From Syntrophomonadaceae bacterium (GTDB lineage Bacteria; Bacillota; Syntrophomonadia; Syntrophomonadales; DTU052): a stretch of 63,233 bases of DNA. Position numbers and translations under genes: made by a program. The notes beneath the pieces were generated by a model that did no database searches, had not been told where the DNA came from, and was given only the letters and a program-made list of their open reading frames with translations. Below, piece by piece: positions 1-63,233 of this stretch (positions are counted from its first letter, which is position 1; the number at the start of each line of letters is the position of its first letter). The stretch covers positions 1-63,233 of the forward strand of contig JAAYEQ010000006.1 of assembly GCA_012728655.1 (NCBI GenBank), in the 5' to 3' direction.

Positions 1-17
1 AACACCTATTTCTGGAT

Positions 18-47
18 AAAGGATTTTCCGGGGATTTAAAAGAATAT
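18..47 (+). promoter_or_regulatory. SigH-type promoter upstream of hpf
   Basis: A -35 element AAAGGATTT (18-26) and a -10 element AAAGAATAT (39-47) are separated by 12 bases. This fits the Bacillus SigH consensus (RNAGGAWWW, 11-12 bases, RNNGAATWW) at every position. It lies about 33 bases before the hpf start. The B. subtilis hpf gene (yvyD) is known to use SigH and SigB, so the assignment makes sense. A SigA -10 (TATACT, 45-50) overlaps but has no good -35. Confidence 0.6.
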
Positions 48-79
48 ACTAATCACAGACTGGGAAGGGAGTGGTCGCT

Positions 80-616
80 GTGAGGTTTGAAGTCCGGGGA
101 AAAAACATCGAAGTCACCGATGCTCTCAAAGATTATGTGGAAAAACGACTGTCCAAACTGGAGAAGTTTATTGAGGATGTTCGAGTAGCCCAGGTAACCC
201 TGTCTGTGGAAGGAGAGAGTCACAAGGTCGAGGTAACCATTCCGCTCAATGGTGTGATTTTGAGGGGGGAAGAGGAGACAGAAGACATGTACTCTTCAAT
301 CGACCTGGTGGTCGATAAACTGGAAAAGCAGATCGATAAGTACAAGACCAAGCTTTACCGGCGTTACCGGGGGATTGGTTTCCGCAAGAGCCTGGTGCGC
401 GAACTGGAGTCCTCGCGCGAACCGGTTGAGCAGTTCAAGATCGTTCGGACCAAAAGGTTTGCGCTCAAGCCCATGGATGTTGAGGAGGCCGTAATGCAGA
501 TGAATCTCCTCGGACATAACTTCTTTGTCTTCTTCAACTCTGCAACCGAAGAGGTAAATGTGGTTTACCGGCGCAATGACGGAAACTTCGGTTTGATTGA
601 ACCCCACTTTGATTAG
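80..616 (+). CDS. hpf: Long-form ribosome hibernation promoting factor
   Basis: Binds the 30S subunit and drives formation of inactive 100S ribosome dimers in stationary phase. The protein has the two-domain long form typical of Firmicutes: an N-terminal S30AE/YfiA domain (about residues 1-100, starting MRFEVRGKNIEV) and a C-terminal dimerisation domain (about 120-178, with RFALKPMDVEEAV and GLIEP). The GTG at 80 is preferred over the GTG at 71, because the AAGGGAG ribosome-binding site ends at 71 and leaves no spacing for the earlier start. The gene stands alone between a SigH-like promoter and a terminator at 665-693, directly before secA, as in B. subtilis. Confidence 0.95.
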   Translation: MRFEVRGKNIEVTDALKDYVEKRLSKLEKFIEDVRVAQVTLSVEGESHKVEVTIPLNGVILRGEEETEDMYSSIDLVVDKLEKQIDKYKTKLYRRYRGIGFRKSLVRELESSREPVEQFKIVRTKRFALKPMDVEEAVMQMNLLGHNFFVFFNSATEEVNVVYRRNDGNFGLIEPHFD

Positions 617-664
617 TTGAAGTGGATAACGCTAAAGTGTAAGATTAGGATATAAAAGGCTGTA

Positions 665-693
665 AAGGGAACCTCTGCGGTTCCCTTCGTTTT
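665..693 (+). terminator. Rho-independent terminator after hpf
   Basis: Perfect 9-bp stem AAGGGAACC / GGTTCCCTT with loop TCTGC, followed by CGTTTT. It separates hpf from secA; the secA ribosome-binding site begins right at its end. Confidence 0.85.
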
Positions 694-709
694 GGAGAGA
701 GGTGTGCCC

Positions 710-3207
<2,498 letters not shown>

Positions 3208-3208
<1 letters not shown>

Positions 3209-3999
3209 TGGATCTCACTACCCTACTTGGACTAATTATCGGTTTTGGAGGCGTAATCGGCGGATTTATCTTGGAAGGCGGTCATGTGGGCAGCCTGTTC
3301 ATAGGTTCGTCCGCGGCCATCGTCCTGGGCGGTACCATTGGAGCGGTGGTTATGAGCTTCGGATTGGCGGAACTTAAAACCGTCCCGGGTTTCTTGAAGA
3401 CGGTTTTTACTGAGAGCCATATTGATTTTAGCGGAGCGGTGGAACACCTGGTGGAAACGGCCGACCGTGCCCGACGCGAGGGACTGCTGAGCTTGGAAAG
3501 CCACCTGCCCGAGATCGATAACGATTTTATGCGGCGCGGACTGCAACTGGTTATCGATGGCACCGATCCGGAGTTGACCAGAAATATGCTGGAGATGGAG
3601 ATCGCCTCCTATGAGCAGGGACAGAATCTGGGAGTTGAGATCTTCAACTCCGCCGGGGGATTTGCCCCGACCATGGGTATCATTGGTACGGTTATGGGTC
3701 TGGTTCATGTTTTGGGGAATATCACGGACCCGGATACCCTGGCCCCGGCGATCGCTTCGGCTTTTATTGCCACCCTTTACGGGATAGCTACTGCCAACCT
3801 GCTGTGGATCCCGTTTGCGACCAAGATCAAGACCAAGGCCTCACGCCAGGTATCACATATGGAGTTGATCCTGGAGGGTATTCTCTCGGTCCAGGCGGGA
3901 GAAAATCCTCGGGTTATCAGGGAAAAGCTTCTAACTTTCCTGCCCGAAAGGGAGAAGGAGGCGCTGTCGGCGAGTGAAGGTGCAGGGATGGGAATGTAG
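3208..3999 (+). CDS. motA: Flagellar motor stator protein MotA
   Basis: Inner-membrane ion-channel subunit of the flagellar stator; pairs with MotB and pushes on FliG. The 263 residues contain four membrane segments (about 4-22, 33-50, 148-170, 180-203) and a large cytoplasmic loop with the charged RAR.EGLLSLE region that contacts the rotor. The conserved APTMGIIGTVMGL motif of TM3 is present. The ATG overlaps the secA stop by one base and motB follows 2 bases after its stop. Its position after secA instead of in a flagellar cluster is unusual. Confidence 0.93.
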
Positions 4000-4001
4000 A
4001 G

Positions 4002-4790
4002 ATGTTTGGTAGAAAAGTACGAAAAAACAACAACCATCGCGAGGAAAAAGGGCCAAGTATGGAACGCTGGCTCATCACCTATGCCGATCTTATAACCCTG
4101 CTGCTGGCATTCTTTGTGGTCATGTACGCCATCAGCACGGTAAATGCCCAGAAGCTGCAGGCGGTAGCCAGTTCCCTGAGCCAGGTCCTGGCCGGTAAAG
4201 CACCGGAGATCCTTGATTACAGCGGCCCGGCGATCATCGAGGGGCAGTCGGGGGCCAAGTATGAGGATACGGTTCAGGGAGCCGAACTGGAGGCGGTCCG
4301 GGCGCAGTTGGCCGAGTACCTGGAGGTCCTGGAAACCATGGATCCGGATATAAAGAAAAACATTGTGATGATGCAGCAGGAGCGGGGATTGGTGATAAGC
4401 CTCAAGGATACCTTGCTGTTTCCCAAGGGTTCGGCAACTTTGACCCCCCGGGCCAGACAGGTTATAAGTGAAGTAGGGAAGTCGCTGGCGCAGCTTCCCA
4501 ATTACATACGGGTGGAAGGCCATACCGACAATCTGCCCATACATACGGCCCAGTTTCCCTCCAACTGGGAGCTGTCGGTTATTCGGGCTACCAATGTCGC
4601 CAAACAGCTTATCAATGAAAGCTCCATAAGTCCGGAGAAGATCTCGGCCACCGGGTACGGCGAGTACCGGCCTCTGGTTCCCAATAACAGCGAGGCTAAC
4701 CGGGCGATCAACCGCCGGGTTGATATCGTCATCCTCAAACATAAGTATGAATACTTCGAGCCCTATTCCGAAGAGGAATCATCCCCCTGA
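4002..4790 (+). CDS. motB: Flagellar motor stator protein MotB
   Basis: Stator subunit that anchors the motor to peptidoglycan and carries the ion-binding aspartate. It has a short basic N-terminus, one membrane helix (about residues 24-44) with TYADLITLLLAFF in which Asp29 is the ion-binding residue, a linker, and an OmpA-like peptidoglycan-binding domain (about 130-245) with GHTDNLPI and NWELSVIRA. Whether it is driven by H+ or Na+ cannot be settled from the sequence alone. It starts 2 bases after motA and ends the secA-motA-motB run. Confidence 0.93.
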   Translation: MFGRKVRKNNNHREEKGPSMERWLITYADLITLLLAFFVVMYAISTVNAQKLQAVASSLSQVLAGKAPEILDYSGPAIIEGQSGAKYEDTVQGAELEAVRAQLAEYLEVLETMDPDIKKNIVMMQQERGLVISLKDTLLFPKGSATLTPRARQVISEVGKSLAQLPNYIRVEGHTDNLPIHTAQFPSNWELSVIRATNVAKQLINESSISPEKISATGYGEYRPLVPNNSEANRAINRRVDIVILKHKYEYFEPYSEEESSP

Positions 4791-5048
4791 TCACATCCGG
4801 AGTCTGATCCCGCAAAGACGGCCGCGGTGCCTTCAATTCGTTTTCCTGGCATGTGGAATCGGATCCGGCTCGGTATTGCCCGACAGTTGTGCGCTCAATG
4901 CTCACCCGATAGCCCCTCCCGGATGCAAATGGGATTGAGGCTTAACCCGCTTGCAGGATGGGCGATATAGTATTAACGTAATAAAAGAGCCGTTTACCGA
5001 TTAAGTTCTCGACCCCAACCGGGTCCGTTCAATCCGAGGAGGGATGAT

Positions 5049-6162
5049 ATGCAGGAAGATCCGCGCAATATGGCCGAATACATTGAGAAGCGCCTCATCG
5101 AAATAGGGAGGTCTCTTTGACCTGGACAGTATAAAAACGGAGATTGCGGAGCTGGAAAAGAAGACGATGCAGCCCGCCTTCTGGGATGACAACCGCGAGG
5201 CTCAGAAAATCCTGCGGAGAATAAGTGAGTTGAAAGAGACCGAGGATACACATCGCCGCCTGCTGAAGGAAGCCGACGATTTGAAGAACCTCTTGATCCT
5301 GGCGCAGAGAGAAGGGGAGGAGGAGTTGTTTGCCGAGGCGGTTCTGGAACTGAACCGGCTCAAGCAGGAGTTTGAGGAATTTGAATTGCACATCCTGTTC
5401 ACCGGTGAGTATGACCGGAGCAATGCCATAGTTTCCCTGCACGCGGGCGCGGGCGGGACTGATGCTCAGGACTGGGCGGAGATGCTCTTACGCATGTACA
5501 GCCGGTGGGCTGAAGATAATATGGACAGCTATGAACTGTGGGATTTGATCCCCGGAGATGAGGCGGGGATCAAAAGCGCCACCTTTTATGTTAAGGGGAG
5601 ATTTGCCTACGGGAAGTTAAAGGGAGAGCATGGGGTGCACCGCCTGGTTAGAGTCTCACCCTTCGATGCCTCAGGCCGGCGCCATACCAGCTTTGCCCAG
5701 GTGGTGGTGATGCCGGAACTGCCCGAAGAAGTGGAGGTTAACCTGAATCCCGAGGATTTGCGGATAGATACCTTCCGCTCCGGCGGAGCCGGCGGGCAGC
5801 ACGTCAACAAAACCGATTCCGCAGTGCGCATTACCCACCTGCCCACCGGGATTGTGGTTCAGTGTCAGAATGAAAGGTCGCAGCACGCCAACCGACAGGC
5901 GGCCCTCAAGATCCTGAAGGCCCGCTTGTTTGAGTTGAAGAGGCAGGAACAGGCGGAGAACATGCAGAAGATAAGGGGCGAACACAAGGATATCGCCTGG
6001 GGGAGTCAGATCCGCTCCTATGTTTTGAACCCTTTCAGCCTGGTTAAGGACCACCGCACCGGGGTGGAAGTTGGCAATGTGGAAGCGGTCCTCAACGGGG
6101 ATATCAACCAGTTTATTTCTGCGTATTTGCATACCCAGGCCGGAGGCCGGTTAAAGAATTGA
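5049..6162 (+). CDS. prfB: Peptide chain release factor 2 (programmed +1 frameshift)
   Basis: RF2 releases finished peptides at UGA and UAA. The gene is in two frames. Frame zero runs from ATG 5049 (AGGAGGG seven bases upstream) for 23 codons to an in-frame TGA at 5118-5120. Translation must slip +1 on CTT TGA C (5115-5121), helped by the internal AGGGAGG at 5105-5111, and continues as DLDSIKTEI to 6162. The product is about 370 residues, the normal RF2 length. The catalytic GGQ lies in RSGGAGGQHVNKTDSAVR (about residue 248). Starting at the later ATG 5167 would cut off about 40 residues of domain 1. It follows secA as in B. subtilis, with motAB inserted. Confidence 0.95.
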
Positions 6163-6225
6163 CCGGCAGAGCGGCAAGGTCGTTAATGGAGAGCAAAACC
6201 GAAATAATTCTATGGGAGTTAAAAG

Positions 6226-7059
6226 ATGCGTGAGATCAATCAACAAGTGATAGAGAAGATTGAAAGCAAGGCCCGGCGGCTGCGCCGCGAGGTTATTCGC
6301 ATGGTGGGGATTGCAGGTTCCGGACACCCGGGGGGAGCCCTGTCCGCTGCGGACCTGGTGGCCTGCCTTTACTTCTGGGAGATGAGGTATGATCCTAAGC
6401 GGCCGGACTGGCCGGACCGGGACCGGTTTGTACTGTCCAAGGGGCACGCGGCCCCGCTACTGTACGCGGTTCTGGCGGAATCCGGCTTTTTCCCGCCGGA
6501 AATGCTGGGAACCCTGCGCCGGCTGGGCAGTCCCCTCCAGGGGCACCCGGATATGCGCAAGCTGCCCGGGGTGGAAGCTTCCACCGGTTCCCTGGGGCAG
6601 GGGATCGGCTGGGCGGTGGGAATGGCCCTGGCGGCCCGGTTGGATGGCCGGGACTCACGGGTCTATGTGTTGCTGGGCGACGGCGAATTGGAGGAAGGAA
6701 TGGTCTGGGAAGCGGTTATGGCTGCGAGCCACTACCGACTGGGGAACCTGGTGGCCTTGATTGACAACAACGGATTGCAGATTGACGGTCCGTTAAGCGA
6801 TGTAATGTCCGTCGAGCCCATCGGTGACAAGTTCAGGGCTTTTGGTTGGGAGACTCGCGAGATCGATGGACACGAGATCGGCGCTATCCTGCACACCTTG
6901 AATGAGGCTCGTCAGGTCAAAGACAGACCGTTTGCCGTTATTGCCCGTACTGTAAAGGGCAAGGGCTGCTCATTCATGGAGGGCCAGGTGGACTGGCACG
7001 GCAAGGCCCCGACCCCGGAGGAACTTGAGCGGGCCCTGCGTGAGTTTGACAGCGTATAA
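6226..7059 (+). CDS. Transketolase, N-terminal (TPP-binding) subunit
   Basis: First half of a split transketolase, which moves two-carbon ketol units between sugar phosphates in the non-oxidative pentose phosphate pathway. The 277 residues correspond to the pyrophosphate-binding domain: SGHPGGALSAADL near the N-terminus, LSKGHAAPLLYA, and the TPP motif GDGELEEGMVWEA beginning about residue 151 and ending with DNNGLQIDG. GGGAG lies eight bases before the ATG. The partner subunit starts 35 bases downstream; such two-gene transketolases are common in anaerobes and archaea. Confidence 0.93.
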   Translation: MREINQQVIEKIESKARRLRREVIRMVGIAGSGHPGGALSAADLVACLYFWEMRYDPKRPDWPDRDRFVLSKGHAAPLLYAVLAESGFFPPEMLGTLRRLGSPLQGHPDMRKLPGVEASTGSLGQGIGWAVGMALAARLDGRDSRVYVLLGDGELEEGMVWEAVMAASHYRLGNLVALIDNNGLQIDGPLSDVMSVEPIGDKFRAFGWETREIDGHEIGAILHTLNEARQVKDRPFAVIARTVKGKGCSFMEGQVDWHGKAPTPEELERALREFDSV

Positions 7060-7093
7060 CCGTTATTACTTATAGAAAATGGAGGAACATACG

Positions 7094-8029
7094 ATGCAGG
7101 TAGCGACCAGGGATGCCTACGGGCAGGCCTTAAAAGAACTGGGGGAACAATACCCGGATGTGGTGGTTCTGGATGCGGACCTGTCAAAGTCGACCAAGAC
7201 AGTTGATTTTGCCCGGGCTTTTCCCGACCGCTTTTTTGATATGGGCATTGCCGAACAGAACATGATGGCGGTCGCAGCCGGGCTGGCTGCATCCGGCAAG
7301 GTGGTTTTTGCCAGCACCTTTGCCATATTCGCCACCGGCAGGGCTTATGAGCAGATCCGCAATTCGGTAGCCTATGCCCAACTGAATGTGAAAGTCTGCG
7401 CCACCCATGCGGGGATTACCGTAGGAGAGGATGGCAGTTCCCATCAGTCGGTGGAGGACATCGCCTTAATGCGGGTAATCCCCAATATGAAAGTGGTCGT
7501 TCCCGCCGACGGTCCCAGTACCGCCTGGGCGGTGAGGGCGATTTATCACCAACCGGGACCCGTCTATTTGCGAATGGGGCGCCCCAAGGTCCCGGTTGTA
7601 TACGACAGCGTTGCCGATCTGAAAATCGGCCAATCGGTTAAGCTCCGGGACGGCGGGGACGTGGGGATACTGGCCTGCGGGATAATGGTCTCGGAGGCCC
7701 TGCAGGCGGCGGCGATGCTGGCTGAGAAAGGTATTGAGGCCACGGTGCTCGACGTTCACACCATAAAACCGCTGGACCGGGAGTCGATCCTGGAAACGGC
7801 TCGGAAGACCGGTTGTCTGGTGACCGCAGAGGAACACAGCATTATCGGGGGACTGGGCGGTGCGGTCTCTGAACTAACGGCTTCGGAATACCCGGTGCCG
7901 GTGGTAAGAGTCGGGGTCCGCGATTTGTTTGGCCAATCGGGGAACCCCCGGGAACTGATGGAATACTACGGTCTTACCGCGCAAGAGATCGCCAACGCGG
8001 CGCAAATTTCCATGTCACAAAAAGGCTGA
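7094..8029 (+). CDS. Transketolase, C-terminal subunit
   Basis: Second half of the split transketolase: pyrimidine-binding domain (about residues 1-170, with GIAEQNMMAVAAGLA and the glutamate that activates TPP) followed by the C-terminal transketolase domain (about 185-305). Start ATG 7094 has GGAGG eight bases upstream, which makes it better than the ATG at 7079 that precedes this site. Ends about 30 bases before a terminator (8059-8090), so the two subunits form a short operon, perhaps with prfB. Confidence 0.93.
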   Translation: MQVATRDAYGQALKELGEQYPDVVVLDADLSKSTKTVDFARAFPDRFFDMGIAEQNMMAVAAGLAASGKVVFASTFAIFATGRAYEQIRNSVAYAQLNVKVCATHAGITVGEDGSSHQSVEDIALMRVIPNMKVVVPADGPSTAWAVRAIYHQPGPVYLRMGRPKVPVVYDSVADLKIGQSVKLRDGGDVGILACGIMVSEALQAAAMLAEKGIEATVLDVHTIKPLDRESILETARKTGCLVTAEEHSIIGGLGGAVSELTASEYPVPVVRVGVRDLFGQSGNPRELMEYYGLTAQEIANAAQISMSQKG

Positions 8030-8058
8030 AAATAAAGGAATAAGTATAATTGGTGTAG

Positions 8059-8090
8059 AACCACCTTTCAATAAGGTGGTTTTTGTTTGT
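8059..8090 (+). terminator. Rho-independent terminator after transketolase
   Basis: Stem AACCACCTT / AAGGTGGTT (9 bp) with loop TCAAT, followed by a T-rich run TTTTGTTTG. Separates the transketolase genes from ftsE. Confidence 0.9.
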
Positions 8091-8165
8091 CCGTTTTTAT
8101 TCGTATTTTTCAGATCAATGAAACAGGTTCTTTACAGTTTGGGGTGAGTCGTTATTCTTGTTCAG

Positions 8166-8831
8166 ATGTACAATGTTTCGAAAACATACCCCAACGGGGT
8201 TAAAGCATTGGTTGATGTTACTTTGAAAATCGAACGCGGGGAGTTTGTGTTCCTGATGGGCCCCAGCGGTGCCGGCAAATCAACTTTTATCAAATTGCTG
8301 ATGCGGGAAGAACTGCCGACTCGCGGCCAGATTTTTGTGGCGTCAAGGAGCGTTTTGCGTATGAAGTCATCGGAGGTTCCTCTGCTGCGCCGCAGCATCG
8401 GGGTAGTTTTTCAGGACTTCAAGCTTCTGGAAAATAAAACCGTTCGGGAAAACGTGGCCTTCGCCATGCAGGTGGTGGGGGCTTCACCTCATCAGATCAA
8501 GACCCGGGTTGAGGAAACCATAAAAATGGTAGGGCTGCAAGGCAAAGAAGACTGCTTCCCTTCCCAGCTCTCCGGAGGTGAGCAGCAGCGGGTGGGGATT
8601 GCCAGAGCCATAGTCAACCATCCCCTGATATTGATTGCCGATGAACCGACCGGCAATCTGGATGTGGAAACATCCTGGGAGATTATGGACTTGCTGTCGG
8701 AGATCAACCGGAAAGGGACCACGGTGATAATGGCCACCCATGCCCAGGACATCGTGCGCCGCATGCATAAGCGGGTGATATACCTGGAAAAAGGGAAGGT
8801 GGTCTCCGACTCGGTGGGAGAAATAGCATGA
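8166..8831 (+). CDS. ftsE: Cell division ATP-binding protein FtsE
   Basis: ABC ATPase that works with FtsX to switch on periplasmic or wall-side peptidoglycan hydrolases at the division or elongation site. Walker A GPSGAGKST (about residue 33), Q-loop, signature LSGGEQQR (about 137), Walker B LILIADEPTGN (about 158) and the switch histidine in MATHAQD are all present. 221 residues is normal. The ATG at 8166 lies 18 bases beyond GGGGTGAG; an in-frame ATT at 8154 (giving five or so extra residues ending in VQM) would have better spacing and may be the true start. ftsX overlaps by 4 bases. Confidence 0.96.
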   Translation: MYNVSKTYPNGVKALVDVTLKIERGEFVFLMGPSGAGKSTFIKLLMREELPTRGQIFVASRSVLRMKSSEVPLLRRSIGVVFQDFKLLENKTVRENVAFAMQVVGASPHQIKTRVEETIKMVGLQGKEDCFPSQLSGGEQQRVGIARAIVNHPLILIADEPTGNLDVETSWEIMDLLSEINRKGTTVIMATHAQDIVRRMHKRVIYLEKGKVVSDSVGEIA

Positions 8832-9718
8832 GATGGGCAACCATCAAGTATGTCTTCCGGGAAGCCAGAATTTCACTGGTGCGCAACCGTCTCCTCAGCT
8901 TGGCTACTGCGACTACTGTTTCCATCTGCATTTTCATCCTGGGGATGGCTATTCTCCTCTATATGAACAGCGGGGAGCTCATCGAAAAACTGGAGTCGGA
9001 TGTTGAGATTGTAGCCTTTCTCGACGACGATCTAACCCTGCGGGAGAGAAAACAGTTGGAAGAAAGGCTGAAAGCCCATCCCGGAGTGCTGTCGGTAACA
9101 TTCGTCTCCCGGGATAAAGCCCTGGCCTCACTGGAGAAGAAGTTGGGACAGGGCGAGTATGACCTGCTGGAAACCCTGGAAGGCAACAACCCCCTGCCGG
9201 ACAGTTTCAGGATCAAGGGGAAGAATCCCCGCGAGGTGGAACAGCTGGCCAAAGAACTGTCCAAGATGCACGGAATATCGAAACTGCGCTACGGGCAGGA
9301 GGTGGTGCGGCAGCTCTTTGCCGCCACCCGCTGGATCCGGATCATAAGCGTGTTTATTGTCGTGTTCCTGGGTGCGGCGGCAATTTTCCTGGTAGCAACT
9401 ACCATCAGGCTGACCATCTTTTCCCGGCGTAAAGAGATATACATTATGAAACTGGTGGGTGCTACCAACCGGTTCATTCGAGCACCGTTCTTTTTGGAAG
9501 GGATGGCCCTGGCCGGAGCGGGTACCGTATTTGCTCTGGTATGTCTTTACCTGGGCTATCACTACCTGCTGGAGAACGTAAAGCCGGCGTTGGCGTTTTT
9601 GCCGCTGATAAATGATCACCGGGTGCTGCTGAACCTCTTCCTGGGATTGGGGGGAACGGGCATCGGCCTGGGAATTATAGGAACATTTATCTCGGTCAAC
9701 AGATTCCTTGATGTCTAA
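8828..9718 (+). CDS. ftsX: Cell division protein FtsX
   Basis: Membrane partner of FtsE. It shows the FtsX plan: cytoplasmic start, TM1 (about 20-42), a large extracellular domain (about 45-160) that in Gram-positives binds wall hydrolases, then three membrane helices (about 170-195, 215-240, 265-290). ATGA overlap with ftsE shows translational coupling. The next gene is an M23 peptidase with coiled coil, the expected FtsEX-controlled hydrolase. Confidence 0.95.
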   Translation: MRWATIKYVFREARISLVRNRLLSLATATTVSICIFILGMAILLYMNSGELIEKLESDVEIVAFLDDDLTLRERKQLEERLKAHPGVLSVTFVSRDKALASLEKKLGQGEYDLLETLEGNNPLPDSFRIKGKNPREVEQLAKELSKMHGISKLRYGQEVVRQLFAATRWIRIISVFIVVFLGAAAIFLVATTIRLTIFSRRKEIYIMKLVGATNRFIRAPFFLEGMALAGAGTVFALVCLYLGYHYLLENVKPALAFLPLINDHRVLLNLFLGLGGTGIGLGIIGTFISVNRFLDV

Positions 9719-9860
9719 CGCTCACCCATGGTTTCCGTGCACCCGCTGTCAAGTTTTTCGCCTAAATCTGCGATAAGAGATTGTGGGGGATTGTCAGAAA
9801 ACAATTGATTGGTGCGTATTACCAATGAAGAAGGAGAAGGAGGAGAGGATCAGGAGGTCT

Positions 9861-11009
9861 ATGCGGATAAGAAGGATCATAGCTTGGTTGTTGGTTTTGG
9901 CATTTCTGGTGCCGGCTATCGGGTACACTCCTCCGGATGTTCATCCGGTCCGGGCTGATGAACTGCAGGAAAAGCAGGCACAGTTGGAAGCCCTGCGCAA
10001 ACAGATTGAGGCTCAGCGCCAGTTGGTTGGAGCGGCCAGGCAGAAAGAAACCGGCATAATTAATGAGATCAGCCGGTTGGAAAAGGATATAAATAAGCTT
10101 GAAAAAGAGATTGCTTCTCTGGAAGACCAATTGACGGTGGTAAGCCGGCGCATTGAGATTACTGAAGATGAAATCACCGATGCTGAAGCCCACCTGGCGG
10201 AGCGAATGGACGTGCTGGGCGAACGCCTGGTTATAATGTATGAGTTGGGGGATATCTCTTACCTGGAGGTACTGCTTTCGGCCACCGATTTCGCCGATTT
10301 TCTCTCGCGCTGGGAGCTCCTGAAAGAGATCGTGAATCAGGACAAGGCGCTGATTGCCGAGATCAGCGAGGAACGGCGGCAGTTGGAGGAGAAAAAGCGG
10401 CAGTTGGAGGCCAGTAAGAAGGAGTTAGAGGAAGCTCAGCAGGCCCGCATTGAAAAGGAAAAGCAATTGGAACAGAAAAGCAAGGAGCGCCAGGTCGCAC
10501 TGAAACAGGTACAGCAGGATCGAAAGCTGTACGAACAGGCTTTGAAGGAACTGGAACAGGCCTCCAAAGAGATCGAATTGATGATCCGGCGCATGCAAAG
10601 CGGCGGTGCCTATATCGGGACCGGAACGTTTACCTGGCCGGCTCCCGGGTATACCAGAATAACCTCCGAATATGGGATGCGCTATCATCCCATTCTGAAA
10701 CAAAACAAGTTACATACCGGCATGGACATCGGGGCACCGCAAGGGGCCAAGGTGGTGGCGGCGGATGACGGCAAGGTTATTACCGTTACCTATAATTCAG
10801 CCTACGGAAACATGATCATTATCGACCATGGGGGAGGGATATCCACCCTCTACGCACACCTTTCACGGTTTGCAACCACCCAGGGAGCCATGGTCAAAAA
10901 GGGCCAGACTATTGGCTACGTCGGTTCCACCGGCTGGAGCACGGGTCCCCATCTCCACTTCGAGGTCCGCAAGAACGGGACCCCCGTCAACCCCAAGTCT
11001 TACCTGTAG
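9861..11009 (+). CDS. Secreted coiled-coil M23 peptidase (EnvC-like murein hydrolase)
   Basis: Extracellular peptidoglycan endopeptidase or amidase activator, probably regulated by FtsEX. It has a signal peptide (about residues 1-32, ending VRA-DE), long coiled-coil heptads (about 35-110 and 150-235), and a C-terminal LytM/M23 domain with the zinc ligands of HTGMDIGAP (His about 284) and HLHFEV (about 363), so the domain looks catalytically intact, unlike degenerate EnvC. Start: ATG 9861 follows AGGAGG very closely (3 bases); ATG 9825, adding a charged 12-residue leader, is the alternative. Lies 142 bases after ftsX and ends before a terminator. Confidence 0.9.
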
Positions 11010-11085
11010 CGGGGTAAACATGAGGCTCGGTTGACCCCGGGATTATTCAGCCGCGGCGGAAATACGGTACACGGTTGGAATTATC

Positions 11086-11112
11086 AGGCGAGAGCAGACC
11101 TCGCCTTTTTTG
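11086..11112 (+). terminator. Rho-independent terminator after the M23 peptidase gene
   Basis: Stem AGGCGAG / CTCGCCT (7 bp), loop AGCAGAC, then six T residues. Ends the ftsE-ftsX-M23 unit and implies a separate promoter for the downstream protease gene. Confidence 0.85.
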
Positions 11113-11232
11113 TCGGGCTTGCTTGCCAATCTTCTCCATAAAGATTATGGGTTTCTTGTTCTGCTCCTTATGTTCAGGTAACATATTAACTATGACCGGG
11201 TAATAGACATATATATGAACGGCGGTGACAAG

Positions 11233-12384
11233 TTGCGAAACAGGGACATATTCCAGGGAATCATATGTTTTTTTGCCATTATTGGCTTTGTCTTCGTGGG
11301 AGGGTTGATCTATCTCTTCGCCACCAATCATTACCACCTGGGCAGCCTGGTTAAGGTCTTCTGGTTGACCGAAACCCGGGCTTTGGAAAACCCCACAACC
11401 TCATCCCTGATTCAGGGCTCGATCAGGGGGATGGTCAGTGCCCTGGGAGATCCCTATTCGAATTACATGCCCCGGGATGAATACGAGGAATTGGGTTACC
11501 GCCTGCAGGGCAGCTTTAACGGCGTGGGTATCGTGGTGGGGGCCGGGCCGGACAATCAGATTACGGTGGTGGCTCCGATTAAAGACTCGCCGGCGGCCAA
11601 AGCCGGAATTAAGAGCGGCGACGTCATTACCGCCATCAATGGGGAGAGCACCCAGGGTCTAAGCGTCGATGACGCCGTTAAGCTGATAAGGGGTGAAGCC
11701 GGCACTCAGGTGGAGATCAGGGTGTACCGGGAAAGCATTAAAGATGAAATCGACTTCAAAATCATCAGACAGAGCATTACCGTTGATTCGGTTGATTCGG
11801 AAATCGTTGAGAGCGACCCGGATATTGGATACATACAAATTACTCACTTCACCATGAAGACCCCGGAAGAATTCGGCAAGCACCTGAATTCTTTAATCAA
11901 AGAGGGGGTTCGGGGAATAATAATTGACCTGAGGCAAAACCCGGGCGGCGATTTTAATGCCGCGGTGGAGATCGCGGATATGCTAATCGATAAAGGGGAC
12001 ATTGTCAAAATAGTAAACCGCAACGGCAGGGCCCGTGTATATGAAGCCTCATCCGGAGGGGTGGATATGCCCATGGTGGTGCTGATTAATCATGGGTCGG
12101 CCAGCTCTTCCGAGATCCTGGCAGGAGCCCTGAAAGATCATAAAATTGCCACCTTGGTGGGAGAAAAATCCTACGGCAAGGGCCTGGTGCAAACAGTCTA
12201 TCCCCTGCCCGGCGGGGCTGCGCTCCTGCTCACCACTGACAAGTATTATACTCCCAATGACGTGGATATCAACGAGGTCGGGATTATTCCCGATTATGTG
12301 GTGAAGAACCCGGATGACTCCAGTTCGGACCTCCAGTTGAAGAAAGCCCTCCAGGTTTTGAGGGAGAAGCTTGAGGATAGATAA
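11233..12384 (+). CDS. Carboxy-terminal processing protease (S41, CtpA/CtpB type)
   Basis: Membrane-anchored serine protease that trims or degrades extracytoplasmic proteins; the B. subtilis relative CtpB acts in sporulation signalling. An N-terminal membrane anchor (about residues 8-30) is followed by a PDZ domain (about 90-170) and the S41 core with the catalytic serine in GSASSSEILAG (about 290) and lysine in GEKSYGKG (about 314). TTG 11233, with GGCGGTGA in front, is preferred; ATG 11215 in frame has no clear ribosome-binding site. It occupies the same place (between ftsX and the PDZ protein) as ctpB in B. subtilis. Confidence 0.93.
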   Translation: MRNRDIFQGIICFFAIIGFVFVGGLIYLFATNHYHLGSLVKVFWLTETRALENPTTSSLIQGSIRGMVSALGDPYSNYMPRDEYEELGYRLQGSFNGVGIVVGAGPDNQITVVAPIKDSPAAKAGIKSGDVITAINGESTQGLSVDDAVKLIRGEAGTQVEIRVYRESIKDEIDFKIIRQSITVDSVDSEIVESDPDIGYIQITHFTMKTPEEFGKHLNSLIKEGVRGIIIDLRQNPGGDFNAAVEIADMLIDKGDIVKIVNRNGRARVYEASSGGVDMPMVVLINHGSASSSEILAGALKDHKIATLVGEKSYGKGLVQTVYPLPGGAALLLTTDKYYTPNDVDINEVGIIPDYVVKNPDDSSSDLQLKKALQVLREKLEDR

Positions 12385-12456
12385 GGCTTGTATTCCCAAG
12401 TCTTGCGCCCGGCGAGGGGACGGAAGGATGTTAAAGGAAGCAAGGTATAACTGCAA

Positions 12457-13677
12457 ATGGAATTCCTGTCTGCGGTGACAGTTGAAATCGCCAGGAAATA
12501 CGTTCATGCAATTTTCTCCCCTTTCTATCTGCTGCTTATCATTTTCATCGGCTGGCAGTATAAAAAAATGCAGCAAAGGCAGCCGGCGGCCCAACTGGTG
12601 GGATACAGCCGGCGGTATCTGCATTCGACCCTGATAGCGACGCTTGCAGGAATACTGGGCGGATTTCTGGGGAGTCTTCTCCTTGTCCTTTTCGGTATCG
12701 ATATGGCAAGACTCGGCCTTATATACCTGTTTGCCGCGGCGCTGCTCCTGATGATGATTCATCCCCGCTTCCTCTGCTTTGCCTACGCCGGAGGGTTGCT
12801 GTCGCTCATCAGCCTTATGACCGGGTTCCCCCGGATACAGGTGGCCGACGTGATGGGATTGGTGGCCATCCTGCACATGGTGGAGTCCCTGCTCATTCTT
12901 TTTACCGGGCACCTCGACCCCATCCCGGTTTATCTGCGCACGGAACGGGGAACCGTAGGGGGATTCAACCTGCAAAAATTCTGGCCCATACCCCTGGTAG
13001 CCTTAATGAGTACCGGGGTGGTTCCCATTTCCACCGGACCTGAAAGCTGGGGGCTGTTGCTGAAAAACAGTACCGGGTTCTATGAGGGGTGGGGATTCAT
13101 CCTGGTGCCGGTTCTGGCTATTCTCGGTTATGGAGAACTGACCACCACCGCCATGCCCCGGCACCGTTCCCGGAGTTCCGCCCTGTACCTGGCCATCTTC
13201 AGTGTGACCCTGCTGGGGCTGGCGGTTCTGGGGTCGTACTATCCTTCGCTGCTCGTTCTGGCCGCCCTGTTCGGACCTCTGGGTCATGAGATGGTGATTG
13301 CCGTCGGTCTGCGCTCCGAACGCCGACATCCTCCCATATTCGTACCCCCTGCGCGAGGGGTAATGGTTCTGGATGTAGTCCACCGTTCCCCGGCGGAAAA
13401 GGCGGGCCTGCGCAGCGGAGACATCATTACCGAACTGAATGGGAGAGCGGTCTACGGACCCGCCGACCTAAACCTCAGCCCCGACCAATTGCGTCCCTGG
13501 TTGTCCATGACCGTCCTCCGCCAGGGAAGAAGGCTGGTGCTGTCAACCGGTATGAGATCTTATGATTACCTGGGAATAATCCCGGTTCCCGTTATGGATG
13601 GGCAGGCGGTAGCGGAGCTGGTTCCCGACAGTTACGGGATTCTGGCCTCCATACGCCGGAGGTTCGGTAAACCGTAA
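12457..13677 (+). CDS. Polytopic PDZ-domain protein, MinJ-like
   Basis: 406 residues with several hydrophobic segments in the first 290 (for example about 15-32, 50-75, 80-115, 128-150, 165-190, 205-225, 250-280) and a PDZ domain at the C-terminus (about 300-390, GLRSGDIITELNGRAV). This layout and the location between ctp and uvrB match B. subtilis minJ (yvjD), whose product bridges DivIVA and MinD at the division site. The MinJ role is inferred from architecture and gene order, not from a diagnostic motif. minCDE are present 45 kb away in the same window. Confidence 0.75.
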   Translation: MEFLSAVTVEIARKYVHAIFSPFYLLLIIFIGWQYKKMQQRQPAAQLVGYSRRYLHSTLIATLAGILGGFLGSLLLVLFGIDMARLGLIYLFAAALLLMMIHPRFLCFAYAGGLLSLISLMTGFPRIQVADVMGLVAILHMVESLLILFTGHLDPIPVYLRTERGTVGGFNLQKFWPIPLVALMSTGVVPISTGPESWGLLLKNSTGFYEGWGFILVPVLAILGYGELTTTAMPRHRSRSSALYLAIFSVTLLGLAVLGSYYPSLLVLAALFGPLGHEMVIAVGLRSERRHPPIFVPPARGVMVLDVVHRSPAEKAGLRSGDIITELNGRAVYGPADLNLSPDQLRPWLSMTVLRQGRRLVLSTGMRSYDYLGIIPVPVMDGQAVAELVPDSYGILASIRRRFGKP

Positions 13678-13745
13678 AAGAATCACCGGGCGACCCGGCG
13701 GACCGTTCCCGCCGGGAGAAACAGGCCCCGACAGGAGAAAACCGG

Positions 13746-13834
13746 TCCCGGGCAGATCAAGACAATCGTACCGTATTGGCCTTATGTATCCGGCGGACCA
13801 TACATGTCCCGGGCGGATTAAGACAACCGCACCG
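13746..13834. repeat. Imperfect 28-base direct repeat
   Basis: Copies start at 13746 and 13807 (unit TCCCGGGCRGATYAAGACAA plus YCGYACCG). The two copies differ at four positions, all transitions. Both lie in the gap before the double P-loop ATPase; an 8-bp hairpin CCCGGCGG/CCGCCGGG is just upstream (13694-13716). No function is evident. Confidence 0.6.
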
Positions 13835-13934
13835 GGGACAGACCTTCTTGTTTCACCCGCACCCGTCTTCCCGGAGGTGTTCACCTTTTGTCTACAGTTT
13901 GCATATCCTGGTGGAGGGGAAAGGGGGATTGCGG

Positions 13935-14999
13935 GTGAGAAACCGGATTGAGTATGTTTTCACCAGCGGCTTTACCGCTCAGGGCTACTATTCCTACCTG
14001 CCGGAGCTCCTCAAAGGCATCGAAAAGGTTATCCTGCTCCAGGGTGCGCCGGGGAGCGGGCGGTCCACATTTATCAGGAGCGTGGGACTGAATCTGGCTG
14101 AAAGGGGTTATCGGGTGCAGTTTTGGCCCTCGCCGCTGGATGTTTCATATATCGACGGACTTTATGTCCAACAACTGAAAACCGTGATTATCAACGGGGA
14201 GGCTGCCGGGGATACAAAGCTTGAGAACCATCCGGGAATTGAGGTCGAGAGCATCGACCTCAACGAGTATTTCAATTCCCGGGAGATTGAGAATTATCAG
14301 GAAGAGATCGCCCTGCTGACCGATCAGCTCGAGTCGATTATGGTTGGAGTGAGATCAAATCTGGAGGCGGCGCGGGATAACCATAAAAAACTGGTTCGCA
14401 GTTACGAGCGGCTTGTCAATACCGGTAAACTCCAGGCGGTGAGTCAAGGTCTGATTACCAAAATACTGGGCGATGTGGAACCGGCGGTGCATTATTTTGC
14501 CCGGGCCATAACCTCCGACGGGCTGGTGGATTTCTTTGAAGAGATAACCGGGGAATGCAGCCGGCGTTATATCCTGCAGGGACCGCCCGGAAACGCCAAA
14601 TCCTGGGTTATGCGCCGCGTCGGGGAGGAAGCTCTGGCGCAGGGGCATAAGGTGGCCTTTTACCACAGCGGGCTGGACCCCGATCTGCTGGAGATGGTGG
14701 TACTGCCCAGCCTGGAAACCGCGATAGTTGACGGTGATGTGGTGCGCCTGGCCAACCGGCCGGGAGACTGTTATGTCAACCTCGCGGATTGCTGGGACGA
14801 CACCCCGGCGGCTGATCATTCGGCGATAAGGGAAATGGAAAGGGCGGTCTCCCACCGGCTTTTTGAGGCGGTTCAGGCCCTGACCCGGGCCCGTCAGGTG
14901 GAGCAGAAGCTGAGCCGATTGTTCACCAAAGCGATGCGGTTCGAGCAGGTCGATGAGCGGCGGGATGAACTGATAATGGAGATCCTGCAGATGGAGTAG
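13935..14999 (+). CDS. Double P-loop ATPase (PRK06851-type), function unknown
   Basis: About 354 residues built of two related halves, each starting with a nucleotide-binding loop: GAPGSGRST (about residue 37) and GPPGNAKSW (about 216). After each loop similar text recurs (FWPSPLD..YIDGLYV.QL.T.IING versus FYHSGLDPDLLEMVVLPSLETAIVDG), so the gene looks like an internal duplication. It resembles the PRK06851 group of clostridial proteins with no known role. GTG 13935 has AAGGGGG seven bases upstream; longer in-frame readings start in a poorly coding stretch. It sits between the MinJ-like gene and uvrB, separated from both. Confidence 0.8.
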   Translation: MRNRIEYVFTSGFTAQGYYSYLPELLKGIEKVILLQGAPGSGRSTFIRSVGLNLAERGYRVQFWPSPLDVSYIDGLYVQQLKTVIINGEAAGDTKLENHPGIEVESIDLNEYFNSREIENYQEEIALLTDQLESIMVGVRSNLEAARDNHKKLVRSYERLVNTGKLQAVSQGLITKILGDVEPAVHYFARAITSDGLVDFFEEITGECSRRYILQGPPGNAKSWVMRRVGEEALAQGHKVAFYHSGLDPDLLEMVVLPSLETAIVDGDVVRLANRPGDCYVNLADCWDDTPAADHSAIREMERAVSHRLFEAVQALTRARQVEQKLSRLFTKAMRFEQVDERRDELIMEILQME

Positions 15000-15140
15000 C
15001 GGGCGGCACCTGGAAAGCGGCCTCCGAAGCGGTTCATCGACATCGAGAGAGACTTGCCAGGGTAGGATATAATGAAAATGTAAAACAACTGTTTCAAGAG
15101 CGGCAACCGACAACTACCATCCGCGGTTGCGGGAGGCATA

Positions 15141-17159
15141 ATGGGTCAGTTCAAACTTAAATCGGAATACGTTCCTACCGGAGACCAGCCCCAAGCCATC
15201 GAGCGGCTGGTGGAGGGGCTGGAAAAGGGATATAAATACCAGACGCTGTTGGGGGTTACCGGCTCAGGCAAGACTTTCAGCATGGCGCAGATCATCGCCC
15301 GCGTCCAGAGGCCGACCCTGGTGATGGCTCCCAACAAAACCCTGGCCGGGCAGCTCTACTCGGAGTTCAAGGAGTTTTTCCCCGAGAACGCGGTGGAGTA
15401 TTTTATCAGCTACTATGATTACTACCAGCCGGAGGCCTATGTGCCCCAGACCGACCTCTACATTGAGAAGGACTCCTCGATCAACGATGAGATAGACAAG
15501 CTAAGGCACTCGGCCACTTCCGCCCTGCTGGAGCGGCGCGATGTGATTATAGTGGCCAGCGTTTCCTGTATCTACGGCCTCGGTTCTCCGGACGACTACT
15601 GGGGAATGGTGCTGTCCCTGAGACCGGGCAACACCATGAGTCGGGACGGGCTGCTGCGATTACTGGTGGAGCGGCAGTATGAGCGCAACGATATCGAGTT
15701 CACGCGGGGCAAGTTCCGGGCCCGCGGAGACATAGTCGAGGTTTTCCCGATCCAGTCCGGGGAAAATGCCATCCGTATCGAGTTTTTTGGGGACGAGATC
15801 GACCGCATTCTGGAGTTTAACGCTTTAACCGGAGAGATTATCGGGCGGCGCAATCACGTTTCGATCATGCCGGCCTCCCATTATATAACCACCCGGGAAC
15901 GGATGCTCATGGCCGCCTCGCAAATCGAGGAGGAACTGGCGGCCCAAGTGGCCTATTTCAAGTCTCAAGGCAAGCTCCTGGAGGCCCAGCGCATCGAGCA
16001 GCGTACCCGCTATGACCTGGAGATGATAAGGGAGATCGGGTTCTGCAAGGGGATAGAAAACTATTCCCGGTACATCACCGGCAGAAAACCGGGGGAGCCG
16101 CCGTATACCCTGATTGATTTCTTCCCGCGTGATTTCTTGCTGTTTATGGATGAGTCCCATGTCGGCATACCCCAGGTACGGGGAATGTTCGAGGGAGATT
16201 ACTCCCGCAAGAAAAACCTGGTGGATTACGGCTTTCGGCTGCCTTCGTGCCTGGATAACCGCCCGCTGAGATTCGAGGAGTTTGAGGCCAAAATCGGACA
16301 GGTCATATTCACCAGCGCCACACCGGGTCCGTACGAGTTGGAGAAGTCCCAGCAGATAGTGGAGCAGCTTATACGGCCTACCGGCCTGGTAGATCCGGCG
16401 ATTGAGGTACGGCCGACCGCCAACCGGATCGACGACCTCTTGAATGAGATTCAAAAAGTGGTAAGCCGAGGGCAGCGGGTACTGGTAACCACCCTTACCA
16501 AGCGGATGGCCGAAGACCTGACCGATTATCTGATGAAAGCGGGGGTGAGGGTCCGCTACCTGCACAGCGACCTGGAAGCCCTGCAGCGGTTGGAAATCCT
16601 GCGGGACTTGCGCTTGGGCGAGTTTGACGTCCTGGTGGGCATCAACCTCCTGAGGGAGGGCCTGGACCTGCCCGAAGTCAGCCTGGTGGCCATTCTGGAC
16701 GCCGACAAGGAGGGATTCCTCCGCTCGGAGCGCTCCCTAATCCAGACGGTGGGGAGAGCGGCACGGAACGTTGACGGCCGCGTGCTGATGTACGCCGACA
16801 CTGTAACGCCATCCATGAAAAGGGCCATCGAGGAAACGGAACGGCGCCGTGAGGTGCAAATAAGGTATAATCAGGAACACAACATTACCCCGCGTTCGGT
16901 GGAAAAGGGTATCCGGGATCGGGTGGAAGCCACCATAGCCGAGGATGCGGCCGGTTACAACCCGTTCTTCGCCGACCTTCCCAGTGATGAAAAGAAACGG
17001 CTGATAGCGGAGCTTGAGAAGGATATGAAGAAAGCGGCCGATGAGTTGAATTTCGAGAAGGCGGCCCAATTGCGGGATATGATCAAGGAGATTACCGGTA
17101 AAAAACCGCGCTCGTCAAGGGCCGGCCGAAGAAGAAAAACAGGCATGCCCGGATCCTGA
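15141..17159 (+). CDS. uvrB: Excinuclease ABC subunit B
   Basis: Damage-verifying helicase of nucleotide excision repair; receives the lesion from UvrA and recruits UvrC. 672 residues with Walker A GVTGSGKT (about 39-46), the beta-hairpin region [12 protein letters not shown], helicase motifs [26 protein letters not shown] and QTVGRAARN, and the C-terminal UVR motif (about 630-660, [15 protein letters not shown]) that binds UvrC. GGGAGG is five bases before the ATG. uvrA and uvrC follow on the same strand. Confidence 0.98.
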
Positions 17160-17264
17160 ACCGGGCGACCGGGGCTGGAAGCGTTATCTATCAGGCGATA
17201 GATGATCCGCTCCGGGGGCAACAACAAGATACCGAAGGCAATAGAATCAAAGAAAGGTAAGGAT

Positions 17265-20129
17265 ATGAGGAATCGAATTTTTGTCAAAGGTGCACGCGAA
17301 CACAACCTTAAAAACATAGATGTAGCGATCCCTAGGGATAAGCTAGTAGTATTTACCGGGGTTTCGGGCTCGGGCAAATCGAGCCTGGCCTTTGATACCA
17401 TTTATGCCGAAGGCCAGCGGCGTTACGTGGAATCGCTCTCCACCTATGCCCGGCAGTTTCTGGGGCAGATGGAGAAACCGGATGTGGACTATATCGATGG
17501 GCTGTCGCCCTCCATCTCCATCGATCAGAAGGCCGCCTCCAACAACCCGCGTTCTACGGTGGGGACGGTTACCGAGATCTATGATTACCTGCGCTTGCTG
17601 TACGCCCGGGTGGGACGACCCCATTGCCCCGACTGTAAACAGCCCATTGCCCGGCAGACTGTGGACCAGATTGTAGACCAGGTCATGCAGGAGCCGGCAG
17701 GCACCCGGTTCAAGGTCCTGGCCCCCATAGTCCGGGGAAAGAAAGGCGAGCATCAGAAACTGCTGCAGGATCTTGCCAAGGAGGGGTTTGTGCGGCTGGT
17801 GATCGACGGGGTCGAATACACCACCGACGAGGAGATCAAGCTGGAAAAGAACCGCAAACACGATATTGCGGCGGTAGTGGACCGTCTGGTTATCAAACCC
17901 GATATCAGGAGCCGTCTCGCCGAGTCCCTGGAACTGGCATTTGAAAAAGCCGACGGCCTGGCCATAATCCAGTACTTAAGGGAAGACGGGGAGAAGGAAA
18001 TCATTTACAGCCAGAATTTCTCCTGCCCGGAATGCGGGTTCAGTCTGCCCGAAATCACCCCCCGGATGTTCTCCTTCAACAGCCCCTATGGAGCCTGTCC
18101 GGGATGTGACGGACTGGGCTTCAAACTGGAAATCGATCCGGATTTGGTGGTCGACCGGGAACTGTCGCTGCAGGAGGGGGCGGTTATCCCCTGGGCGCAC
18201 AATCCCTCGATGTATTACAATGTACTGCTGTTTACCTTCGCCGAGAGGTATGGCATACCAACGGATGTTCCGCTCAAGGACTTGAGCCCGGAGCAGTACA
18301 ACGCCATCCTCTACGGGAACGGCGGGGAGAGACTCCCGGTCAGCTTCATCAACAGCGAAGGACTGCGCCACAGTTTCTATGCCCGTTATGAGGGGGTTAT
18401 CAACAACCTGTACCGGCGTTACCAGGAGAGCAAGTCCGAAGTCATTAAGGAAGAGATAGAGAAATACATGACCAGCAGCCTCTGTCCCCAATGCCAGGGG
18501 AAACGTCTGAAAAGAGAGGTGCTGTCCATCCTGGTTGGAGGCGAGTCCATCGCCGATTTTACTCGACATTCGGTGGCGGAGATCCTGAAGCTGCTCGATA
18601 AGATAGATTTTACGGAGCGAGAGGCCTACATCGCCCAGCGGATTGTCAAGGAGATCCGGCAGCGCTTGCTGTTCCTGGTGGATGTGGGGCTTGATTACCT
18701 CACCCTGGACCGTTCCAGCGGCTCCCTGTCCGGGGGTGAGGTCCAGCGCATCCGGCTTGCTACTCAGGTGGGGTCCGGCCTGATGGGGGTGCTCTACGTC
18801 CTGGACGAACCCAGCATCGGCCTGCACCCGCGGGATAACGGGCGGCTGTTGACCACCCTGGAGAAGCTGCGCGACTTGGGGAACACGGTCATCGTGGTGG
18901 AACACGACGAGGATGCCATACGACGGGCTGATCACATAGTGGACATCGGGCCCGGGGCCGGGGTGAACGGCGGCCGGGTGGTGGCTCAGGGGAAGCTGGA
19001 GGACATCATGCGCTCGGAGGAGAGCTTGACCGGTCAGTACCTGTCAGGCCGAAAAACCATACCGGTGCCAAGGGTTCGCAGAAAGGGCAACCGCTCCTAC
19101 CTTCGGGTCAAGGGCGCCAGACAGCACAACCTCAAAGACATAGATGTAGCGATACCTCTGGGGACTCTGACCTGTGTTACCGGGGTTTCGGGCTCCGGCA
19201 AGAGTACCTTGGTGGAAGAAATCATTTATCCCCGGCTGATGCAGCACCTGCACGGGAGCCGCATGCGAGCCGGTGAACATCGAGAAATACAGGGGATGGA
19301 CCTGATCGACAAGGTGGTCAATATTGACCAGTCACCGATTGGGCGCACCCCGCGTTCCAATCCCGCCACCTATACCGGGACCATGGACGGGATCCGGGAA
19401 CTGCTGGCCGGAACTCCGGAGGCCAGGATCCGGGGGTACAAACCGGGACGGTTCAGCTTTAATGTCCGGGGAGGACGGTGTGAAGCCTGTGCCGGTGACG
19501 GGATCATAAAAATCGAGATGCACTTCCTGCCCGATATTTATATCCCCTGTGAGGTGTGCAAAGGGAAACGCTACAACCGCGAAACCCTGGAAGTAAGATA
19601 CAAAGGCAAGAACATCGCCGATATCCTGGCCATGACCGTCAGTGAGGCCGTGGAGTTCTTTGAGCCAGTTCCCAAGGTGCACCGCCGTTTGAAGCTGCTG
19701 GAGGATGTGGGGCTGGGCTACATGACTTTGGGCCAGCCGGCTCCCACGCTGTCGGGAGGCGAAGCCCAGCGGGTCAAGCTGGCGGCCGAACTGTCCAAGC
19801 GAGCAACGGGCAAGACCCTGTATATACTGGACGAACCGACCACCGGGCTTCATAAGGATGATGTGCGCCAGCTGCTGGAGGTATTGAACCGCCTGGTTGA
19901 TGCGGGGAATACCGTGCTGGTTATCGAGCACAACCTGGATGTGATAAAGGCGGCCGATTATATCATCGATCTGGGTCCCGAGGGGGGGGACGCCGGGGGA
20001 TATGTGGTGGCTGCCGGTACCCCGGAGGAAATCTGCCAGGTGCCTGAATCCTACACCGGGCAGTTCCTGCGGCCGGTCCTGGGACTTACCCGGAGCAGCC
20101 CGGCGCGAGAAGCCGGGGTGGGCAGTTGA
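17265..20129 (+). CDS. uvrA: Excinuclease ABC subunit A
   Basis: Damage-sensing ABC ATPase dimer that loads UvrB on DNA. 954 residues with two ABC modules: Walker [10 protein letters not shown] (about 31) and GVSGSGKST (about 640), signatures [11 protein letters not shown] and [11 protein letters not shown], and zinc fingers [14 protein letters not shown] and [16 protein letters not shown]. The ATG at 17265 is preceded by AAAGGTAAGG and gives the normal start [15 protein letters not shown]; an in-frame ATG at 17202 would add a 21-residue non-homologous tail. The stop overlaps the uvrC TTG start. Confidence 0.98.
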
Positions 20130-21967
20130 GTACCCGAACGGACAACAACGCTTACCCTGAAAAACTGAAGAATCTCAAGGAGCGCCTGAAAGCAGTCCCC
20201 CAGCTTCCGGGCGTCTATTTGTTTAAAAACCTGAACGGCGACGTTATATATGTGGGTAAGGCCCGGATCCTGCGCAACCGCCTGCGCAGCTATTTTCAGG
20301 ACCCGGAGAAACTGGATCCCAAGGTACGGGCTATGATGTCGCGGGTGCATGATTTCGACTACATTGTAACCTCGGGTGATCTGGAGGCCCTGATCCTTGA
20401 GAGCAACCTTATCAAGTCCCACCAGCCGCGTTACAATATCTTGCTGCGAGACGACAAGAGCTATCCTTACCTGAAGGTCACCCTGCAGGAGGATTATCCC
20501 CGCATAACCATGACCAGGGAGAAACAGCACGACGATTCCCGCTACTTCGGGCCTTATACCGATGTAAGCGCTATTAAGAGCGTGTTGCGGCTGCTGACCG
20601 ACTTGTTCCCCATACGAACCTGCAAGAATTTCCGGATCGGCAGGCGGCCCTGTCTGAACCGCGATATCGGCAAATGCCTGGCCCCGTGTACCGGGGAGGT
20701 CGACCGGGACACCTACCGCGAGATGATCCGGCAGGTGATCGCCTTCCTGGAAGGGGACACCGCCGGAATTGCCCGACAGGTGGAAACAGAGATGAAGGCG
20801 GCGGCGGAGAATCTGGAGTTTGAGAAAGCGGGCAGGCTGCGCGATACGCTGATTGCCATTCGGAAGCTCTCGGAGGAACAGAAGGTGGTTTCCACCACCC
20901 TCCGGGAAATGGATCTGATTGCATTAGCCGGGTCAGCCAGCGATCGTCTGGTGGTGGTGTTCCGCATCCGGGGCGGAAAGCTGGTGGGCAAGGACTCCTA
21001 TCGCCTTCAGGCCTCCCTGGCTCAGGATGAGGGGGAGGTAATGTCGTTCTTCATCCGGCACTACTACCGGGATATCCCGGACATACCGGGAGAGATCCTG
21101 GTCAGTCACAGCCCCGGCGACCGGGAACTGCTGGAATCCTGGCTGCGCGAGCTGCGCGGGATCAAGACTGTGATCAGGGTTCCCGTCAGGGGGGAGAAAA
21201 AGCGGCTTCTGGACATGACGCGGGAAAACGCGGTCCTGTTATGGGAAGAACGGCTGAGGCGGGATGACAGCAACCGCGGAGTCTTAATAGAACTGGCGCG
21301 GGTTCTGGGGCTGGAGGTGGTTCCGGAGCGGATCGAGTGCTACGATATATCCCACCTGGGCGGGGAGGAAACTGTAGGGGCCATGGTGGTGTTTTCCGGC
21401 GGAGTCAAAGACCCCAGGGCTTACCGCCGCTTCAAACTTAAGGAGCAGAACAATGACTACCGGGCGATGGCCGAGGTCCTGCGCCGGCGCCTGGAAGCCG
21501 GGTTCAGGGGTGAGCAGTCTTTCCTGCCCCTGCCGGATCTGATCCTGATTGACGGCGGACTGGGACAGGTTAACGCCGCTTACCAGGTGCTGCGGGAACT
21601 GGAGGCGGATATACCGGTTATCGGACTGGCCAAGCGCCATGAAGAGGTTTTCCGGCCCGGCGATCCGCAGGGACTGCGCTGGCCGCGCAACAGCGAGATC
21701 TTGAAACTACTGCAGCGCATCCGGGATGAGGCCCACCGATTTGCCATCCAGCACAACCGTAAGCGGATCCGAAAGCGCTCGTTATTCTCGGTCCTGGACC
21801 ATATTGAAGGGATCGGCGAACGACGGCGGCAGGAGCTGTTGAAGGCCTTTGGGAGCCTCGATCGGATTAAAGCCGCCACTCCCGAGGAACTGTCCCGGGT
21901 TCCGGGAATGAACCGCCGCGCAGCCCAGGCGGTATACGAATTCTTCCACCAGGCCACCCCGGATTGA
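20126..21967 (+). CDS. uvrC: Excinuclease ABC subunit C
   Basis: Dual-incision nuclease of excision repair. 613 residues in the usual order: GIY-YIG nuclease (about 20-110, [16 protein letters not shown]), UVR domain (about 205-240, [11 protein letters not shown]), RNase H-like 5' nuclease domain (about 370-520, [20 protein letters not shown] and [10 protein letters not shown]), and tandem helix-hairpin-helix (about 550-610, [18 protein letters not shown]). Begins with TTG in a 4-base overlap with uvrA, preceded by GGGGTGGG. Completes a uvrB-A-C unit. Confidence 0.97.
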
Positions 21968-22064
21968 TTTGGTGCCTCGGTAAGCCGGAATCAGGATGGC
22001 TGGAATAGACGGAGAAGGTTCTGATACAATTAGATAGAGGCATTTATGAGGGGGGAGGAATCGT

Positions 22065-22403
22065 ATGCCGAGGTGGCTTCTAAGGTGGATTCTCTACGTC
22101 CTGGGGCTGCTTCTGACCGCTTATCTGGTTCCCGGTTTCGATCTGAAGATCCTGGGAGCCATTGTTGGCTCCATAGTTCTGGGTATTGTTAATGCAATTA
22201 TTCGACCGGTTATTCTGCTGTTAACCCTCCCGATCAATATTGTTACCCTGGGATTGTTCACCCTGGTTGTCAACGGTCTTATGCTCTGGCTGACCAGTGC
22301 GGTAGTTAAAGGCTTTGATATTCACAGTTTTGGGGCGGCGGTCCTGGCCGCTCTGGTACTTTCGATTATCAGTTTCTTCACCAACCTGTTGGTCAAGGAC
22401 TGA
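22065..22403 (+). CDS. YvlD-type four-helix membrane protein (phage holin family 4)
   Basis: 112 residues, nearly all hydrophobic, forming four membrane helices (about 5-25, 30-50, 55-80, 88-110). Contains the family hallmarks AIIRPVILLLTLPINIVTLGLF and a terminal LLVKD. The family is named after holins but the chromosomal YvlD branch is thought to act in envelope stress; in B. subtilis yvlD is also near uvrBA. Strong ribosome-binding site GGGGGGAGG before the ATG. No operon partners except a possible link to the HAD gene 50 bases on. Confidence 0.88.
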   Translation: MPRWLLRWILYVLGLLLTAYLVPGFDLKILGAIVGSIVLGIVNAIIRPVILLLTLPINIVTLGLFTLVVNGLMLWLTSAVVKGFDIHSFGAAVLAALVLSIISFFTNLLVKD

Positions 22404-22456
22404 TTGACGCGGCTCATGGTTCAATGTAAAAATTGGCGAAAGGTGCCCGGCACCGT

Positions 22457-23260
22457 ATGGGGATAAAACTCGTTGCGATAGATCTGGATGATACCCTTCT
22501 GGACTCACGGCTGCAGATTTCGCCTGAAACCGTCAGCATGCTGCAGCAGGCGGCGGAGCGGGGGGTTAAAATAACCCTGGCTACCGGCAGGATGTTTCGC
22601 TCCGCGCGGCCTTACGCCGTTAAGCTGGGGATAGATGTTCCCCTTATAACCTACCAGGGGGCGTTGGTGAAGAAAGCCTTTGCTGATGAGGTCCTCTATC
22701 ATCGCCGCGTACCCGGCGATTTGGTTCTTCCGGTGGTGGAAGCCGCCCGGGAAGCCGGTTACCATTACCAGGTCTATTTTGATGACAACCTTTATATGGA
22801 GCGCCTCACCCCGGAGGGGCAGGCGTATGCGGAGTTGGCTGGGGTAAGACCGGTGGTTGACAGGGACCTCCCGGTGAGGCTGGCTTATGAGGAACCTACC
22901 AAGATCATAATAATCAACAATGATCAACGGGCTTTGCAGCAGATGGAAGCAAGACTCAAACAGCATTTCGCAGGACTACTCTACATAACCCGTTCCAAAC
23001 CTCATTACCTGGAATTCATGAACAAAGAGGCTACCAAAGGACGGGCCTTACAGGCGGTCAGTGAGTATTATGCCATTGACCGCAGCGAGGTAATGGCCAT
23101 TGGTGACAGCTATAACGACATAGATATGCTGAAGTGGGCCGGAATAGGGGTGGCGGTGGGCAATGCACCCCCCGAGGTTCAGCGGCACGCCGATTATGTG
23201 ACGGGCAGCAACGACGAGAACGGAGTGGCTGCGGCCGTGCGGCGTTTTATCCTGGATTGA
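22457..23260 (+). CDS. Cof-type HAD hydrolase
   Basis: Phosphatase of the HAD superfamily, type IIB cap (YidA/Cof group), acting on small phosphorylated sugars or cofactors; substrate unknown. Motif I DLDDTLLDS at the N-terminus with both catalytic aspartates, motif II TLATGRM, lysine motif region around ATKGRALQ, and motif III/IV GDSYNDIDML. 267 residues from ATG 22457 (AAAGGTG upstream, somewhat distant); an in-frame TTG at 22433 adds eight residues but lacks a ribosome-binding site. Confidence 0.9.
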   Translation: MGIKLVAIDLDDTLLDSRLQISPETVSMLQQAAERGVKITLATGRMFRSARPYAVKLGIDVPLITYQGALVKKAFADEVLYHRRVPGDLVLPVVEAAREAGYHYQVYFDDNLYMERLTPEGQAYAELAGVRPVVDRDLPVRLAYEEPTKIIIINNDQRALQQMEARLKQHFAGLLYITRSKPHYLEFMNKEATKGRALQAVSEYYAIDRSEVMAIGDSYNDIDMLKWAGIGVAVGNAPPEVQRHADYVTGSNDENGVAAAVRRFILD

Positions 23261-23551
23261 ATCGATCTCTCGGGGAAGACTGTTTACAGGACCGAAGCGC
23301 GGGTGCGATTTAAGGAAAAAACCCCGACCCCCAGACGACGACCGGTTGGCGTAGATAGCCTGATACCCGGTCTGCTCCCGTGAGAACGGCTGGATATTAC
23401 GAACTTTTTCCCGCGACGGGGTAGCCCCGGCGGGGATAGCGGCCTATAAATAGCGCCAAGAAACCGGCGGTTGAAATAATTGCGGCGGTTATAAGCGAGC
23501 GGCGGTACCTGGTATGTGTGGAAACCGGAAGCATGATCTGAGGTATTGAGC

Positions 23552-24571
23552 ATGAACAGGGAAGTAATTGCCGGGATTGACCTGGGAGGAACCAAAATCC
23601 TGGCCGGTCTCTTTGATGACCGGGGACAAATGCTGGGCAAGAAGCGTATCCCCACCGATGCGGCCGGGGGTTTGCAAGCGGTTCTGGACCGGATGACCGG
23701 CCTTATCGCCGAACTTAAGGGCCGGCACGCTCCGGAGGGAAAGCTGCGGGGGGTGGCGGTGGCGGCTCCCGGACCCCTCAACAGCGAAACCGGCCTGGTT
23801 TATGAGACGCCCAACCTCAAGTGGAAAGAGGTTCCGCTGCGCGAGATGCTGCAGGAGGTCCTGCAGGTCCCGGTATGGGTGGACAATGACGGCAATCTGG
23901 CCGCTCTTGGGGAGTATACCTACGGTTACCCGCAGGAGTACCGGACGCTGCTCTACCTTACCGTCAGTACCGGAATCGGCGGCGGGATTATTATAAATGG
24001 TGAGCTCTACCGGGGAAGCGACGGCGGAGCCGGAGAGTTTGGGCACATGACCCTCGTACCCGACGGCCCGGTTTGCGGCTGCGGCAACCGCGGCTGTCTG
24101 GAAGCCCTGGCCTCGGGGACGGCAGTGGCCAGAACGGCGCGGGAAAGGGTATCCCGCGGTCGCATGGCGGCTTTGCGGGAGGCGGTCAAGGGCTGCATTG
24201 ACAAGATAGATGCCCGCCTGGTGGCCGAAATGGCGGCTGCCGGCGACGGTGAGGCGGCCGACCTTATGGATGAAGCTATATGCTATTTGGGAATCGGAGT
24301 GGCCAACCTGGTCAACCTGTTTAATCCCCAGGCCATAGTGATCGGGGGAGGGATGTCCGGCTACAGGGGTCTCCTGCAGCGGGTGGAAGAGGTAGTAAAA
24401 GAACGCTCCTACTCCAGTTTGAGCCGAAAACTTAAGATTCTCCCGGCCCGACTGGGAAGCGAAGCGGGTCTTATGGGCTGTCTGGCCTTGGCTTCACGCA
24501 AGGTTAAATGCGAAGATTCCGGGCGGCCTTTTGGCATTCCCGCTGATCGATGGCCGGGAATGGTGAGATAA
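23552..24571 (+). CDS. ROK-family glucokinase
   Basis: ATP-dependent kinase of glucose or related sugars. N-terminal ATP-binding GIDLGGTKILAG, central sugar-binding VDNDGNLAALGEY, the zinc-binding ROK signature CGCGNRGCLEALAS, and C-terminal VIGGGMSG. ATG 23552 follows GAGGT by seven bases. 339 residues, slightly longer than usual because of a roughly 20-residue tail. The tail overlaps the start region of the next frame but not the chosen PHP start. Confidence 0.9.
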   Translation: MNREVIAGIDLGGTKILAGLFDDRGQMLGKKRIPTDAAGGLQAVLDRMTGLIAELKGRHAPEGKLRGVAVAAPGPLNSETGLVYETPNLKWKEVPLREMLQEVLQVPVWVDNDGNLAALGEYTYGYPQEYRTLLYLTVSTGIGGGIIINGELYRGSDGGAGEFGHMTLVPDGPVCGCGNRGCLEALASGTAVARTARERVSRGRMAALREAVKGCIDKIDARLVAEMAAAGDGEAADLMDEAICYLGIGVANLVNLFNPQAIVIGGGMSGYRGLLQRVEEVVKERSYSSLSRKLKILPARLGSEAGLMGCLALASRKVKCEDSGRPFGIPADRWPGMVR

Positions 24572-24612
24572 GTGTATACGATCGGGTTTTGGCAGTATTC
24601 CGAGGTGAGATC

Positions 24613-25377
24613 TTGAAATACTATGGTGATTACCACACCCATTCCCGGTACAGTGACGGGCGGGAGCCGGTGGAGAGAATTGCCGAAGCCGCCCGCCGGC
24701 ACGGGCTGTCCGAGGTTGCGGTAACCGATCACGGGCCCCGGCTCCTGGTTCTGGGAGTTGACGGCCTTCACTGTTACGAACGGCTCATTCAAGAGATCAA
24801 AGACCTTAACATTCCCGGGGTGCGCGTACTGGCGGGAGCGGAAGCCAATATATTAGACCTGGAGGGAAGGCTTGATATTCCACCACAGCTCTATGAGGAA
24901 CTGGATGTCCTCATATGCGGCCTTCATCCTTACACCGTACCCGGCAATATCCGCGACGGCTGTCGGCTGTTCGGAAGCAATCACCTGCGCCACCTGGGGC
25001 CCGGATGGAGGCGGAAGGCGGTTGAAGCCAATACCAGGGCCACGGTGGCGGCGCTGGAGAACAATCCGGTGGATGTTCTGGCTCATCCCGGACTCTTCTT
25101 CGAGGTCGATATCTCAGAAGTAGCGCGGGTTTGTGTCAGGCGGGAGGTTCTGTTTGAGATAAACTGCGGGCACCGCCACCCGCCGCCGGAGGATGTGGAA
25201 ATCGCCTTCAAGGCCGGGGTTCGGTTTATTATCAACAGTGATGCGCACTATTACGATACTGTGGGGGAGCTGGATTACGGCTCCTATCTGATAGAAAAGT
25301 TGGGGATACCAACGGAGAGAATTGCCAATTGCAGATTTGGGGGGGATGAAAGGTGGAAGGGAAAAAGGAAGCAATAA
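24613..25377 (+). CDS. PHP-domain phosphoesterase (YcdX/histidinol-phosphatase-like)
   Basis: Metal-dependent phosphoesterase of the PHP superfamily, about 254 residues. Metal-ligand motifs are YHTHSRYSDG (motif I), VTDHGP (motif II), AGAEANIL (III), HPGL and INSDAHYYD (IV). Exact substrate unknown; YcdX-type enzymes release phosphate from small phosphoesters. TTG 24613, giving MKYYGDYHTH right at the first motif, follows GAGGTGAG; an upstream ATG at 24550 lies inside glk. It overlaps rapZ by 25 bases, so it likely belongs to the rapZ-yvcK-whiA operon. Confidence 0.85.
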   Translation: MKYYGDYHTHSRYSDGREPVERIAEAARRHGLSEVAVTDHGPRLLVLGVDGLHCYERLIQEIKDLNIPGVRVLAGAEANILDLEGRLDIPPQLYEELDVLICGLHPYTVPGNIRDGCRLFGSNHLRHLGPGWRRKAVEANTRATVAALENNPVDVLAHPGLFFEVDISEVARVCVRREVLFEINCGHRHPPPEDVEIAFKAGVRFIINSDAHYYDTVGELDYGSYLIEKLGIPTERIANCRFGGDERWKGKRKQ

Positions 25378-26240
25378 AAGCACTGGTGATTACCGGTCTT
25401 TCCGGAGCGGGGAAGACCCAGGCTGCCAACTGTTTGGAGGACCTGGGCTACTTCTGCGTTGACAACCTGCCACCGGCCCTTATACCCAAATTCACAGAAC
25501 TCAGCAGCCAGTCGGAAGGGGTCAAGAATGTCGCCTTTGTGGTGGATGTCCGGGGAGGCAAGTTCTTCAATGACCTCTTTCGCACCCTGGACGAGTTGAA
25601 AGCCCAGGGGGTGGATTATAACATCCTGTTTCTGGAGGCAGCGGACGAGGTCTTAATAAGAAGGTTCAAGGAATCGCGGCGCCGGCATCCGCTCCAGGAC
25701 AGCAAACCCCTGCCGGAGGCGATCAAACTCGAAAAGCAGATGCTGGAGGAACTGCGAGGACAGGCGGATACCATAATCGACACCTCCAATCTCAACGTCC
25801 ACCAGTTGAAGGAGGAACTGGTGCGTCTTTACTCCGAAAGCGGGGAGGAGCTGATCACCATAACCGTATTTTCCTTTGGTTTCAAATTTGGTCTGCCGCT
25901 TGATTCCGATCTGGTGTTTGATGTTCGGTTTCTTCCAAACCCCAAGTATGTTGATGAGCTTTCGCAACGGACCGGCAAGGATCCAGGAGTAATCAATTAT
26001 GTTATGGAACCCCAGGTAACCAAAACCTTTTTGCGCCGACTCATGAGTTTTCTCAAGTTTCTGCTCCCTCACTATGTGGGGGAGGGTAAGTCCAATCTGG
26101 TAATGGCTATCGGATGCACCGGCGGGCAGCACCGTTCGGTAGTGGTGGCGGACTATGTTGGTAACGCGGTGCGCCGAATGGGTTACCGGACGATTATCAA
26201 ACACCGCGATCTTGACAAATACAAGGGTAATGAATCATGA
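25353..26240 (+). CDS. rapZ: RNase adapter / nucleotide-binding protein RapZ (YvcJ)
   Basis: P-loop protein: in E. coli an RNA-binding adapter controlling glucosamine-6-phosphate synthesis, in B. subtilis (YvcJ) an NTPase linked to competence. Walker A GLSGAGKTQA near residue 12, FLEAADEVLIRRFKESRRRHPL, and the C-terminal family signature GCTGGQHRSV before the last 30 residues. 295 residues. GTG start preceded by GGGGGGATGAAAG. Overlaps yvcK by 4 bases (ATGA), the conserved rapZ-yvcK-whiA order of Firmicutes. Confidence 0.96.
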   Translation: MEGKKEAIKALVITGLSGAGKTQAANCLEDLGYFCVDNLPPALIPKFTELSSQSEGVKNVAFVVDVRGGKFFNDLFRTLDELKAQGVDYNILFLEAADEVLIRRFKESRRRHPLQDSKPLPEAIKLEKQMLEELRGQADTIIDTSNLNVHQLKEELVRLYSESGEELITITVFSFGFKFGLPLDSDLVFDVRFLPNPKYVDELSQRTGKDPGVINYVMEPQVTKTFLRRLMSFLKFLLPHYVGEGKSNLVMAIGCTGGQHRSVVVADYVGNAVRRMGYRTIIKHRDLDKYKGNES

Positions 26241-27490
26241 GAAAGTCTCTCTGGTGGTTTTGGATCTTCGCCCGGACCCAGAAAGGGTTCCTGGTTATGG
26301 GAACAGGGCTCTTGTTGCTGGTCGTGGCCCTAATTGGCATAATCAACCACTATTACTTTGATTTAACGTTTATTTCTATCGAATATGGCATTATACTGGC
26401 ATTGGTCGGGGCGGGTTTGGCCGTTTACGGTTTCATCAGGGGGTCGCGGGGGGTTATTGATCTGGCATCCTCGCTGGCCTCGGTTAACATTTACGAATAC
26501 TTGCGCCGGGATGTGCAGAAGAAAAGAGGACCCCGCATTGTTGTGATCGGCGGGGGAACCGGACTGTCGGTCCTGCTTAAGGGGCTGAAAAACTATACCG
26601 ACCACTTAACCGCCATAGTGACGGTGATGGATGACGGGGGCAGTTCCGGCAGGCTCCGGGAGATGGGGATGCTGCCGCCGGGCGATATTCGGCGCTGTTT
26701 GGTGGCCATGGCCCGGACCGAAAACCTGATGGACCAGGTTTTTCAACATCGCTTTGCTGAAGGAAAGGGCATCAAAGGGCATAATTTGGGCAATTTGCTC
26801 ATTGCCGCCCTTACAGATATAACCGGCGATTTTATCAAAGCAATTGCAGAAGTCAGCAAGGTTCTGGCGGTACAGGGACAGGTCCTGCCGGCGACCCTGC
26901 AGCTGGTTGTGCTGGGAGCAACTATGACCGACGGGACGGTGGTGATGGGAGAAACGGCGATCACCGCAGCCGGCAAGCAGATTAAGGAGGTATTTCTGGA
27001 TCCGCCCGATTGCCGGGCCGTGCCTGAAGCGCTCGAAGCCATCCGCGAAGCTGATGCGATAGTCCTGGGACCGGGGAGCCTGTTTACCAGCATCATTCCC
27101 AATCTCCTGGTTCCGGAGATTGGAGAGGCTTTGCGTAAAACCCGGGCGCTCCGCATTTTTGTAGTCAACATCATGACTCAGCCGGGAGAGACTACCGGCT
27201 TTACCGCCACCGATCACCTGGATGCGGTGGCCCGTCATCTGGGGCCCGGCCACATCGACTACGTGGTGGTCAATGATACCCCGGTTGACAAGGAACGGGA
27301 GTCCCGCTATCGGCTGGAGGATGCGGAACCGGTCAGGTTTGACCTGCGGGAGCTCGCCGAGCGAGGGGTTAAGTGTGTAAGAGCCCCGCTTTTGGGCACG
27401 GAGGATGTGGCCTGGCACGATTCGGAGGCCCTGGCCAGGACGGTGATGAGGATAATTTACGAGAGAAAGGGGTTGAACTGGCTAGAGTGA
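26237..27490 (+). CDS. yvcK: YvcK/CofD-like protein (gluconeogenesis factor, wall-growth regulator)
   Basis: Binds UDP-sugars and is needed for normal shape and growth on gluconeogenic carbon in B. subtilis. 417 residues: two N-terminal membrane helices (about 18-40 and 46-65), seen in the clostridial type, then the CofD-like fold beginning VVIGGGTGLSVLLKGLK and with DDGGSSGRLR, GHNLGNLLIAAL and ADAIVLGPGSLFTSIIPNLL. ATGA overlap with rapZ and GTGA overlap with whiA show tight coupling. Confidence 0.95.
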   Translation: MRKSLWWFWIFARTQKGFLVMGTGLLLLVVALIGIINHYYFDLTFISIEYGIILALVGAGLAVYGFIRGSRGVIDLASSLASVNIYEYLRRDVQKKRGPRIVVIGGGTGLSVLLKGLKNYTDHLTAIVTVMDDGGSSGRLREMGMLPPGDIRRCLVAMARTENLMDQVFQHRFAEGKGIKGHNLGNLLIAALTDITGDFIKAIAEVSKVLAVQGQVLPATLQLVVLGATMTDGTVVMGETAITAAGKQIKEVFLDPPDCRAVPEALEAIREADAIVLGPGSLFTSIIPNLLVPEIGEALRKTRALRIFVVNIMTQPGETTGFTATDHLDAVARHLGPGHIDYVVVNDTPVDKERESRYRLEDAEPVRFDLRELAERGVKCVRAPLLGTEDVAWHDSEALARTVMRIIYERKGLNWLE

Positions 27491-28422
27491 GCAGTTTTTC
27501 CAATGAAACCAAGAATGAACTAGCCCGTATTTTCCCCGAGAAAAGATGCTGTCAGGTGGCAGAACTGTCAGCCCTGCTGCGGCTTAACGGCCAATTGGAG
27601 CTTACCGGCAGGAGTGCGAAAACCCTGTGCATTACCACCGATAATGCCGGCATAGCCCGCAAAGCCTTTAAACTGTTTAAGGGCTTGTTTGAGTTTCCGC
27701 TAACCGTGATCATGGAGACCAAACGCCGTTTTAACACCAACCGTTACTACCAGGTGCGGGCGAACCTGGATGAGCAGCATCTGAGCATATTAAACAAGCT
27801 GGGACTTATTGATGATGACAACCGCCTGATATACGGGATCAAGCGGGGGATGGTCAGGAAAAAGTGCTGCAAAAGAGCTTACCTGCGGGGAGTTTTTCTG
27901 GCCCGTGGTTCGGTCAGCAACCCCGGATCCTCCTATCACCTGGAGATGGTTTTTCCCGCTTACGACCTGGCGGTTGATGTTCGGCGGTTGGCGGAGAGCC
28001 AGGGCGTGAGTTTCCGGTTGACCGAGCGCAAGAATACCTACTTGCTCTACCTGAAGGATTCGGAGCAGATTGTCGATTTTATACGAATAATGGGAGCCAA
28101 TTACGCGCTGCTGGAGTTTGAGAATGTACGCATTTACAAATCGATGAGGAATCAGATCAACCGGCAGGTGAACTGCGAAACCGCCAATTTGGAAAAGACC
28201 CTGGAAGCCTCCTGGCGGCAGGTGGAGAACATCAGCCGGTTGATTGAACGTTTGACCGTCGACGGATTGCCCGAGCAATTGCGGGAGCTGGCAGTCTTGA
28301 GACTGGATTACCCCGATTCCAGTTTAAAGGAGTTGGGAGAGATGATGAGTCCCCCGCTCAGCAAGTCGGGGGTGGCATATCGCATGAGGAAATTGGAAGA
28401 GCTTTCCAAGAGGCTGTCCTGA
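27487..28422 (+). CDS. whiA: Sporulation/division regulator WhiA
   Basis: DNA-binding protein related to LAGLIDADG homing endonucleases; controls division and sporulation genes in actinomycetes and affects division in Firmicutes. About 311 residues: N-terminal WhiA region (SFSNETKNELARI..KCC type), LAGLIDADG-like core (YLRGVFLARGSVSNPGSSYHLE), and C-terminal helix-turn-helix (LDYPDSSLKELGEMMSPPLSKSGVAYR). GTG 27487 overlaps the yvcK stop and gives the family's usual MSSFSNETK start. Confidence 0.95.
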   Translation: MSSFSNETKNELARIFPEKRCCQVAELSALLRLNGQLELTGRSAKTLCITTDNAGIARKAFKLFKGLFEFPLTVIMETKRRFNTNRYYQVRANLDEQHLSILNKLGLIDDDNRLIYGIKRGMVRKKCCKRAYLRGVFLARGSVSNPGSSYHLEMVFPAYDLAVDVRRLAESQGVSFRLTERKNTYLLYLKDSEQIVDFIRIMGANYALLEFENVRIYKSMRNQINRQVNCETANLEKTLEASWRQVENISRLIERLTVDGLPEQLRELAVLRLDYPDSSLKELGEMMSPPLSKSGVAYRMRKLEELSKRLS

Positions 28423-28478
28423 GCGGGCGGCAGGGAAAAAGGTTATCATGTCGAATTTTAGTTGCAGGTGATTAAGAG

Positions 28479-29864
28479 ATGCGGCTTATTCATGATGTGC
28501 ATTTGGAACAACAACAAAAACTTCTTATGACTCCGGAACTCCGTCAGGCTATTGCCATCCTGCAGATGTCTTCGCTGGAACTCTCCGAGTATATTCAGCA
28601 GGAGATGGCAGAGAATCCTGTCCTGGAGCTGAGAGAGGAGGATGACAGTTCGGAGGGAGTTATGGTTGATGCGGTTGATGATGACCCCATGCACGAGGTG
28701 GAGTGGTGGGAGTATTTTGCCGACCGCAGTGACCTGGGTTATATTGGCGGGCAGGAACCTAAGAGTCATTATGAACAGTACAAGGCCGCAGCTCCTACCT
28801 TGCATGAGCATCTTTTATTCCAGATGCATATTGCCCTGAGTCGGGAGGAAGACCAGCGTATTGGCGCTTTCCTGATCGGATGCATTGACGATAACGGCTA
28901 TCTGCGCGTAAGCCTGGAAGAGGCGGCGGCGAGCCTTGGGGTAAGCACGAATCGGGTGGCCGAAGTGCTGAAGGTGATCCAGAGTTTCGAACCTTACGGG
29001 GTTGGCGCCCGGGATCTGACCGAATGCCTGCTGATCCAGCTGACCCAGACCAACAGGCTCAATCCCCAGGTGGAGCGGATTGTCCGCAACTATTTGGGGG
29101 ACCTGGCCCGCGGGCGCCTGGCCAAGATCGCAGCCACTCTGAAGATGAGTGTGGTTGAGGTACAGGATATTGCCGACCTGATAAAGACCCTGGATCCGAA
29201 ACCGGGCAGGCAATACGGCAGCGGCGGAGATGTACGTTACCTGATCCCCGACGTTACCGTGGAGAAGGTTAATGACGAGTATGTGATCACTGTTAATGAC
29301 GGCAATTCTCCCCGCCTGATGATCAGCCCCCTGTACCGGGAGATGATGCGCCAGCCGGGTGTTTTTAACAGCGAAACCCGCAAGTACATTGAAGAACGTA
29401 TTAATTCGGCGCACTGGTTGATAAAGAGCATTGAGCAGCGGAGGTTGACCCTCTACAATACGACCAAATGCCTGGTTGAGGCCCAGCGTGAATTCCTGGA
29501 AAAGGGCATAAAATATATGAAACCCTTAAACCTCAAACAGATTGCTGACCAGGTGGGGGTTCATGAATCCACCATCAGCCGGGTTACCAACAACAAGTAC
29601 ATTCAAACCCCCCAGGGGGTATTTGAGATGAAATACTTCTTCTGCAGCGGGTTGGAATCACGGCACGGCGAACGTTATTCATCGCGGAGCATCAAGCGCA
29701 TGTTGAAGGAACTGATAATTGAGGAGGACGCGCGCAATCCCTACAGCGACCAGCAGATAGCCGACAAGCTCTGCAGTCGAGGGATCAAGATTTCCCGGCG
29801 GACTGTAGCCAAGTACCGCATGGAACTGGGCATCGAATCAACCGCCAAACGCAAACGATACTGA
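28479..29864 (+). CDS. rpoN: RNA polymerase sigma-54 factor
   Basis: Recognises -24/-12 promoters and needs an enhancer-binding AAA+ activator to open them. 461 residues with region I (glutamine-rich LEQQQKLLMTPELRQAIAILQMSSLELSEYI), a short acidic region II, the core-binding domain, the HTH (LNLKQIADQVGVHESTISRVTNNK) and the RpoN box (ISRRTVAKYRMELGI). AGGTGATT precedes the ATG. 55 bases after whiA, so it may be read from that operon. A consensus sigma-54 promoter lies at the end of this window (63206-63221). Confidence 0.96.
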   Translation: MRLIHDVHLEQQQKLLMTPELRQAIAILQMSSLELSEYIQQEMAENPVLELREEDDSSEGVMVDAVDDDPMHEVEWWEYFADRSDLGYIGGQEPKSHYEQYKAAAPTLHEHLLFQMHIALSREEDQRIGAFLIGCIDDNGYLRVSLEEAAASLGVSTNRVAEVLKVIQSFEPYGVGARDLTECLLIQLTQTNRLNPQVERIVRNYLGDLARGRLAKIAATLKMSVVEVQDIADLIKTLDPKPGRQYGSGGDVRYLIPDVTVEKVNDEYVITVNDGNSPRLMISPLYREMMRQPGVFNSETRKYIEERINSAHWLIKSIEQRRLTLYNTTKCLVEAQREFLEKGIKYMKPLNLKQIADQVGVHESTISRVTNNKYIQTPQGVFEMKYFFCSGLESRHGERYSSRSIKRMLKELIIEEDARNPYSDQQIADKLCSRGIKISRRTVAKYRMELGIESTAKRKRY

Positions 29865-29950
29865 AGAGCGGAGCATATCGGCCGTCTCGTGCCTCGCTTC
29901 CATGGGGTCACGCAAAGGTATGGACGCCTGTCAAAAGCTCCACCGGCAAA

Positions 29951-29992
29951 TTAAGCCCTTGGCCTCGCCTTTTGGCGCGGCCAAGGGCTTAA
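29951..29992. terminator. Long hairpin downstream of rpoN, probable terminator
   Basis: Perfect 14-bp stem TTAAGCCCTTGGCC / GGCCAAGGGCTTAA enclosing a short GCC-TTTT-GGC helix. Only a weak T run follows (TAGTTTG). It lies 86 bases after rpoN and is the most likely end of the rapZ-rpoN transcript. Confidence 0.6.
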
Positions 29993-30030
29993 TAGTTTGA
30001 CTGAGCGATATAACCAACTTTGTTCCGCAG

Positions 30031-30105
30031 CGTGAACCGCCTATATCGAACGGCATATACGGTGGTGTAAGAACACGGGGGTTAGCTGCTCCCTCCTATT
30101 CGATC
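30031..30105 (+). mobile_element. Degraded 3' end (domains V-VI) of a group II intron
   Basis: The stretch GAACCGCC...GGTGGTG (30034-30067) folds as a domain V-like helix with a 6-bp basal stem ACCGCC/GGTGGT. It is followed by a G-rich/C-rich arm GGGGG...CCC and TCCTATTCGAT (30076-30104), the layout of domain VI and the 3' splice end of bacterial group II introns (consensus ending CCTCCTACTCGAT). No reverse transcriptase and no 5' GTGYG end could be found in the gap, so only a relic remains. The call rests on remembered consensus. Confidence 0.5.
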
Positions 30106-30324
30106 ACAACCGTACTCGTAAGCCGGTGGCTCCAAGCCGAAATCCCCGCGCCATAAACGACGCCCGGGTTTATTTGTATATACCCGTCTTTAGGTTTCCG
30201 CATTGATCCCTCGCTGTTTTTGGGCCTCATGCACATTATCCGGTCAGCCTACCAAGGCGAATTCGGTCACTTCGGACACGTCAACAATCCCCCATTTGAA
30301 CTATCCGGTATAACCTACCGGTAC

Positions 30325-31239
30325 TTATTGAGCAGTGGTTAACCCGTGACCCTCTCCACCGTCCAGTTCGCCGAACAGGTCTTTCCCAACAATCCGGCAG
30401 GCAGTGCGCCACATCAGGTTATCCAGGCTGTCCTGGTCGGGGCAAAGGCGGGCGGCGATGTCATGGAGCTTTCCGGTAGGGTAAAGGGTTCCCATGGGAA
30501 AATCGGAACCGAAAACCAGCCGGAAACTGTAGGCAACAATCAGTTTTTGCAGGCTTTCGCCGTCCGGGGTGCCGGGTTGGCAGTAATAGAGGGTATTGGT
30601 GGCATCCAGGTACAGATGGGGGTACTCATCCAGAAGAGCAGGCCAGCATTCCAGGGGAAGATCGGGATAGAGCATATGCGAAACCACCAGGTGCAGTCGG
30701 GGGTAGCGCCGCAGCAGTTGCCTGGTGTCTTCTACCATGGAGGGTTGCCGGTAGAATTCCGAAAAACCGGTGTGAATGACCACCGGACACCCGCGTTCCT
30801 GGAATTCCTCGAAGACCCTGGTCATCCGATCGTCCAGAATGGAAAAACCCTGGATATACGGGTGGAATTTAAACCCCACGAATTGCTGCCGCTCCAAAGC
30901 CTTCTTTATTATTTCCGCCTTGTTCTCGTCTCCGGGATGGAGCGAGGCGAAGGGGATGGCCTGCGGACAAGCGGCGGCGAATTCCTGATGCCACTTGTTG
31001 ATTTCCTCACTCTCCCCGGGTTTCAGGGGATAGAAGAAGTTGAAAAAGGCTTCAACTCCTTCCTCTCTCAGGTGAGCCAGGAGCTCTTCCGTAGTTACAT
31101 CCAGGCTTAAATTGTAATAATCCGGGGCTACCGGGCGGACCCATTTGATACCGCCTCTTACCCGGCGCTGGGTCATTATATGAACATGGGCGTCCACCCG
31201 GTGACGGGGGGAAAGCTGCCCAGGTGCATGGTTTGGCAT
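30325..31239 (-). CDS. Amidohydrolase-family TIM-barrel protein
   Basis: Metal-dependent hydrolase or decarboxylase of the amidohydrolase_2 group; substrate unknown. About 304 residues with DAHVHI near the N-terminus (metal ligands), GFKFHPYIQGF, VVIHTGFSEF, LHLVVSHM and the late aspartate in LVFGSDFPMGT. Stands alone on the minus strand, diverging from the amidase gene with about 190 bases between them. Confidence 0.85.
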   Translation of the reverse strand: MPNHAPGQLSPRHRVDAHVHIMTQRRVRGGIKWVRPVAPDYYNLSLDVTTEELLAHLREEGVEAFFNFFYPLKPGESEEINKWHQEFAAACPQAIPFASLHPGDENKAEIIKKALERQQFVGFKFHPYIQGFSILDDRMTRVFEEFQERGCPVVIHTGFSEFYRQPSMVEDTRQLLRRYPRLHLVVSHMLYPDLPLECWPALLDEYPHLYLDATNTLYYCQPGTPDGESLQKLIVAYSFRLVFGSDFPMGTLYPTGKLHDIAARLCPDQDSLDNLMWRTACRIVGKDLFGELDGGEGHGLTTAQ

Positions 31240-31433
31240 GAAATCTTCACCGTCAAAGCTGTGTTCGCTAGACCCATTCTAGCAAATGATTTCCACCTGA
31301 TCCAGGCTCATGTTACCGGACGGCCGCGATGGAAATATTTTAACCGCTCCCATCCCTTTATAAAGTCGTTCCCGTCCGCATATAAACTAATAATCAAAAC
31401 CCGGGCGGGTTTGCTGGAGGGGAGTGGAAGAGC

Positions 31434-32156
31434 TTGTGGTGGACACTTTCGTGGAAAAAAGTGAAAATATTCTTAGTAGCAGCGGCTATGCTGACCTTGT
31501 TGACCGGAAGGATCTATGCCGGAGCCGATTCCGATGTCACCGCCTTGTCGTACGGTATTGCCGGGAAGACAATTGTGGTCGATCCGGGACATGGGGGGAT
31601 TGATTCGGGAGCGCTGGGCCGGCAGACCAAAGTGCCGGAGAAGGATATCACCCTGGCGATAGCCAAGAAGTTGGCGCAGGCTTTGAGCCAGGCCGGGGCT
31701 ATGGTGGTAATGACCAGGGAAACCGATACCGACCTCGCCGGCGATTTCGAGGGGAGCCTGTTGGAGAGAAAACGGCGTGATCTTTCCCGGAGGGTTGCCA
31801 AAGCCGAACAAGTGGAAGCGGATTTGTTCCTTTCCATCCATACCAATGCCGACCCGTCGCCGAGGTGGTACGGCGCCCAGACCTTCTATTATGCCAACAG
31901 CCCGGAAAGCCGTCTGCTGGCCAACTGTATTCAGGATGAGCTGGTTCGGGTTCTGGGGAATAATAAACGCAAGGCCAAAGAGGGTGTTTTTTATATAATG
32001 GAGAAAACAACCATGCCGACAGTAATTATTGAGGTCGGTTTTATCTCCAACCCGCGCGAGGAGCAACTCCTTTTGGATGAGCTGTATCAGAACAGGATTG
32101 CCTATGCCATCCTGTCAGGTGTGATAAAGTATTCAGCGGAGGAGGGAAAGCTATGA
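31434..32156 (+). CDS. Secreted N-acetylmuramoyl-L-alanine amidase (Amidase_3)
   Basis: Zinc amidase that cuts the bond between muramic acid and the peptide stem. A short signal peptide (about residues 1-29, KKVKIFLVAAAMLTLLTGRIYA) is followed directly by the catalytic domain: VVDPGHGGIDSGALG (zinc His), the glutamate region, SIHTNADPSP, and the C-terminal catalytic IEVGFISNPREEQLL. TTG start at 31434 after GGAGGGGAGTGGAAG. Its end overlaps the next start by 4 bases, so this wall enzyme is coupled to the AmmeMemoRadiSam genes. Confidence 0.9.
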   Translation: MWWTLSWKKVKIFLVAAAMLTLLTGRIYAGADSDVTALSYGIAGKTIVVDPGHGGIDSGALGRQTKVPEKDITLAIAKKLAQALSQAGAMVVMTRETDTDLAGDFEGSLLERKRRDLSRRVAKAEQVEADLFLSIHTNADPSPRWYGAQTFYYANSPESRLLANCIQDELVRVLGNNKRKAKEGVFYIMEKTTMPTVIIEVGFISNPREEQLLLDELYQNRIAYAILSGVIKYSAEEGKL

Positions 32157-33550
32157 TCGTGTACGGAGCCGTAGCCCCGCATCCGCCTATGTTGATCCCG
32201 GAGATTGGCAGGCGGGATTTAACGAAGGTGGAACAGACGGTAGCCGGGATGAACCGCCTGGCAGCGGAGATCGTCAAGAGGGACCCTCAAATCCTGGTAA
32301 TAATCACGCCCCACGGTAACGTGTTTCGCGATGCCGTTTCCATCCTGGGTGAACCTGAACTTACCGGCAATCTGGCGCATTTCGGACAGAGGAAGGTGGA
32401 GTTCCGGCATCCCAACCATCTCAAATTCCTGGAATTGCTGCAGGACAAGGCTGAAGCCCATCACATACCGGTGGCGGTGATTACCAGTAAGCAGGACAAG
32501 TACGGCTTGAATCCACACCTGGACCATGGGATTACCGTACCGCTGTATTATTTGAAACAGGGAGGGTTGGGGGATATCCCTTTGCTGGCCGTCAGTTACG
32601 GCATGATTTCCCTGGAAGACTTGTATCGGTTCGGTATGCTGATCCGGGAGACAGCTGAAGAACTCGGGCTTAGAACGGTGGTATTGGCATCCGGGGACAT
32701 GTCTCACCGTCTAAAAGAGGAAGGCCCCTACTCCTATCATCCCGATGGGCCAGTGTTTGATCGACAGGTGAAAGAGATGATCGAGCAGGGGCGGACGATG
32801 GATCTGCTGCGGATTCCCGCCGGCCTCCGGGAAAATGCCGGGGAATGCGGTTACCGTTCACTGGTTATCTTAATGGGAAGCATGGATGGTCACAGCTTTA
32901 CCCCCGAGGTATTCTCTTACGAAGGACCCTTTGGGGTGGGATACCTGGTGGCGGGCCTTAACCCGGATGGGGGTCGGACAACCAGCCTGTATTCCCAGTT
33001 GGTGCAGCAGAAACAGCAGAAGATCAAGGAAAGACGGGAGAGGGAATCCCCACTGGTGAGATGGGCCCGGCAGTCGCTGGAAGCCTATATCGAATCGGGA
33101 CGGAGGCTTCCGCCGCCCGACCCGCTGCCGGAGGAAATGAATTACGCTGCTGCCGCTTTTGTTTCCCTTAAGAAGGACGGGCAGTTGCGCGGGTGTATCG
33201 GCACCCTCCAACCGGTACGGGCCAACCTGGCCTTGGAGATACGTGAGAATGCGATCAGCGCCGGAACTCAGGATTACCGTTTTTCGCCGGTGCGGAAGGA
33301 GGAACTCCCGGAACTGGAATACTCAGTTGATGTCCTCAGCCCGCCGGAGCCGGTGCAGAGCATTGCTGAGCTGGATCCCAAGCGGTACGGGGTAATTGTG
33401 CGCCAGGGCTCCAAGTCGGGGGTGCTGCTCCCGGACCTGGAGGGGGTGGAGACCGCCCAGCAGCAGGTGGATATCGCCATGCAGAAGGCTGGGATTCGTC
33501 CGGGGACCAAGGTAGAGCTGGAAAGGTTCGAGGTAAGGCGGTTTTATTGA
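32153..33550 (+). CDS. AmmeMemoRadiSam protein: LigB/Memo-like domain fused to AMMECR1
   Basis: 465 residues in two parts. Residues about 1-270 have the class III extradiol dioxygenase/LigB-like fold to which Memo belongs (APHPPMLIPEIGR, IITPHGNVFRD, ASGDMSHRLKEEGPY). Residues about 295-460 are an AMMECR1 domain (AAFVSLKKDGQLRGCIGTL, GTQDYRFSPVRKEELPELEYSVDVLS). The reaction is unknown; AMMECR1, Memo and a radical SAM protein co-occur across bacteria and archaea, which gave the system its name. Overlaps the amidase upstream and the radical SAM gene downstream by 4 bases each. Confidence 0.92.
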   Translation: MIVYGAVAPHPPMLIPEIGRRDLTKVEQTVAGMNRLAAEIVKRDPQILVIITPHGNVFRDAVSILGEPELTGNLAHFGQRKVEFRHPNHLKFLELLQDKAEAHHIPVAVITSKQDKYGLNPHLDHGITVPLYYLKQGGLGDIPLLAVSYGMISLEDLYRFGMLIRETAEELGLRTVVLASGDMSHRLKEEGPYSYHPDGPVFDRQVKEMIEQGRTMDLLRIPAGLRENAGECGYRSLVILMGSMDGHSFTPEVFSYEGPFGVGYLVAGLNPDGGRTTSLYSQLVQQKQQKIKERRERESPLVRWARQSLEAYIESGRRLPPPDPLPEEMNYAAAAFVSLKKDGQLRGCIGTLQPVRANLALEIRENAISAGTQDYRFSPVRKEELPELEYSVDVLSPPEPVQSIAELDPKRYGVIVRQGSKSGVLLPDLEGVETAQQQVDIAMQKAGIRPGTKVELERFEVRRFY

Positions 33551-34542
33551 TGAAAGCGGAGGTTGCCTTTTATCGCCGTCTGGAAGAGAAAAACGTCAAC
33601 TGTGAGGTCTGTCCTCACAACTGCCGGATCAAGCCCGGACGAAGAGGGATCTGCCGGGTGCGGGTAAACCTGGACGGGACCCTTTATGCCACCAATTACG
33701 GTGAGCATTCCTCGATCGCCGTGGATCCAATTGAAAAAAAGCCGCTTTACCACTTCTTCCCGGGCCGGAACATACTGTCGGTGGGGACGGTGGGCTGTAA
33801 TTTTTCCTGTGGTTTCTGCCAGAACTACCGGATCGCCCATGAGGATGCACCCACCAGGTTCCTGTCGCCTGATGAACTGTTGAGGCTGGCCGAGGAATGT
33901 CGGGCCCGGGATTCTGTAGGTGTGGCCTACACCTACTCCGAGCCCCTGATGTGGTACGAATATCTGCGGGATGTCCTCCCGGTAATCAAGGAAGCCGGAT
34001 TCAAAAATGTCCTGGTGACCAACGGGTATATCAATCCGCAGCCTTTGGAAGCCGTCCTTCCCCATATCGATGCCCTCAACATTGACCTCAAGTCCTTTTC
34101 CGAGGAGTTCTACCGCCGGCAGTGCGGCGGGCGACTGGAACCGGTAAAGGAAACCATTAAGTTGTGTGCGGGCCGCACTCATGTTGAGGTCACTACTCTG
34201 TTGGTCACCGGATTGAATGATACCCCGGAAGAGATCGATGAACTTTCACGATGGCTTGCCGGGATCGATCCTTCCATACCCCTGCACCTTTCCGCCTATT
34301 TCCCGGCTTATAAAGTAAGCCTGCCCCCGACCAGCCGCGCCACCATGGCCATGGCCCGCGAGGTTGCAGCTCGAAATCTGAATTATGTATATGTAGGCAA
34401 CATGGCAGGGTTTGAAAATGACACCCTGTGTCCCCATTGCCGGGCGCTCCTGGTGAGCAGGCGCGGCTACCAAGTCCGGATCGACAACCTGGATGGGGAT
34501 CGCTGTGCCGTATGCGGTCAAACCGCACCGCTGGTAAATTGA
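33547..34542 (+). CDS. amrS: AmmeMemoRadiSam radical SAM enzyme
   Basis: Radical SAM protein of the same system, related to pyruvate formate-lyase activating enzymes. The [4Fe-4S] motif is CNFSCGFC (about residues 80-87). Extra cysteine sets occur at both ends: CEVCPHNC (about 19-26) plus GICRVR, and CPHC..CAVC in the last 40 residues, suggesting auxiliary metal binding. 331 residues is typical. Substrate unknown. ATGA overlap with the AMMECR1 fusion gene shows strict co-expression. Confidence 0.93.
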   Translation: MMKAEVAFYRRLEEKNVNCEVCPHNCRIKPGRRGICRVRVNLDGTLYATNYGEHSSIAVDPIEKKPLYHFFPGRNILSVGTVGCNFSCGFCQNYRIAHEDAPTRFLSPDELLRLAEECRARDSVGVAYTYSEPLMWYEYLRDVLPVIKEAGFKNVLVTNGYINPQPLEAVLPHIDALNIDLKSFSEEFYRRQCGGRLEPVKETIKLCAGRTHVEVTTLLVTGLNDTPEEIDELSRWLAGIDPSIPLHLSAYFPAYKVSLPPTSRATMAMAREVAARNLNYVYVGNMAGFENDTLCPHCRALLVSRRGYQVRIDNLDGDRCAVCGQTAPLVN

Positions 34543-34633
34543 GATAAAAGAAGGTTTTAGCCGTTAGAGTGAGAATATAAAAGCATATGCAGACGAGCCG
34601 GACAGCTTTAAACTGTGAAAGGAGGAAAAATGA

Positions 34634-35413
34634 ATGGAGTTTAACAACCTGTTGTTCGAAAAGGACGGAGCTATCGCTGTAATTACGATTAATCGACCCA
34701 AAGCGCTTAACGCCTTGAACTCGGAGGTCTTAAAAGACCTGGACCGGGCCATTGACCTGGTTGACGCGGATGATAAGATTCAGGCGGTTATTATAACCGG
34801 AGCCGGCAAGGCCTTTGTCGCCGGTGCGGACATTGTGGCCATGCAGAGCCAGACCGCGGTTGAAGGTAAGGTTTTCGGAGCTTTGGGGCAGGGAGTGTTC
34901 CTCAAGCTGGAGAAGATGCTCAAGCCGGTCATTGCGGCCATTAACGGATTTGCCCTGGGAGGCGGCTGCGAACTGGCGATGGCCTGTGACATCAGGATAG
35001 CTTCGGATCAGGCCAAGTTCGGGCAGCCGGAAGTCGGATTGGGGATTATTCCGGGGTTTGCCGGAACACAGCGGATGCCGCGTCTAATTGGCGCCGGTCT
35101 GGCCAAAGAACTGATCTTTACCGGCGACATGATCGATGCCAACCGGGCACTGGAGATAGGTCTGGTCAACCGGGTGGTACCGGCGGATCAGCTTATGGAT
35201 GAAGCCAAGAAACTGGCCCAGAAGATCATTTCCAAGGCCCCCCTGGCGGTCCGCTTTGCCAAGCAGGCCATCAATGAGGGCCTGCAGGTGGATCTGGAAA
35301 GAGGCCAGTTGATCGAACTGGATCTCCTTTCCCTGTGCTTCTCTACCGAGGACCAAAAGGAAGGAATGAAGGCCTTCATCGAAAAGAGGCAAGCGGTATT
35401 CAAAGGGAAGTAA
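34634..35413 (+). CDS. Enoyl-CoA hydratase (crotonase)
   Basis: Hydrates trans-2-enoyl-CoA, for example crotonyl-CoA to 3-hydroxybutyryl-CoA. Crotonase fold with oxyanion-hole stretch AGADIVAM (about residue 64) and NGFALGGGCELAMACDIR, catalytic glutamates in the FGQPEVGLGIIPGFAGTQR region. 259 residues is typical. GGAGG lies before ATG 34634. It stands alone before a terminator, away from the hbd/crotonase pair at 60-62 kb; the two crotonases are related but clearly different. Confidence 0.92.
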   Translation: MEFNNLLFEKDGAIAVITINRPKALNALNSEVLKDLDRAIDLVDADDKIQAVIITGAGKAFVAGADIVAMQSQTAVEGKVFGALGQGVFLKLEKMLKPVIAAINGFALGGGCELAMACDIRIASDQAKFGQPEVGLGIIPGFAGTQRMPRLIGAGLAKELIFTGDMIDANRALEIGLVNRVVPADQLMDEAKKLAQKIISKAPLAVRFAKQAINEGLQVDLERGQLIELDLLSLCFSTEDQKEGMKAFIEKRQAVFKGK

Positions 35414-35528
35414 ACCGAATCTGCATTGCCGTTATTTAGCCTCCGTTGGAATCCGACCGAGAGTGATGCCCGAAGCCCCGGGCGTCACTCCGGCAGCCGA
35501 ACCGAAACCATTACCGTAAAAGATACCC

Positions 35529-35558
35529 GCCCCGGAGAACCCTCCGGGGCTTGCATTT
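35529..35558 (+). terminator. Terminator between crotonase and the arg operon
   Basis: Stem GCCCCGGAG / CTCCGGGGC (9 bp), loop AACC, then TTGCATTT. Insulates the arg promoter from upstream transcription. Confidence 0.7.
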
Positions 35559-35676
35559 ATCAAAGTATACACAGGTGCCGCAGCAGCCTGCAGAGGCTGC
35601 CGCCCGCGAAGGTTGAACGTTGCTATTTGCAGAATACGCGTTGGTACCGCTGGCTTTTAGTGTTAAAAATAATCCA

Positions 35677-35711
35677 TTGCAAAAATATACACGCAAATGT
35701 ATAATTATAAA
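35677..35711 (+). promoter_or_regulatory. arg operon promoter with tandem ARG boxes
   Basis: A SigA promoter TTGCAA (35677-35682), 17-base spacer, TATAAT (35700-35705). Two ArgR-type boxes cover it: TGCAAAAATATACA (35678-35691), one mismatch to TGNATWWWWATNCA, and TGTATAATTATAAA (35698-35711), one mismatch. Their centres are 20 bases apart, the spacing of tandem 18-bp ARG boxes. The upstream box overlaps the -35 and the downstream one the -10, so repression by arginine-bound ArgR is expected. No argR gene is in the window. Confidence 0.75.
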
Positions 35712-35736
35712 ATAGCGTTACCGGGAGGCGTGTTAT

Positions 35737-36774
35737 GTGATTAGAGTAGTTATCATCGGAGATGGTTATACCGCTGCCGACCTGGTGCGGATACTCTCCC
35801 TGCATGAAAAGGTCCGGATAACGGCGGTCACCAGTGTTGAAAATGTGGGGGCGAAGCTCTCCGAGCTCTACCCGAGTTTAACCGGTCTGGTGGATATAAC
35901 CTTGCAGGAGACCGATCTCGACCAATTAAAAACCCGGGCCGATGCAGCCTTTCTGGCTCTGCCTCATGGGCTCTCGGTGCCTATCGTGGCGGAGTTGGTG
36001 GAGAGCGGGATCAAGTGTGTTGACCTGGGAGCCGACTTCCGATTGAAGGATGTTGAGGTATACAAGAAGCATTACCAACTGGAGCACGGGCGCCCGGATC
36101 TTCTCCGGGAAGCGGTCTACGGGCTCCCGGAAATATACCGGCAAGAGGTAAAAACGGCCAGGATTGTTGCCAATCCCGGGTGCTACCCGACCGGAGCCAT
36201 CCTGGGCCTGGCCCCGCTGCTGAGAACAGGGCTCATCTCCAGCAAAGGGATCATCGTCGATTCCAAATCAGGGGTTACCGGAGCCGGCCGCGGTTTGAGC
36301 CGGAACACCCATTTCTGCGAGGTCAACGAGGGATTCAAGGCCTACGGAGTGGGGAATCATCGCCATGCCCCCGAGATCGAACAGGAGTTGAGCGCGGCTG
36401 CAGGGGAGAAGATATCAATTACCTTTACCCCGCACCTGGTGCCGATGAGCCGCGGCATTCTTACCACCGCTTATGCCGAGATGAAACCGGGGGTAAGGCC
36501 GGACGAGATCCGCGGGGCTTTGGAGGAATCCTATGGCAGTGAGAGATTCGTCAAGGTGCTGCCGGCGGGAACCTATCCTCAGACCCGGTGGGTCTACGGC
36601 AGCAATTATGTTCACATTGGAGTTTTCGTCAATCCGGATGATGGTCGGGTTATAGTGATCACCGCCATTGACAACCTGACCAAGGGAGCTTCCGGCCAAG
36701 CGGTGCAGAATTTTAACCTGCTCTTCGGCCTGGATGAGGCGGAGGCTCTGAAAGCCCCGGCCATATACCCGTAG
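35737..36774 (+). CDS. argC: N-acetyl-gamma-glutamyl-phosphate reductase
   Basis: Third step of arginine synthesis: NADPH reduction of N-acetylglutamyl phosphate to the semialdehyde. N-terminal Rossmann motif IIGDGYTAADLVRIL, active-site cysteine in ANPGCYPTGA (about residue 148), and HRHAPEIEQEL. 345 residues. The GTG start is 8 bases after GGGAGG. First gene of the arg cluster, directly behind the ARG-box promoter. Confidence 0.97.
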   Translation: MIRVVIIGDGYTAADLVRILSLHEKVRITAVTSVENVGAKLSELYPSLTGLVDITLQETDLDQLKTRADAAFLALPHGLSVPIVAELVESGIKCVDLGADFRLKDVEVYKKHYQLEHGRPDLLREAVYGLPEIYRQEVKTARIVANPGCYPTGAILGLAPLLRTGLISSKGIIVDSKSGVTGAGRGLSRNTHFCEVNEGFKAYGVGNHRHAPEIEQELSAAAGEKISITFTPHLVPMSRGILTTAYAEMKPGVRPDEIRGALEESYGSERFVKVLPAGTYPQTRWVYGSNYVHIGVFVNPDDGRVIVITAIDNLTKGASGQAVQNFNLLFGLDEAEALKAPAIYP

Positions 36775-36911
36775 CGAAGGGGTCCCGTCACTGTAATCGA
36801 AAAAACGCAGGAGGCGGGTTGTTGACGGGTTGGACCTCCGTGATAGCGGCGCGTTGGTCAGGGGAAGCATATCAGTATCGACGGAATATATTCAACAGGA
36901 GGATTCATGTC

Positions 36912-38114
36912 TTGAGAATGGTTGAAGAAGGGGTAACATTCCCCCAAGGCTTTCTGGCCGCGGGGGTTGAGGCTCATATAAAGAAAAAAGATGTGGACCT
37001 GGCGGTAGTCTATTCCGAGGATCCCTGTCAGGCGGCCGGGGTATTCACCACCAACAAGGTACAGGCCTCCTGTGTTTCTTACACCCGCCGGGCGGTAGAG
37101 CAGGGCCCGGTTAGAGCCCTGGTGGTGAACAGCGGCAATGCCAACGCCTGTACCGGTCCCCAGGGGGTGGAGGATACCATACAGATGGCTCGCCTGGTGG
37201 CCGGGGAGTTGGGTATTGAGCCCCATGAGGTCCTGGTGGCCTCAACCGGGGTGATCGGGGTCAACCTGCCCATGGACCGGATCGCCGGGGGTATTAAAAA
37301 GGCCTGCAGCCAACTTTCTAAGGACGGAGGAGAAAGCGCATCCGCAGCCATAATGACTACCGATACCGTTCCCAAGCAAGCGGGAGCCGAGTTGACCATC
37401 GGGGACTGCGCCGTGAGGATAGGTGCGATGGCCAAGGGTTCGGGGATGATACACCCCAACATGGCCACCATGCTGGCCTTTATCACTACCGATGCGGCTA
37501 TCACCCGTGAATGCCTTCAACAGGCTCTGCGTGATGCCACCGCCATTTCGTTTAACATGATCAGTGTCGATGGTGATACCTCCACCAACGATATGGCCGT
37601 GATCATGGCCAACGGACGGGCCGGGAATGAGATAATAGCGAGCCCCGCCTCGGAAAGCTACTCTCTTTTCAAAAGTGCCCTCGACCAGGTGTGCATTGCG
37701 CTGGCCAAAATGATTGCCCGGGACGGAGAGGGGGCCACGCGCCTGATCGAGGTGGAGGTGGCCGGAGCCAAGGATGACGGCGAAGCCAGGACGGTGGCCC
37801 GCTCTATCGTGTCATCGAACCTTTTCAAGGCGGCAGTCTACGGTGAGGATGCCAATTGGGGCAGGATAATCTGCGCCACGGGCTACTCCGGAGCCGACAT
37901 AAATCCCGATACGGTGGATATCTGGCTGGGCCGGCAGCAGGTGGCCCGCGGCGGGGGCGGGGTGCCTTTCGACGAGGACCTGGCCCGGGAAGACCTGGCT
38001 CAGGAGGTGGTCAAGGTCAGGCTGCATCTCAACCAGGGAACCGGCCGGGCCACTGCCTGGGGATGCGACCTGACCTACGATTATGTAAGGATAAACGCCA
38101 GCTACCGAAGCTGA
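36912..38114 (+). CDS. argJ: Glutamate N-acetyltransferase / ornithine acetyltransferase
   Basis: Recycles the acetyl group from N-acetylornithine to glutamate (step 5) and may also use acetyl-CoA (step 1). Self-cleaving Ntn-type proenzyme: the nucleophilic threonine is in HPNMATMLAFITTDA (about residue 180). About 400 residues. Start is most likely TTG 36912, 9 bases after AGGAGG (36897-36902); an in-frame ATG at 36918 is next. An ATG at 36907 in another frame reads ATG-TCT-TGA only, a three-codon frame placed between the ribosome-binding site and the start. Confidence 0.96.
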   Translation: MRMVEEGVTFPQGFLAAGVEAHIKKKDVDLAVVYSEDPCQAAGVFTTNKVQASCVSYTRRAVEQGPVRALVVNSGNANACTGPQGVEDTIQMARLVAGELGIEPHEVLVASTGVIGVNLPMDRIAGGIKKACSQLSKDGGESASAAIMTTDTVPKQAGAELTIGDCAVRIGAMAKGSGMIHPNMATMLAFITTDAAITRECLQQALRDATAISFNMISVDGDTSTNDMAVIMANGRAGNEIIASPASESYSLFKSALDQVCIALAKMIARDGEGATRLIEVEVAGAKDDGEARTVARSIVSSNLFKAAVYGEDANWGRIICATGYSGADINPDTVDIWLGRQQVARGGGGVPFDEDLAREDLAQEVVKVRLHLNQGTGRATAWGCDLTYDYVRINASYRS

Positions 38115-38213
38115 GAATAAAGAAAAACACCTTTTGTGATAATCAGCGACACGGCCGGAGGCGGCCTGCCATTGGTGCAGGAGAGGGGGGCCGTGATGAT
38201 GAGGGGAGATAAA

Positions 38214-39074
38214 ATGGTTTCGGCATACGAAAAGGCTCAGATCATTGTGGAGGCACTGCCGTACATAAAGGCATTTTACGGCCGGACCGTAGTGGTGAAG
38301 TATGGAGGAGCGGCCATGGGGGCTCCGGAACTACAGGATGCGGTAATGCAGGACCTGGTGCTTATGAAATACGTGGGTATGAACCCGGTGGTAGTTCACG
38401 GCGGGGGGCCCGAAATAACCGGCATGCTTAACCGGTTGGGGATTAAAACCAGGTTTGTCAAGGGGCTCCGGGTTACCGATCCCGAAGTGATGGAAGTTGT
38501 GGAGATGGTCCTGGTGGGCAAGATCAACAAGCAGATCGTGGCTGGCATCAACCGGTGCGGCGGCAAGGCCATCGGTCTGTCCGGAAAGGACGGGGGCCTG
38601 ATCCAGGCGGTGCAGATGAATGGGGCCGAAGACCTGGGCTGTGTGGGAGAGGTTACCCGTATCAATCCCTGTGTTCTGAAACCGCTGCTGGAGGCCGGTT
38701 ACATTCCGGTGATAGCCCCTATCGGTATCGGGTATGATGGCACGACTTACAACATCAACGCCGACCATGTTGCCAGCAAGATCGCGGTGGCGCTGGAGGC
38801 CGACAAGCTGATCCTTCTGACCGATGTCCCGGGGATCCTGGCCGAACCGGACGACCCGGCCAGCCTTATTTCCAGCATTCGCGTGTCTGAGATACCCGAT
38901 CTGATCGATGCCGGTATAATCAGCGGAGGAATGATCCCCAAAGTCGAGTGCTGCATCCACGCCCTGGAAAACGGGGTGGCCCGTACCCACATTATAGACG
39001 GCCGGGTTCCGCATTCCATCCTGCTGGAGGTGTTAACCGACCAGGGAAGCGGAACTATGGTGGTCATGGGATAG
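38214..39074 (+). CDS. argB: Acetylglutamate kinase
   Basis: Phosphorylates N-acetylglutamate (step 2), usually the arginine-inhibited step. Amino-acid-kinase fold: VVKYGGAAMG (ATP), VVHGGGPEITGMLNRLG, INADHVASKIAVAL and GGMIPKVECCIHAL. 286 residues from ATG 38214, which has GGGGAG seven bases upstream and gives the family start before KAQIIVEALPYIKAF; GTG/ATG codons at 38193-38199 and an ATG at 38136 are longer alternatives. The extra N-terminal helix suggests the hexameric, arginine-sensitive type. Confidence 0.96.
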   Translation: MVSAYEKAQIIVEALPYIKAFYGRTVVVKYGGAAMGAPELQDAVMQDLVLMKYVGMNPVVVHGGGPEITGMLNRLGIKTRFVKGLRVTDPEVMEVVEMVLVGKINKQIVAGINRCGGKAIGLSGKDGGLIQAVQMNGAEDLGCVGEVTRINPCVLKPLLEAGYIPVIAPIGIGYDGTTYNINADHVASKIAVALEADKLILLTDVPGILAEPDDPASLISSIRVSEIPDLIDAGIISGGMIPKVECCIHALENGVARTHIIDGRVPHSILLEVLTDQGSGTMVVMG

Positions 39075-39237
39075 GTGCAACCGGCACCTCTCCGGAGCAG
39101 GGAGAGGGAACCACTGTTTAAACCCCTCGGGTTGATATACCCGGGCAGCCGGGGCCGGGAACGGGGCCGTAAAAGCTCCGACCACAGGGGCGAGCCGGCC
39201 GCGACCGACGGGGGTATAGGATGAGGAGGTTGTTACG

Positions 39238-40431
39238 TTGAATAACCGGACGGTTATCGATAAAGGACACCAGTATGTAATGAACACCTACGGGCGTTCT
39301 CCTGTAGCCTTGGTTAAAGGCCGGGGGAGCAGGGTGTGGGATGCCGACGGCAAGCAGTACCTGGACTTTATGAGCGGGATTGCCGTATGTGCCTTGGGTC
39401 ATGGCCACCCGGAGTTGACCGCGGTTTTGCGGGAGCAGGGGGAGAAGCTGTGGCACTGTTCCAATATTTTCTGGAATGTTCCCCAGGTGGAATTGGCGGA
39501 GAAACTCTGTCAGGCCACGGGCATGGATAAGGCCTTCTTTGCCAACAGCGGAGCGGAGGCCAATGAGGGAGCCATCAAGCTGGCCCGCAAGTACTTCCGG
39601 CGGCAGGGCCGCAACCGTTATCGGATTATCGCGTTTCAGAACTCATTCCACGGGCGGACCACCGGGGCTCTGGCTCTTACCGGACAGACCAAGTACCAGC
39701 AGGGGTTTGAGCCTTTACTGCCCGGGGTTGATTTTGCTGAATTCAACAACCTGGCTTCGGTGGAAGCTCTCGTAACCGATGAGACCTGTGCCGTTATAGT
39801 GGAACCCGTTCAGGGCGAAGGAGGGGTAAACCCTGCCGAGCCTTCCTTCATACAGGGACTGCGCGATTTGTGCACCGAGAAAGGGATCCTTTTGATCCTC
39901 GACGAGGTCCAGTGTGGATTCGGCCGCACGGGGACGATGATGGGTTACCAGCAGTATAACATCAAGCCCGATATCGTAACGTTGGCCAAGGCTCTGGGCG
40001 GAGGATTCCCCATCAGTGCCCTGCTGGCCCGCGGCGAGGTAGCGGACGGTTTTGCTCCCGGGGACCATGCGTCAACCTTCGGGGGGAATCCCCTGGCCTG
40101 TGCGGTGGGCCTCAAGATGATAGAGATAATATCCAATCCCTCCTTCCTGGAGCAGGTAAACGCTACCGGCGACTACCTGCGCCGGAAGCTGGAAGGGGTA
40201 GTGGAGAGGGACGGAAGAGCCGTCACCGTCAAAGGGCTGGGTTTGCTGCTGGGGATCGAGTTTTCGATCGAGGTCAAAGGACTGGTTGATACCTGCCTCA
40301 AAAATGGGCTGCTGCTTATCGCCGCAGGGCCCCGGGTGCTCAGGCTGGTACCGCCTCTGAACATAACTCGGACCGAGGTGGACGAAGCTGTCGGCATTCT
40401 GGAGCAGTCCCTCCAGGAATGGGATCCATAA
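39238..40431 (+). CDS. argD: Acetylornithine aminotransferase
   Basis: PLP enzyme that makes N-acetylornithine from the semialdehyde (step 4). Class III aminotransferase, 397 residues: FANSGAEANEGAIKLARK (phosphate binding), SFHGRTTGALA, ILDEVQCGFGRTG, and the PLP lysine in TLAKALGGGFP (about 247). TTG start after GAGGAGG. It lies 163 bases after argB in a GC-rich gap with no clear promoter. Confidence 0.96.
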   Translation: MNNRTVIDKGHQYVMNTYGRSPVALVKGRGSRVWDADGKQYLDFMSGIAVCALGHGHPELTAVLREQGEKLWHCSNIFWNVPQVELAEKLCQATGMDKAFFANSGAEANEGAIKLARKYFRRQGRNRYRIIAFQNSFHGRTTGALALTGQTKYQQGFEPLLPGVDFAEFNNLASVEALVTDETCAVIVEPVQGEGGVNPAEPSFIQGLRDLCTEKGILLILDEVQCGFGRTGTMMGYQQYNIKPDIVTLAKALGGGFPISALLARGEVADGFAPGDHASTFGGNPLACAVGLKMIEIISNPSFLEQVNATGDYLRRKLEGVVERDGRAVTVKGLGLLLGIEFSIEVKGLVDTCLKNGLLLIAAGPRVLRLVPPLNITRTEVDEAVGILEQSLQEWDP

Positions 40432-40554
40432 ACGGCTTGCTTTTGCGAGGGGATGGCAGGATAGAGCTGGGGAGAAGGGACCGTATCACACAGCATCGTT
40501 CCAGGCCATACCACCTGATGCATGAGGGTAGATGTATGAAAGGGGATAGGATAA

Positions 40555-41502
40555 ATGGCCTTAGATATGAACCCGGTTTTTAAGGGAAGGGACTTTATAT
40601 CCATACGCGATTACAGCCCGGACGAGATTGCCTACATCCTGGAGTTTGCATTCCAACTGAAGAAGATGCAGAAGGAAGGAATACCTCATCGGGTGCTGGA
40701 GGGCAAAACCCTGGGCATGTTATTCCAGAAGCCATCCACTCGTACCCGGATATCGTTCGAAGTGGGGATGTACCAGTTGGGAGGATATCCGCTCTTTCTA
40801 AGTCCCAAAGATATGCAGTTGGGACGGGGAGAGACCATCAAGGATACCGCTCTGACCATGTCCCGGTACCTCAACGGGATAATGATCCGGACCTTCAGTC
40901 ATGACGAAGTCCTGGAACTGGCGGAATACGCCACCATTCCCGTTATCAACGGCTTGACCGATTACCTCCATCCCTGCCAGGTAATGGGGGATATGATGAC
41001 CATACTGGAGTTCAAAAAAACCCTCAAGGGCATCAAGCTGGCCTTCATTGGAGACGGCAATAATGTCGCTCATTCCCTGCTCTTCGGCGGGGCCAAAACC
41101 GGAATGGATGTGGTGATTGCGTGTCCTCGGGGTTATGAGCCCATGAAGGAGGTCCTCGAGGCAGCAAGACAGGATGCCCAGGAAACCGGGGCTCGGTTGT
41201 GGGTGGTCGAAGATCCCTACGAAGCCGTGGAGAACGCCGATGTTGTGTACACCGACGTATGGGCCAGCATGGGGCAGGAGAAGGAAGCGGAGGAGAAGGA
41301 GAAACACTTTGCCCGTTATCAGGTAAACCGCAAGCTGCTGGACTTGGCCAAACCGGACGCGATAGTGATGCATTGCCTGCCGGCCAAACGGGGGCGCGAG
41401 ATTACCGACGAGGTAATGGACGGTCCCAATTCCGTGGTCTTTGATGAGGCCGAAAACCGTTTGCATGTCCAGAAGGCCATCATGGCCCTGCTCATGCAGT
41501 AA
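40555..41502 (+). CDS. argF: Ornithine carbamoyltransferase
   Basis: Forms citrulline from ornithine and carbamoyl phosphate. Carbamoyl phosphate motif STRTRISFE (about residue 62), HPCQVMGD, and the ornithine-binding HCLPAKRGREIT (about 265). 315 residues. The linked carbamoyl-phosphate synthase genes often found in arg operons are missing here. Confidence 0.97.
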   Translation: MALDMNPVFKGRDFISIRDYSPDEIAYILEFAFQLKKMQKEGIPHRVLEGKTLGMLFQKPSTRTRISFEVGMYQLGGYPLFLSPKDMQLGRGETIKDTALTMSRYLNGIMIRTFSHDEVLELAEYATIPVINGLTDYLHPCQVMGDMMTILEFKKTLKGIKLAFIGDGNNVAHSLLFGGAKTGMDVVIACPRGYEPMKEVLEAARQDAQETGARLWVVEDPYEAVENADVVYTDVWASMGQEKEAEEKEKHFARYQVNRKLLDLAKPDAIVMHCLPAKRGREITDEVMDGPNSVVFDEAENRLHVQKAIMALLMQ

Positions 41503-41528
41503 ATTTCCAACCGAGGGGTAACATAATT

Positions 41529-41948
41529 GTGGACACTGGTGTGAAAATGCGGACCGTATCAGCAGGGGACATAGAGGACCTGCTCAGCTTCTGGCGCACA
41601 ATTGAGGGTGTGGGGCTGGGAAAAGGCGATGACCGGGAATCCCTGGAGCGGTTTATCGACCGGAACCCAACCGCCTGCTTCCTGCTCACCGAAGAGGAGA
41701 AGATAGTTGGAAGCGTGCTGGGCGGCTTTGACGGCCGCCGCGGGTACATCTACCACCTGGCCGTATCTCCGGAGATGCGCCGCCAGGGGTGGGGCAGGAT
41801 GTTGATGGATGCAGTATGCGGAGAGCTGGAGAAGCTCGGTGCTCATAAGATTCACCTGTTTGTACTAAACGACAACCATGATGCGGTAGAATTCTACCGG
41901 CACCTGGGCTGGGAGCTCCGCACTGATATCAAGGTAATGTCCAAGTAG
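41529..41948 (+). CDS. GNAT-family N-acetyltransferase in the arg cluster
   Basis: About 139 residues with the acetyl-CoA pocket VSPEMRRQGWGRMLMDAVCGEL (RRQGWG, residues about 84-89) and C-terminal LNDNHDAVEFYRHLGWE, closest in appearance to YpeA/RimI-like enzymes. Acceptor unknown. It lacks the hallmarks of short ArgA enzymes, and ArgJ may already supply N-acetylglutamate, but its place 26 bases after argF suggests a role with an arginine-pathway amine. GTG 41529 is assumed; GTG 41541 or ATG 41547 are possible. Confidence 0.8.
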   Translation: MDTGVKMRTVSAGDIEDLLSFWRTIEGVGLGKGDDRESLERFIDRNPTACFLLTEEEKIVGSVLGGFDGRRGYIYHLAVSPEMRRQGWGRMLMDAVCGELEKLGAHKIHLFVLNDNHDAVEFYRHLGWELRTDIKVMSK

Positions 41949-42031
41949 TACAGGTAAAGAACCGTACCCATAAATACCCGCTTATATTAAGCAGACTCTA
42001 AATAGGCATATTGTCAAAAGGAGAGATGACA

Positions 42032-43345
42032 GTGGCAAAACAACGGATACTTATTATGGGAGCTGCCGGCCGCGACTTTCACAACTTCAACACCTATTTT
42101 CGGGGAAACCCCGATTACGAAGTAGTGGCTTTCACCGCCACCCAGATCCCGGATATTGAGGGGAGACGCTACCCGGCTGAACTCGCCGGTGAGGGTTATC
42201 CGGAAGGCATTCCTATATATTCCGAAGAGGAACTGCCCGAACTTATTAAGAGCCTCAAAGTGGACCAAGTGGTTTTCGCCTACAGTGACGTTTCTCATGT
42301 CTACGTTATGAACAGAGCTTCGCTGGTGAATGCGCTCGGGGCTGATTTCTGGCTGATGGGACCCAACAAGACCATGCTCAGATCGACCAAGAAAGTGGTG
42401 GCGGTAACCGCAGTCCGAACCGGAAGCGGGAAGAGCCAGACCACCCGTTACGTCGGCAAGTTATTGACCGAGGCCGGGAAAAAGGTGGCTGTTGTCCGTC
42501 ATCCCATGCCCTATGGGAAGCTGGAAGAGCAGGTGGTCCAGAGGTTTGCCACCTATGAGGACCTGGATCTTCATAATTGTACCATCGAGGAAAGGGAAGA
42601 GTACGAGCCTCATATCGACATCGGCATGGTGGTATACGCGGGGGTTGACTACGAAGCCATCCTGCGCCGGGCGGAGCAGGAAGCGGACATAATCCTGTGG
42701 GATGGGGGCAACAACGACCTGCCTTTCTATTACCCCGACCTGCATATTGTCGTGGTGGATCCGCACCGGCCCGGGCATGAGACCACTTACCATCCCGGGG
42801 AGTCCAACCTGCGACGGGCCGATATCGCGATCATTAACAAGGTTGACTCGGCGGATGCCAAGGCGGTGGAGGCCGTAAAAGCGGCGATAGCCGCCAATAA
42901 CCCCGGAGCCGAGATCATCATGGCCAACTCGCCGATAACGGTTGATGAACCGGACCTGGTGAAGGGCAAGCGGGTGCTGGTAGTCGAAGACGGTCCCACC
43001 CTGACCCACGGAGATATGGCCTACGGCGCCGGAGTGATTGCCGCGGAAAAGCTGGGAGCTGCACAGTTGATTGATCCTCGCCCCTTTGCCGTGGGTTCCA
43101 TTAAAAAGACCTTCGAGAAATACACTCACCTGGAAAAGCTGCTCCCGGCCATGGGTTACGGCAAAACCCAGATCACAGAGCTGGCGGAGACCATCAACCG
43201 CTCACCGGCCGAGTTGGTTATCATAGGAACCCCGATAGACCTGCGCCGGGTGATGAAGCTGGATAAACCGGCGGTCAGGGTAAGATACGAATTGGAAGAG
43301 ATCGGGACCCCACGCCTGGCGGAACTGCTGAAGAAGGTGATATAA
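42032..43345 (+). CDS. Cyclic 2,3-diphosphoglycerate synthase-like GTPase
   Basis: About 437 residues of a family often named after archaeal cDPG synthase. N-terminal Rossmann-like half (ILIMGAAGRDFHNFN, VVFAYSDVSHVYVM) and a P-loop half with TGSGKSQTTRYVGKLL (about residue 132), LWDGGNNDLPFYYPDL, and INKVDSADAKAVEAV resembling a GTPase NKxD. Role in bacteria unknown; cDPG itself is documented in methanogens. GTG 42032 is preferred, with AAAGGAGAG at 42017-42025; TTG 42011 precedes that site. It is wedged between the arg cluster's GNAT gene and argG. Confidence 0.82.
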   Translation: MAKQRILIMGAAGRDFHNFNTYFRGNPDYEVVAFTATQIPDIEGRRYPAELAGEGYPEGIPIYSEEELPELIKSLKVDQVVFAYSDVSHVYVMNRASLVNALGADFWLMGPNKTMLRSTKKVVAVTAVRTGSGKSQTTRYVGKLLTEAGKKVAVVRHPMPYGKLEEQVVQRFATYEDLDLHNCTIEEREEYEPHIDIGMVVYAGVDYEAILRRAEQEADIILWDGGNNDLPFYYPDLHIVVVDPHRPGHETTYHPGESNLRRADIAIINKVDSADAKAVEAVKAAIAANNPGAEIIMANSPITVDEPDLVKGKRVLVVEDGPTLTHGDMAYGAGVIAAEKLGAAQLIDPRPFAVGSIKKTFEKYTHLEKLLPAMGYGKTQITELAETINRSPAELVIIGTPIDLRRVMKLDKPAVRVRYELEEIGTPRLAELLKKVI

Positions 43346-43512
43346 CCTGATCTTGGCAACAGAAGTTAGGCAGCTCCGGTCATTCTGATGGAGGCGGGAA
43401 CCGGTAGCGAGGTGCAGTATGGTTGGTTGTTCCCGACCCCGGTCATGAAAAGGGCGAGGGAAGATTTCGCAGGTAGTACGGTTTAGGAAGGACAGGAGGA
43501 GGAGAAGAAAAG

Positions 43513-44724
43513 ATGGAAAAAATCATACTTGCTTATTCGGGAGGGCTTGATACCTCTATAATCATCCACTGGTTGAAGGAGAAATACGGTTGTGAGGTCA
43601 TAGCTGTATGTGCGGACCTCGGCCAGGGGGAAGAGCTTTTATCGCTGCGGGAAAGGGCGCTCAGGTCGGGTGCCGCCAAGATATATATTGAGGACCTGCG
43701 GGAGGAGTTTGTTACCGATTTTATTTGGCCTGTTCTCAAATCAGGTGCAATGTATGAAGGCAAGTATTTGCTGGGAACCAGTTTCGCCCGCCCGCTGATC
43801 AGCAAATGTCTGGTGGAGATTGCTCACCGGGAAGGGGCTTCGGCTATTGCCCACGGAGCAACCGGCAAAGGTAATGACCAGGTGCGCTTCGAGTTGGCCA
43901 TCAAGGCCCTGGACCCGGATCTGCGAGTCATTGCTCCCTGGAGGGAATGGGATATCCGTTCCCGGGAAGATGCCATTAGTTACGCTGAAAAACACGGGAT
44001 ACCGGTTACTGTGACCCGCAAGAACATATACAGTGAGGACCGTAACCTCTGGCATCTCAGCCATGAAGGGGGCGATCTGGAGGACCCCTGGCATGAACCC
44101 TCGGATGAGATCTTGCGTTTAATCACTCCTCCTCAGAAGGCTCCCGACAACCCTACTTATGTGGAGATCGACTTTGTGAAGGGGGTGCCGGTAGCAGTTA
44201 ACGGTGAGAAATTGCCTCCGGTGAGGCTGATTGAGACCCTGAACCGGTTGGCCGGAGAGAACGGAGTGGGGATGGTCAGCCTGGTGGAGAACCGGCTGGT
44301 GGGCATCAAATCAAGAGGGGTCTATGAATGCCCGGGAGGAACGGCACTGTATCTGGCCCACCGTGAATTGGAGCATCTCACCCTGGAGCGCCGCACCTTG
44401 CACTTCAAGGAGCAGATAGCCATCCAGTATGCGGAACTGGTCTATGATGGGAACTGGTATTCGCAGCTAAAGGAGTGCCTGGATGCTTTCATAGACAAGA
44501 CCCAGGAGACCGTAACCGGAACGGTAAGGTTAAAGCTCTATAAAGGAAACTGTATTCCGGTAGGAGCCAAATCGCCGTACTCCCTGTACAATCCGCAACT
44601 GGCGACCTTTGGTGAAGACGACACTTATTCTCATAAAGATGCCGAAGGCTTCATCAATCTTTTTGGCCTGCCCCTCAAGGTTCGGGCAATGATGGAAAGG
44701 GAGGCCAGAAAGCGGGCAGGTTGA
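43513..44724 (+). CDS. argG: Argininosuccinate synthase
   Basis: ATP-dependent condensation of citrulline and aspartate. N-type ATP pyrophosphatase loop [10 protein letters not shown] at residue 6, [14 protein letters not shown], and the conserved SVENR-like [13 protein letters not shown]. 403 residues. Good AGGAGGAGAAGAAAAG leader. Last gene of the cluster; a strong terminator follows at 44774. Confidence 0.98.
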
Positions 44725-44773
44725 ACGATAGACACGGTATTGATTGACGGTTTAAAACGGTTATAAAAAGCAA

Positions 44774-44804
44774 CCCGTACCGTCGAGCGGTACGGGATTT
44801 TTTC
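44774..44804 (+). terminator. Rho-independent terminator ending the arg cluster
   Basis: Stem CCCGTACCG / CGGTACGGG (9 bp), loop TCGAG, then ATTTTTT. Lies 50 bases after argG. Confidence 0.93.
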
Positions 44805-44868
44805 TGCTGCCCGGGGACGCTGAATGGTTATGGTGGATTCAGGGTTGGGCCCCCGCCCACCAAATGGA

Positions 44869-45921
44869 TTAATCGGGAACCACCATGACCTTGATGCAAT
44901 TGTCCAGGCGTTCGCTGAAGATGCGGTAGCCCTCCAGGATGTTGCTCAAGGTTACCTCATGAGTTATCAGCGGGGTAACGTCAATCTTGCCGAATTCAAT
45001 CAGTTTCAGCAGGCGGCTCATCTCATGCAGTGAGGTGTAGCCCGAAACCAGAGTCAGGTTCTTGTAGAACATTTTCAAGAGAGCTACGTTGACGTGGAAA
45101 GGGCTCATGCCGATCATGGAGATAAATCCGCCTTTGGCCGTGCATGCCAGGCAGTCGTCAATGGTTTGCGGGGTGGCGACTGCGTCAATGGAAAGCTGTA
45201 CCCCCACCCCTCCGGTCAGGCTGCGGATCTCCCGAGCCGCTCTTGCTTCCCGGGCATTGATCACGTGAGTGGCTCCCATCTTGAGCGCCATCTCCAGACG
45301 ATAATCCTCCAGGTCAACTGCGATTAAGCGGGCGGGACTGAACAGCTTGGCCGAGGCCACCGCACATAGACCGACCGGGCCGCAGCCGAAAACGGCGATA
45401 TCGTCGCCGGGCTGTGGCGGACGATAGGTAACTCCGATGTAACCGGTAGACAGCACATCACCGACCAGAAGAGCCTGCTTGAAGGAGACGCTGTCCGGAA
45501 TCTTGACTACGTTGTTGTCGGCGTAAGGAATCCGTACGTATTCAGCCTGGACCCCGGGAAGATCTCCTTTGTTTTTGCCGGCTCCGAACATCAGGTCTTT
45601 TTCACAGGCATAATACCTGCCGGCCCGGCACTCGGGACAGGCGCCGCAGGCTACACCGCCGGGAATTACCACCCGGTCACCGGGCTTGAAATTCGTTACA
45701 TAAGGACCGACCTCTTCGACGATGCCGACGCCTTCATGGCCGATGATGAAATTCGGCGTCATAGGAACCTCGCCGGTGACAAAATGAATGTCGCTGCCGC
45801 ATATCGAGGCGGCGGCAACCTTCACGATCATGTCGTGTCCTTCCTTCAGGGTCGGCTTTTCGGTTTCTTCCAACGACAACCTCGGACCGTCACGCAAAAA
45901 TAGTGCTTTAATTTTTGACAC
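44869..45921 (-). CDS. Zinc-dependent alcohol dehydrogenase (MDR superfamily)
   Basis: NAD(P)-linked oxidoreductase of the threonine/sorbitol/alcohol dehydrogenase group, 350 residues. Catalytic zinc ligands in ICGSDIHFV (about residue 41) and GHEGVGIVEEVG, structural zinc cysteines CGACPECRAGRYYAC, and nucleotide-binding VFGCGPVGLCAVASA (about 175). The substrate cannot be read from the sequence. GTG start abuts GGGGG; an extended -10 promoter lies 41 bases upstream. Convergent with the arg cluster. Confidence 0.92.
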   Translation of the reverse strand: MSKIKALFLRDGPRLSLEETEKPTLKEGHDMIVKVAAASICGSDIHFVTGEVPMTPNFIIGHEGVGIVEEVGPYVTNFKPGDRVVIPGGVACGACPECRAGRYYACEKDLMFGAGKNKGDLPGVQAEYVRIPYADNNVVKIPDSVSFKQALLVGDVLSTGYIGVTYRPPQPGDDIAVFGCGPVGLCAVASAKLFSPARLIAVDLEDYRLEMALKMGATHVINAREARAAREIRSLTGGVGVQLSIDAVATPQTIDDCLACTAKGGFISMIGMSPFHVNVALLKMFYKNLTLVSGYTSLHEMSRLLKLIEFGKIDVTPLITHEVTLSNILEGYRIFSERLDNCIKVMVVPD

Positions 45922-45961
45922 CCCCAGTACTATTAATAACGACAGCTATCAAGCTGCCTTA

Positions 45962-45970
45962 ATTATAGCA
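45962..45970 (-). promoter_or_regulatory. Extended -10 promoter of the alcohol dehydrogenase gene
   Basis: On the minus strand TGCTATAAT matches the extended -10 consensus TGNTATAAT. No convincing -35. Located 41 bases before the GTG start. Confidence 0.5.
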
Positions 45971-46070
45971 GTTTGTCGTATTTTGCGATATTACGCTGTT
46001 AAAATAATTACCACGGTTAAAGTCCCTCCGAGGAGCCATAATAGTTTAAAACGACTGAAGGAGGGTTCTT

Positions 46071-46259
46071 ATGGCATATCTAAAACCGGGGGAGATTGCT
46101 CCGCATGACGGGTTTTACATCACCCGCGGGTACAGTGTCTTCCTGCGCCAGGGACAGGCAATGCCTCTTATTAGTCCGGAAATTCCGGACATCGAGGCAG
46201 AATTAGGCCTGTACCCGGTAAAAGACGGTGAGGAGCGGGGTTCGGGTCTCTCCTTATAA
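46071..46259 (+). CDS. Small YjzC-like protein
   Basis: 62 residues, soluble, function unknown. The N-terminal LKPGEIAPHDGFYITRG resembles the PGQKAPNDGIY block of the YjzC family. It has a very strong ribosome-binding site (GAAGGAGGG, 6 bases before ATG), so it is a real gene despite its size. Just after its stop a decayed repeat of its own C-terminal coding end is found (46276-46309). Transcribed away from the alcohol dehydrogenase. Confidence 0.75.
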   Translation: MAYLKPGEIAPHDGFYITRGYSVFLRQGQAMPLISPEIPDIEAELGLYPVKDGEERGSGLSL

Positions 46260-46309
46260 TCAGGGCACTTTTCAAGTACCCGTTAGAAGATGGTGAAAAG
46301 CGGGGTTAA
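46211..46309. repeat. Imperfect 32-base direct repeat of the YjzC-like gene's 3' end
   Basis: Copy one (46211-46242) encodes YPVKDGEERG inside the gene. Copy two (46276-46307, 65 bases on) encodes YPLEDGEKRG followed by TAA but lies outside it. Five of 32 bases differ. Suggests a past tandem duplication in which the present ending GSGLSL replaced the older stop. Confidence 0.7.
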
Positions 46310-46430
46310 ACCCTTTAGTTGTTGGAAAAGAATTAAGGGGTATTTATTAAGACGAGTTGTGTGAACAATTATGGGAACGTTTTTGAGGTTTTTCCTCAAA
46401 TCCCCGGTGAACCTGCCAATCGACACGGAG

Positions 46431-46468
46431 TAAAATTGGAGGCAGACCGGTTGCGGCCTGCCTCCAAT
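46431..46468 (-). terminator. Terminator of the DUF1540 gene
   Basis: Stem ATTGGAGGCAG / CTGCCTCCAAT (11 bp), followed on the minus strand by TTTTA. It begins 3 bases past the DUF1540 stop codon. Confidence 0.85.
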
Positions 46469-46470
46469 CG

Positions 46471-46650
46471 TTAGAAGCGCTGCTTTGGTCTAAAGGTATT
46501 GCAATCGGTATCTTCAGAGCTGTAGGAGTTGGGCGGCTTGACTTCGATTTGCTCGGCCATGCATTTATCCCCGCTCTGGTAGTAATAGCAGGTGTCAACT
46601 ACGCACTTAACGCGGCTGATCGGTTCTGTTGCGCGGCTGACTTTTTCCAC
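46471..46650 (-). CDS. Small cysteine-rich DUF1540 protein
   Basis: 59 residues starting with GTG. It carries the DUF1540 pattern: VKCVVDTCYYY, GDKCMAEQIEV, and a final TDCNTF. The four spaced cysteines suggest metal binding; proteins of this family are common in Clostridia, often in two tandem copies, with no known function. The ribosome-binding site AAAGGAGGTGA is near-perfect and the terminator follows directly, so it is a complete single-gene unit. Confidence 0.9.
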   Translation of the reverse strand: MEKVSRATEPISRVKCVVDTCYYYQSGDKCMAEQIEVKPPNSYSSEDTDCNTFRPKQRF

Positions 46651-47074
46651 GGCTTCACCTCCTTTGCGATAGTATTTGAAAGGTCCGCATTACAATGTTG
46701 CATAAATCCGGCACGGTATATTCAGGAATATTACAGTACTTGTGGCAGGAGGCCGGCTTTTTGCGCCGATCGGCGGGCAGGAAATCTTGCAGCGCGGCAA
46801 ATGCAGGAAGTAATTGATTTTCTAGAAAGCGTAACGGCAGTGAAAGCCCGAATCCACGGGTGCCTGGTAAGAGCAGCCCCCCTATGGCTGCGAATCTCCA
46901 GGGTTGCCTATGTGCTATAATCTTTTTTAGCCGGATTTTTGTAACCCGGTATGTTTACTTGCAGTGAGAAGTTGACCGGCCGGCTAAACCGCGGGGAACC
47001 GTTAAGGGGAGACCTAAACGCATGAACACACGAACAGGCCATTAACGGTCAGCTTTGCGAATGGGGGAGTAGCC
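46651..47074. other. 424-base gap between the DUF1540 gene and the phosphatase gene
   Basis: Divergent control region. An inverted TTTAGCCGG (46926-46934) / CCGGCTAAA (46980-46988) pair is present with a 45-base loop. A plus-strand open frame across the left part lacks a ribosome-binding site and opposes DUF1540, so it is discounted. Confidence 0.5.
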
Positions 47075-47701
47075 TTGCGTATAATTCTTGTCAGACATGG
47101 ATCAACAGCCTGGAATGAGGAAGGAAAGTATCAGGGCACCGTAGATGTACCCCTGAGTGATAAAGGAAGGCAGGAAGCCGAAATGGTCGCCGAGAGATTG
47201 CGGCATGAGAAGATCGATGCTGTTTATTCCAGCAATCTGAGACGCGCCCGCGAGACTGCCGAAATAATAGCTCGTCCCCACGGGCTTCCGGTTCAGGTTG
47301 TAGATGAACTCGGGGAGATAAATTTTGGGGATTGGGAGGGTCTGACCGCCCAGGAGATAAAGGATAAATTCGGAGAAGAAGCGTACCGCACCTGGTTGGA
47401 AGATCCGGTAAACGCCGATATATCCGGAGGAGACAGGATTACGGATTTTGCCGAGCGGGTAATTCGAGGGTTTGACCGTATTATTCAGGCCCACCAGGAT
47501 GATACGGTGGTAGTAGCCACTCATGGCGGGGCTCTGATGGTTTTGGGATGCCACCTCCACGGTGATGATTTGAGCTGTTTTCGGAAGTACTATCATCATA
47601 ACGCGGCCATCAGTGTGGTGGAGCTCGAGGGAGATGTCTTGCAGATTAAACAACTGAACTACCGTGATCACCTGCGGGGATTCGGCGAGAAAACTACTTG
47701 A
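47075..47701 (+). CDS. Histidine phosphatase family protein (GpmB/CobC-like)
   Basis: Cofactor-independent phosphatase of the phosphoglycerate-mutase superfamily, 208 residues. Catalytic RHGSTAWN with the phosphorylated histidine (residue 8), the GTVDVPLSDKGR loop, LGEINFGDWEG with catalytic glutamate, and second histidine in VATHGGALMVL. Could act as alpha-ribazole phosphatase or on another small phosphate ester. TTG start after GGGGGAG. Its end lies 18 bases before argH, so the two are co-transcribed. Confidence 0.9.
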   Translation: MRIILVRHGSTAWNEEGKYQGTVDVPLSDKGRQEAEMVAERLRHEKIDAVYSSNLRRARETAEIIARPHGLPVQVVDELGEINFGDWEGLTAQEIKDKFGEEAYRTWLEDPVNADISGGDRITDFAERVIRGFDRIIQAHQDDTVVVATHGGALMVLGCHLHGDDLSCFRKYYHHNAAISVVELEGDVLQIKQLNYRDHLRGFGEKTT

Positions 47702-47718
47702 GAAGAGAGGAAAGCAGC

Positions 47719-49110
47719 ATGAAACTCTGGGGAGGACGTTTTACCAAAAAAACCTCGGAACTGGTGGATGAATTCAATGCTTCCATCAATTTTGATTCCC
47801 GGCTGTACAAACACGACATAAGGGGAAGTATAGCCCACGCCCGTATGCTGGCCCGCCAGGGCATTATAACCCCGGAAGAGGCGGCGGAGATCGAGAGGGG
47901 TCTTATCGGCATCGAAGAGGACCTTGACGCCGGACGCCTGCAGTTTTCGCTTACTGCCGAGGATGTCCACATGAACATAGAAACCTTCCTGATCGAGAGG
48001 ATTGGCGAGACCGGCAAAAAGCTTCATACCGCTCGCAGCCGTAACGACCAGGTCGCTCTGGATATTCGTCTCTACCTGCGTTCGGAAATCTACACCATTA
48101 AAGTGCTCTTGTTTGAACTGATGTCAACCTTAAAAGTCCTGGCCGAGGAGCATGTGGAGACTATTATGCCGGGGTACACCCACCTGCAGAAGGCTCAGCC
48201 CGTGACCCTGGCTCATCACCTGCTGGCTTACCTGGAGATGCTGAGAAGGGATTGGGAGCGATTAAACGATGTCGAGCGGAGGACGGATTTTATGCCCCTG
48301 GGCTCGGGGGCGCTGGCCGGGAGCGGTTTACCGATAGATCGCGATTATGTTCGAGAGGAACTGGGTTTCGGCCACCTGACCCGCAACAGCCTGGACGGGG
48401 TCGGCGACCGTGATTTCGTCCTTGAGTTCATGTCTTTCAGTGCGATTCTCATGATGCACCTCAGCCGGCTTTCCGAGGAGATAATCCTGTGGGCCAGCGA
48501 TGAATTCGGATTTATCGAGCTGGACGATGCTTTCAGCACCGGTTCCAGCATCATGCCTCAGAAAAAGAACCCGGATGTTGCCGAGTTGGTCCGGGGCAAG
48601 ACCGGCCGGGTTTACGGAAACCTGATGTCTCTGCTGACCACTATGAAAGGCCTTCCTCTGGCCTACAACAAGGACATGCAGGAGGACAAGGAACCCTTAT
48701 TTGATACCGTTGACACCGTGAAAAACTGCCTGGCCATTTACAGCCCGATGCTGCAGTCAACTCGGTTCAATGTCGAGCGCATGTACCGGGCCGCTGCCCG
48801 CGGTTTCACCAACGCCACCGACCTAGCCGACTATCTGGTCAAAAAGGGGTTGCCTTTCCGGGAAGCGCACAGCATATCCGGGAAAATTGTGAACTGGTGT
48901 CTGGAGAAGGGGAAAACCCTGGAGGAGGTAACCCTCCCCGAATTCCGGGCCTTCACACCGGTGATCGACGATACTGTTTATGCCGAGATTGACTTGAAAG
49001 CCTGTGTTGAAAAACGAAACCTTTTCGGCGGTCCCGCACCGTCTGCCGTCAGGAAAGCGCTGGATGAAGCAACCGAATTCCTTGGTACGATCGACCCCGC
49101 CAAGCGATAA
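47719..49110 (+). CDS. argH: Argininosuccinate lyase
   Basis: Splits argininosuccinate into arginine and fumarate, the last step of the pathway. Fumarase/aspartase fold with the signature GSSIMPQKKNPDVAEL (about residue 275), TARSRNDQVALDIRLYL, and HLQKAQPVTLAHH. 463 residues from ATG 47719 after GAGAGGAAAG; a TTG at 47698 overlaps the upstream stop and is unlikely. Separated from argG by three genes, unlike the common argG-argH pair. Confidence 0.97.
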   Translation: MKLWGGRFTKKTSELVDEFNASINFDSRLYKHDIRGSIAHARMLARQGIITPEEAAEIERGLIGIEEDLDAGRLQFSLTAEDVHMNIETFLIERIGETGKKLHTARSRNDQVALDIRLYLRSEIYTIKVLLFELMSTLKVLAEEHVETIMPGYTHLQKAQPVTLAHHLLAYLEMLRRDWERLNDVERRTDFMPLGSGALAGSGLPIDRDYVREELGFGHLTRNSLDGVGDRDFVLEFMSFSAILMMHLSRLSEEIILWASDEFGFIELDDAFSTGSSIMPQKKNPDVAELVRGKTGRVYGNLMSLLTTMKGLPLAYNKDMQEDKEPLFDTVDTVKNCLAIYSPMLQSTRFNVERMYRAAARGFTNATDLADYLVKKGLPFREAHSISGKIVNWCLEKGKTLEEVTLPEFRAFTPVIDDTVYAEIDLKACVEKRNLFGGPAPSAVRKALDEATEFLGTIDPAKR

Positions 49111-49233
49111 GTTTTTATCTTAACCACCTGGCTGCCAGGACCCATGCTCAACGCACCGTCATGGCGGTATCCCGGTTAACAACCGGATATCCCGGACATA
49201 AGATGTAATACCTTATGTCCGGGAGGGTTGGGT

Positions 49234-49527
49234 ATGTCACATGATTACATGCTTACCATGGCGATTCCGATTATAAATGGCCTGGCTGAAGTGGCGAAAA
49301 GGGCCGGTCTTCCCAACCGATACGTTCCTCTGCTGGCGGTTATACTGGGCTTAATAGCCGGAATCGGACTCCGCAATCCACAGGATTCAATCACTGTTGC
49401 CATCCTGGAAGGGCTGGTCATCGGACTGTCAGCCGTTGGTCTTTACAGCGGCACCCGGAATGTCCTGGGAAAGAACTCAAACGGGAAAGGCAGCCGCAAG
49501 GATAATTCCTCATGGGGCCGCAAGTGA
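49234..49527 (+). CDS. Small holin-like membrane protein (Hol44, Phage_holin_5_2 type)
   Basis: About 97 residues with two membrane helices (about 8-25 weak, 32-50, 60-82). The block RAGLPNRYVPLLAVILGL and EGLVIGLSAVGLYSGTRN matches the Hol44 holin group. No endolysin or other phage gene is near, so it may be a domesticated gene or a stray prophage remnant. ATG 49234 follows GGGAGGG by seven bases. Charged C-terminal tail (KNSNGKGSRKDN). Confidence 0.75.
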   Translation: MSHDYMLTMAIPIINGLAEVAKRAGLPNRYVPLLAVILGLIAGIGLRNPQDSITVAILEGLVIGLSAVGLYSGTRNVLGKNSNGKGSRKDNSSWGRK

Positions 49528-49558
49528 AAAAACGCCATCTGATCTTCATATTTGAAAT

Positions 49559-49587
49559 TTGACCGGTAAGCTGATAATATGTATAGC
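49559..49587 (+). promoter_or_regulatory. Promoter of tRNA-Thr
   Basis: TTGACC (49559-49564), 17-base spacer, TATAGC (49582-49587), 11 bases before the mature tRNA. It overlaps nothing else. Confidence 0.6.
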
Positions 49588-49598
49588 GTAGAAGATAG

Positions 49599-49673
49599 GC
49601 CGATGTGGCTCAGCGGTAGAGCAGCTGATTCGTAATCAGCAGGTCGCCGGTTCAAATCCGGCCATCGGCTCCA
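49599..49673 (+). tRNA. tRNA-Thr (anticodon CGT)
   Basis: 75 bases including the encoded CCA. Acceptor stem GCCGATG/CATCGGC, D-arm GCTC..GAGC, anticodon arm GCTGA-TTCGTAA-TCAGC with CGT, T-arm GCCGG-TTCAAAT-CCGGC. Reads ACG. Has its own promoter and terminator; the decayed mobile-element island begins just after. Confidence 0.97.
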
Positions 49674-49685
49674 CGTAAAACTAAG

Positions 49686-49712
49686 AAACCGCGCAACTTT
49701 GTGCGGTTTTTG
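49686..49712 (+). terminator. Terminator after tRNA-Thr
   Basis: Stem AAACCGC / GCGGTTT with an inner CAA/TTG pair, followed by TTTTTG. Confidence 0.85.
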
Positions 49713-49823
49713 TCTTACTGCATAGGTTGGTGTTTTTACCCTTCTACTGCGATATTACTGCAATTTTTTGTTTTTGGTTCAGCAATGAAGTTATGAATGT
49801 CTTATTATGTGCTTAATCCTTTC

Positions 49824-49979
49824 TCAAGTGCCTGGATACTGCTTCGGGCATCGGCGAGTCCCGTTCCGATAGCCCTGGCGTTCGTGAGTCCCTTCATATG
49901 GTGCAGCTCGCAGTTGTTCCTTGGTTTGTGCCTCCAAAAAAAGATTCAGGGTTGATTCCAGTAGCTTTGATAAATGGAT
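49824..49979 (-). mobile_element. IS256-family transposase fragment
   Basis: Read on the minus strand, the frame gives LESTLNLFLEAQTKEQL then RAAPYEGTHERQGYRNGTR, the well-known N-terminal block of IS256 transposases (ERxxxRxGYRNGYR). It then runs out of homology and stops at 49824. No terminal inverted repeats or catalytic DDE region remain. About 150 bases after the tRNA-Thr gene. Confidence 0.7.
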
Positions 49980-50231
49980 TTAACTCGACAACAAGGTACA
50001 AAAAACGTTTGACCCGAGGATAGTTTCGCAATAGAATACTTATTAAATGCATTTTTCGTCATTTTTCAAAGTATTTTTTTGATGTGGGGTGATTTGGTAC
50101 ATTCTGAATTAACTGCACAGTAGCAGTAGCATCTTCCGGAAAATAAGGAAGCAGAGCTGTAAGTCCAATGAACATTGCGTAATAGCAAAATCCGCATATA
50201 ACTACAATCATAAAATACGGGGTGTGAAGGG

Positions 50232-51921
50232 ATGAAATTAACAATCAAGGCCAAAATCACTTTCGGATTTGCTATTGTCTTGCTTTTATCTTTGGCAGCG
50301 ATAGTGTTATTGTACCTGGGTCTGGATGACACCGTGGACCATTTGGATGAGATGGTTCACGAAGACCTGGTGACAATCAACCTGATTCAGGATCTGCGGT
50401 ATAAGGATCTGTTACTTACTGATTCTGTAAGAGGAATTCTTTTGAATCCCGGGGATGCGACGGGGATTAAACCAGTATAATACTACGGCTCAGGAATTGG
50501 ATGAATTGTTCAAACAATTAAAAGAAGTAGATGAAGCAAACCACGAGGTTTTTGACCAACTGGATTCGATTAATACGGTATTAATTACGTTGGAAGAAAA
50601 AATGATTGAGGCGGCAGGCACTAATCCTGAGTTGGCCAAAAGTATATTTAACGGCGAATATGCTGAACAAAGGGCAAATTTTAAATCAGTATTGGACAGC
50701 TATACCAGTAAGACCCTGGAAGAAATAGAAAGCCATATGGGCGGTACTATAGAAGATAACCTGAAGACCAAAAAGATCGGTTTGGGAATCGCCGTCGGAG
50801 CATTAATAATAGCCGTTTTGATAATAATCTTTGTTGTCAATGCCATCAGAAAACCCGTGGACCTTCTGGTTAAAACTATGAAAGAGCTGGTGGAAAAAGG
50901 TGGAGATCTTACCCAAAGAATAAATATGAATTCCGGCGATGAGATGCAGGAGATGGCTGAAGCGGTTAATGGTTTGCTGGGCAATTTGGAACATATCGTC
51001 AAGGATGTTATGTATATCAGTGAGAGCATTGCTGCAACCAGCGAGCAACTTGCCTCGAGTACTGAGGAAATGGGCGACAGTTCGCAAAGCCTGGCTTCAA
51101 CGGCACAGCAACTGGCCAGCAGTGCCGATGAACAGAACAAGAGCCTGCAAAGTACCGTGGCTGCCTTTGAGGAGATTTCCGCTTCCATTGAACAAATAGC
51201 TGCCAATGCCCAGGCGGTTACAGAGGTAACACAGAATACCAGCAGGCAGGCCCAAGAGGGCAATGAAGCAATGAAACGTGCCGCTGCAGAGATGGAAAAA
51301 ATCAATAACGCCACAAAAGAAGTCGAGACTCTTATCGATGAACTGGGAACCAGTTCCCAGGAAATTGGCCAGATTGTTGGACTTATTGGAGGCATAGCCG
51401 AACAGACCAATTTATTGGCTCTGAATGCAGCCATTGAGGCGGCAAGAGCGGGGGAACAAGGACGAGGGTTTGCGGTGGTTGCCGAGGAGGTAAGAAAACT
51501 TGCCGAACAATCTGCTGAAGCGGTAAGACAGATTGCCGAATTGATCGCGCAAATACAGAATAATACAAACAGCGCGGTAAAAGCCATGAGGGAAAACGCC
51601 TTGTTGGTAGCCAAAGGCAATGAGATGATGCTGGAAGAAGCTAAAACCTTTGAGCAAATTGAACAGGCCGTTCAGAAAGTATACGAACAGATTCGGGAAG
51701 TTGCTGTTTCAACGGATGCCATGGCTAAAAGCAGCGAAGAAATATCCAGCCATATGGCTGCAATTGGCAAGGTAACTCAAGATGTTACTGGAGCCGTACA
51801 GGAACTGGCTGCCAGTACCGAAGAACAAAGTGCTGCTATCGAGGAAATTGCCGCTTCGGCAAATTCCCTGGCTGACCTGGCTAACAGGCTCCAAGAGGCT
51901 GTAGGGAAATTTAAGGTATAA
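50232..51921 (+). pseudogene. Methyl-accepting chemotaxis protein, interrupted by one frameshift
   Basis: Membrane chemoreceptor that signals to CheA/CheW. TM1 (about 7-30), four-helix-bundle sensor, TM2 ([20 protein letters not shown], near residue 185), HAMP, and a full signalling domain with the hairpin tip [18 protein letters not shown]. The first 83 codons end at TAA 50478; the rest continues in another frame ([15 protein letters not shown]...). Removing one G from the GGGG at 50462-50465 joins the frames, so either a real mutation or a homopolymer sequencing error. Flanked by IS256 fragments on both sides. Confidence 0.85.
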
Positions 51922-51989
51922 CCAGGGGAACAGGGCGTTTTAAAGTGCACCCTTAACGGGATTGGTCCAAATTTTCCAGTCTTGGAGGA

Positions 51990-52080
51990 TTCAGGAACCA
52001 TTGAAGAACAGGTTTAAAGATATCGTACAAGCAATCCTCGACAGTGAACTGGAACAACATCTCAGTTATGAGAAGCACAG
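51990..52080 (+). mobile_element. Second IS256-family transposase fragment
   Basis: Plus-strand frame reads QEPLKNRFKDIVQ then AILDSELEQHLSYEKHS, the N-terminal helix region of IS256 transposases (typical LEAELDEHLGYEKH). Homology stops just before a long perfect hairpin (52093-52124). Only about 30 residues remain. It faces the opposite direction to the fragment at 49824-49979. Confidence 0.75.
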
Positions 52081-52092
52081 CATCCAGATTGA

Positions 52093-52124
52093 GAGCGTTG
52101 TGGGGGTTGACCCCCACAACGCTC
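52093..52124. repeat. Perfect 14-bp palindromic hairpin
   Basis: Stem GAGCGTTGTGGGGG / CCCCCACAACGCTC with loop TTGA. No T tract on either side, so it is not a normal terminator. Sits at the edge of the IS256 fragment and may mark an IS200/IS605-like end or an excision scar. Confidence 0.7.
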
Positions 52125-52296
52125 GATTATCTTGTCGGGCGCGGGTTGCTTTCCAGCATTGCCCTGTTCTCCCGGCAGGGAACTATAAACAAAAAATCCA
52201 TTTACCCAACAGTTTTTACAATCCCCATTAAAACCTCTGTTCTGAAAGATGCATTCCATAAAGAAAGATTTCACGTTTGGGCGTTATTAAACACCT

Positions 52297-52494
52297 TTAA
52301 AGTATAGGCCTTTTCCCAACTATCTTGCTCAGCATTTCCAGCAGGACCGAACTCTGGACTTCCACGTACCCTCCGTCTTGCTTGACATTTTCATTAGGAA
52401 TCATTTCCAGCAAGAGAATACCCGGACTCTTTTCGCTTATTTCCAGAGTGAAGTCATTGCCGGGGATAACCAATTTCAGATAAGGATCGGCCAT
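52297..52494 (-). CDS. Small hypothetical protein
   Basis: 65 residues (MADPYLKLVIPGNDF to KIVGKRPIL), acidic, soluble; not recognised. ATG with GGAGG six bases upstream on the minus strand supports a real gene; an earlier ATG adds 13 residues but sits before that site. The alternating hydrophobic pattern suggests a small beta-rich fold. Lies between the IS relic and the divergent MscS gene. Confidence 0.6.
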   Translation of the reverse strand: MADPYLKLVIPGNDFTLEISEKSPGILLLEMIPNENVKQDGGYVEVQSSVLLEMLSKIVGKRPIL

Positions 52495-52772
52495 CTTGTG
52501 CCTCCGGTTGATATTTAATAAAGACTTCGCCAAATGGTAAAAAATACCTTCTGGTCGCGTAAAGTTATTTTCGGCAAGGAAGGTCCCTGGTAATGGTGGC
52601 AGTCGTAATCTTGGCTTGAGTATTGAAGCGGTTTCCTGCTTTCTGAGATAATTAAAGGCAAGTTCATGTACTTGTCAGGCTGTCCCGGTGCAATCAACCA
52701 TATTAATACCGTCCGGGCAGCAGCAGTTTTTGTTTTGAGATGAATACGGCAAAATAGAAAAGGTGATCTCAA

Positions 52773-53951
52773 TTGAAGCAAACTCTGGATTTTTCTCGAT
52801 TGGCGAACATAAGGAATACGGGTGCTTTCGAAGCATTTTTCCCCTGGATAACCCAAATCGGTATTGCGCTCGGTATATTCCTGGTTGTATATCTCTTCAG
52901 GAAGTTTCTTGTCAAGAAGATCCTTAATCTGCTGCACAGGTTAACCAGTAGGACCAGCATTGATCTGGACAATTATTTGGTGGTTGCTCTTGACAAACCC
53001 CTGCAGTTGTTTTTTGCTGCCTTGGGTATTTACCTGGCATTAACTTACCTGCCGCTCAGTGCCGAAACCGATGTTCTTATTTCCCGGGTGTTTCGTTCGG
53101 TTCTGGTGATTTTAGCCGCTTCCTGTCTCTGGAATCTGGTGGGGCTTTATGTTGAGCATTCAGAGGAGTACGGCGGTCTGCCGGGCGTCAAGATTGACCT
53201 AATATTGCTGCCGTTTGTATCCAGGGTGGTGAAATTCATAATTGCCTCCCTGGCATTAATCGTGATCCTGCAGGAGTGGGATTATGATGTCAACGGCTTT
53301 ATCGCCGGACTGGGGTTGGGCGGGTTGGCCTTTGCTCTGGCGGCGCAGCAGGCCCTGTCCAATGTTTTTGGAGGAATTGTGATCATTACTGACAAGCCCT
53401 TTTCTATCGGAGACTGGATATTAACACCCAGTGTGGAAGGGGTCGTAGAAGACATCAACTTCCGCAGCACTAAAATTCGAACCTTCGAGCAGGCAGTGGT
53501 AACCGTACCCAATTCTACTTTGGCCAACGAACCTATTACCAACTGGAGCCGTATGGGCAAACGAAGGATAAACTTCACCCTGGGGCTAAAATATGATACT
53601 CCCCGGGACAAGATCGAGAAGTGCGTCAAGGATATCCGGGCAATGCTACAGAATCATCCCGCCATCCACCCGGAAACCATTTTGGTCTTTTTTGATTCCT
53701 ACGGGGACAGCAGATTAAACATCTTCCTGTACTTTTTTACCAGGACCACGGTGTGGGAAGAATACCTGAGGGTGAAGGAGGATGTGAACCTGAAAATCAT
53801 GGATATACTGGAGAAAGAGGGGGTTTCAGTAGCCTTCCCCAGCACCAGCATATATTTTGAAAACGACTTGCTCACCAGGGCGGATACAGGTCTCAACGCG
53901 GGTAATGTAGTCGGTTATCGGCAGATTGAACCGGGCGAAGGACCCGATTGA
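52773..53951 (+). CDS. MscS-family mechanosensitive ion channel
   Basis: Opens under membrane tension to release solutes on osmotic downshock. 392 residues: N-terminal helices (about 25-45, 80-105, 125-150), the pore helix TM3 region IAGLGLGGLAFALAAQQALSNVFGG (residues about 170-195), the beta domain (PFSIGDWI, TTKIRTFEQAVVTVPNS-like) and a C-terminal alpha/beta domain. TTG start with AAAAGGTGAT upstream. Monocistronic. Confidence 0.93.
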   Translation: MKQTLDFSRLANIRNTGAFEAFFPWITQIGIALGIFLVVYLFRKFLVKKILNLLHRLTSRTSIDLDNYLVVALDKPLQLFFAALGIYLALTYLPLSAETDVLISRVFRSVLVILAASCLWNLVGLYVEHSEEYGGLPGVKIDLILLPFVSRVVKFIIASLALIVILQEWDYDVNGFIAGLGLGGLAFALAAQQALSNVFGGIVIITDKPFSIGDWILTPSVEGVVEDINFRSTKIRTFEQAVVTVPNSTLANEPITNWSRMGKRRINFTLGLKYDTPRDKIEKCVKDIRAMLQNHPAIHPETILVFFDSYGDSRLNIFLYFFTRTTVWEEYLRVKEDVNLKIMDILEKEGVSVAFPSTSIYFENDLLTRADTGLNAGNVVGYRQIEPGEGPD

Positions 53952-54185
53952 TATTCCCGCCGGGACACTCGCTTCCCCGCACCTCCAAAATGAGAAAAAC
54001 TGCAACGGCAAATCCCGTACCACGGTTGCCGGTCATCTCCGAGCACCAGGTTGTGCTTAACCTGAGTGAAAATGTGCCGCCGCAGTACGGGATACCTGTT
54101 TAATAGCGAAATTGGTTCAGCAACAACGATTAATGTAAGACGAGTGCCTCAGCCCTACCGTTCATCCCGACGAGCCGGGGAAGTT

Positions 54186-54959
54186 TTAGCCGCAAGTCAT
54201 ACCGCCGTCGACGATAAAAGTCTGTCCGGTGATAAAATCGGATGCCGCGGATGCCAACAACACCACGAGGCCCTTCAGGTCATGTTCGCCGCCGAAACGG
54301 CGCAGCGGTATCCGAGGTAAAACCCTGTCTTTTGTCATTTCCAGCAGACCGCTGCTCATGTGAGTGGGGAAATAACCGGGGGCAATGGCGTTAACATAGA
54401 TGCCATAGCGTGCCCATTTCATCGCCAGGTCTTTGGTGAGTATGACCACCGCTCCTTTGCTTGCCTGATAGGCTACGGTATCCTGCATCTCCGGTTCCGC
54501 TCCCACAAAGGCCGCAATTGACGCAACATTAATGATCTTACCCCCGCCATGTTCCTTCATAACGCGAGCGGCGATGGCTGAAAGGTCGAAAAGGCCGGTT
54601 ACGTTAACATTTAAGACCCTTTCCCACTTGTCCATGGGGTAGTTAAGGGAATCGGCCGCCCAGGTTATTCCGGCATTGTTAACCAATATATCGACTTTGC
54701 CGAATTCCTTAACCGTAAGGTCAATCAGGTTTTGCCGGTCTTCCGGTTTGCCGACATCACATGCAGCCGGTATAGCCCGAACGCCCAGCTTTTCCAGCTC
54801 CTCGCACAAGGCCGCGCAGCGCTCGACCTTGCGGGCGGCCACTACCACGTTCGCTCCGGCCTCGGCCAGCGCACTGCACATCTGAGCCCCCAGACCGATG
54901 GAACCGCCGGTAACCACCGCAGTTTTTCCCTTGAGGCTTAAAAGATCAAATACGTTCAC
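54186..54959 (-). CDS. Short-chain dehydrogenase/reductase
   Basis: NAD(P)-dependent oxidoreductase, 257 residues. TGGSIGLGAQM (cofactor, about residue 17), DILVNNAGIT, catalytic Ser/Tyr/Lys with YQASKGAVV (Tyr about 160). Closest in style to gluconate 5-dehydrogenase or 3-oxoacyl-ACP reductase-like enzymes; the substrate is open. GTG start after AAAGGAGCTG. It lies downstream of the ABM monooxygenase gene on the same strand. Confidence 0.9.
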   Translation of the reverse strand: MNVFDLLSLKGKTAVVTGGSIGLGAQMCSALAEAGANVVVAARKVERCAALCEELEKLGVRAIPAACDVGKPEDRQNLIDLTVKEFGKVDILVNNAGITWAADSLNYPMDKWERVLNVNVTGLFDLSAIAARVMKEHGGGKIINVASIAAFVGAEPEMQDTVAYQASKGAVVILTKDLAMKWARYGIYVNAIAPGYFPTHMSSGLLEMTKDRVLPRIPLRRFGGEHDLKGLVVLLASAASDFITGQTFIVDGGMTCG

Positions 54960-55045
54960 GGTATTACAGCTCCTTTTTCGAGATTATTTTGGATTGTTGT
55001 TGCCCGGTGAGAATACTGCCGATTATTTGGGAACCGGTTACGGCA

Positions 55046-55345
55046 TCAGCCCTTTTCGGCTATGATGTCACAGAAGGTCATCTTGGATTTTCCATCGAGA
55101 TAGGGGACTATCTTGTTCATCATGATCTCCTTGAAATGAGGGGTTGAGGCATGCTGTTCCATAGCGGCCTTGTCCTTGTATACCTCGTAAAAAATAAACT
55201 CGGTAGGGTCTTTCTTGGATTGCAACAGGGTGTAGACCAGGGTACCTTCTTCATCTGCTGTTTTCGCCACGAATGACTTCAGAATCTCGGCTAGTTCGGC
55301 TTCCATTCCGGGTTTTGCTTTCAGAGTAGCAATGTTTGCGATCAT
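55046..55345 (-). CDS. Antibiotic biosynthesis monooxygenase (ABM)-domain protein
   Basis: 99 residues of the small ferredoxin-like dimeric ABM fold (IATLKAKPGMEAELAEILKSF, DPTEFIFYEVYKDKAAMEQH, HFKEIM). Relatives include YgiN-type quinol monooxygenases and autoinducer-2-degrading LsrG; exact role unknown. ATG at 55345 follows GGAGG; longer readings upstream lack support. 86 bases before the SDR gene, likely co-transcribed. Confidence 0.88.
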   Translation of the reverse strand: MIANIATLKAKPGMEAELAEILKSFVAKTADEEGTLVYTLLQSKKDPTEFIFYEVYKDKAAMEQHASTPHFKEIMMNKIVPYLDGKSKMTFCDIIAEKG

Positions 55346-56091
55346 TTTTGCTAACGCCTCCATTATTGTAGTTTGGATATTCCAGCCGGAACGGCGGAAT
55401 CTATGATCATAGCATATAATTATATTGTGCTCTTGGGAAGCCCCAACCATTTGTCCTGACCAGCCGATTCCGCCGGTTTCCGCAGATAAAGAGGGCCCGT
55501 TTTTCGGGATATTGAATAAAAAGGCATCCGGGATTGATTGGCCGTTGGTGTCAGGCCCGGTGTTTAAGAGGGGAAAACCGGGTCGCAGCCGGAAGTATGA
55601 TCCGAGTTGTCTGATTTGGTTGGTGGGACAATTTATCTATTATGAGGCTTTAAATGAAATTGTCACAGAAGAATCTTCTTCTCCTGAAACAGGGACAAAA
55701 TCTAAAAGAGAATGGACTGAACAGGCTGAAAGGAAAGTCAAAAGGGAACTGCAAACCGTCAAAAAGGTCATCGATCCCCAACACCCTGCCACAGAATGGA
55801 CAAATGAACCTTCTGCCGCCGATGAACGACAAATTACTCCCTCCTCTCACAGTGCAGCATGCTGCGGTCTTCCCCCAATACACAATATGTAATTGATGGC
55901 ATAATGTTCCAATTATTGGAAAGGGTTTGAATGGATACGGGAGCGCGCTAAGAGGATTCCCCTTCTAAGATGTCGATTCACAGATTGCAGGATTAACGCA
56001 GGCATTATAGTGAGATTAAGCCTGTAACCTTGCTCCCGTGCGCGGGCAGGGAATGTCGGGGAGGACAACCGGGTATCCTGCCGTGAGGGCA
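55346..56091. other. 746-base stretch without a confident gene
   Basis: A plus-strand frame from 55425 to 55892 (155 codons, with a Lys/Glu-rich middle) and overlapping frames on both strands exist, but none has a ribosome-binding site or recognisable family. The best coding-like part is about 55620-55890 (EIVTEESSSPETGTK onward). It could be a decayed or fast-evolving gene. Confidence 0.4.
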
Positions 56092-56304
56092 TTACTGATT
56101 ATCGGTGGGTTCCGAAATGTTTACGGGCGGCAGATCCGGCAGGATGATGTTGAACTGAGTCTCAACAGCTTTGGCCAACTGTAGATCGTGGATGCCTGTA
56201 GACGGCCTGGGCTTTCTCCTGCTTGCGATAGGGATTATTACTCTGTAGGTATCGGAACGATTGCTGCGTCCACTATTGTTATCGGACGATCTTTCTCGAA
56301 ACAT
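56092..56304 (-). CDS. Small hypothetical protein
   Basis: 70 residues, basic serine/arginine-rich start (MFRERSSDNNSGRSNRS) then YRVIIPIASRRKPRPS and VETQFNIILPDLPPV. No family recognised. AAAGGAGAC seven bases before the ATG argues that it is translated. Neighbours are unrelated: an uncertain stretch on one side and the Sir2 gene's terminator region on the other. Confidence 0.55.
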   Translation of the reverse strand: MFRERSSDNNSGRSNRSDTYRVIIPIASRRKPRPSTGIHDLQLAKAVETQFNIILPDLPPVNISEPTDNQ

Positions 56305-56609
56305 AACTGTCTCCTTTCCTTAAAGTGAATTTATCCAATCCGCGCCCGTAGATTCTACCACCCCTCAGGCGGGTCCTGCCTTAAGTATTGTCAGGTTAAT
56401 CCTAAATTATTCCACGGCTCATATATTGCTATGAGCCTGACCATAAACCCTGCTCCGAACGCTGGTGTCGGCCGGCAAAGGGTATGATATGCCGCGGCGG
56501 AGCGTGTCACCAAATGGGAGTAACATAAACACAGTGCAGACCCTGGCTTTGACCGGGTCTGCACTGTGTCACGGTGGGTTTGACGGGTTGGCATACCATT
56601 ACCGGGTAA
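56305..56609. other. 305-base gap upstream of the small hypothetical gene and downstream of Sir2
   Basis: Holds an 8-bp hairpin GGCTCATA/TATGAGCC at 56416-56437 and the long terminator hairpin at 56529-56569. No gene seen. Confidence 0.6.
56529..56569 (-). terminator. Terminator of the Sir2 gene
   Basis: Perfect 15-bp stem ACACAGTGCAGACCC / GGGTCTGCACTGTGT with an 11-base loop, followed on the minus strand by TTTATGTT. Lies about 40 bases after the Sir2 stop. Confidence 0.75.
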
Positions 56610-57944
56610 TCACTGCGAGAACAGGTTGAGGTACTGGTCCAGGTCCTGCTCAACCCGGTGTTTCCTGGCTGTTTTCTTAAAGTTTTCCCACTCATCCTGC
56701 GGCGGGAGGGCCAACCCCAGAATGCGGTTGGCGAAGGACCAGAAACCGTAACAGCCGGCGGCGCGCGCGGCAAAATGTTCAATTAATTCAGGCAGAGGTT
56801 CGGTCTCGCCGGTATAGGTAAGGAATGCATTGACATTATCTTTGAAGTTGTCTTGCAGGAGTTTGCTAAATCGGGACGGTTCAGCGTTGGGTTTGATACC
56901 GGTTTCGGAACACCAGGCATCGAAGTCCTGGTTCATCCTTTCTATCTCCGCCAGGTAGAACCGGAGCATGGCGTTCTCCAAGGGTTGTCGGCCTTCAGCG
57001 GGGAAGGCTTGGATAATCTTTTGGGCTGCCTCCAAGTCGGCTTTAATATGACCGGTATGGCGGGCGAGGCTCTCCTTGGAGGCGGTCATGCGTGTTTTCT
57101 GACCGGCCAAAAAGCGCATCTCATTATCAAGATACGCAATGAGATGCCCGCAGTTAAAACCATAGGGTATCGGTTCCGGTTCCTTTCCGCCGTTTAGAGC
57201 CAGGATCTCATCCCAAAGTGCGCCCATAACCTCCCCGATCTGCTGGCGCAAAACCAAGTCGGCTTTGTAATCCATGGGGGTTGGGGTGTTGTTGATGATG
57301 GCAATCCGGTTGAACTCCAGCGGCAAATAGTTCACCGGGGAAACTGTGAGGCTGGAGCCGATAACGATCATCAATTTTGGTATATATTGATATTTGCTGG
57401 CCAGCAGGGATGCCTCCTGGTAGTCGGCGGGCATCATATCGCCGAAAAGGATTACATCAGGTTTCAGGATTCCACCACAGTAATAGCAAACCGGCGGTAT
57501 CTGATCCATTTCCACCTGACTAACCACTTCACTGATGGGAACCTGGTTGCGGCAGCTCATGCAGGAAGCGGTCCGGAAATGTCCGTGTACCTCGTAATAG
57601 TGAATTGCCCCTCCCCGGCGGTGCAGGTCGTCGACATTCTGGGTAACTATGGGGCCGATAAGCCTCGCCTTCTGCAAATGTCCCAGCACGATGTGCCCGG
57701 TGTTGGGCTTGGCATTCAAGATGGTGTCAATGGTCTGCAGCCCATGGGTGAAAAACGCCCGGGGATTGCGCCTTAATCCCTCGACCGAGGCAAACTCCAT
57801 GGGGTCCATCTTTTCCCACAGACCCGTACCTGGACTGCGGAAATCGGGGATACCGCTCTCCGTTGAGATACCCGCTCCGGTTAGAATCCAGGGGGCAGGA
57901 AAACGTAAAATCAATCCAAGAAGGTCGCTAATCTTTGAAGTCAA
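56610..57944 (-). CDS. Sir2-family NAD-dependent deacylase with C-terminal extension
   Basis: Sirtuin that removes acyl groups from lysine using NAD. The first ~245 residues are a full sirtuin: GAGISTESGIPDFRSPGTGLW, TQNVDDLHRRGG, catalytic His in YEVHGHF, and the zinc pairs CMSC and CYYC. About 200 further residues (from about 245) are unrelated to the usual domain; they are helical with AEIERMNQDFDAWCSETG and HFAARAAGCYGFWSF, of unknown function. Normal sirtuins are about 250 residues, so 444 is clearly long. TTG start after AGAGAGGTG. Followed by its own terminator. Confidence 0.88.
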   Translation of the reverse strand: MTSKISDLLGLILRFPAPWILTGAGISTESGIPDFRSPGTGLWEKMDPMEFASVEGLRRNPRAFFTHGLQTIDTILNAKPNTGHIVLGHLQKARLIGPIVTQNVDDLHRRGGAIHYYEVHGHFRTASCMSCRNQVPISEVVSQVEMDQIPPVCYYCGGILKPDVILFGDMMPADYQEASLLASKYQYIPKLMIVIGSSLTVSPVNYLPLEFNRIAIINNTPTPMDYKADLVLRQQIGEVMGALWDEILALNGGKEPEPIPYGFNCGHLIAYLDNEMRFLAGQKTRMTASKESLARHTGHIKADLEAAQKIIQAFPAEGRQPLENAMLRFYLAEIERMNQDFDAWCSETGIKPNAEPSRFSKLLQDNFKDNVNAFLTYTGETEPLPELIEHFAARAAGCYGFWSFANRILGLALPPQDEWENFKKTARKHRVEQDLDQYLNLFSQ

Positions 57945-58171
57945 AACGATACACCTCTCTCGTGTTTGCCCGGGCCACAGCTAACATGGCCCCCGCTTCG
58001 TTCTCTTATCCCACTTATTTGCTAAATCCAGGCGCTTTTCCTGCTGCTTAAGCCCGTTGAATTATGACAAGGCAATATAAAATTGTAGATCAAAAAAGAA
58101 CTGTAAATAATCGGAAAGAAGCTGCGCGATAAGGCCGGTTACGGCGGTGAGGTACGGAGGTTGCAGTTAAT

Positions 58172-58196
58172 AAAGAGCCTCAATTTGAGGCTCTTT
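58172..58196 (-). terminator. Terminator overlapping the 3' end of minC
   Basis: Stem AAAGAGCCTCAA / TTGAGGCTCTTT with almost no loop. The minC stop (58180-58182) lies inside the hairpin, so the final codons double as the terminator arm. Confidence 0.8.
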
Positions 58197-58803
58197 TCCG
58201 ACTGGTGAGGGGGACCCTGTATTCTCGGACATAAATGCTGCCGTCTTCAATATAAGCCATTTCCGGGTTTTCATTGGGGGGACTGTCACTGGGCGGACGT
58301 GAAATCTTATCCGCAATCCGTACCTGACGGGGCATTAACCTCAGAGCCAGGACAATGCTGGACTGATCGCCAAAACAGCCGGCATGGACAACTCCTTCCA
58401 GACGTCCCAGCACAATAATATCCTTGGAAGCAATAACCTCGGCGCTCTCATGGACATCCCCCAGGATGACTACGGAGCCGTCGTGGATTATTTTCTGCCC
58501 GCTGCGCAGGGTTCTCTTGACAATGATATCGCTGCCCTCAGTATCCCGCTCGCGTGTATTCTTGGATGATGGAGGCAGCGCCAGGGTCAATCCATAATCG
58601 AGGCATAATCTCTGCAAAGCTCCCAGTTCTTCGGAAGTCAGATTCTTCAAAGCCTCTCCGCGGAAAGTAACGGAGAATCCGCGGAACAATGAGGGGTTGG
58701 CTTCAAAGCGCTTCTTGAGTTCGGTGATATACTCGTCAATGGTACCCGGGCGGAAGACAAATACCAGACCGTTGTTTTGCCCTTTGATATCAACCACTGC
58801 CAA
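58180..58803 (-). CDS. minC: Septum site-determining protein MinC
   Basis: FtsZ-polymerisation inhibitor recruited to membranes by MinD. 207 residues: N-terminal FtsZ-binding domain (about 1-100) and C-terminal beta-helix (about 108-195) with TLRSGQKIIHDGSVVILGDV, GRLEGVVHAGCFGDQSSIV and LMPRQVRIADKI. Last gene of a minD-minE-minC run, 7 bases after minE. In most bacteria minC is first. Confidence 0.95.
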   Translation of the reverse strand: MAVVDIKGQNNGLVFVFRPGTIDEYITELKKRFEANPSLFRGFSVTFRGEALKNLTSEELGALQRLCLDYGLTLALPPSSKNTRERDTEGSDIIVKRTLRSGQKIIHDGSVVILGDVHESAEVIASKDIIVLGRLEGVVHAGCFGDQSSIVLALRLMPRQVRIADKISRPPSDSPPNENPEMAYIEDGSIYVREYRVPLTSRKRASN

Positions 58804-58810
58804 TTACAAA

Positions 58811-59059
58811 CTACCTGCCTTTTAGAGGAATGTTAATGTCCAGTACCGGCTGCCTGCCCCGCGAAATCAGGCTGACTTCGGGCTCCTCCGTATCCACGTG
58901 TTTGCGAATAACCTGAATGACTTCCTTTTTCACCTGTTCCATTATACCGCTAGAGGTTCCAATTCTGTCATGGGCCAAAACCGTTTGCAGTCGGTCATTC
59001 GCTTTGCTGCGGCTGTTCGCGCTCCCTTTCCTACGAGCAAAATCTAACAAGATAATCAC
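58811..59059 (-). CDS. minE: Cell division topological specificity factor MinE
   Basis: Stimulates the MinD ATPase and makes the Min system oscillate. 82 residues in the MinE pattern: DFARRKG amphipathic start, RLQTVLAHDR (anti-MinCD/MinD-binding helix) and a C-terminal dimerisation part ending VLDINIPLKGR. GTG start with GGGAGG two bases away; an in-frame TTG four codons later has better spacing. B. subtilis lacks MinE, so its presence together with a MinJ-like protein is notable. Confidence 0.92.
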   Translation of the reverse strand: MIILLDFARRKGSANSRSKANDRLQTVLAHDRIGTSSGIMEQVKKEVIQVIRKHVDTEEPEVSLISRGRQPVLDINIPLKGR

Positions 59060-59068
59060 ATCCTCCCT

Positions 59069-59887
59069 CTAGCCGACTTGTTTGCTGAAAAACATTCGGA
59101 TGCGGTCCCAGAGCGAACCCGTATGATTCAAGTCCAGGAATGGGACTTCCTCTCCGGCGAAACGACGGGCAATATTATAGAAAGCACGCCCTGCCAAAGA
59201 ACGCTGGTTCAGGATAATGGGTTCTCCGGTGTTGGTTGATATTACTACCCCGTCATCTTCGGGTACGATGCCGATTAAATCTATACACAGATGATTCAGA
59301 AGGTCATCAATGCTCAACATATCACCGCCCCGGACCATCTCCGGTCTGATGCGGTTGATCACCAGCTTGATGTCCTGAAACTGAGCCGATTCCAGCATGC
59401 CGATGATGCGGTCTGCATCCCTGACTGCGGATACTTCCGGGTTGGTAACCACCACCGCCCAGTCGGCGGCGGCGATGGAATTGCGAAAACCCCGCTCAAT
59501 TCCTGCGGGGCAGTCAATGAGAATAAAGTCGAATTCCTTTTTCAATTCTGCGCACAGATTTTTAATTTGTTCTTCAGTTACATCGTCTTTGTTTCTGGTT
59601 TGCGCTGCCGGAAGCATGAAAAGATTAGGAAAACGACGGTCCTTGACCAACGCCTGTCTCAGGGTGCATTCGCCTTCGATTACCTGAACTATATCGTAAA
59701 TGACACGGTTTTCAAGGCCCATTATCAAATCGAGCTTTTTCAAACCAATATCGAGATCCATGGCTACGACCTTGAAACCCAATTGTGCGAGTCCCATACT
59801 GACGTTGGTTACGGTAGTGGTTTTGCCGACACCTCCCTTGCCCGAAGTGATCACAACCACCTGACCACCGTTGGATGGTTCCATCAT
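59069..59887 (-). CDS. minD: Septum site-determining ATPase MinD
   Basis: Membrane-cycling ATPase that carries MinC. Deviant Walker A SGKGGVGKTTT (about residue 15), ILIDCPAGIERGF, switch region VTNPEVSAVRDADR, and a C-terminal amphipathic targeting helix (LWDRIRMFFSKQV). 272 residues. ATG with AGGAGG eight bases upstream. First gene of the operon, 9 bases before minE. Confidence 0.97.
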   Translation of the reverse strand: MMEPSNGGQVVVITSGKGGVGKTTTVTNVSMGLAQLGFKVVAMDLDIGLKKLDLIMGLENRVIYDIVQVIEGECTLRQALVKDRRFPNLFMLPAAQTRNKDDVTEEQIKNLCAELKKEFDFILIDCPAGIERGFRNSIAAADWAVVVTNPEVSAVRDADRIIGMLESAQFQDIKLVINRIRPEMVRGGDMLSIDDLLNHLCIDLIGIVPEDDGVVISTNTGEPIILNQRSLAGRAFYNIARRFAGEEVPFLDLNHTGSLWDRIRMFFSKQVG

Positions 59888-59938
59888 ATGTACAACCTCC
59901 TAAGTGCGAGTAGGCGAAATCCTGCAATTATTGTTTTG

Positions 59939-59967
59939 AATTTCGCCAATCCCCATCAAATTCCTGC
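59939..59967 (-). promoter_or_regulatory. SigH-like promoter before minD
   Basis: Minus strand: GCAGGAATT, 11 bases, GGCGAAATT; the -35 fits RNAGGAWWW fully and the -10 differs from RNNGAATWW at one base. About 50 bases before the minD start. Weaker than the hpf site; chance match possible. Confidence 0.4.
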
Positions 59968-60124
59968 ATAAACGACGAAATAGTCTTACAGTAGAATGGT
60001 ACAGAGCAGGAAAACAGGAGATATTGTCGGGTTGGGAAAAGGAGCATGCCGCGGCGGGTCGAAAGCAGGAAACACTTCAAGCCCAGGGGCATCGTGGTTT
60101 ACATCCGGCCGACCGCAAACCGGG

Positions 60125-60164
60125 AGTAAAAAACCGCCCCGGTTTTTTGGGGCGGTTTTTTACT
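60125..60164. terminator. Bidirectional terminator downstream of the hbd-crotonase operon
   Basis: Perfect 16-bp stem AGTAAAAAACCGCCCC / GGGGCGGTTTTTTACT with a T-rich tail on both strands. Ends the minus-strand crotonase transcript. Confidence 0.92.
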
Positions 60165-60196
60165 GAAAATGCGTCGACAAATTAAGTATGTTGGGC

Positions 60197-60970
60197 TTAT
60201 CTCCCTTTGAACTGGGCAGGTCTCTTCTCCAGGAAGGCCTTGGCTCCTTCCTTGGCATCCTCGCTGGCGAAGCAGGCTGCGGAGCCCTCCTGCTCGATCT
60301 TGATTCCTTCCTCCACCGTGGTTTCCATACCTTCGGTAACTGCTCTGAGTATGGCTTTCATGGCGATTGGTGCGCCCTTGGCCAGGCGAGCCGCCAGTTT
60401 CTCAGCTTCAGCCAGTACCTGATCCTTGGGGAATACCCTGGTAACAATCCCGAATTGGAGTGCTTCCTGCGCTCCGATATAATCTCCGGTCAGCATCATT
60501 TCCAGCGCCTTGGCTTTCCCGGCTACGCGAGGCAGACGCTGGGTTCCACCCCATCCGGGCAGTATGCCGAGCTTGACCTCCGGCAGTCCTACCATGGCCG
60601 TGTCCGCCATATAACGGATATGGCAGGCCAGAGCCAGTTCCAGACCGCCGCCGAAAGCACCGCCCTGGATAGCGGCGATTATTGGTTTGGGATAACGTTC
60701 GATCTTGAAGTAGACATCTACACCGCTGATCTCCGGTTTGCCTCCGGCCTGGTAATGCGCAAATTCGGTGATATCGGCCCCGGCAGAGAACAGCTTTTCT
60801 CCGGATCCGGTGATCACGATTGCTCGAACCCCATCATCCTCAAGGCACTGATCCAACAGAGCATTCAGGTCCTTGAGCACACCCTGGGCCATGGCGTTGG
60901 CCGGTGGATGGTTGATGGCTGCGACTACATACCCGTCCTTCTTCTCCACTATCAGCTTGGTGAATTCCAT
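60197..60970 (-). CDS. Enoyl-CoA hydratase/isomerase (crotonase family)
   Basis: Crotonase-fold enzyme, about 257 residues: [10 protein letters not shown] (oxyanion hole), [17 protein letters not shown], and catalytic region [22 protein letters not shown]. Probably acts with the upstream 3-hydroxyacyl-CoA dehydrogenase on short-chain acyl-CoAs. ATG 60970 follows GGGGGG; a reading five residues longer lies before that site. Second gene of the hbd operon, 46 bases after hbd. Confidence 0.92.
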
Positions 60971-61015
60971 TATTCTACCCCCCACGCTAAGTTTTGAGTG
61001 ATCTTCTTATAACTA

Positions 61016-61888
61016 TTATTTCTTACTGTAATCGTAAAATCCTTTCCCGGTTTTCTGTCCCCATTCTCCTTTGACAAATTTTTCGACGATGATGGGCGAA
61101 GGTTTGTGAGCCGGGTCACCGGTCTCTTGGTAACGCTCGGTATCAATGTAGTAAGCAAGGTCGATCCCGGTCAAATCCATCAATCTGAAGGGACCCATGG
61201 GATGGCCCAGACCATATACCACGGCGGTATCAATGTCCTCGTAAGATGCAACCCCCATATCATAGAGGTAGAATGCTTCTTTATTAATGGCAGCCAGAAT
61301 CCGGTTTACCAGGAATCCGTAAATCTCCTTCTTAAGCAATACCGGAACCTTGCCCATGCTCTTGCAAACTTCCATCACCGTGTTGGCGGTTTCGTCAGAC
61401 ACGTGGGGGCCTTTGACTACCTCAACCAGCTTCATGACCAGCGCCGGGTTGAAGAAGTGCATGTTGCATACCTTGTCGGGGCGTTTGGTAACGGGAGCGA
61501 TTTTGGAACTCACTATAAACGAGCTGTTGGTGGCCAAAATTGTGTGCGGCGGGCAGATCTCGTCCAACTGACGGAAAAGGGTATGTTTAATATCCAGTTT
61601 CTCAATTACGGCTTCAATCACCAGGTCGGCATCCTTCGCAGCCTCTTCCAGGCTCATGGTAAATGAAATGTTACTCCGGGCGGCCTTTGCGACATCCTCG
61701 GACATCTTTCCTTTGGCAACCCTGTCGGGCAGGTAGGTTTCAACAAATTGCTCGGCCTTCTGCAGGATCTCCTGATTGACGTCGGTAGCCTTGACTTTAT
61801 ACCCGGCGATGGCGGCGGCCAATGCTATCTGGTGACCCATATTGCCGGCACCTACGACACAGATGTTCTTTACTCCAGCAACTGTCAT
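61016..61888 (-). CDS. hbd: 3-hydroxybutyryl-CoA dehydrogenase
   Basis: NAD(P)-dependent interconversion of 3-hydroxybutyryl-CoA and acetoacetyl-CoA. Rossmann GAGNMGHQIALAAA (about residue 13), HFFNPALVMKLVEVV with the catalytic histidine, GFLVNRILAAINKEA and GLGHPMGPFRLMDLTGID. 290 residues. With the crotonase it makes up two steps of butyrate beta-oxidation or synthesis; thiolase and acyl-CoA dehydrogenase genes are not in the window. Confidence 0.95.
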   Translation of the reverse strand: MTVAGVKNICVVGAGNMGHQIALAAAIAGYKVKATDVNQEILQKAEQFVETYLPDRVAKGKMSEDVAKAARSNISFTMSLEEAAKDADLVIEAVIEKLDIKHTLFRQLDEICPPHTILATNSSFIVSSKIAPVTKRPDKVCNMHFFNPALVMKLVEVVKGPHVSDETANTVMEVCKSMGKVPVLLKKEIYGFLVNRILAAINKEAFYLYDMGVASYEDIDTAVVYGLGHPMGPFRLMDLTGIDLAYYIDTERYQETGDPAHKPSPIIVEKFVKGEWGQKTGKGFYDYSKK

Positions 61889-62250
61889 GTTATTCCCTCC
61901 CTCAAAAAATGGCTTTATCCTTTTGGTTTCCCGGTAAGCGCCTACACCTCCTCCCTGTTATTTATTTCCGGGAACAGTGACCCTGAGCTAAGAGCCGGGA
62001 AACCGGTTATATCGCTCTCCAAAAAAATACAGTCGGTGATTACCGTTAATTATACTATTCACTGTATATCTCCGGCAATGGCGGTATTTTATAAAAAAAG
62101 AGGCATATTGATACTTATGGGTTGAAACAGAAAACCGATGATGATCCCGGCGATAAGCAGGGCGATTTAGGTTAAAAAATTGCGGCGGCTGGGCACAATA
62201 TAGCCTGATCCGGGTATAAGCAATGCCAACAACAGGTCAAGGAGGGGCCG
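61889..62250. other. 362-base divergent gap between hbd and the ThiF-like gene
   Basis: Contains the hbd promoter candidate (62049-62078) and the ThiF-like gene's AAGGAGGGG ribosome-binding site. A plus-strand open frame running in from hbd is discounted. Confidence 0.6.
62049..62078 (-). promoter_or_regulatory. Probable SigA promoter of the hbd operon
   Basis: Minus strand TTGCCG, 18-base spacer, TATAAT. Lies about 160 bases before hbd, leaving a long leader with no recognised riboswitch. Confidence 0.45.
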
Positions 62251-63000
62251 GTGGAGTTTTCTTCCCGCTACAGCCGTCAGGTAGTGATTGATGGATTTGG
62301 TGTGGCCGGTCAGAAGGCTTTAAAAAGAGGCCGGGTATTGATTGTCGGTCTGGGAGGGTTGGGAAATCCGGCAGCCCAGTACCTTGCAGCAGTCGGTGTC
62401 GGGACGATCGGCCTGATGGACAAGGATGTGGTCAGCCCGAGCAACTTGAACCGCCAGGTTTTGTTTCGTCCGGATGACACGGGTCTTGCCAAAGCCAAGC
62501 TGGTTCAGGAACGGCTTTCCCGCTTTAACCCGGAAATTAAGATTTTGACTTTCCAACAGGATTTGCAAAAGGAATCAACCCCTGAAATACTGAAACAGTT
62601 TGACATCGTTTTGGATTGCCTGGATAACCTGCCGGACCGGCTTAGCCTCAACCAAATCTGTCTAAGCCAGCGGAAGCCTATGGTCCACGGGGGAGTTATC
62701 ACTTTTTATGGTCAGCTTACTACCATTATTCCTTTTGCCGGTCCCTGCTTGCGCTGCTTTTCTCCAGGAAGCATGTTTGCCTGTGACTGTGCCCGGGCCG
62801 GAGTGTTGGGTCCGGTACCCGGGGTAATCGGCGTATTGCAGGCAATAGAAGCGATCAAGTATTTGGCGAATGTGGGGCGGGCGATGGTCGGACGGCTGCT
62901 GGTTTTTGACGGCTTGAACGGAACGTTTGACGAGGTTCCCGTCAAACGGGATCCCGGATGTCCGGCTTGCGGGCGTCAAAGACACGAAGATCTGGAATAA
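62251..63000 (+). CDS. ThiF/MoeB-family adenylyltransferase (E1-like)
   Basis: Adenylates the C-terminal glycine of a sulfur-carrier protein in thiamine, molybdopterin or cysteine synthesis. 249 residues: RYSRQVVIDGFGVAGQ, nucleotide-binding VLIVGLGGLGNPAAQYLAA, SNLNRQVLF, DCLDNLPDRLSLN, and two CxxC zinc pairs (CLRC and CPAC). No carrier protein (ThiS, MoaD) is nearby. GTG start after AAGGAGGGG. Which pathway it serves cannot be told from the sequence. Confidence 0.9.
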   Translation: MEFSSRYSRQVVIDGFGVAGQKALKRGRVLIVGLGGLGNPAAQYLAAVGVGTIGLMDKDVVSPSNLNRQVLFRPDDTGLAKAKLVQERLSRFNPEIKILTFQQDLQKESTPEILKQFDIVLDCLDNLPDRLSLNQICLSQRKPMVHGGVITFYGQLTTIIPFAGPCLRCFSPGSMFACDCARAGVLGPVPGVIGVLQAIEAIKYLANVGRAMVGRLLVFDGLNGTFDEVPVKRDPGCPACGRQRHEDLE

Positions 63001-63233
63001 CCGCCGAATCGATTAATTAAAATACTGCGAGGATTAAGCTGCAGGAAATTCAACCATCGGGTTAATTGGTAAACAAAGTGTGCCATGAACGTGTCAGGAT
63101 GTAACAGCGGTTGCTCTGGTAACGGGTTTGGGTTTTTTGCAGAAAAAGCCCAGAGGATGGCATTTTTCAAATCAATTCAAGCATAACGCAACCGAGGCTA
63201 TAACATGGCACGAATTTTGCAAATTAAATAAAT
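63001..63233. other. Terminal 233-base non-coding region
   Basis: Upstream region of an unseen plus-strand gene. Apart from the sigma-54 site nothing is certain; a paired enhancer motif for an activator could lie 80-150 bases before the promoter but none is clear. Confidence 0.6.
63206..63221 (+). promoter_or_regulatory. Consensus sigma-54 promoter (-24/-12)
   Basis: TGGCACG-AATT-TTGCA, matching YTGGCACG-N4-TTGCW exactly, with ten bases between the GG (63207-63208) and GC (63219-63220). The predicted start is at or just past the window edge, so the controlled gene lies outside. The window encodes sigma-54 itself (28479-29864). Confidence 0.8.

Follow-up and report, generated by a model that had tools for sequence, protein, structure and literature searches.

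A predicted sigma-54-dependent promoter of an acyl-CoA ligase gene at a contig end in a Syntrophothermus-like bacterium of the family Syntrophomonadaceae

The motif TGGCACG-N4-TTGCA at the right-hand end of the window (the whole stretch of DNA analysed, 63,233 nucleotides, which makes up all of contig C49 in a draft assembly of 2.3 Mb and 79 contigs) is very probably the sigma-54-dependent promoter of a monocistronic gene for an AMP-forming acyl-CoA ligase in a bacterium of the Syntrophomonadaceae that resembles Syntrophothermus. RpoN acting together with a GAFTGA-containing activator is the established mechanism of this promoter class (PMC6615313). In the mechanism that we infer here, RpoN-RNA polymerase would bind the motif, and a remote one-component enhancer-binding protein (EBP), responding to its presumed signal, would bind a dyad ∼100-115 bp upstream and reach the polymerase by looping; the AAA+ ATPase of the activator would then open the promoter complex, and transcription would run from near 63232 through a leader of ∼336 nt to a hairpin 3' of the ligase gene. 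The cell would thereby probably begin to activate a given carboxylic or fatty acid, the presumed ligase substrate, when the signal is present. The features are collected in Table 1.

Table 1. Features of the window and of the adjoining contig C27 (positions are those of the window unless a contig is given).
Feature	Position	Strand	Basis or remark
rpoN, sigma-54 factor	28479..29864	+	PF00309, PF04963 and PF04552 all matched
ThiF/MoeB-type gene	62251..63000	+	PF00899, E = 5.7e-75; separate unit upstream of the promoter, synteny anchor
Extra half-site TGTGCCA adjoining the dyad	63079..63085	+	Direct reading; similar TGTGYCA in three relatives
Putative activator-binding dyad GTGTCAGGATGTAACA (GTGYCA-N3-TGNNACA)	63091..63106	+	Conserved in G002, G003 and G004; ∼100-115 bp before the promoter element
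141 bp shared exactly with an end of contig C27 (C27:18934-19074, minus)	63093..63233	.	Sequence identity; supplies the downstream gene
Sigma-54 -24/-12 promoter element TGGCACG-N4-TTGCA	63206..63221	+	Exact match; kept before the orthologous ligase gene in three relatives
AMP-forming acyl-CoA ligase	C27:16902-18599	minus	PF00501 (AMP-binding), E = 1.8e-85; PF13193 (AMP-binding_C), E = 5.7e-19

In the element, TGGCACGAATTTTGCA, the GG (63207-63208) and the GC (63219-63220) are at the canonical 10-bp interval, just as a preliminary description of this DNA had it. The exact pattern TGGCACGN4TTGCA occurs once in the window and in none of 100 dinucleotide shuffles, and when one mismatch to TGGCAYRN4TTGCW is allowed the focal match still stands alone (1.8 expected by chance). 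Matches with two mismatches to the consensus are found at chance level; what carries weight is therefore that the focal match is exact. A weight matrix built from 19 sites gives these sites scores above 21, with other sequence in the scanned loci of this genome at 15.5 or below. On the joined contig the element is intergenic, ahead of a gene that runs in its own direction. Judged by the sequence tests that could be applied, the motif qualifies as a real sigma-54 promoter, and its transcript is expected to start near 63232. The preliminary description had also placed an rpoN gene about 33 kb upstream, and that gene is indeed there with all three sigma-54 domains.

The controlled gene was said to start outside the window, and it was found on contig C27, the end of which overlaps the end of the window in reverse orientation. 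The ligase ATG lies 362 nt from the start of the focal site on the joined contig and is preceded by a GGAGG ribosome site; just 3' of the stop codon, reading and folding give a GC-rich hairpin followed by T's, which is absent from the list of the terminator scan. As part of the whole explanation preferred here, it is highly probable that this gene is monocistronic and is served by the focal promoter. The best NCBIfam matches of the ligase are long-chain-fatty-acid ligases, below the cut-offs (455 bits versus a cut-off of 1116), and the subfamily PRK06187 scores 431 versus a cut-off of 476; from these matches the gene appears to encode a fatty-acid-type acyl-CoA ligase of unproved chain length, in line with what had been guessed beforehand. 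The description had also pointed to the hbd and crotonase genes just upstream; both lie on the minus strand and outside the unit of the promoter. The description had further allowed about 200 bases to the gene start. The actual start is ∼340 nt downstream, and the distances from site start to ATG in the relatives are 187, 224 and 366 nt, so the limit was too strict.

A -24/-12 element precedes the orthologous ligase gene in all four of the genomes whose DNA covers the region, which span two genera: besides the genome of the window (G000) these are G003 (TGGCATGAATTTTGCA), G002 (TGGCACGAATTTTGCA) and G004 (TGGCACGAATATTGCA), and the contig of G001 stops short of the site. G004 belongs to another genus and has a different neighbour upstream of its site. 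The ligase orthologues share 81-95% identity across the family, and in an order-wide search close homologues were restricted to this family. In a comparison of G000 with G003, the promoter (85% identity) and the surroundings of the dyad (75%) are better kept than the stretch that separates them (∼50%).

The pattern GTGYCA-N3-TGNNACA is present in all four upstream regions, about 90-125 bp before the promoter, and is a likely candidate for an activator site; an upstream activator sequence (UAS) 100-250 bp before the promoter is the rule in Clostridiales (PMC6615313). The motif was defined from these four instances themselves, the dyad of G004 being placed by direct reading. It has three matches in its own genome: the focal one, one in coding sequence on C64 and one at C42:42935, 110 bp before an exact sigma-54 site that fronts another acyl-CoA ligase gene. 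Both the focal dyad and this one fall 99-110 bp before their exact sigma-54 sites. The C42 dyad is the only independent support, because it was not among the instances that defined the motif. The match on C64 and another on C9 of G002 fall within coding sequence, have no sigma-54 site and look like chance; a further match, G004:C23:4309, is in intergenic DNA ahead of an HpaB-like gene, with no exact sigma-54 site. Other sigma-54 promoters of the genome show other palindromes, which is to be expected from a division of labour among 13 activators. One of them, the site at C46:183439 (L104, G000) before an acyl-CoA ligase gene, has a perfect palindrome resembling GTGTTACATGGGTGTAACAC upstream (GTGTTACA-N4-TGTAACAC) and a divergent activator gene, which makes a good candidate pair of activator and UAS.

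The length of the predicted leader, ∼336 nt from near 63232 to the ligase ATG, bears on two other explanations. The sigma-54 promoter may be a true one that mainly makes the leader itself, which would act as a riboswitch or regulatory RNA, the ligase being a secondary target. The leader would be long enough, and a block of ∼140 nt within it (L010:18640-18790) is common to G000, G001 and G003; this block is missing in G002 and G004, is present as a single copy in the genome and has no match in Rfam. A search of the leader against Rfam likewise returned no family, its folding z-score is just -1.47, its consensus fold lacks net covariation support and its identity (74%) is near that of fourfold sites (71%). 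Family searches, folding and covariation thus lend no support to a structured RNA in the leader, nor does its conservation, which stays near the level of fourfold sites, and we consider this explanation very improbable. A shade less probable again is that the element, in intergenic DNA, resembles the consensus by accident and that the ligase gene is read from a nearer sigma-70 promoter. The long leader would suit such a promoter, a weak sigma-70-like match does lie at C27:18889-18860 and the window has many loose matches to the consensus; however, shuffles and reversed patterns yield essentially no exact matches, the site and the dyad are kept across two genera whereas the sequence between them is not, and the weak match is the only sigma-70-like one on the leader strand, a frequency equal to the shuffled rate. 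An additional nearer promoter, beside the sigma-54 promoter, is possible given the long leader. That the contigs are wrongly joined and another gene is controlled is hardly credible: the assembly is a draft and the join is based on 141 bp, but this overlap is exact and end to end and looks like an assembly-graph overlap, G002 and G004 have a site of identical type before the orthologous ligase gene, and the join is settled by contig C127 of the congener G003, where the ThiF gene, the site and the ligase gene follow in unbroken order.

Returning to the preferred reading, a sigma-54 promoter that serves the ligase gene, its activator would have to be encoded elsewhere. The genome has 13 full-length EBPs, all with GAFTGA and with Fis-type HTH domains; PAS inputs are found in most and GAF inputs often. 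The preliminary description had proposed looking downstream for a controlled gene and a GAFTGA regulator; the gene was there, but no EBP gene is present on C49 or C27 and all 13 lie elsewhere. Most EBP genes are near an exact sigma-54 site, and the focal promoter is an orphan. The EBPs that have no neighbouring exact site, at C26:1264 and C42:11389 (GAF-PAS type) and at C47:100973 (PAS type), may be regarded as the first candidates for its activator; the dyad was not found near the EBP genes on C26, C42 and C47.

A sigma-54 activator on C47 (L013:10453-13149, 898 residues) carries 4Fe-4S, [FeFe]-hydrogenase H-cluster-like, FeS and PAS domains, with Cys148, Cys195, Cys306 and Cys310 as candidate cluster ligands. 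Its gene lies between sigma-54 sites at C47:23798 and C47:31964, one of which fronts a NuoE/NuoF/[FeFe]-hydrogenase cluster, and the pair of sites recurs with equal spacing on C96 of G001. The activator and these sites are a candidate hydrogen-sensing switch; domains of these kinds are listed among Clostridiales EBPs (PMC6615313). Directly after the two C47 sites are genes for proteins of ∼190-215 residues (L013:5330-5905 and L013:13464-14120). Both proteins have a stretch resembling CPR-x(3)-DVY-x(2)-G, and they matched no family in Pfam.

The search for further -24/-12 sites that had been suggested for this genome gave 18 matches to TGGCAYRN4TTGCA versus none to the reversed pattern (seven versus none for TGGCACGN4TTGCW). 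The five family genomes have 18, 15, 18, 20 and 21 matches, in total 92 versus none reversed; the focal site is included twice in the 18 of G000 because the contig ends overlap, and 91 places were counted overall. An acyl-CoA ligase match lies within 500 bp downstream at 28 of the 91 sites (56-425 nt), with a chance of ∼0.0025 (0.25%) per random site, although these counts are not independent as orthologous sites recur between genomes. Other sites in G000 precede genes for acyl-CoA dehydrogenases, 3-hydroxyacyl-CoA dehydrogenases and HpaB-family proteins, the last of which we take from family knowledge and PMC12316311 to be likely 4-hydroxybutyryl-CoA dehydratase-like; still others precede the NuoE/NuoF/[FeFe]-hydrogenase cluster and a DUF1097-like gene accompanied by reductase and crotonase genes. 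A few have no acyl-CoA link, among them the site before a gene for a PucR-type regulator on C39 and the one before an MrcB_N gene on C23; the latter site lies 134 nt before its gene (L011:4351-5640), outside the fatty-acid theme. The site of the DUF1097-like membrane protein (L010:3955-3970, minus strand) is a second exact one on the ligase contig, 342 nt before a gene that is followed by reductase, crotonase and MaoC-like genes; its 16-mer is identical in G001 (C53) and G003 (C127), on contigs that carry the orthologous ligase gene. The matches point to a family of ∼18 promoters per genome, mostly before genes that would serve fatty-acid oxidation.

To our knowledge, the choice among the many acyl-CoA ligases of syntrophic fatty-acid oxidisers is poorly understood. 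We suggest tentatively, and consider somewhat improbable as a whole, that sigma-54 could be the dedicated switch for the entire syntrophic fatty-acid programme (acyl-CoA ligases, β-oxidation enzymes and the NuoEF-linked [FeFe]-hydrogenase cluster), with separate one-component activators sensing individual acyl substrates and, via the hydrogenase-like activator, hydrogen. Because the promoters form a compact, near-identical set (∼18 per genome with almost no background), the regulon can be tested directly in cultured relatives, for which the focal promoter and its dyad offer a well defined first target.

No published sigma-54 map for this family was found in the literature searched; papers naming sigma-54 with Syntrophothermus or Syntrophomonas were sparse, and none joined RpoN, fatty-acid oxidation and syntrophy. 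Sigma-54 regulons with one-component EBPs have been described in Clostridiales (PMC6615313), where the last base of the element is T rather than the A of the focal site; the main text of that work contains neither 'syntroph' nor 'acyl-CoA', whereas the commonest target here is an acyl-CoA ligase. In Syntrophomonas wolfei, a related syntrophic fatty-acid oxidiser, the PAS/sigma-54/DNA-binding regulator Swol_0456 was seen only in butyrate-grown cells (PMC4324140) and is linked to syntrophic growth; the main text there does not contain 'promoter'. A multi-phylum survey predicts sigma-54 control of acyl-CoA dehydrogenases, 3-hydroxyacyl-CoA dehydrogenases and COG2368 (4-hydroxybutyryl-CoA dehydratase) in Clostridia (PMC12316311). 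These lipid-metabolism targets resemble the regulon described here; the main text of the survey does not contain 'syntroph', and neither a dyad nor a site-by-site map for this family was noticed in it. The promoter type and sigma-54 control of clostridial acyl-CoA metabolism are known, and the new detail is the map of the regulon.
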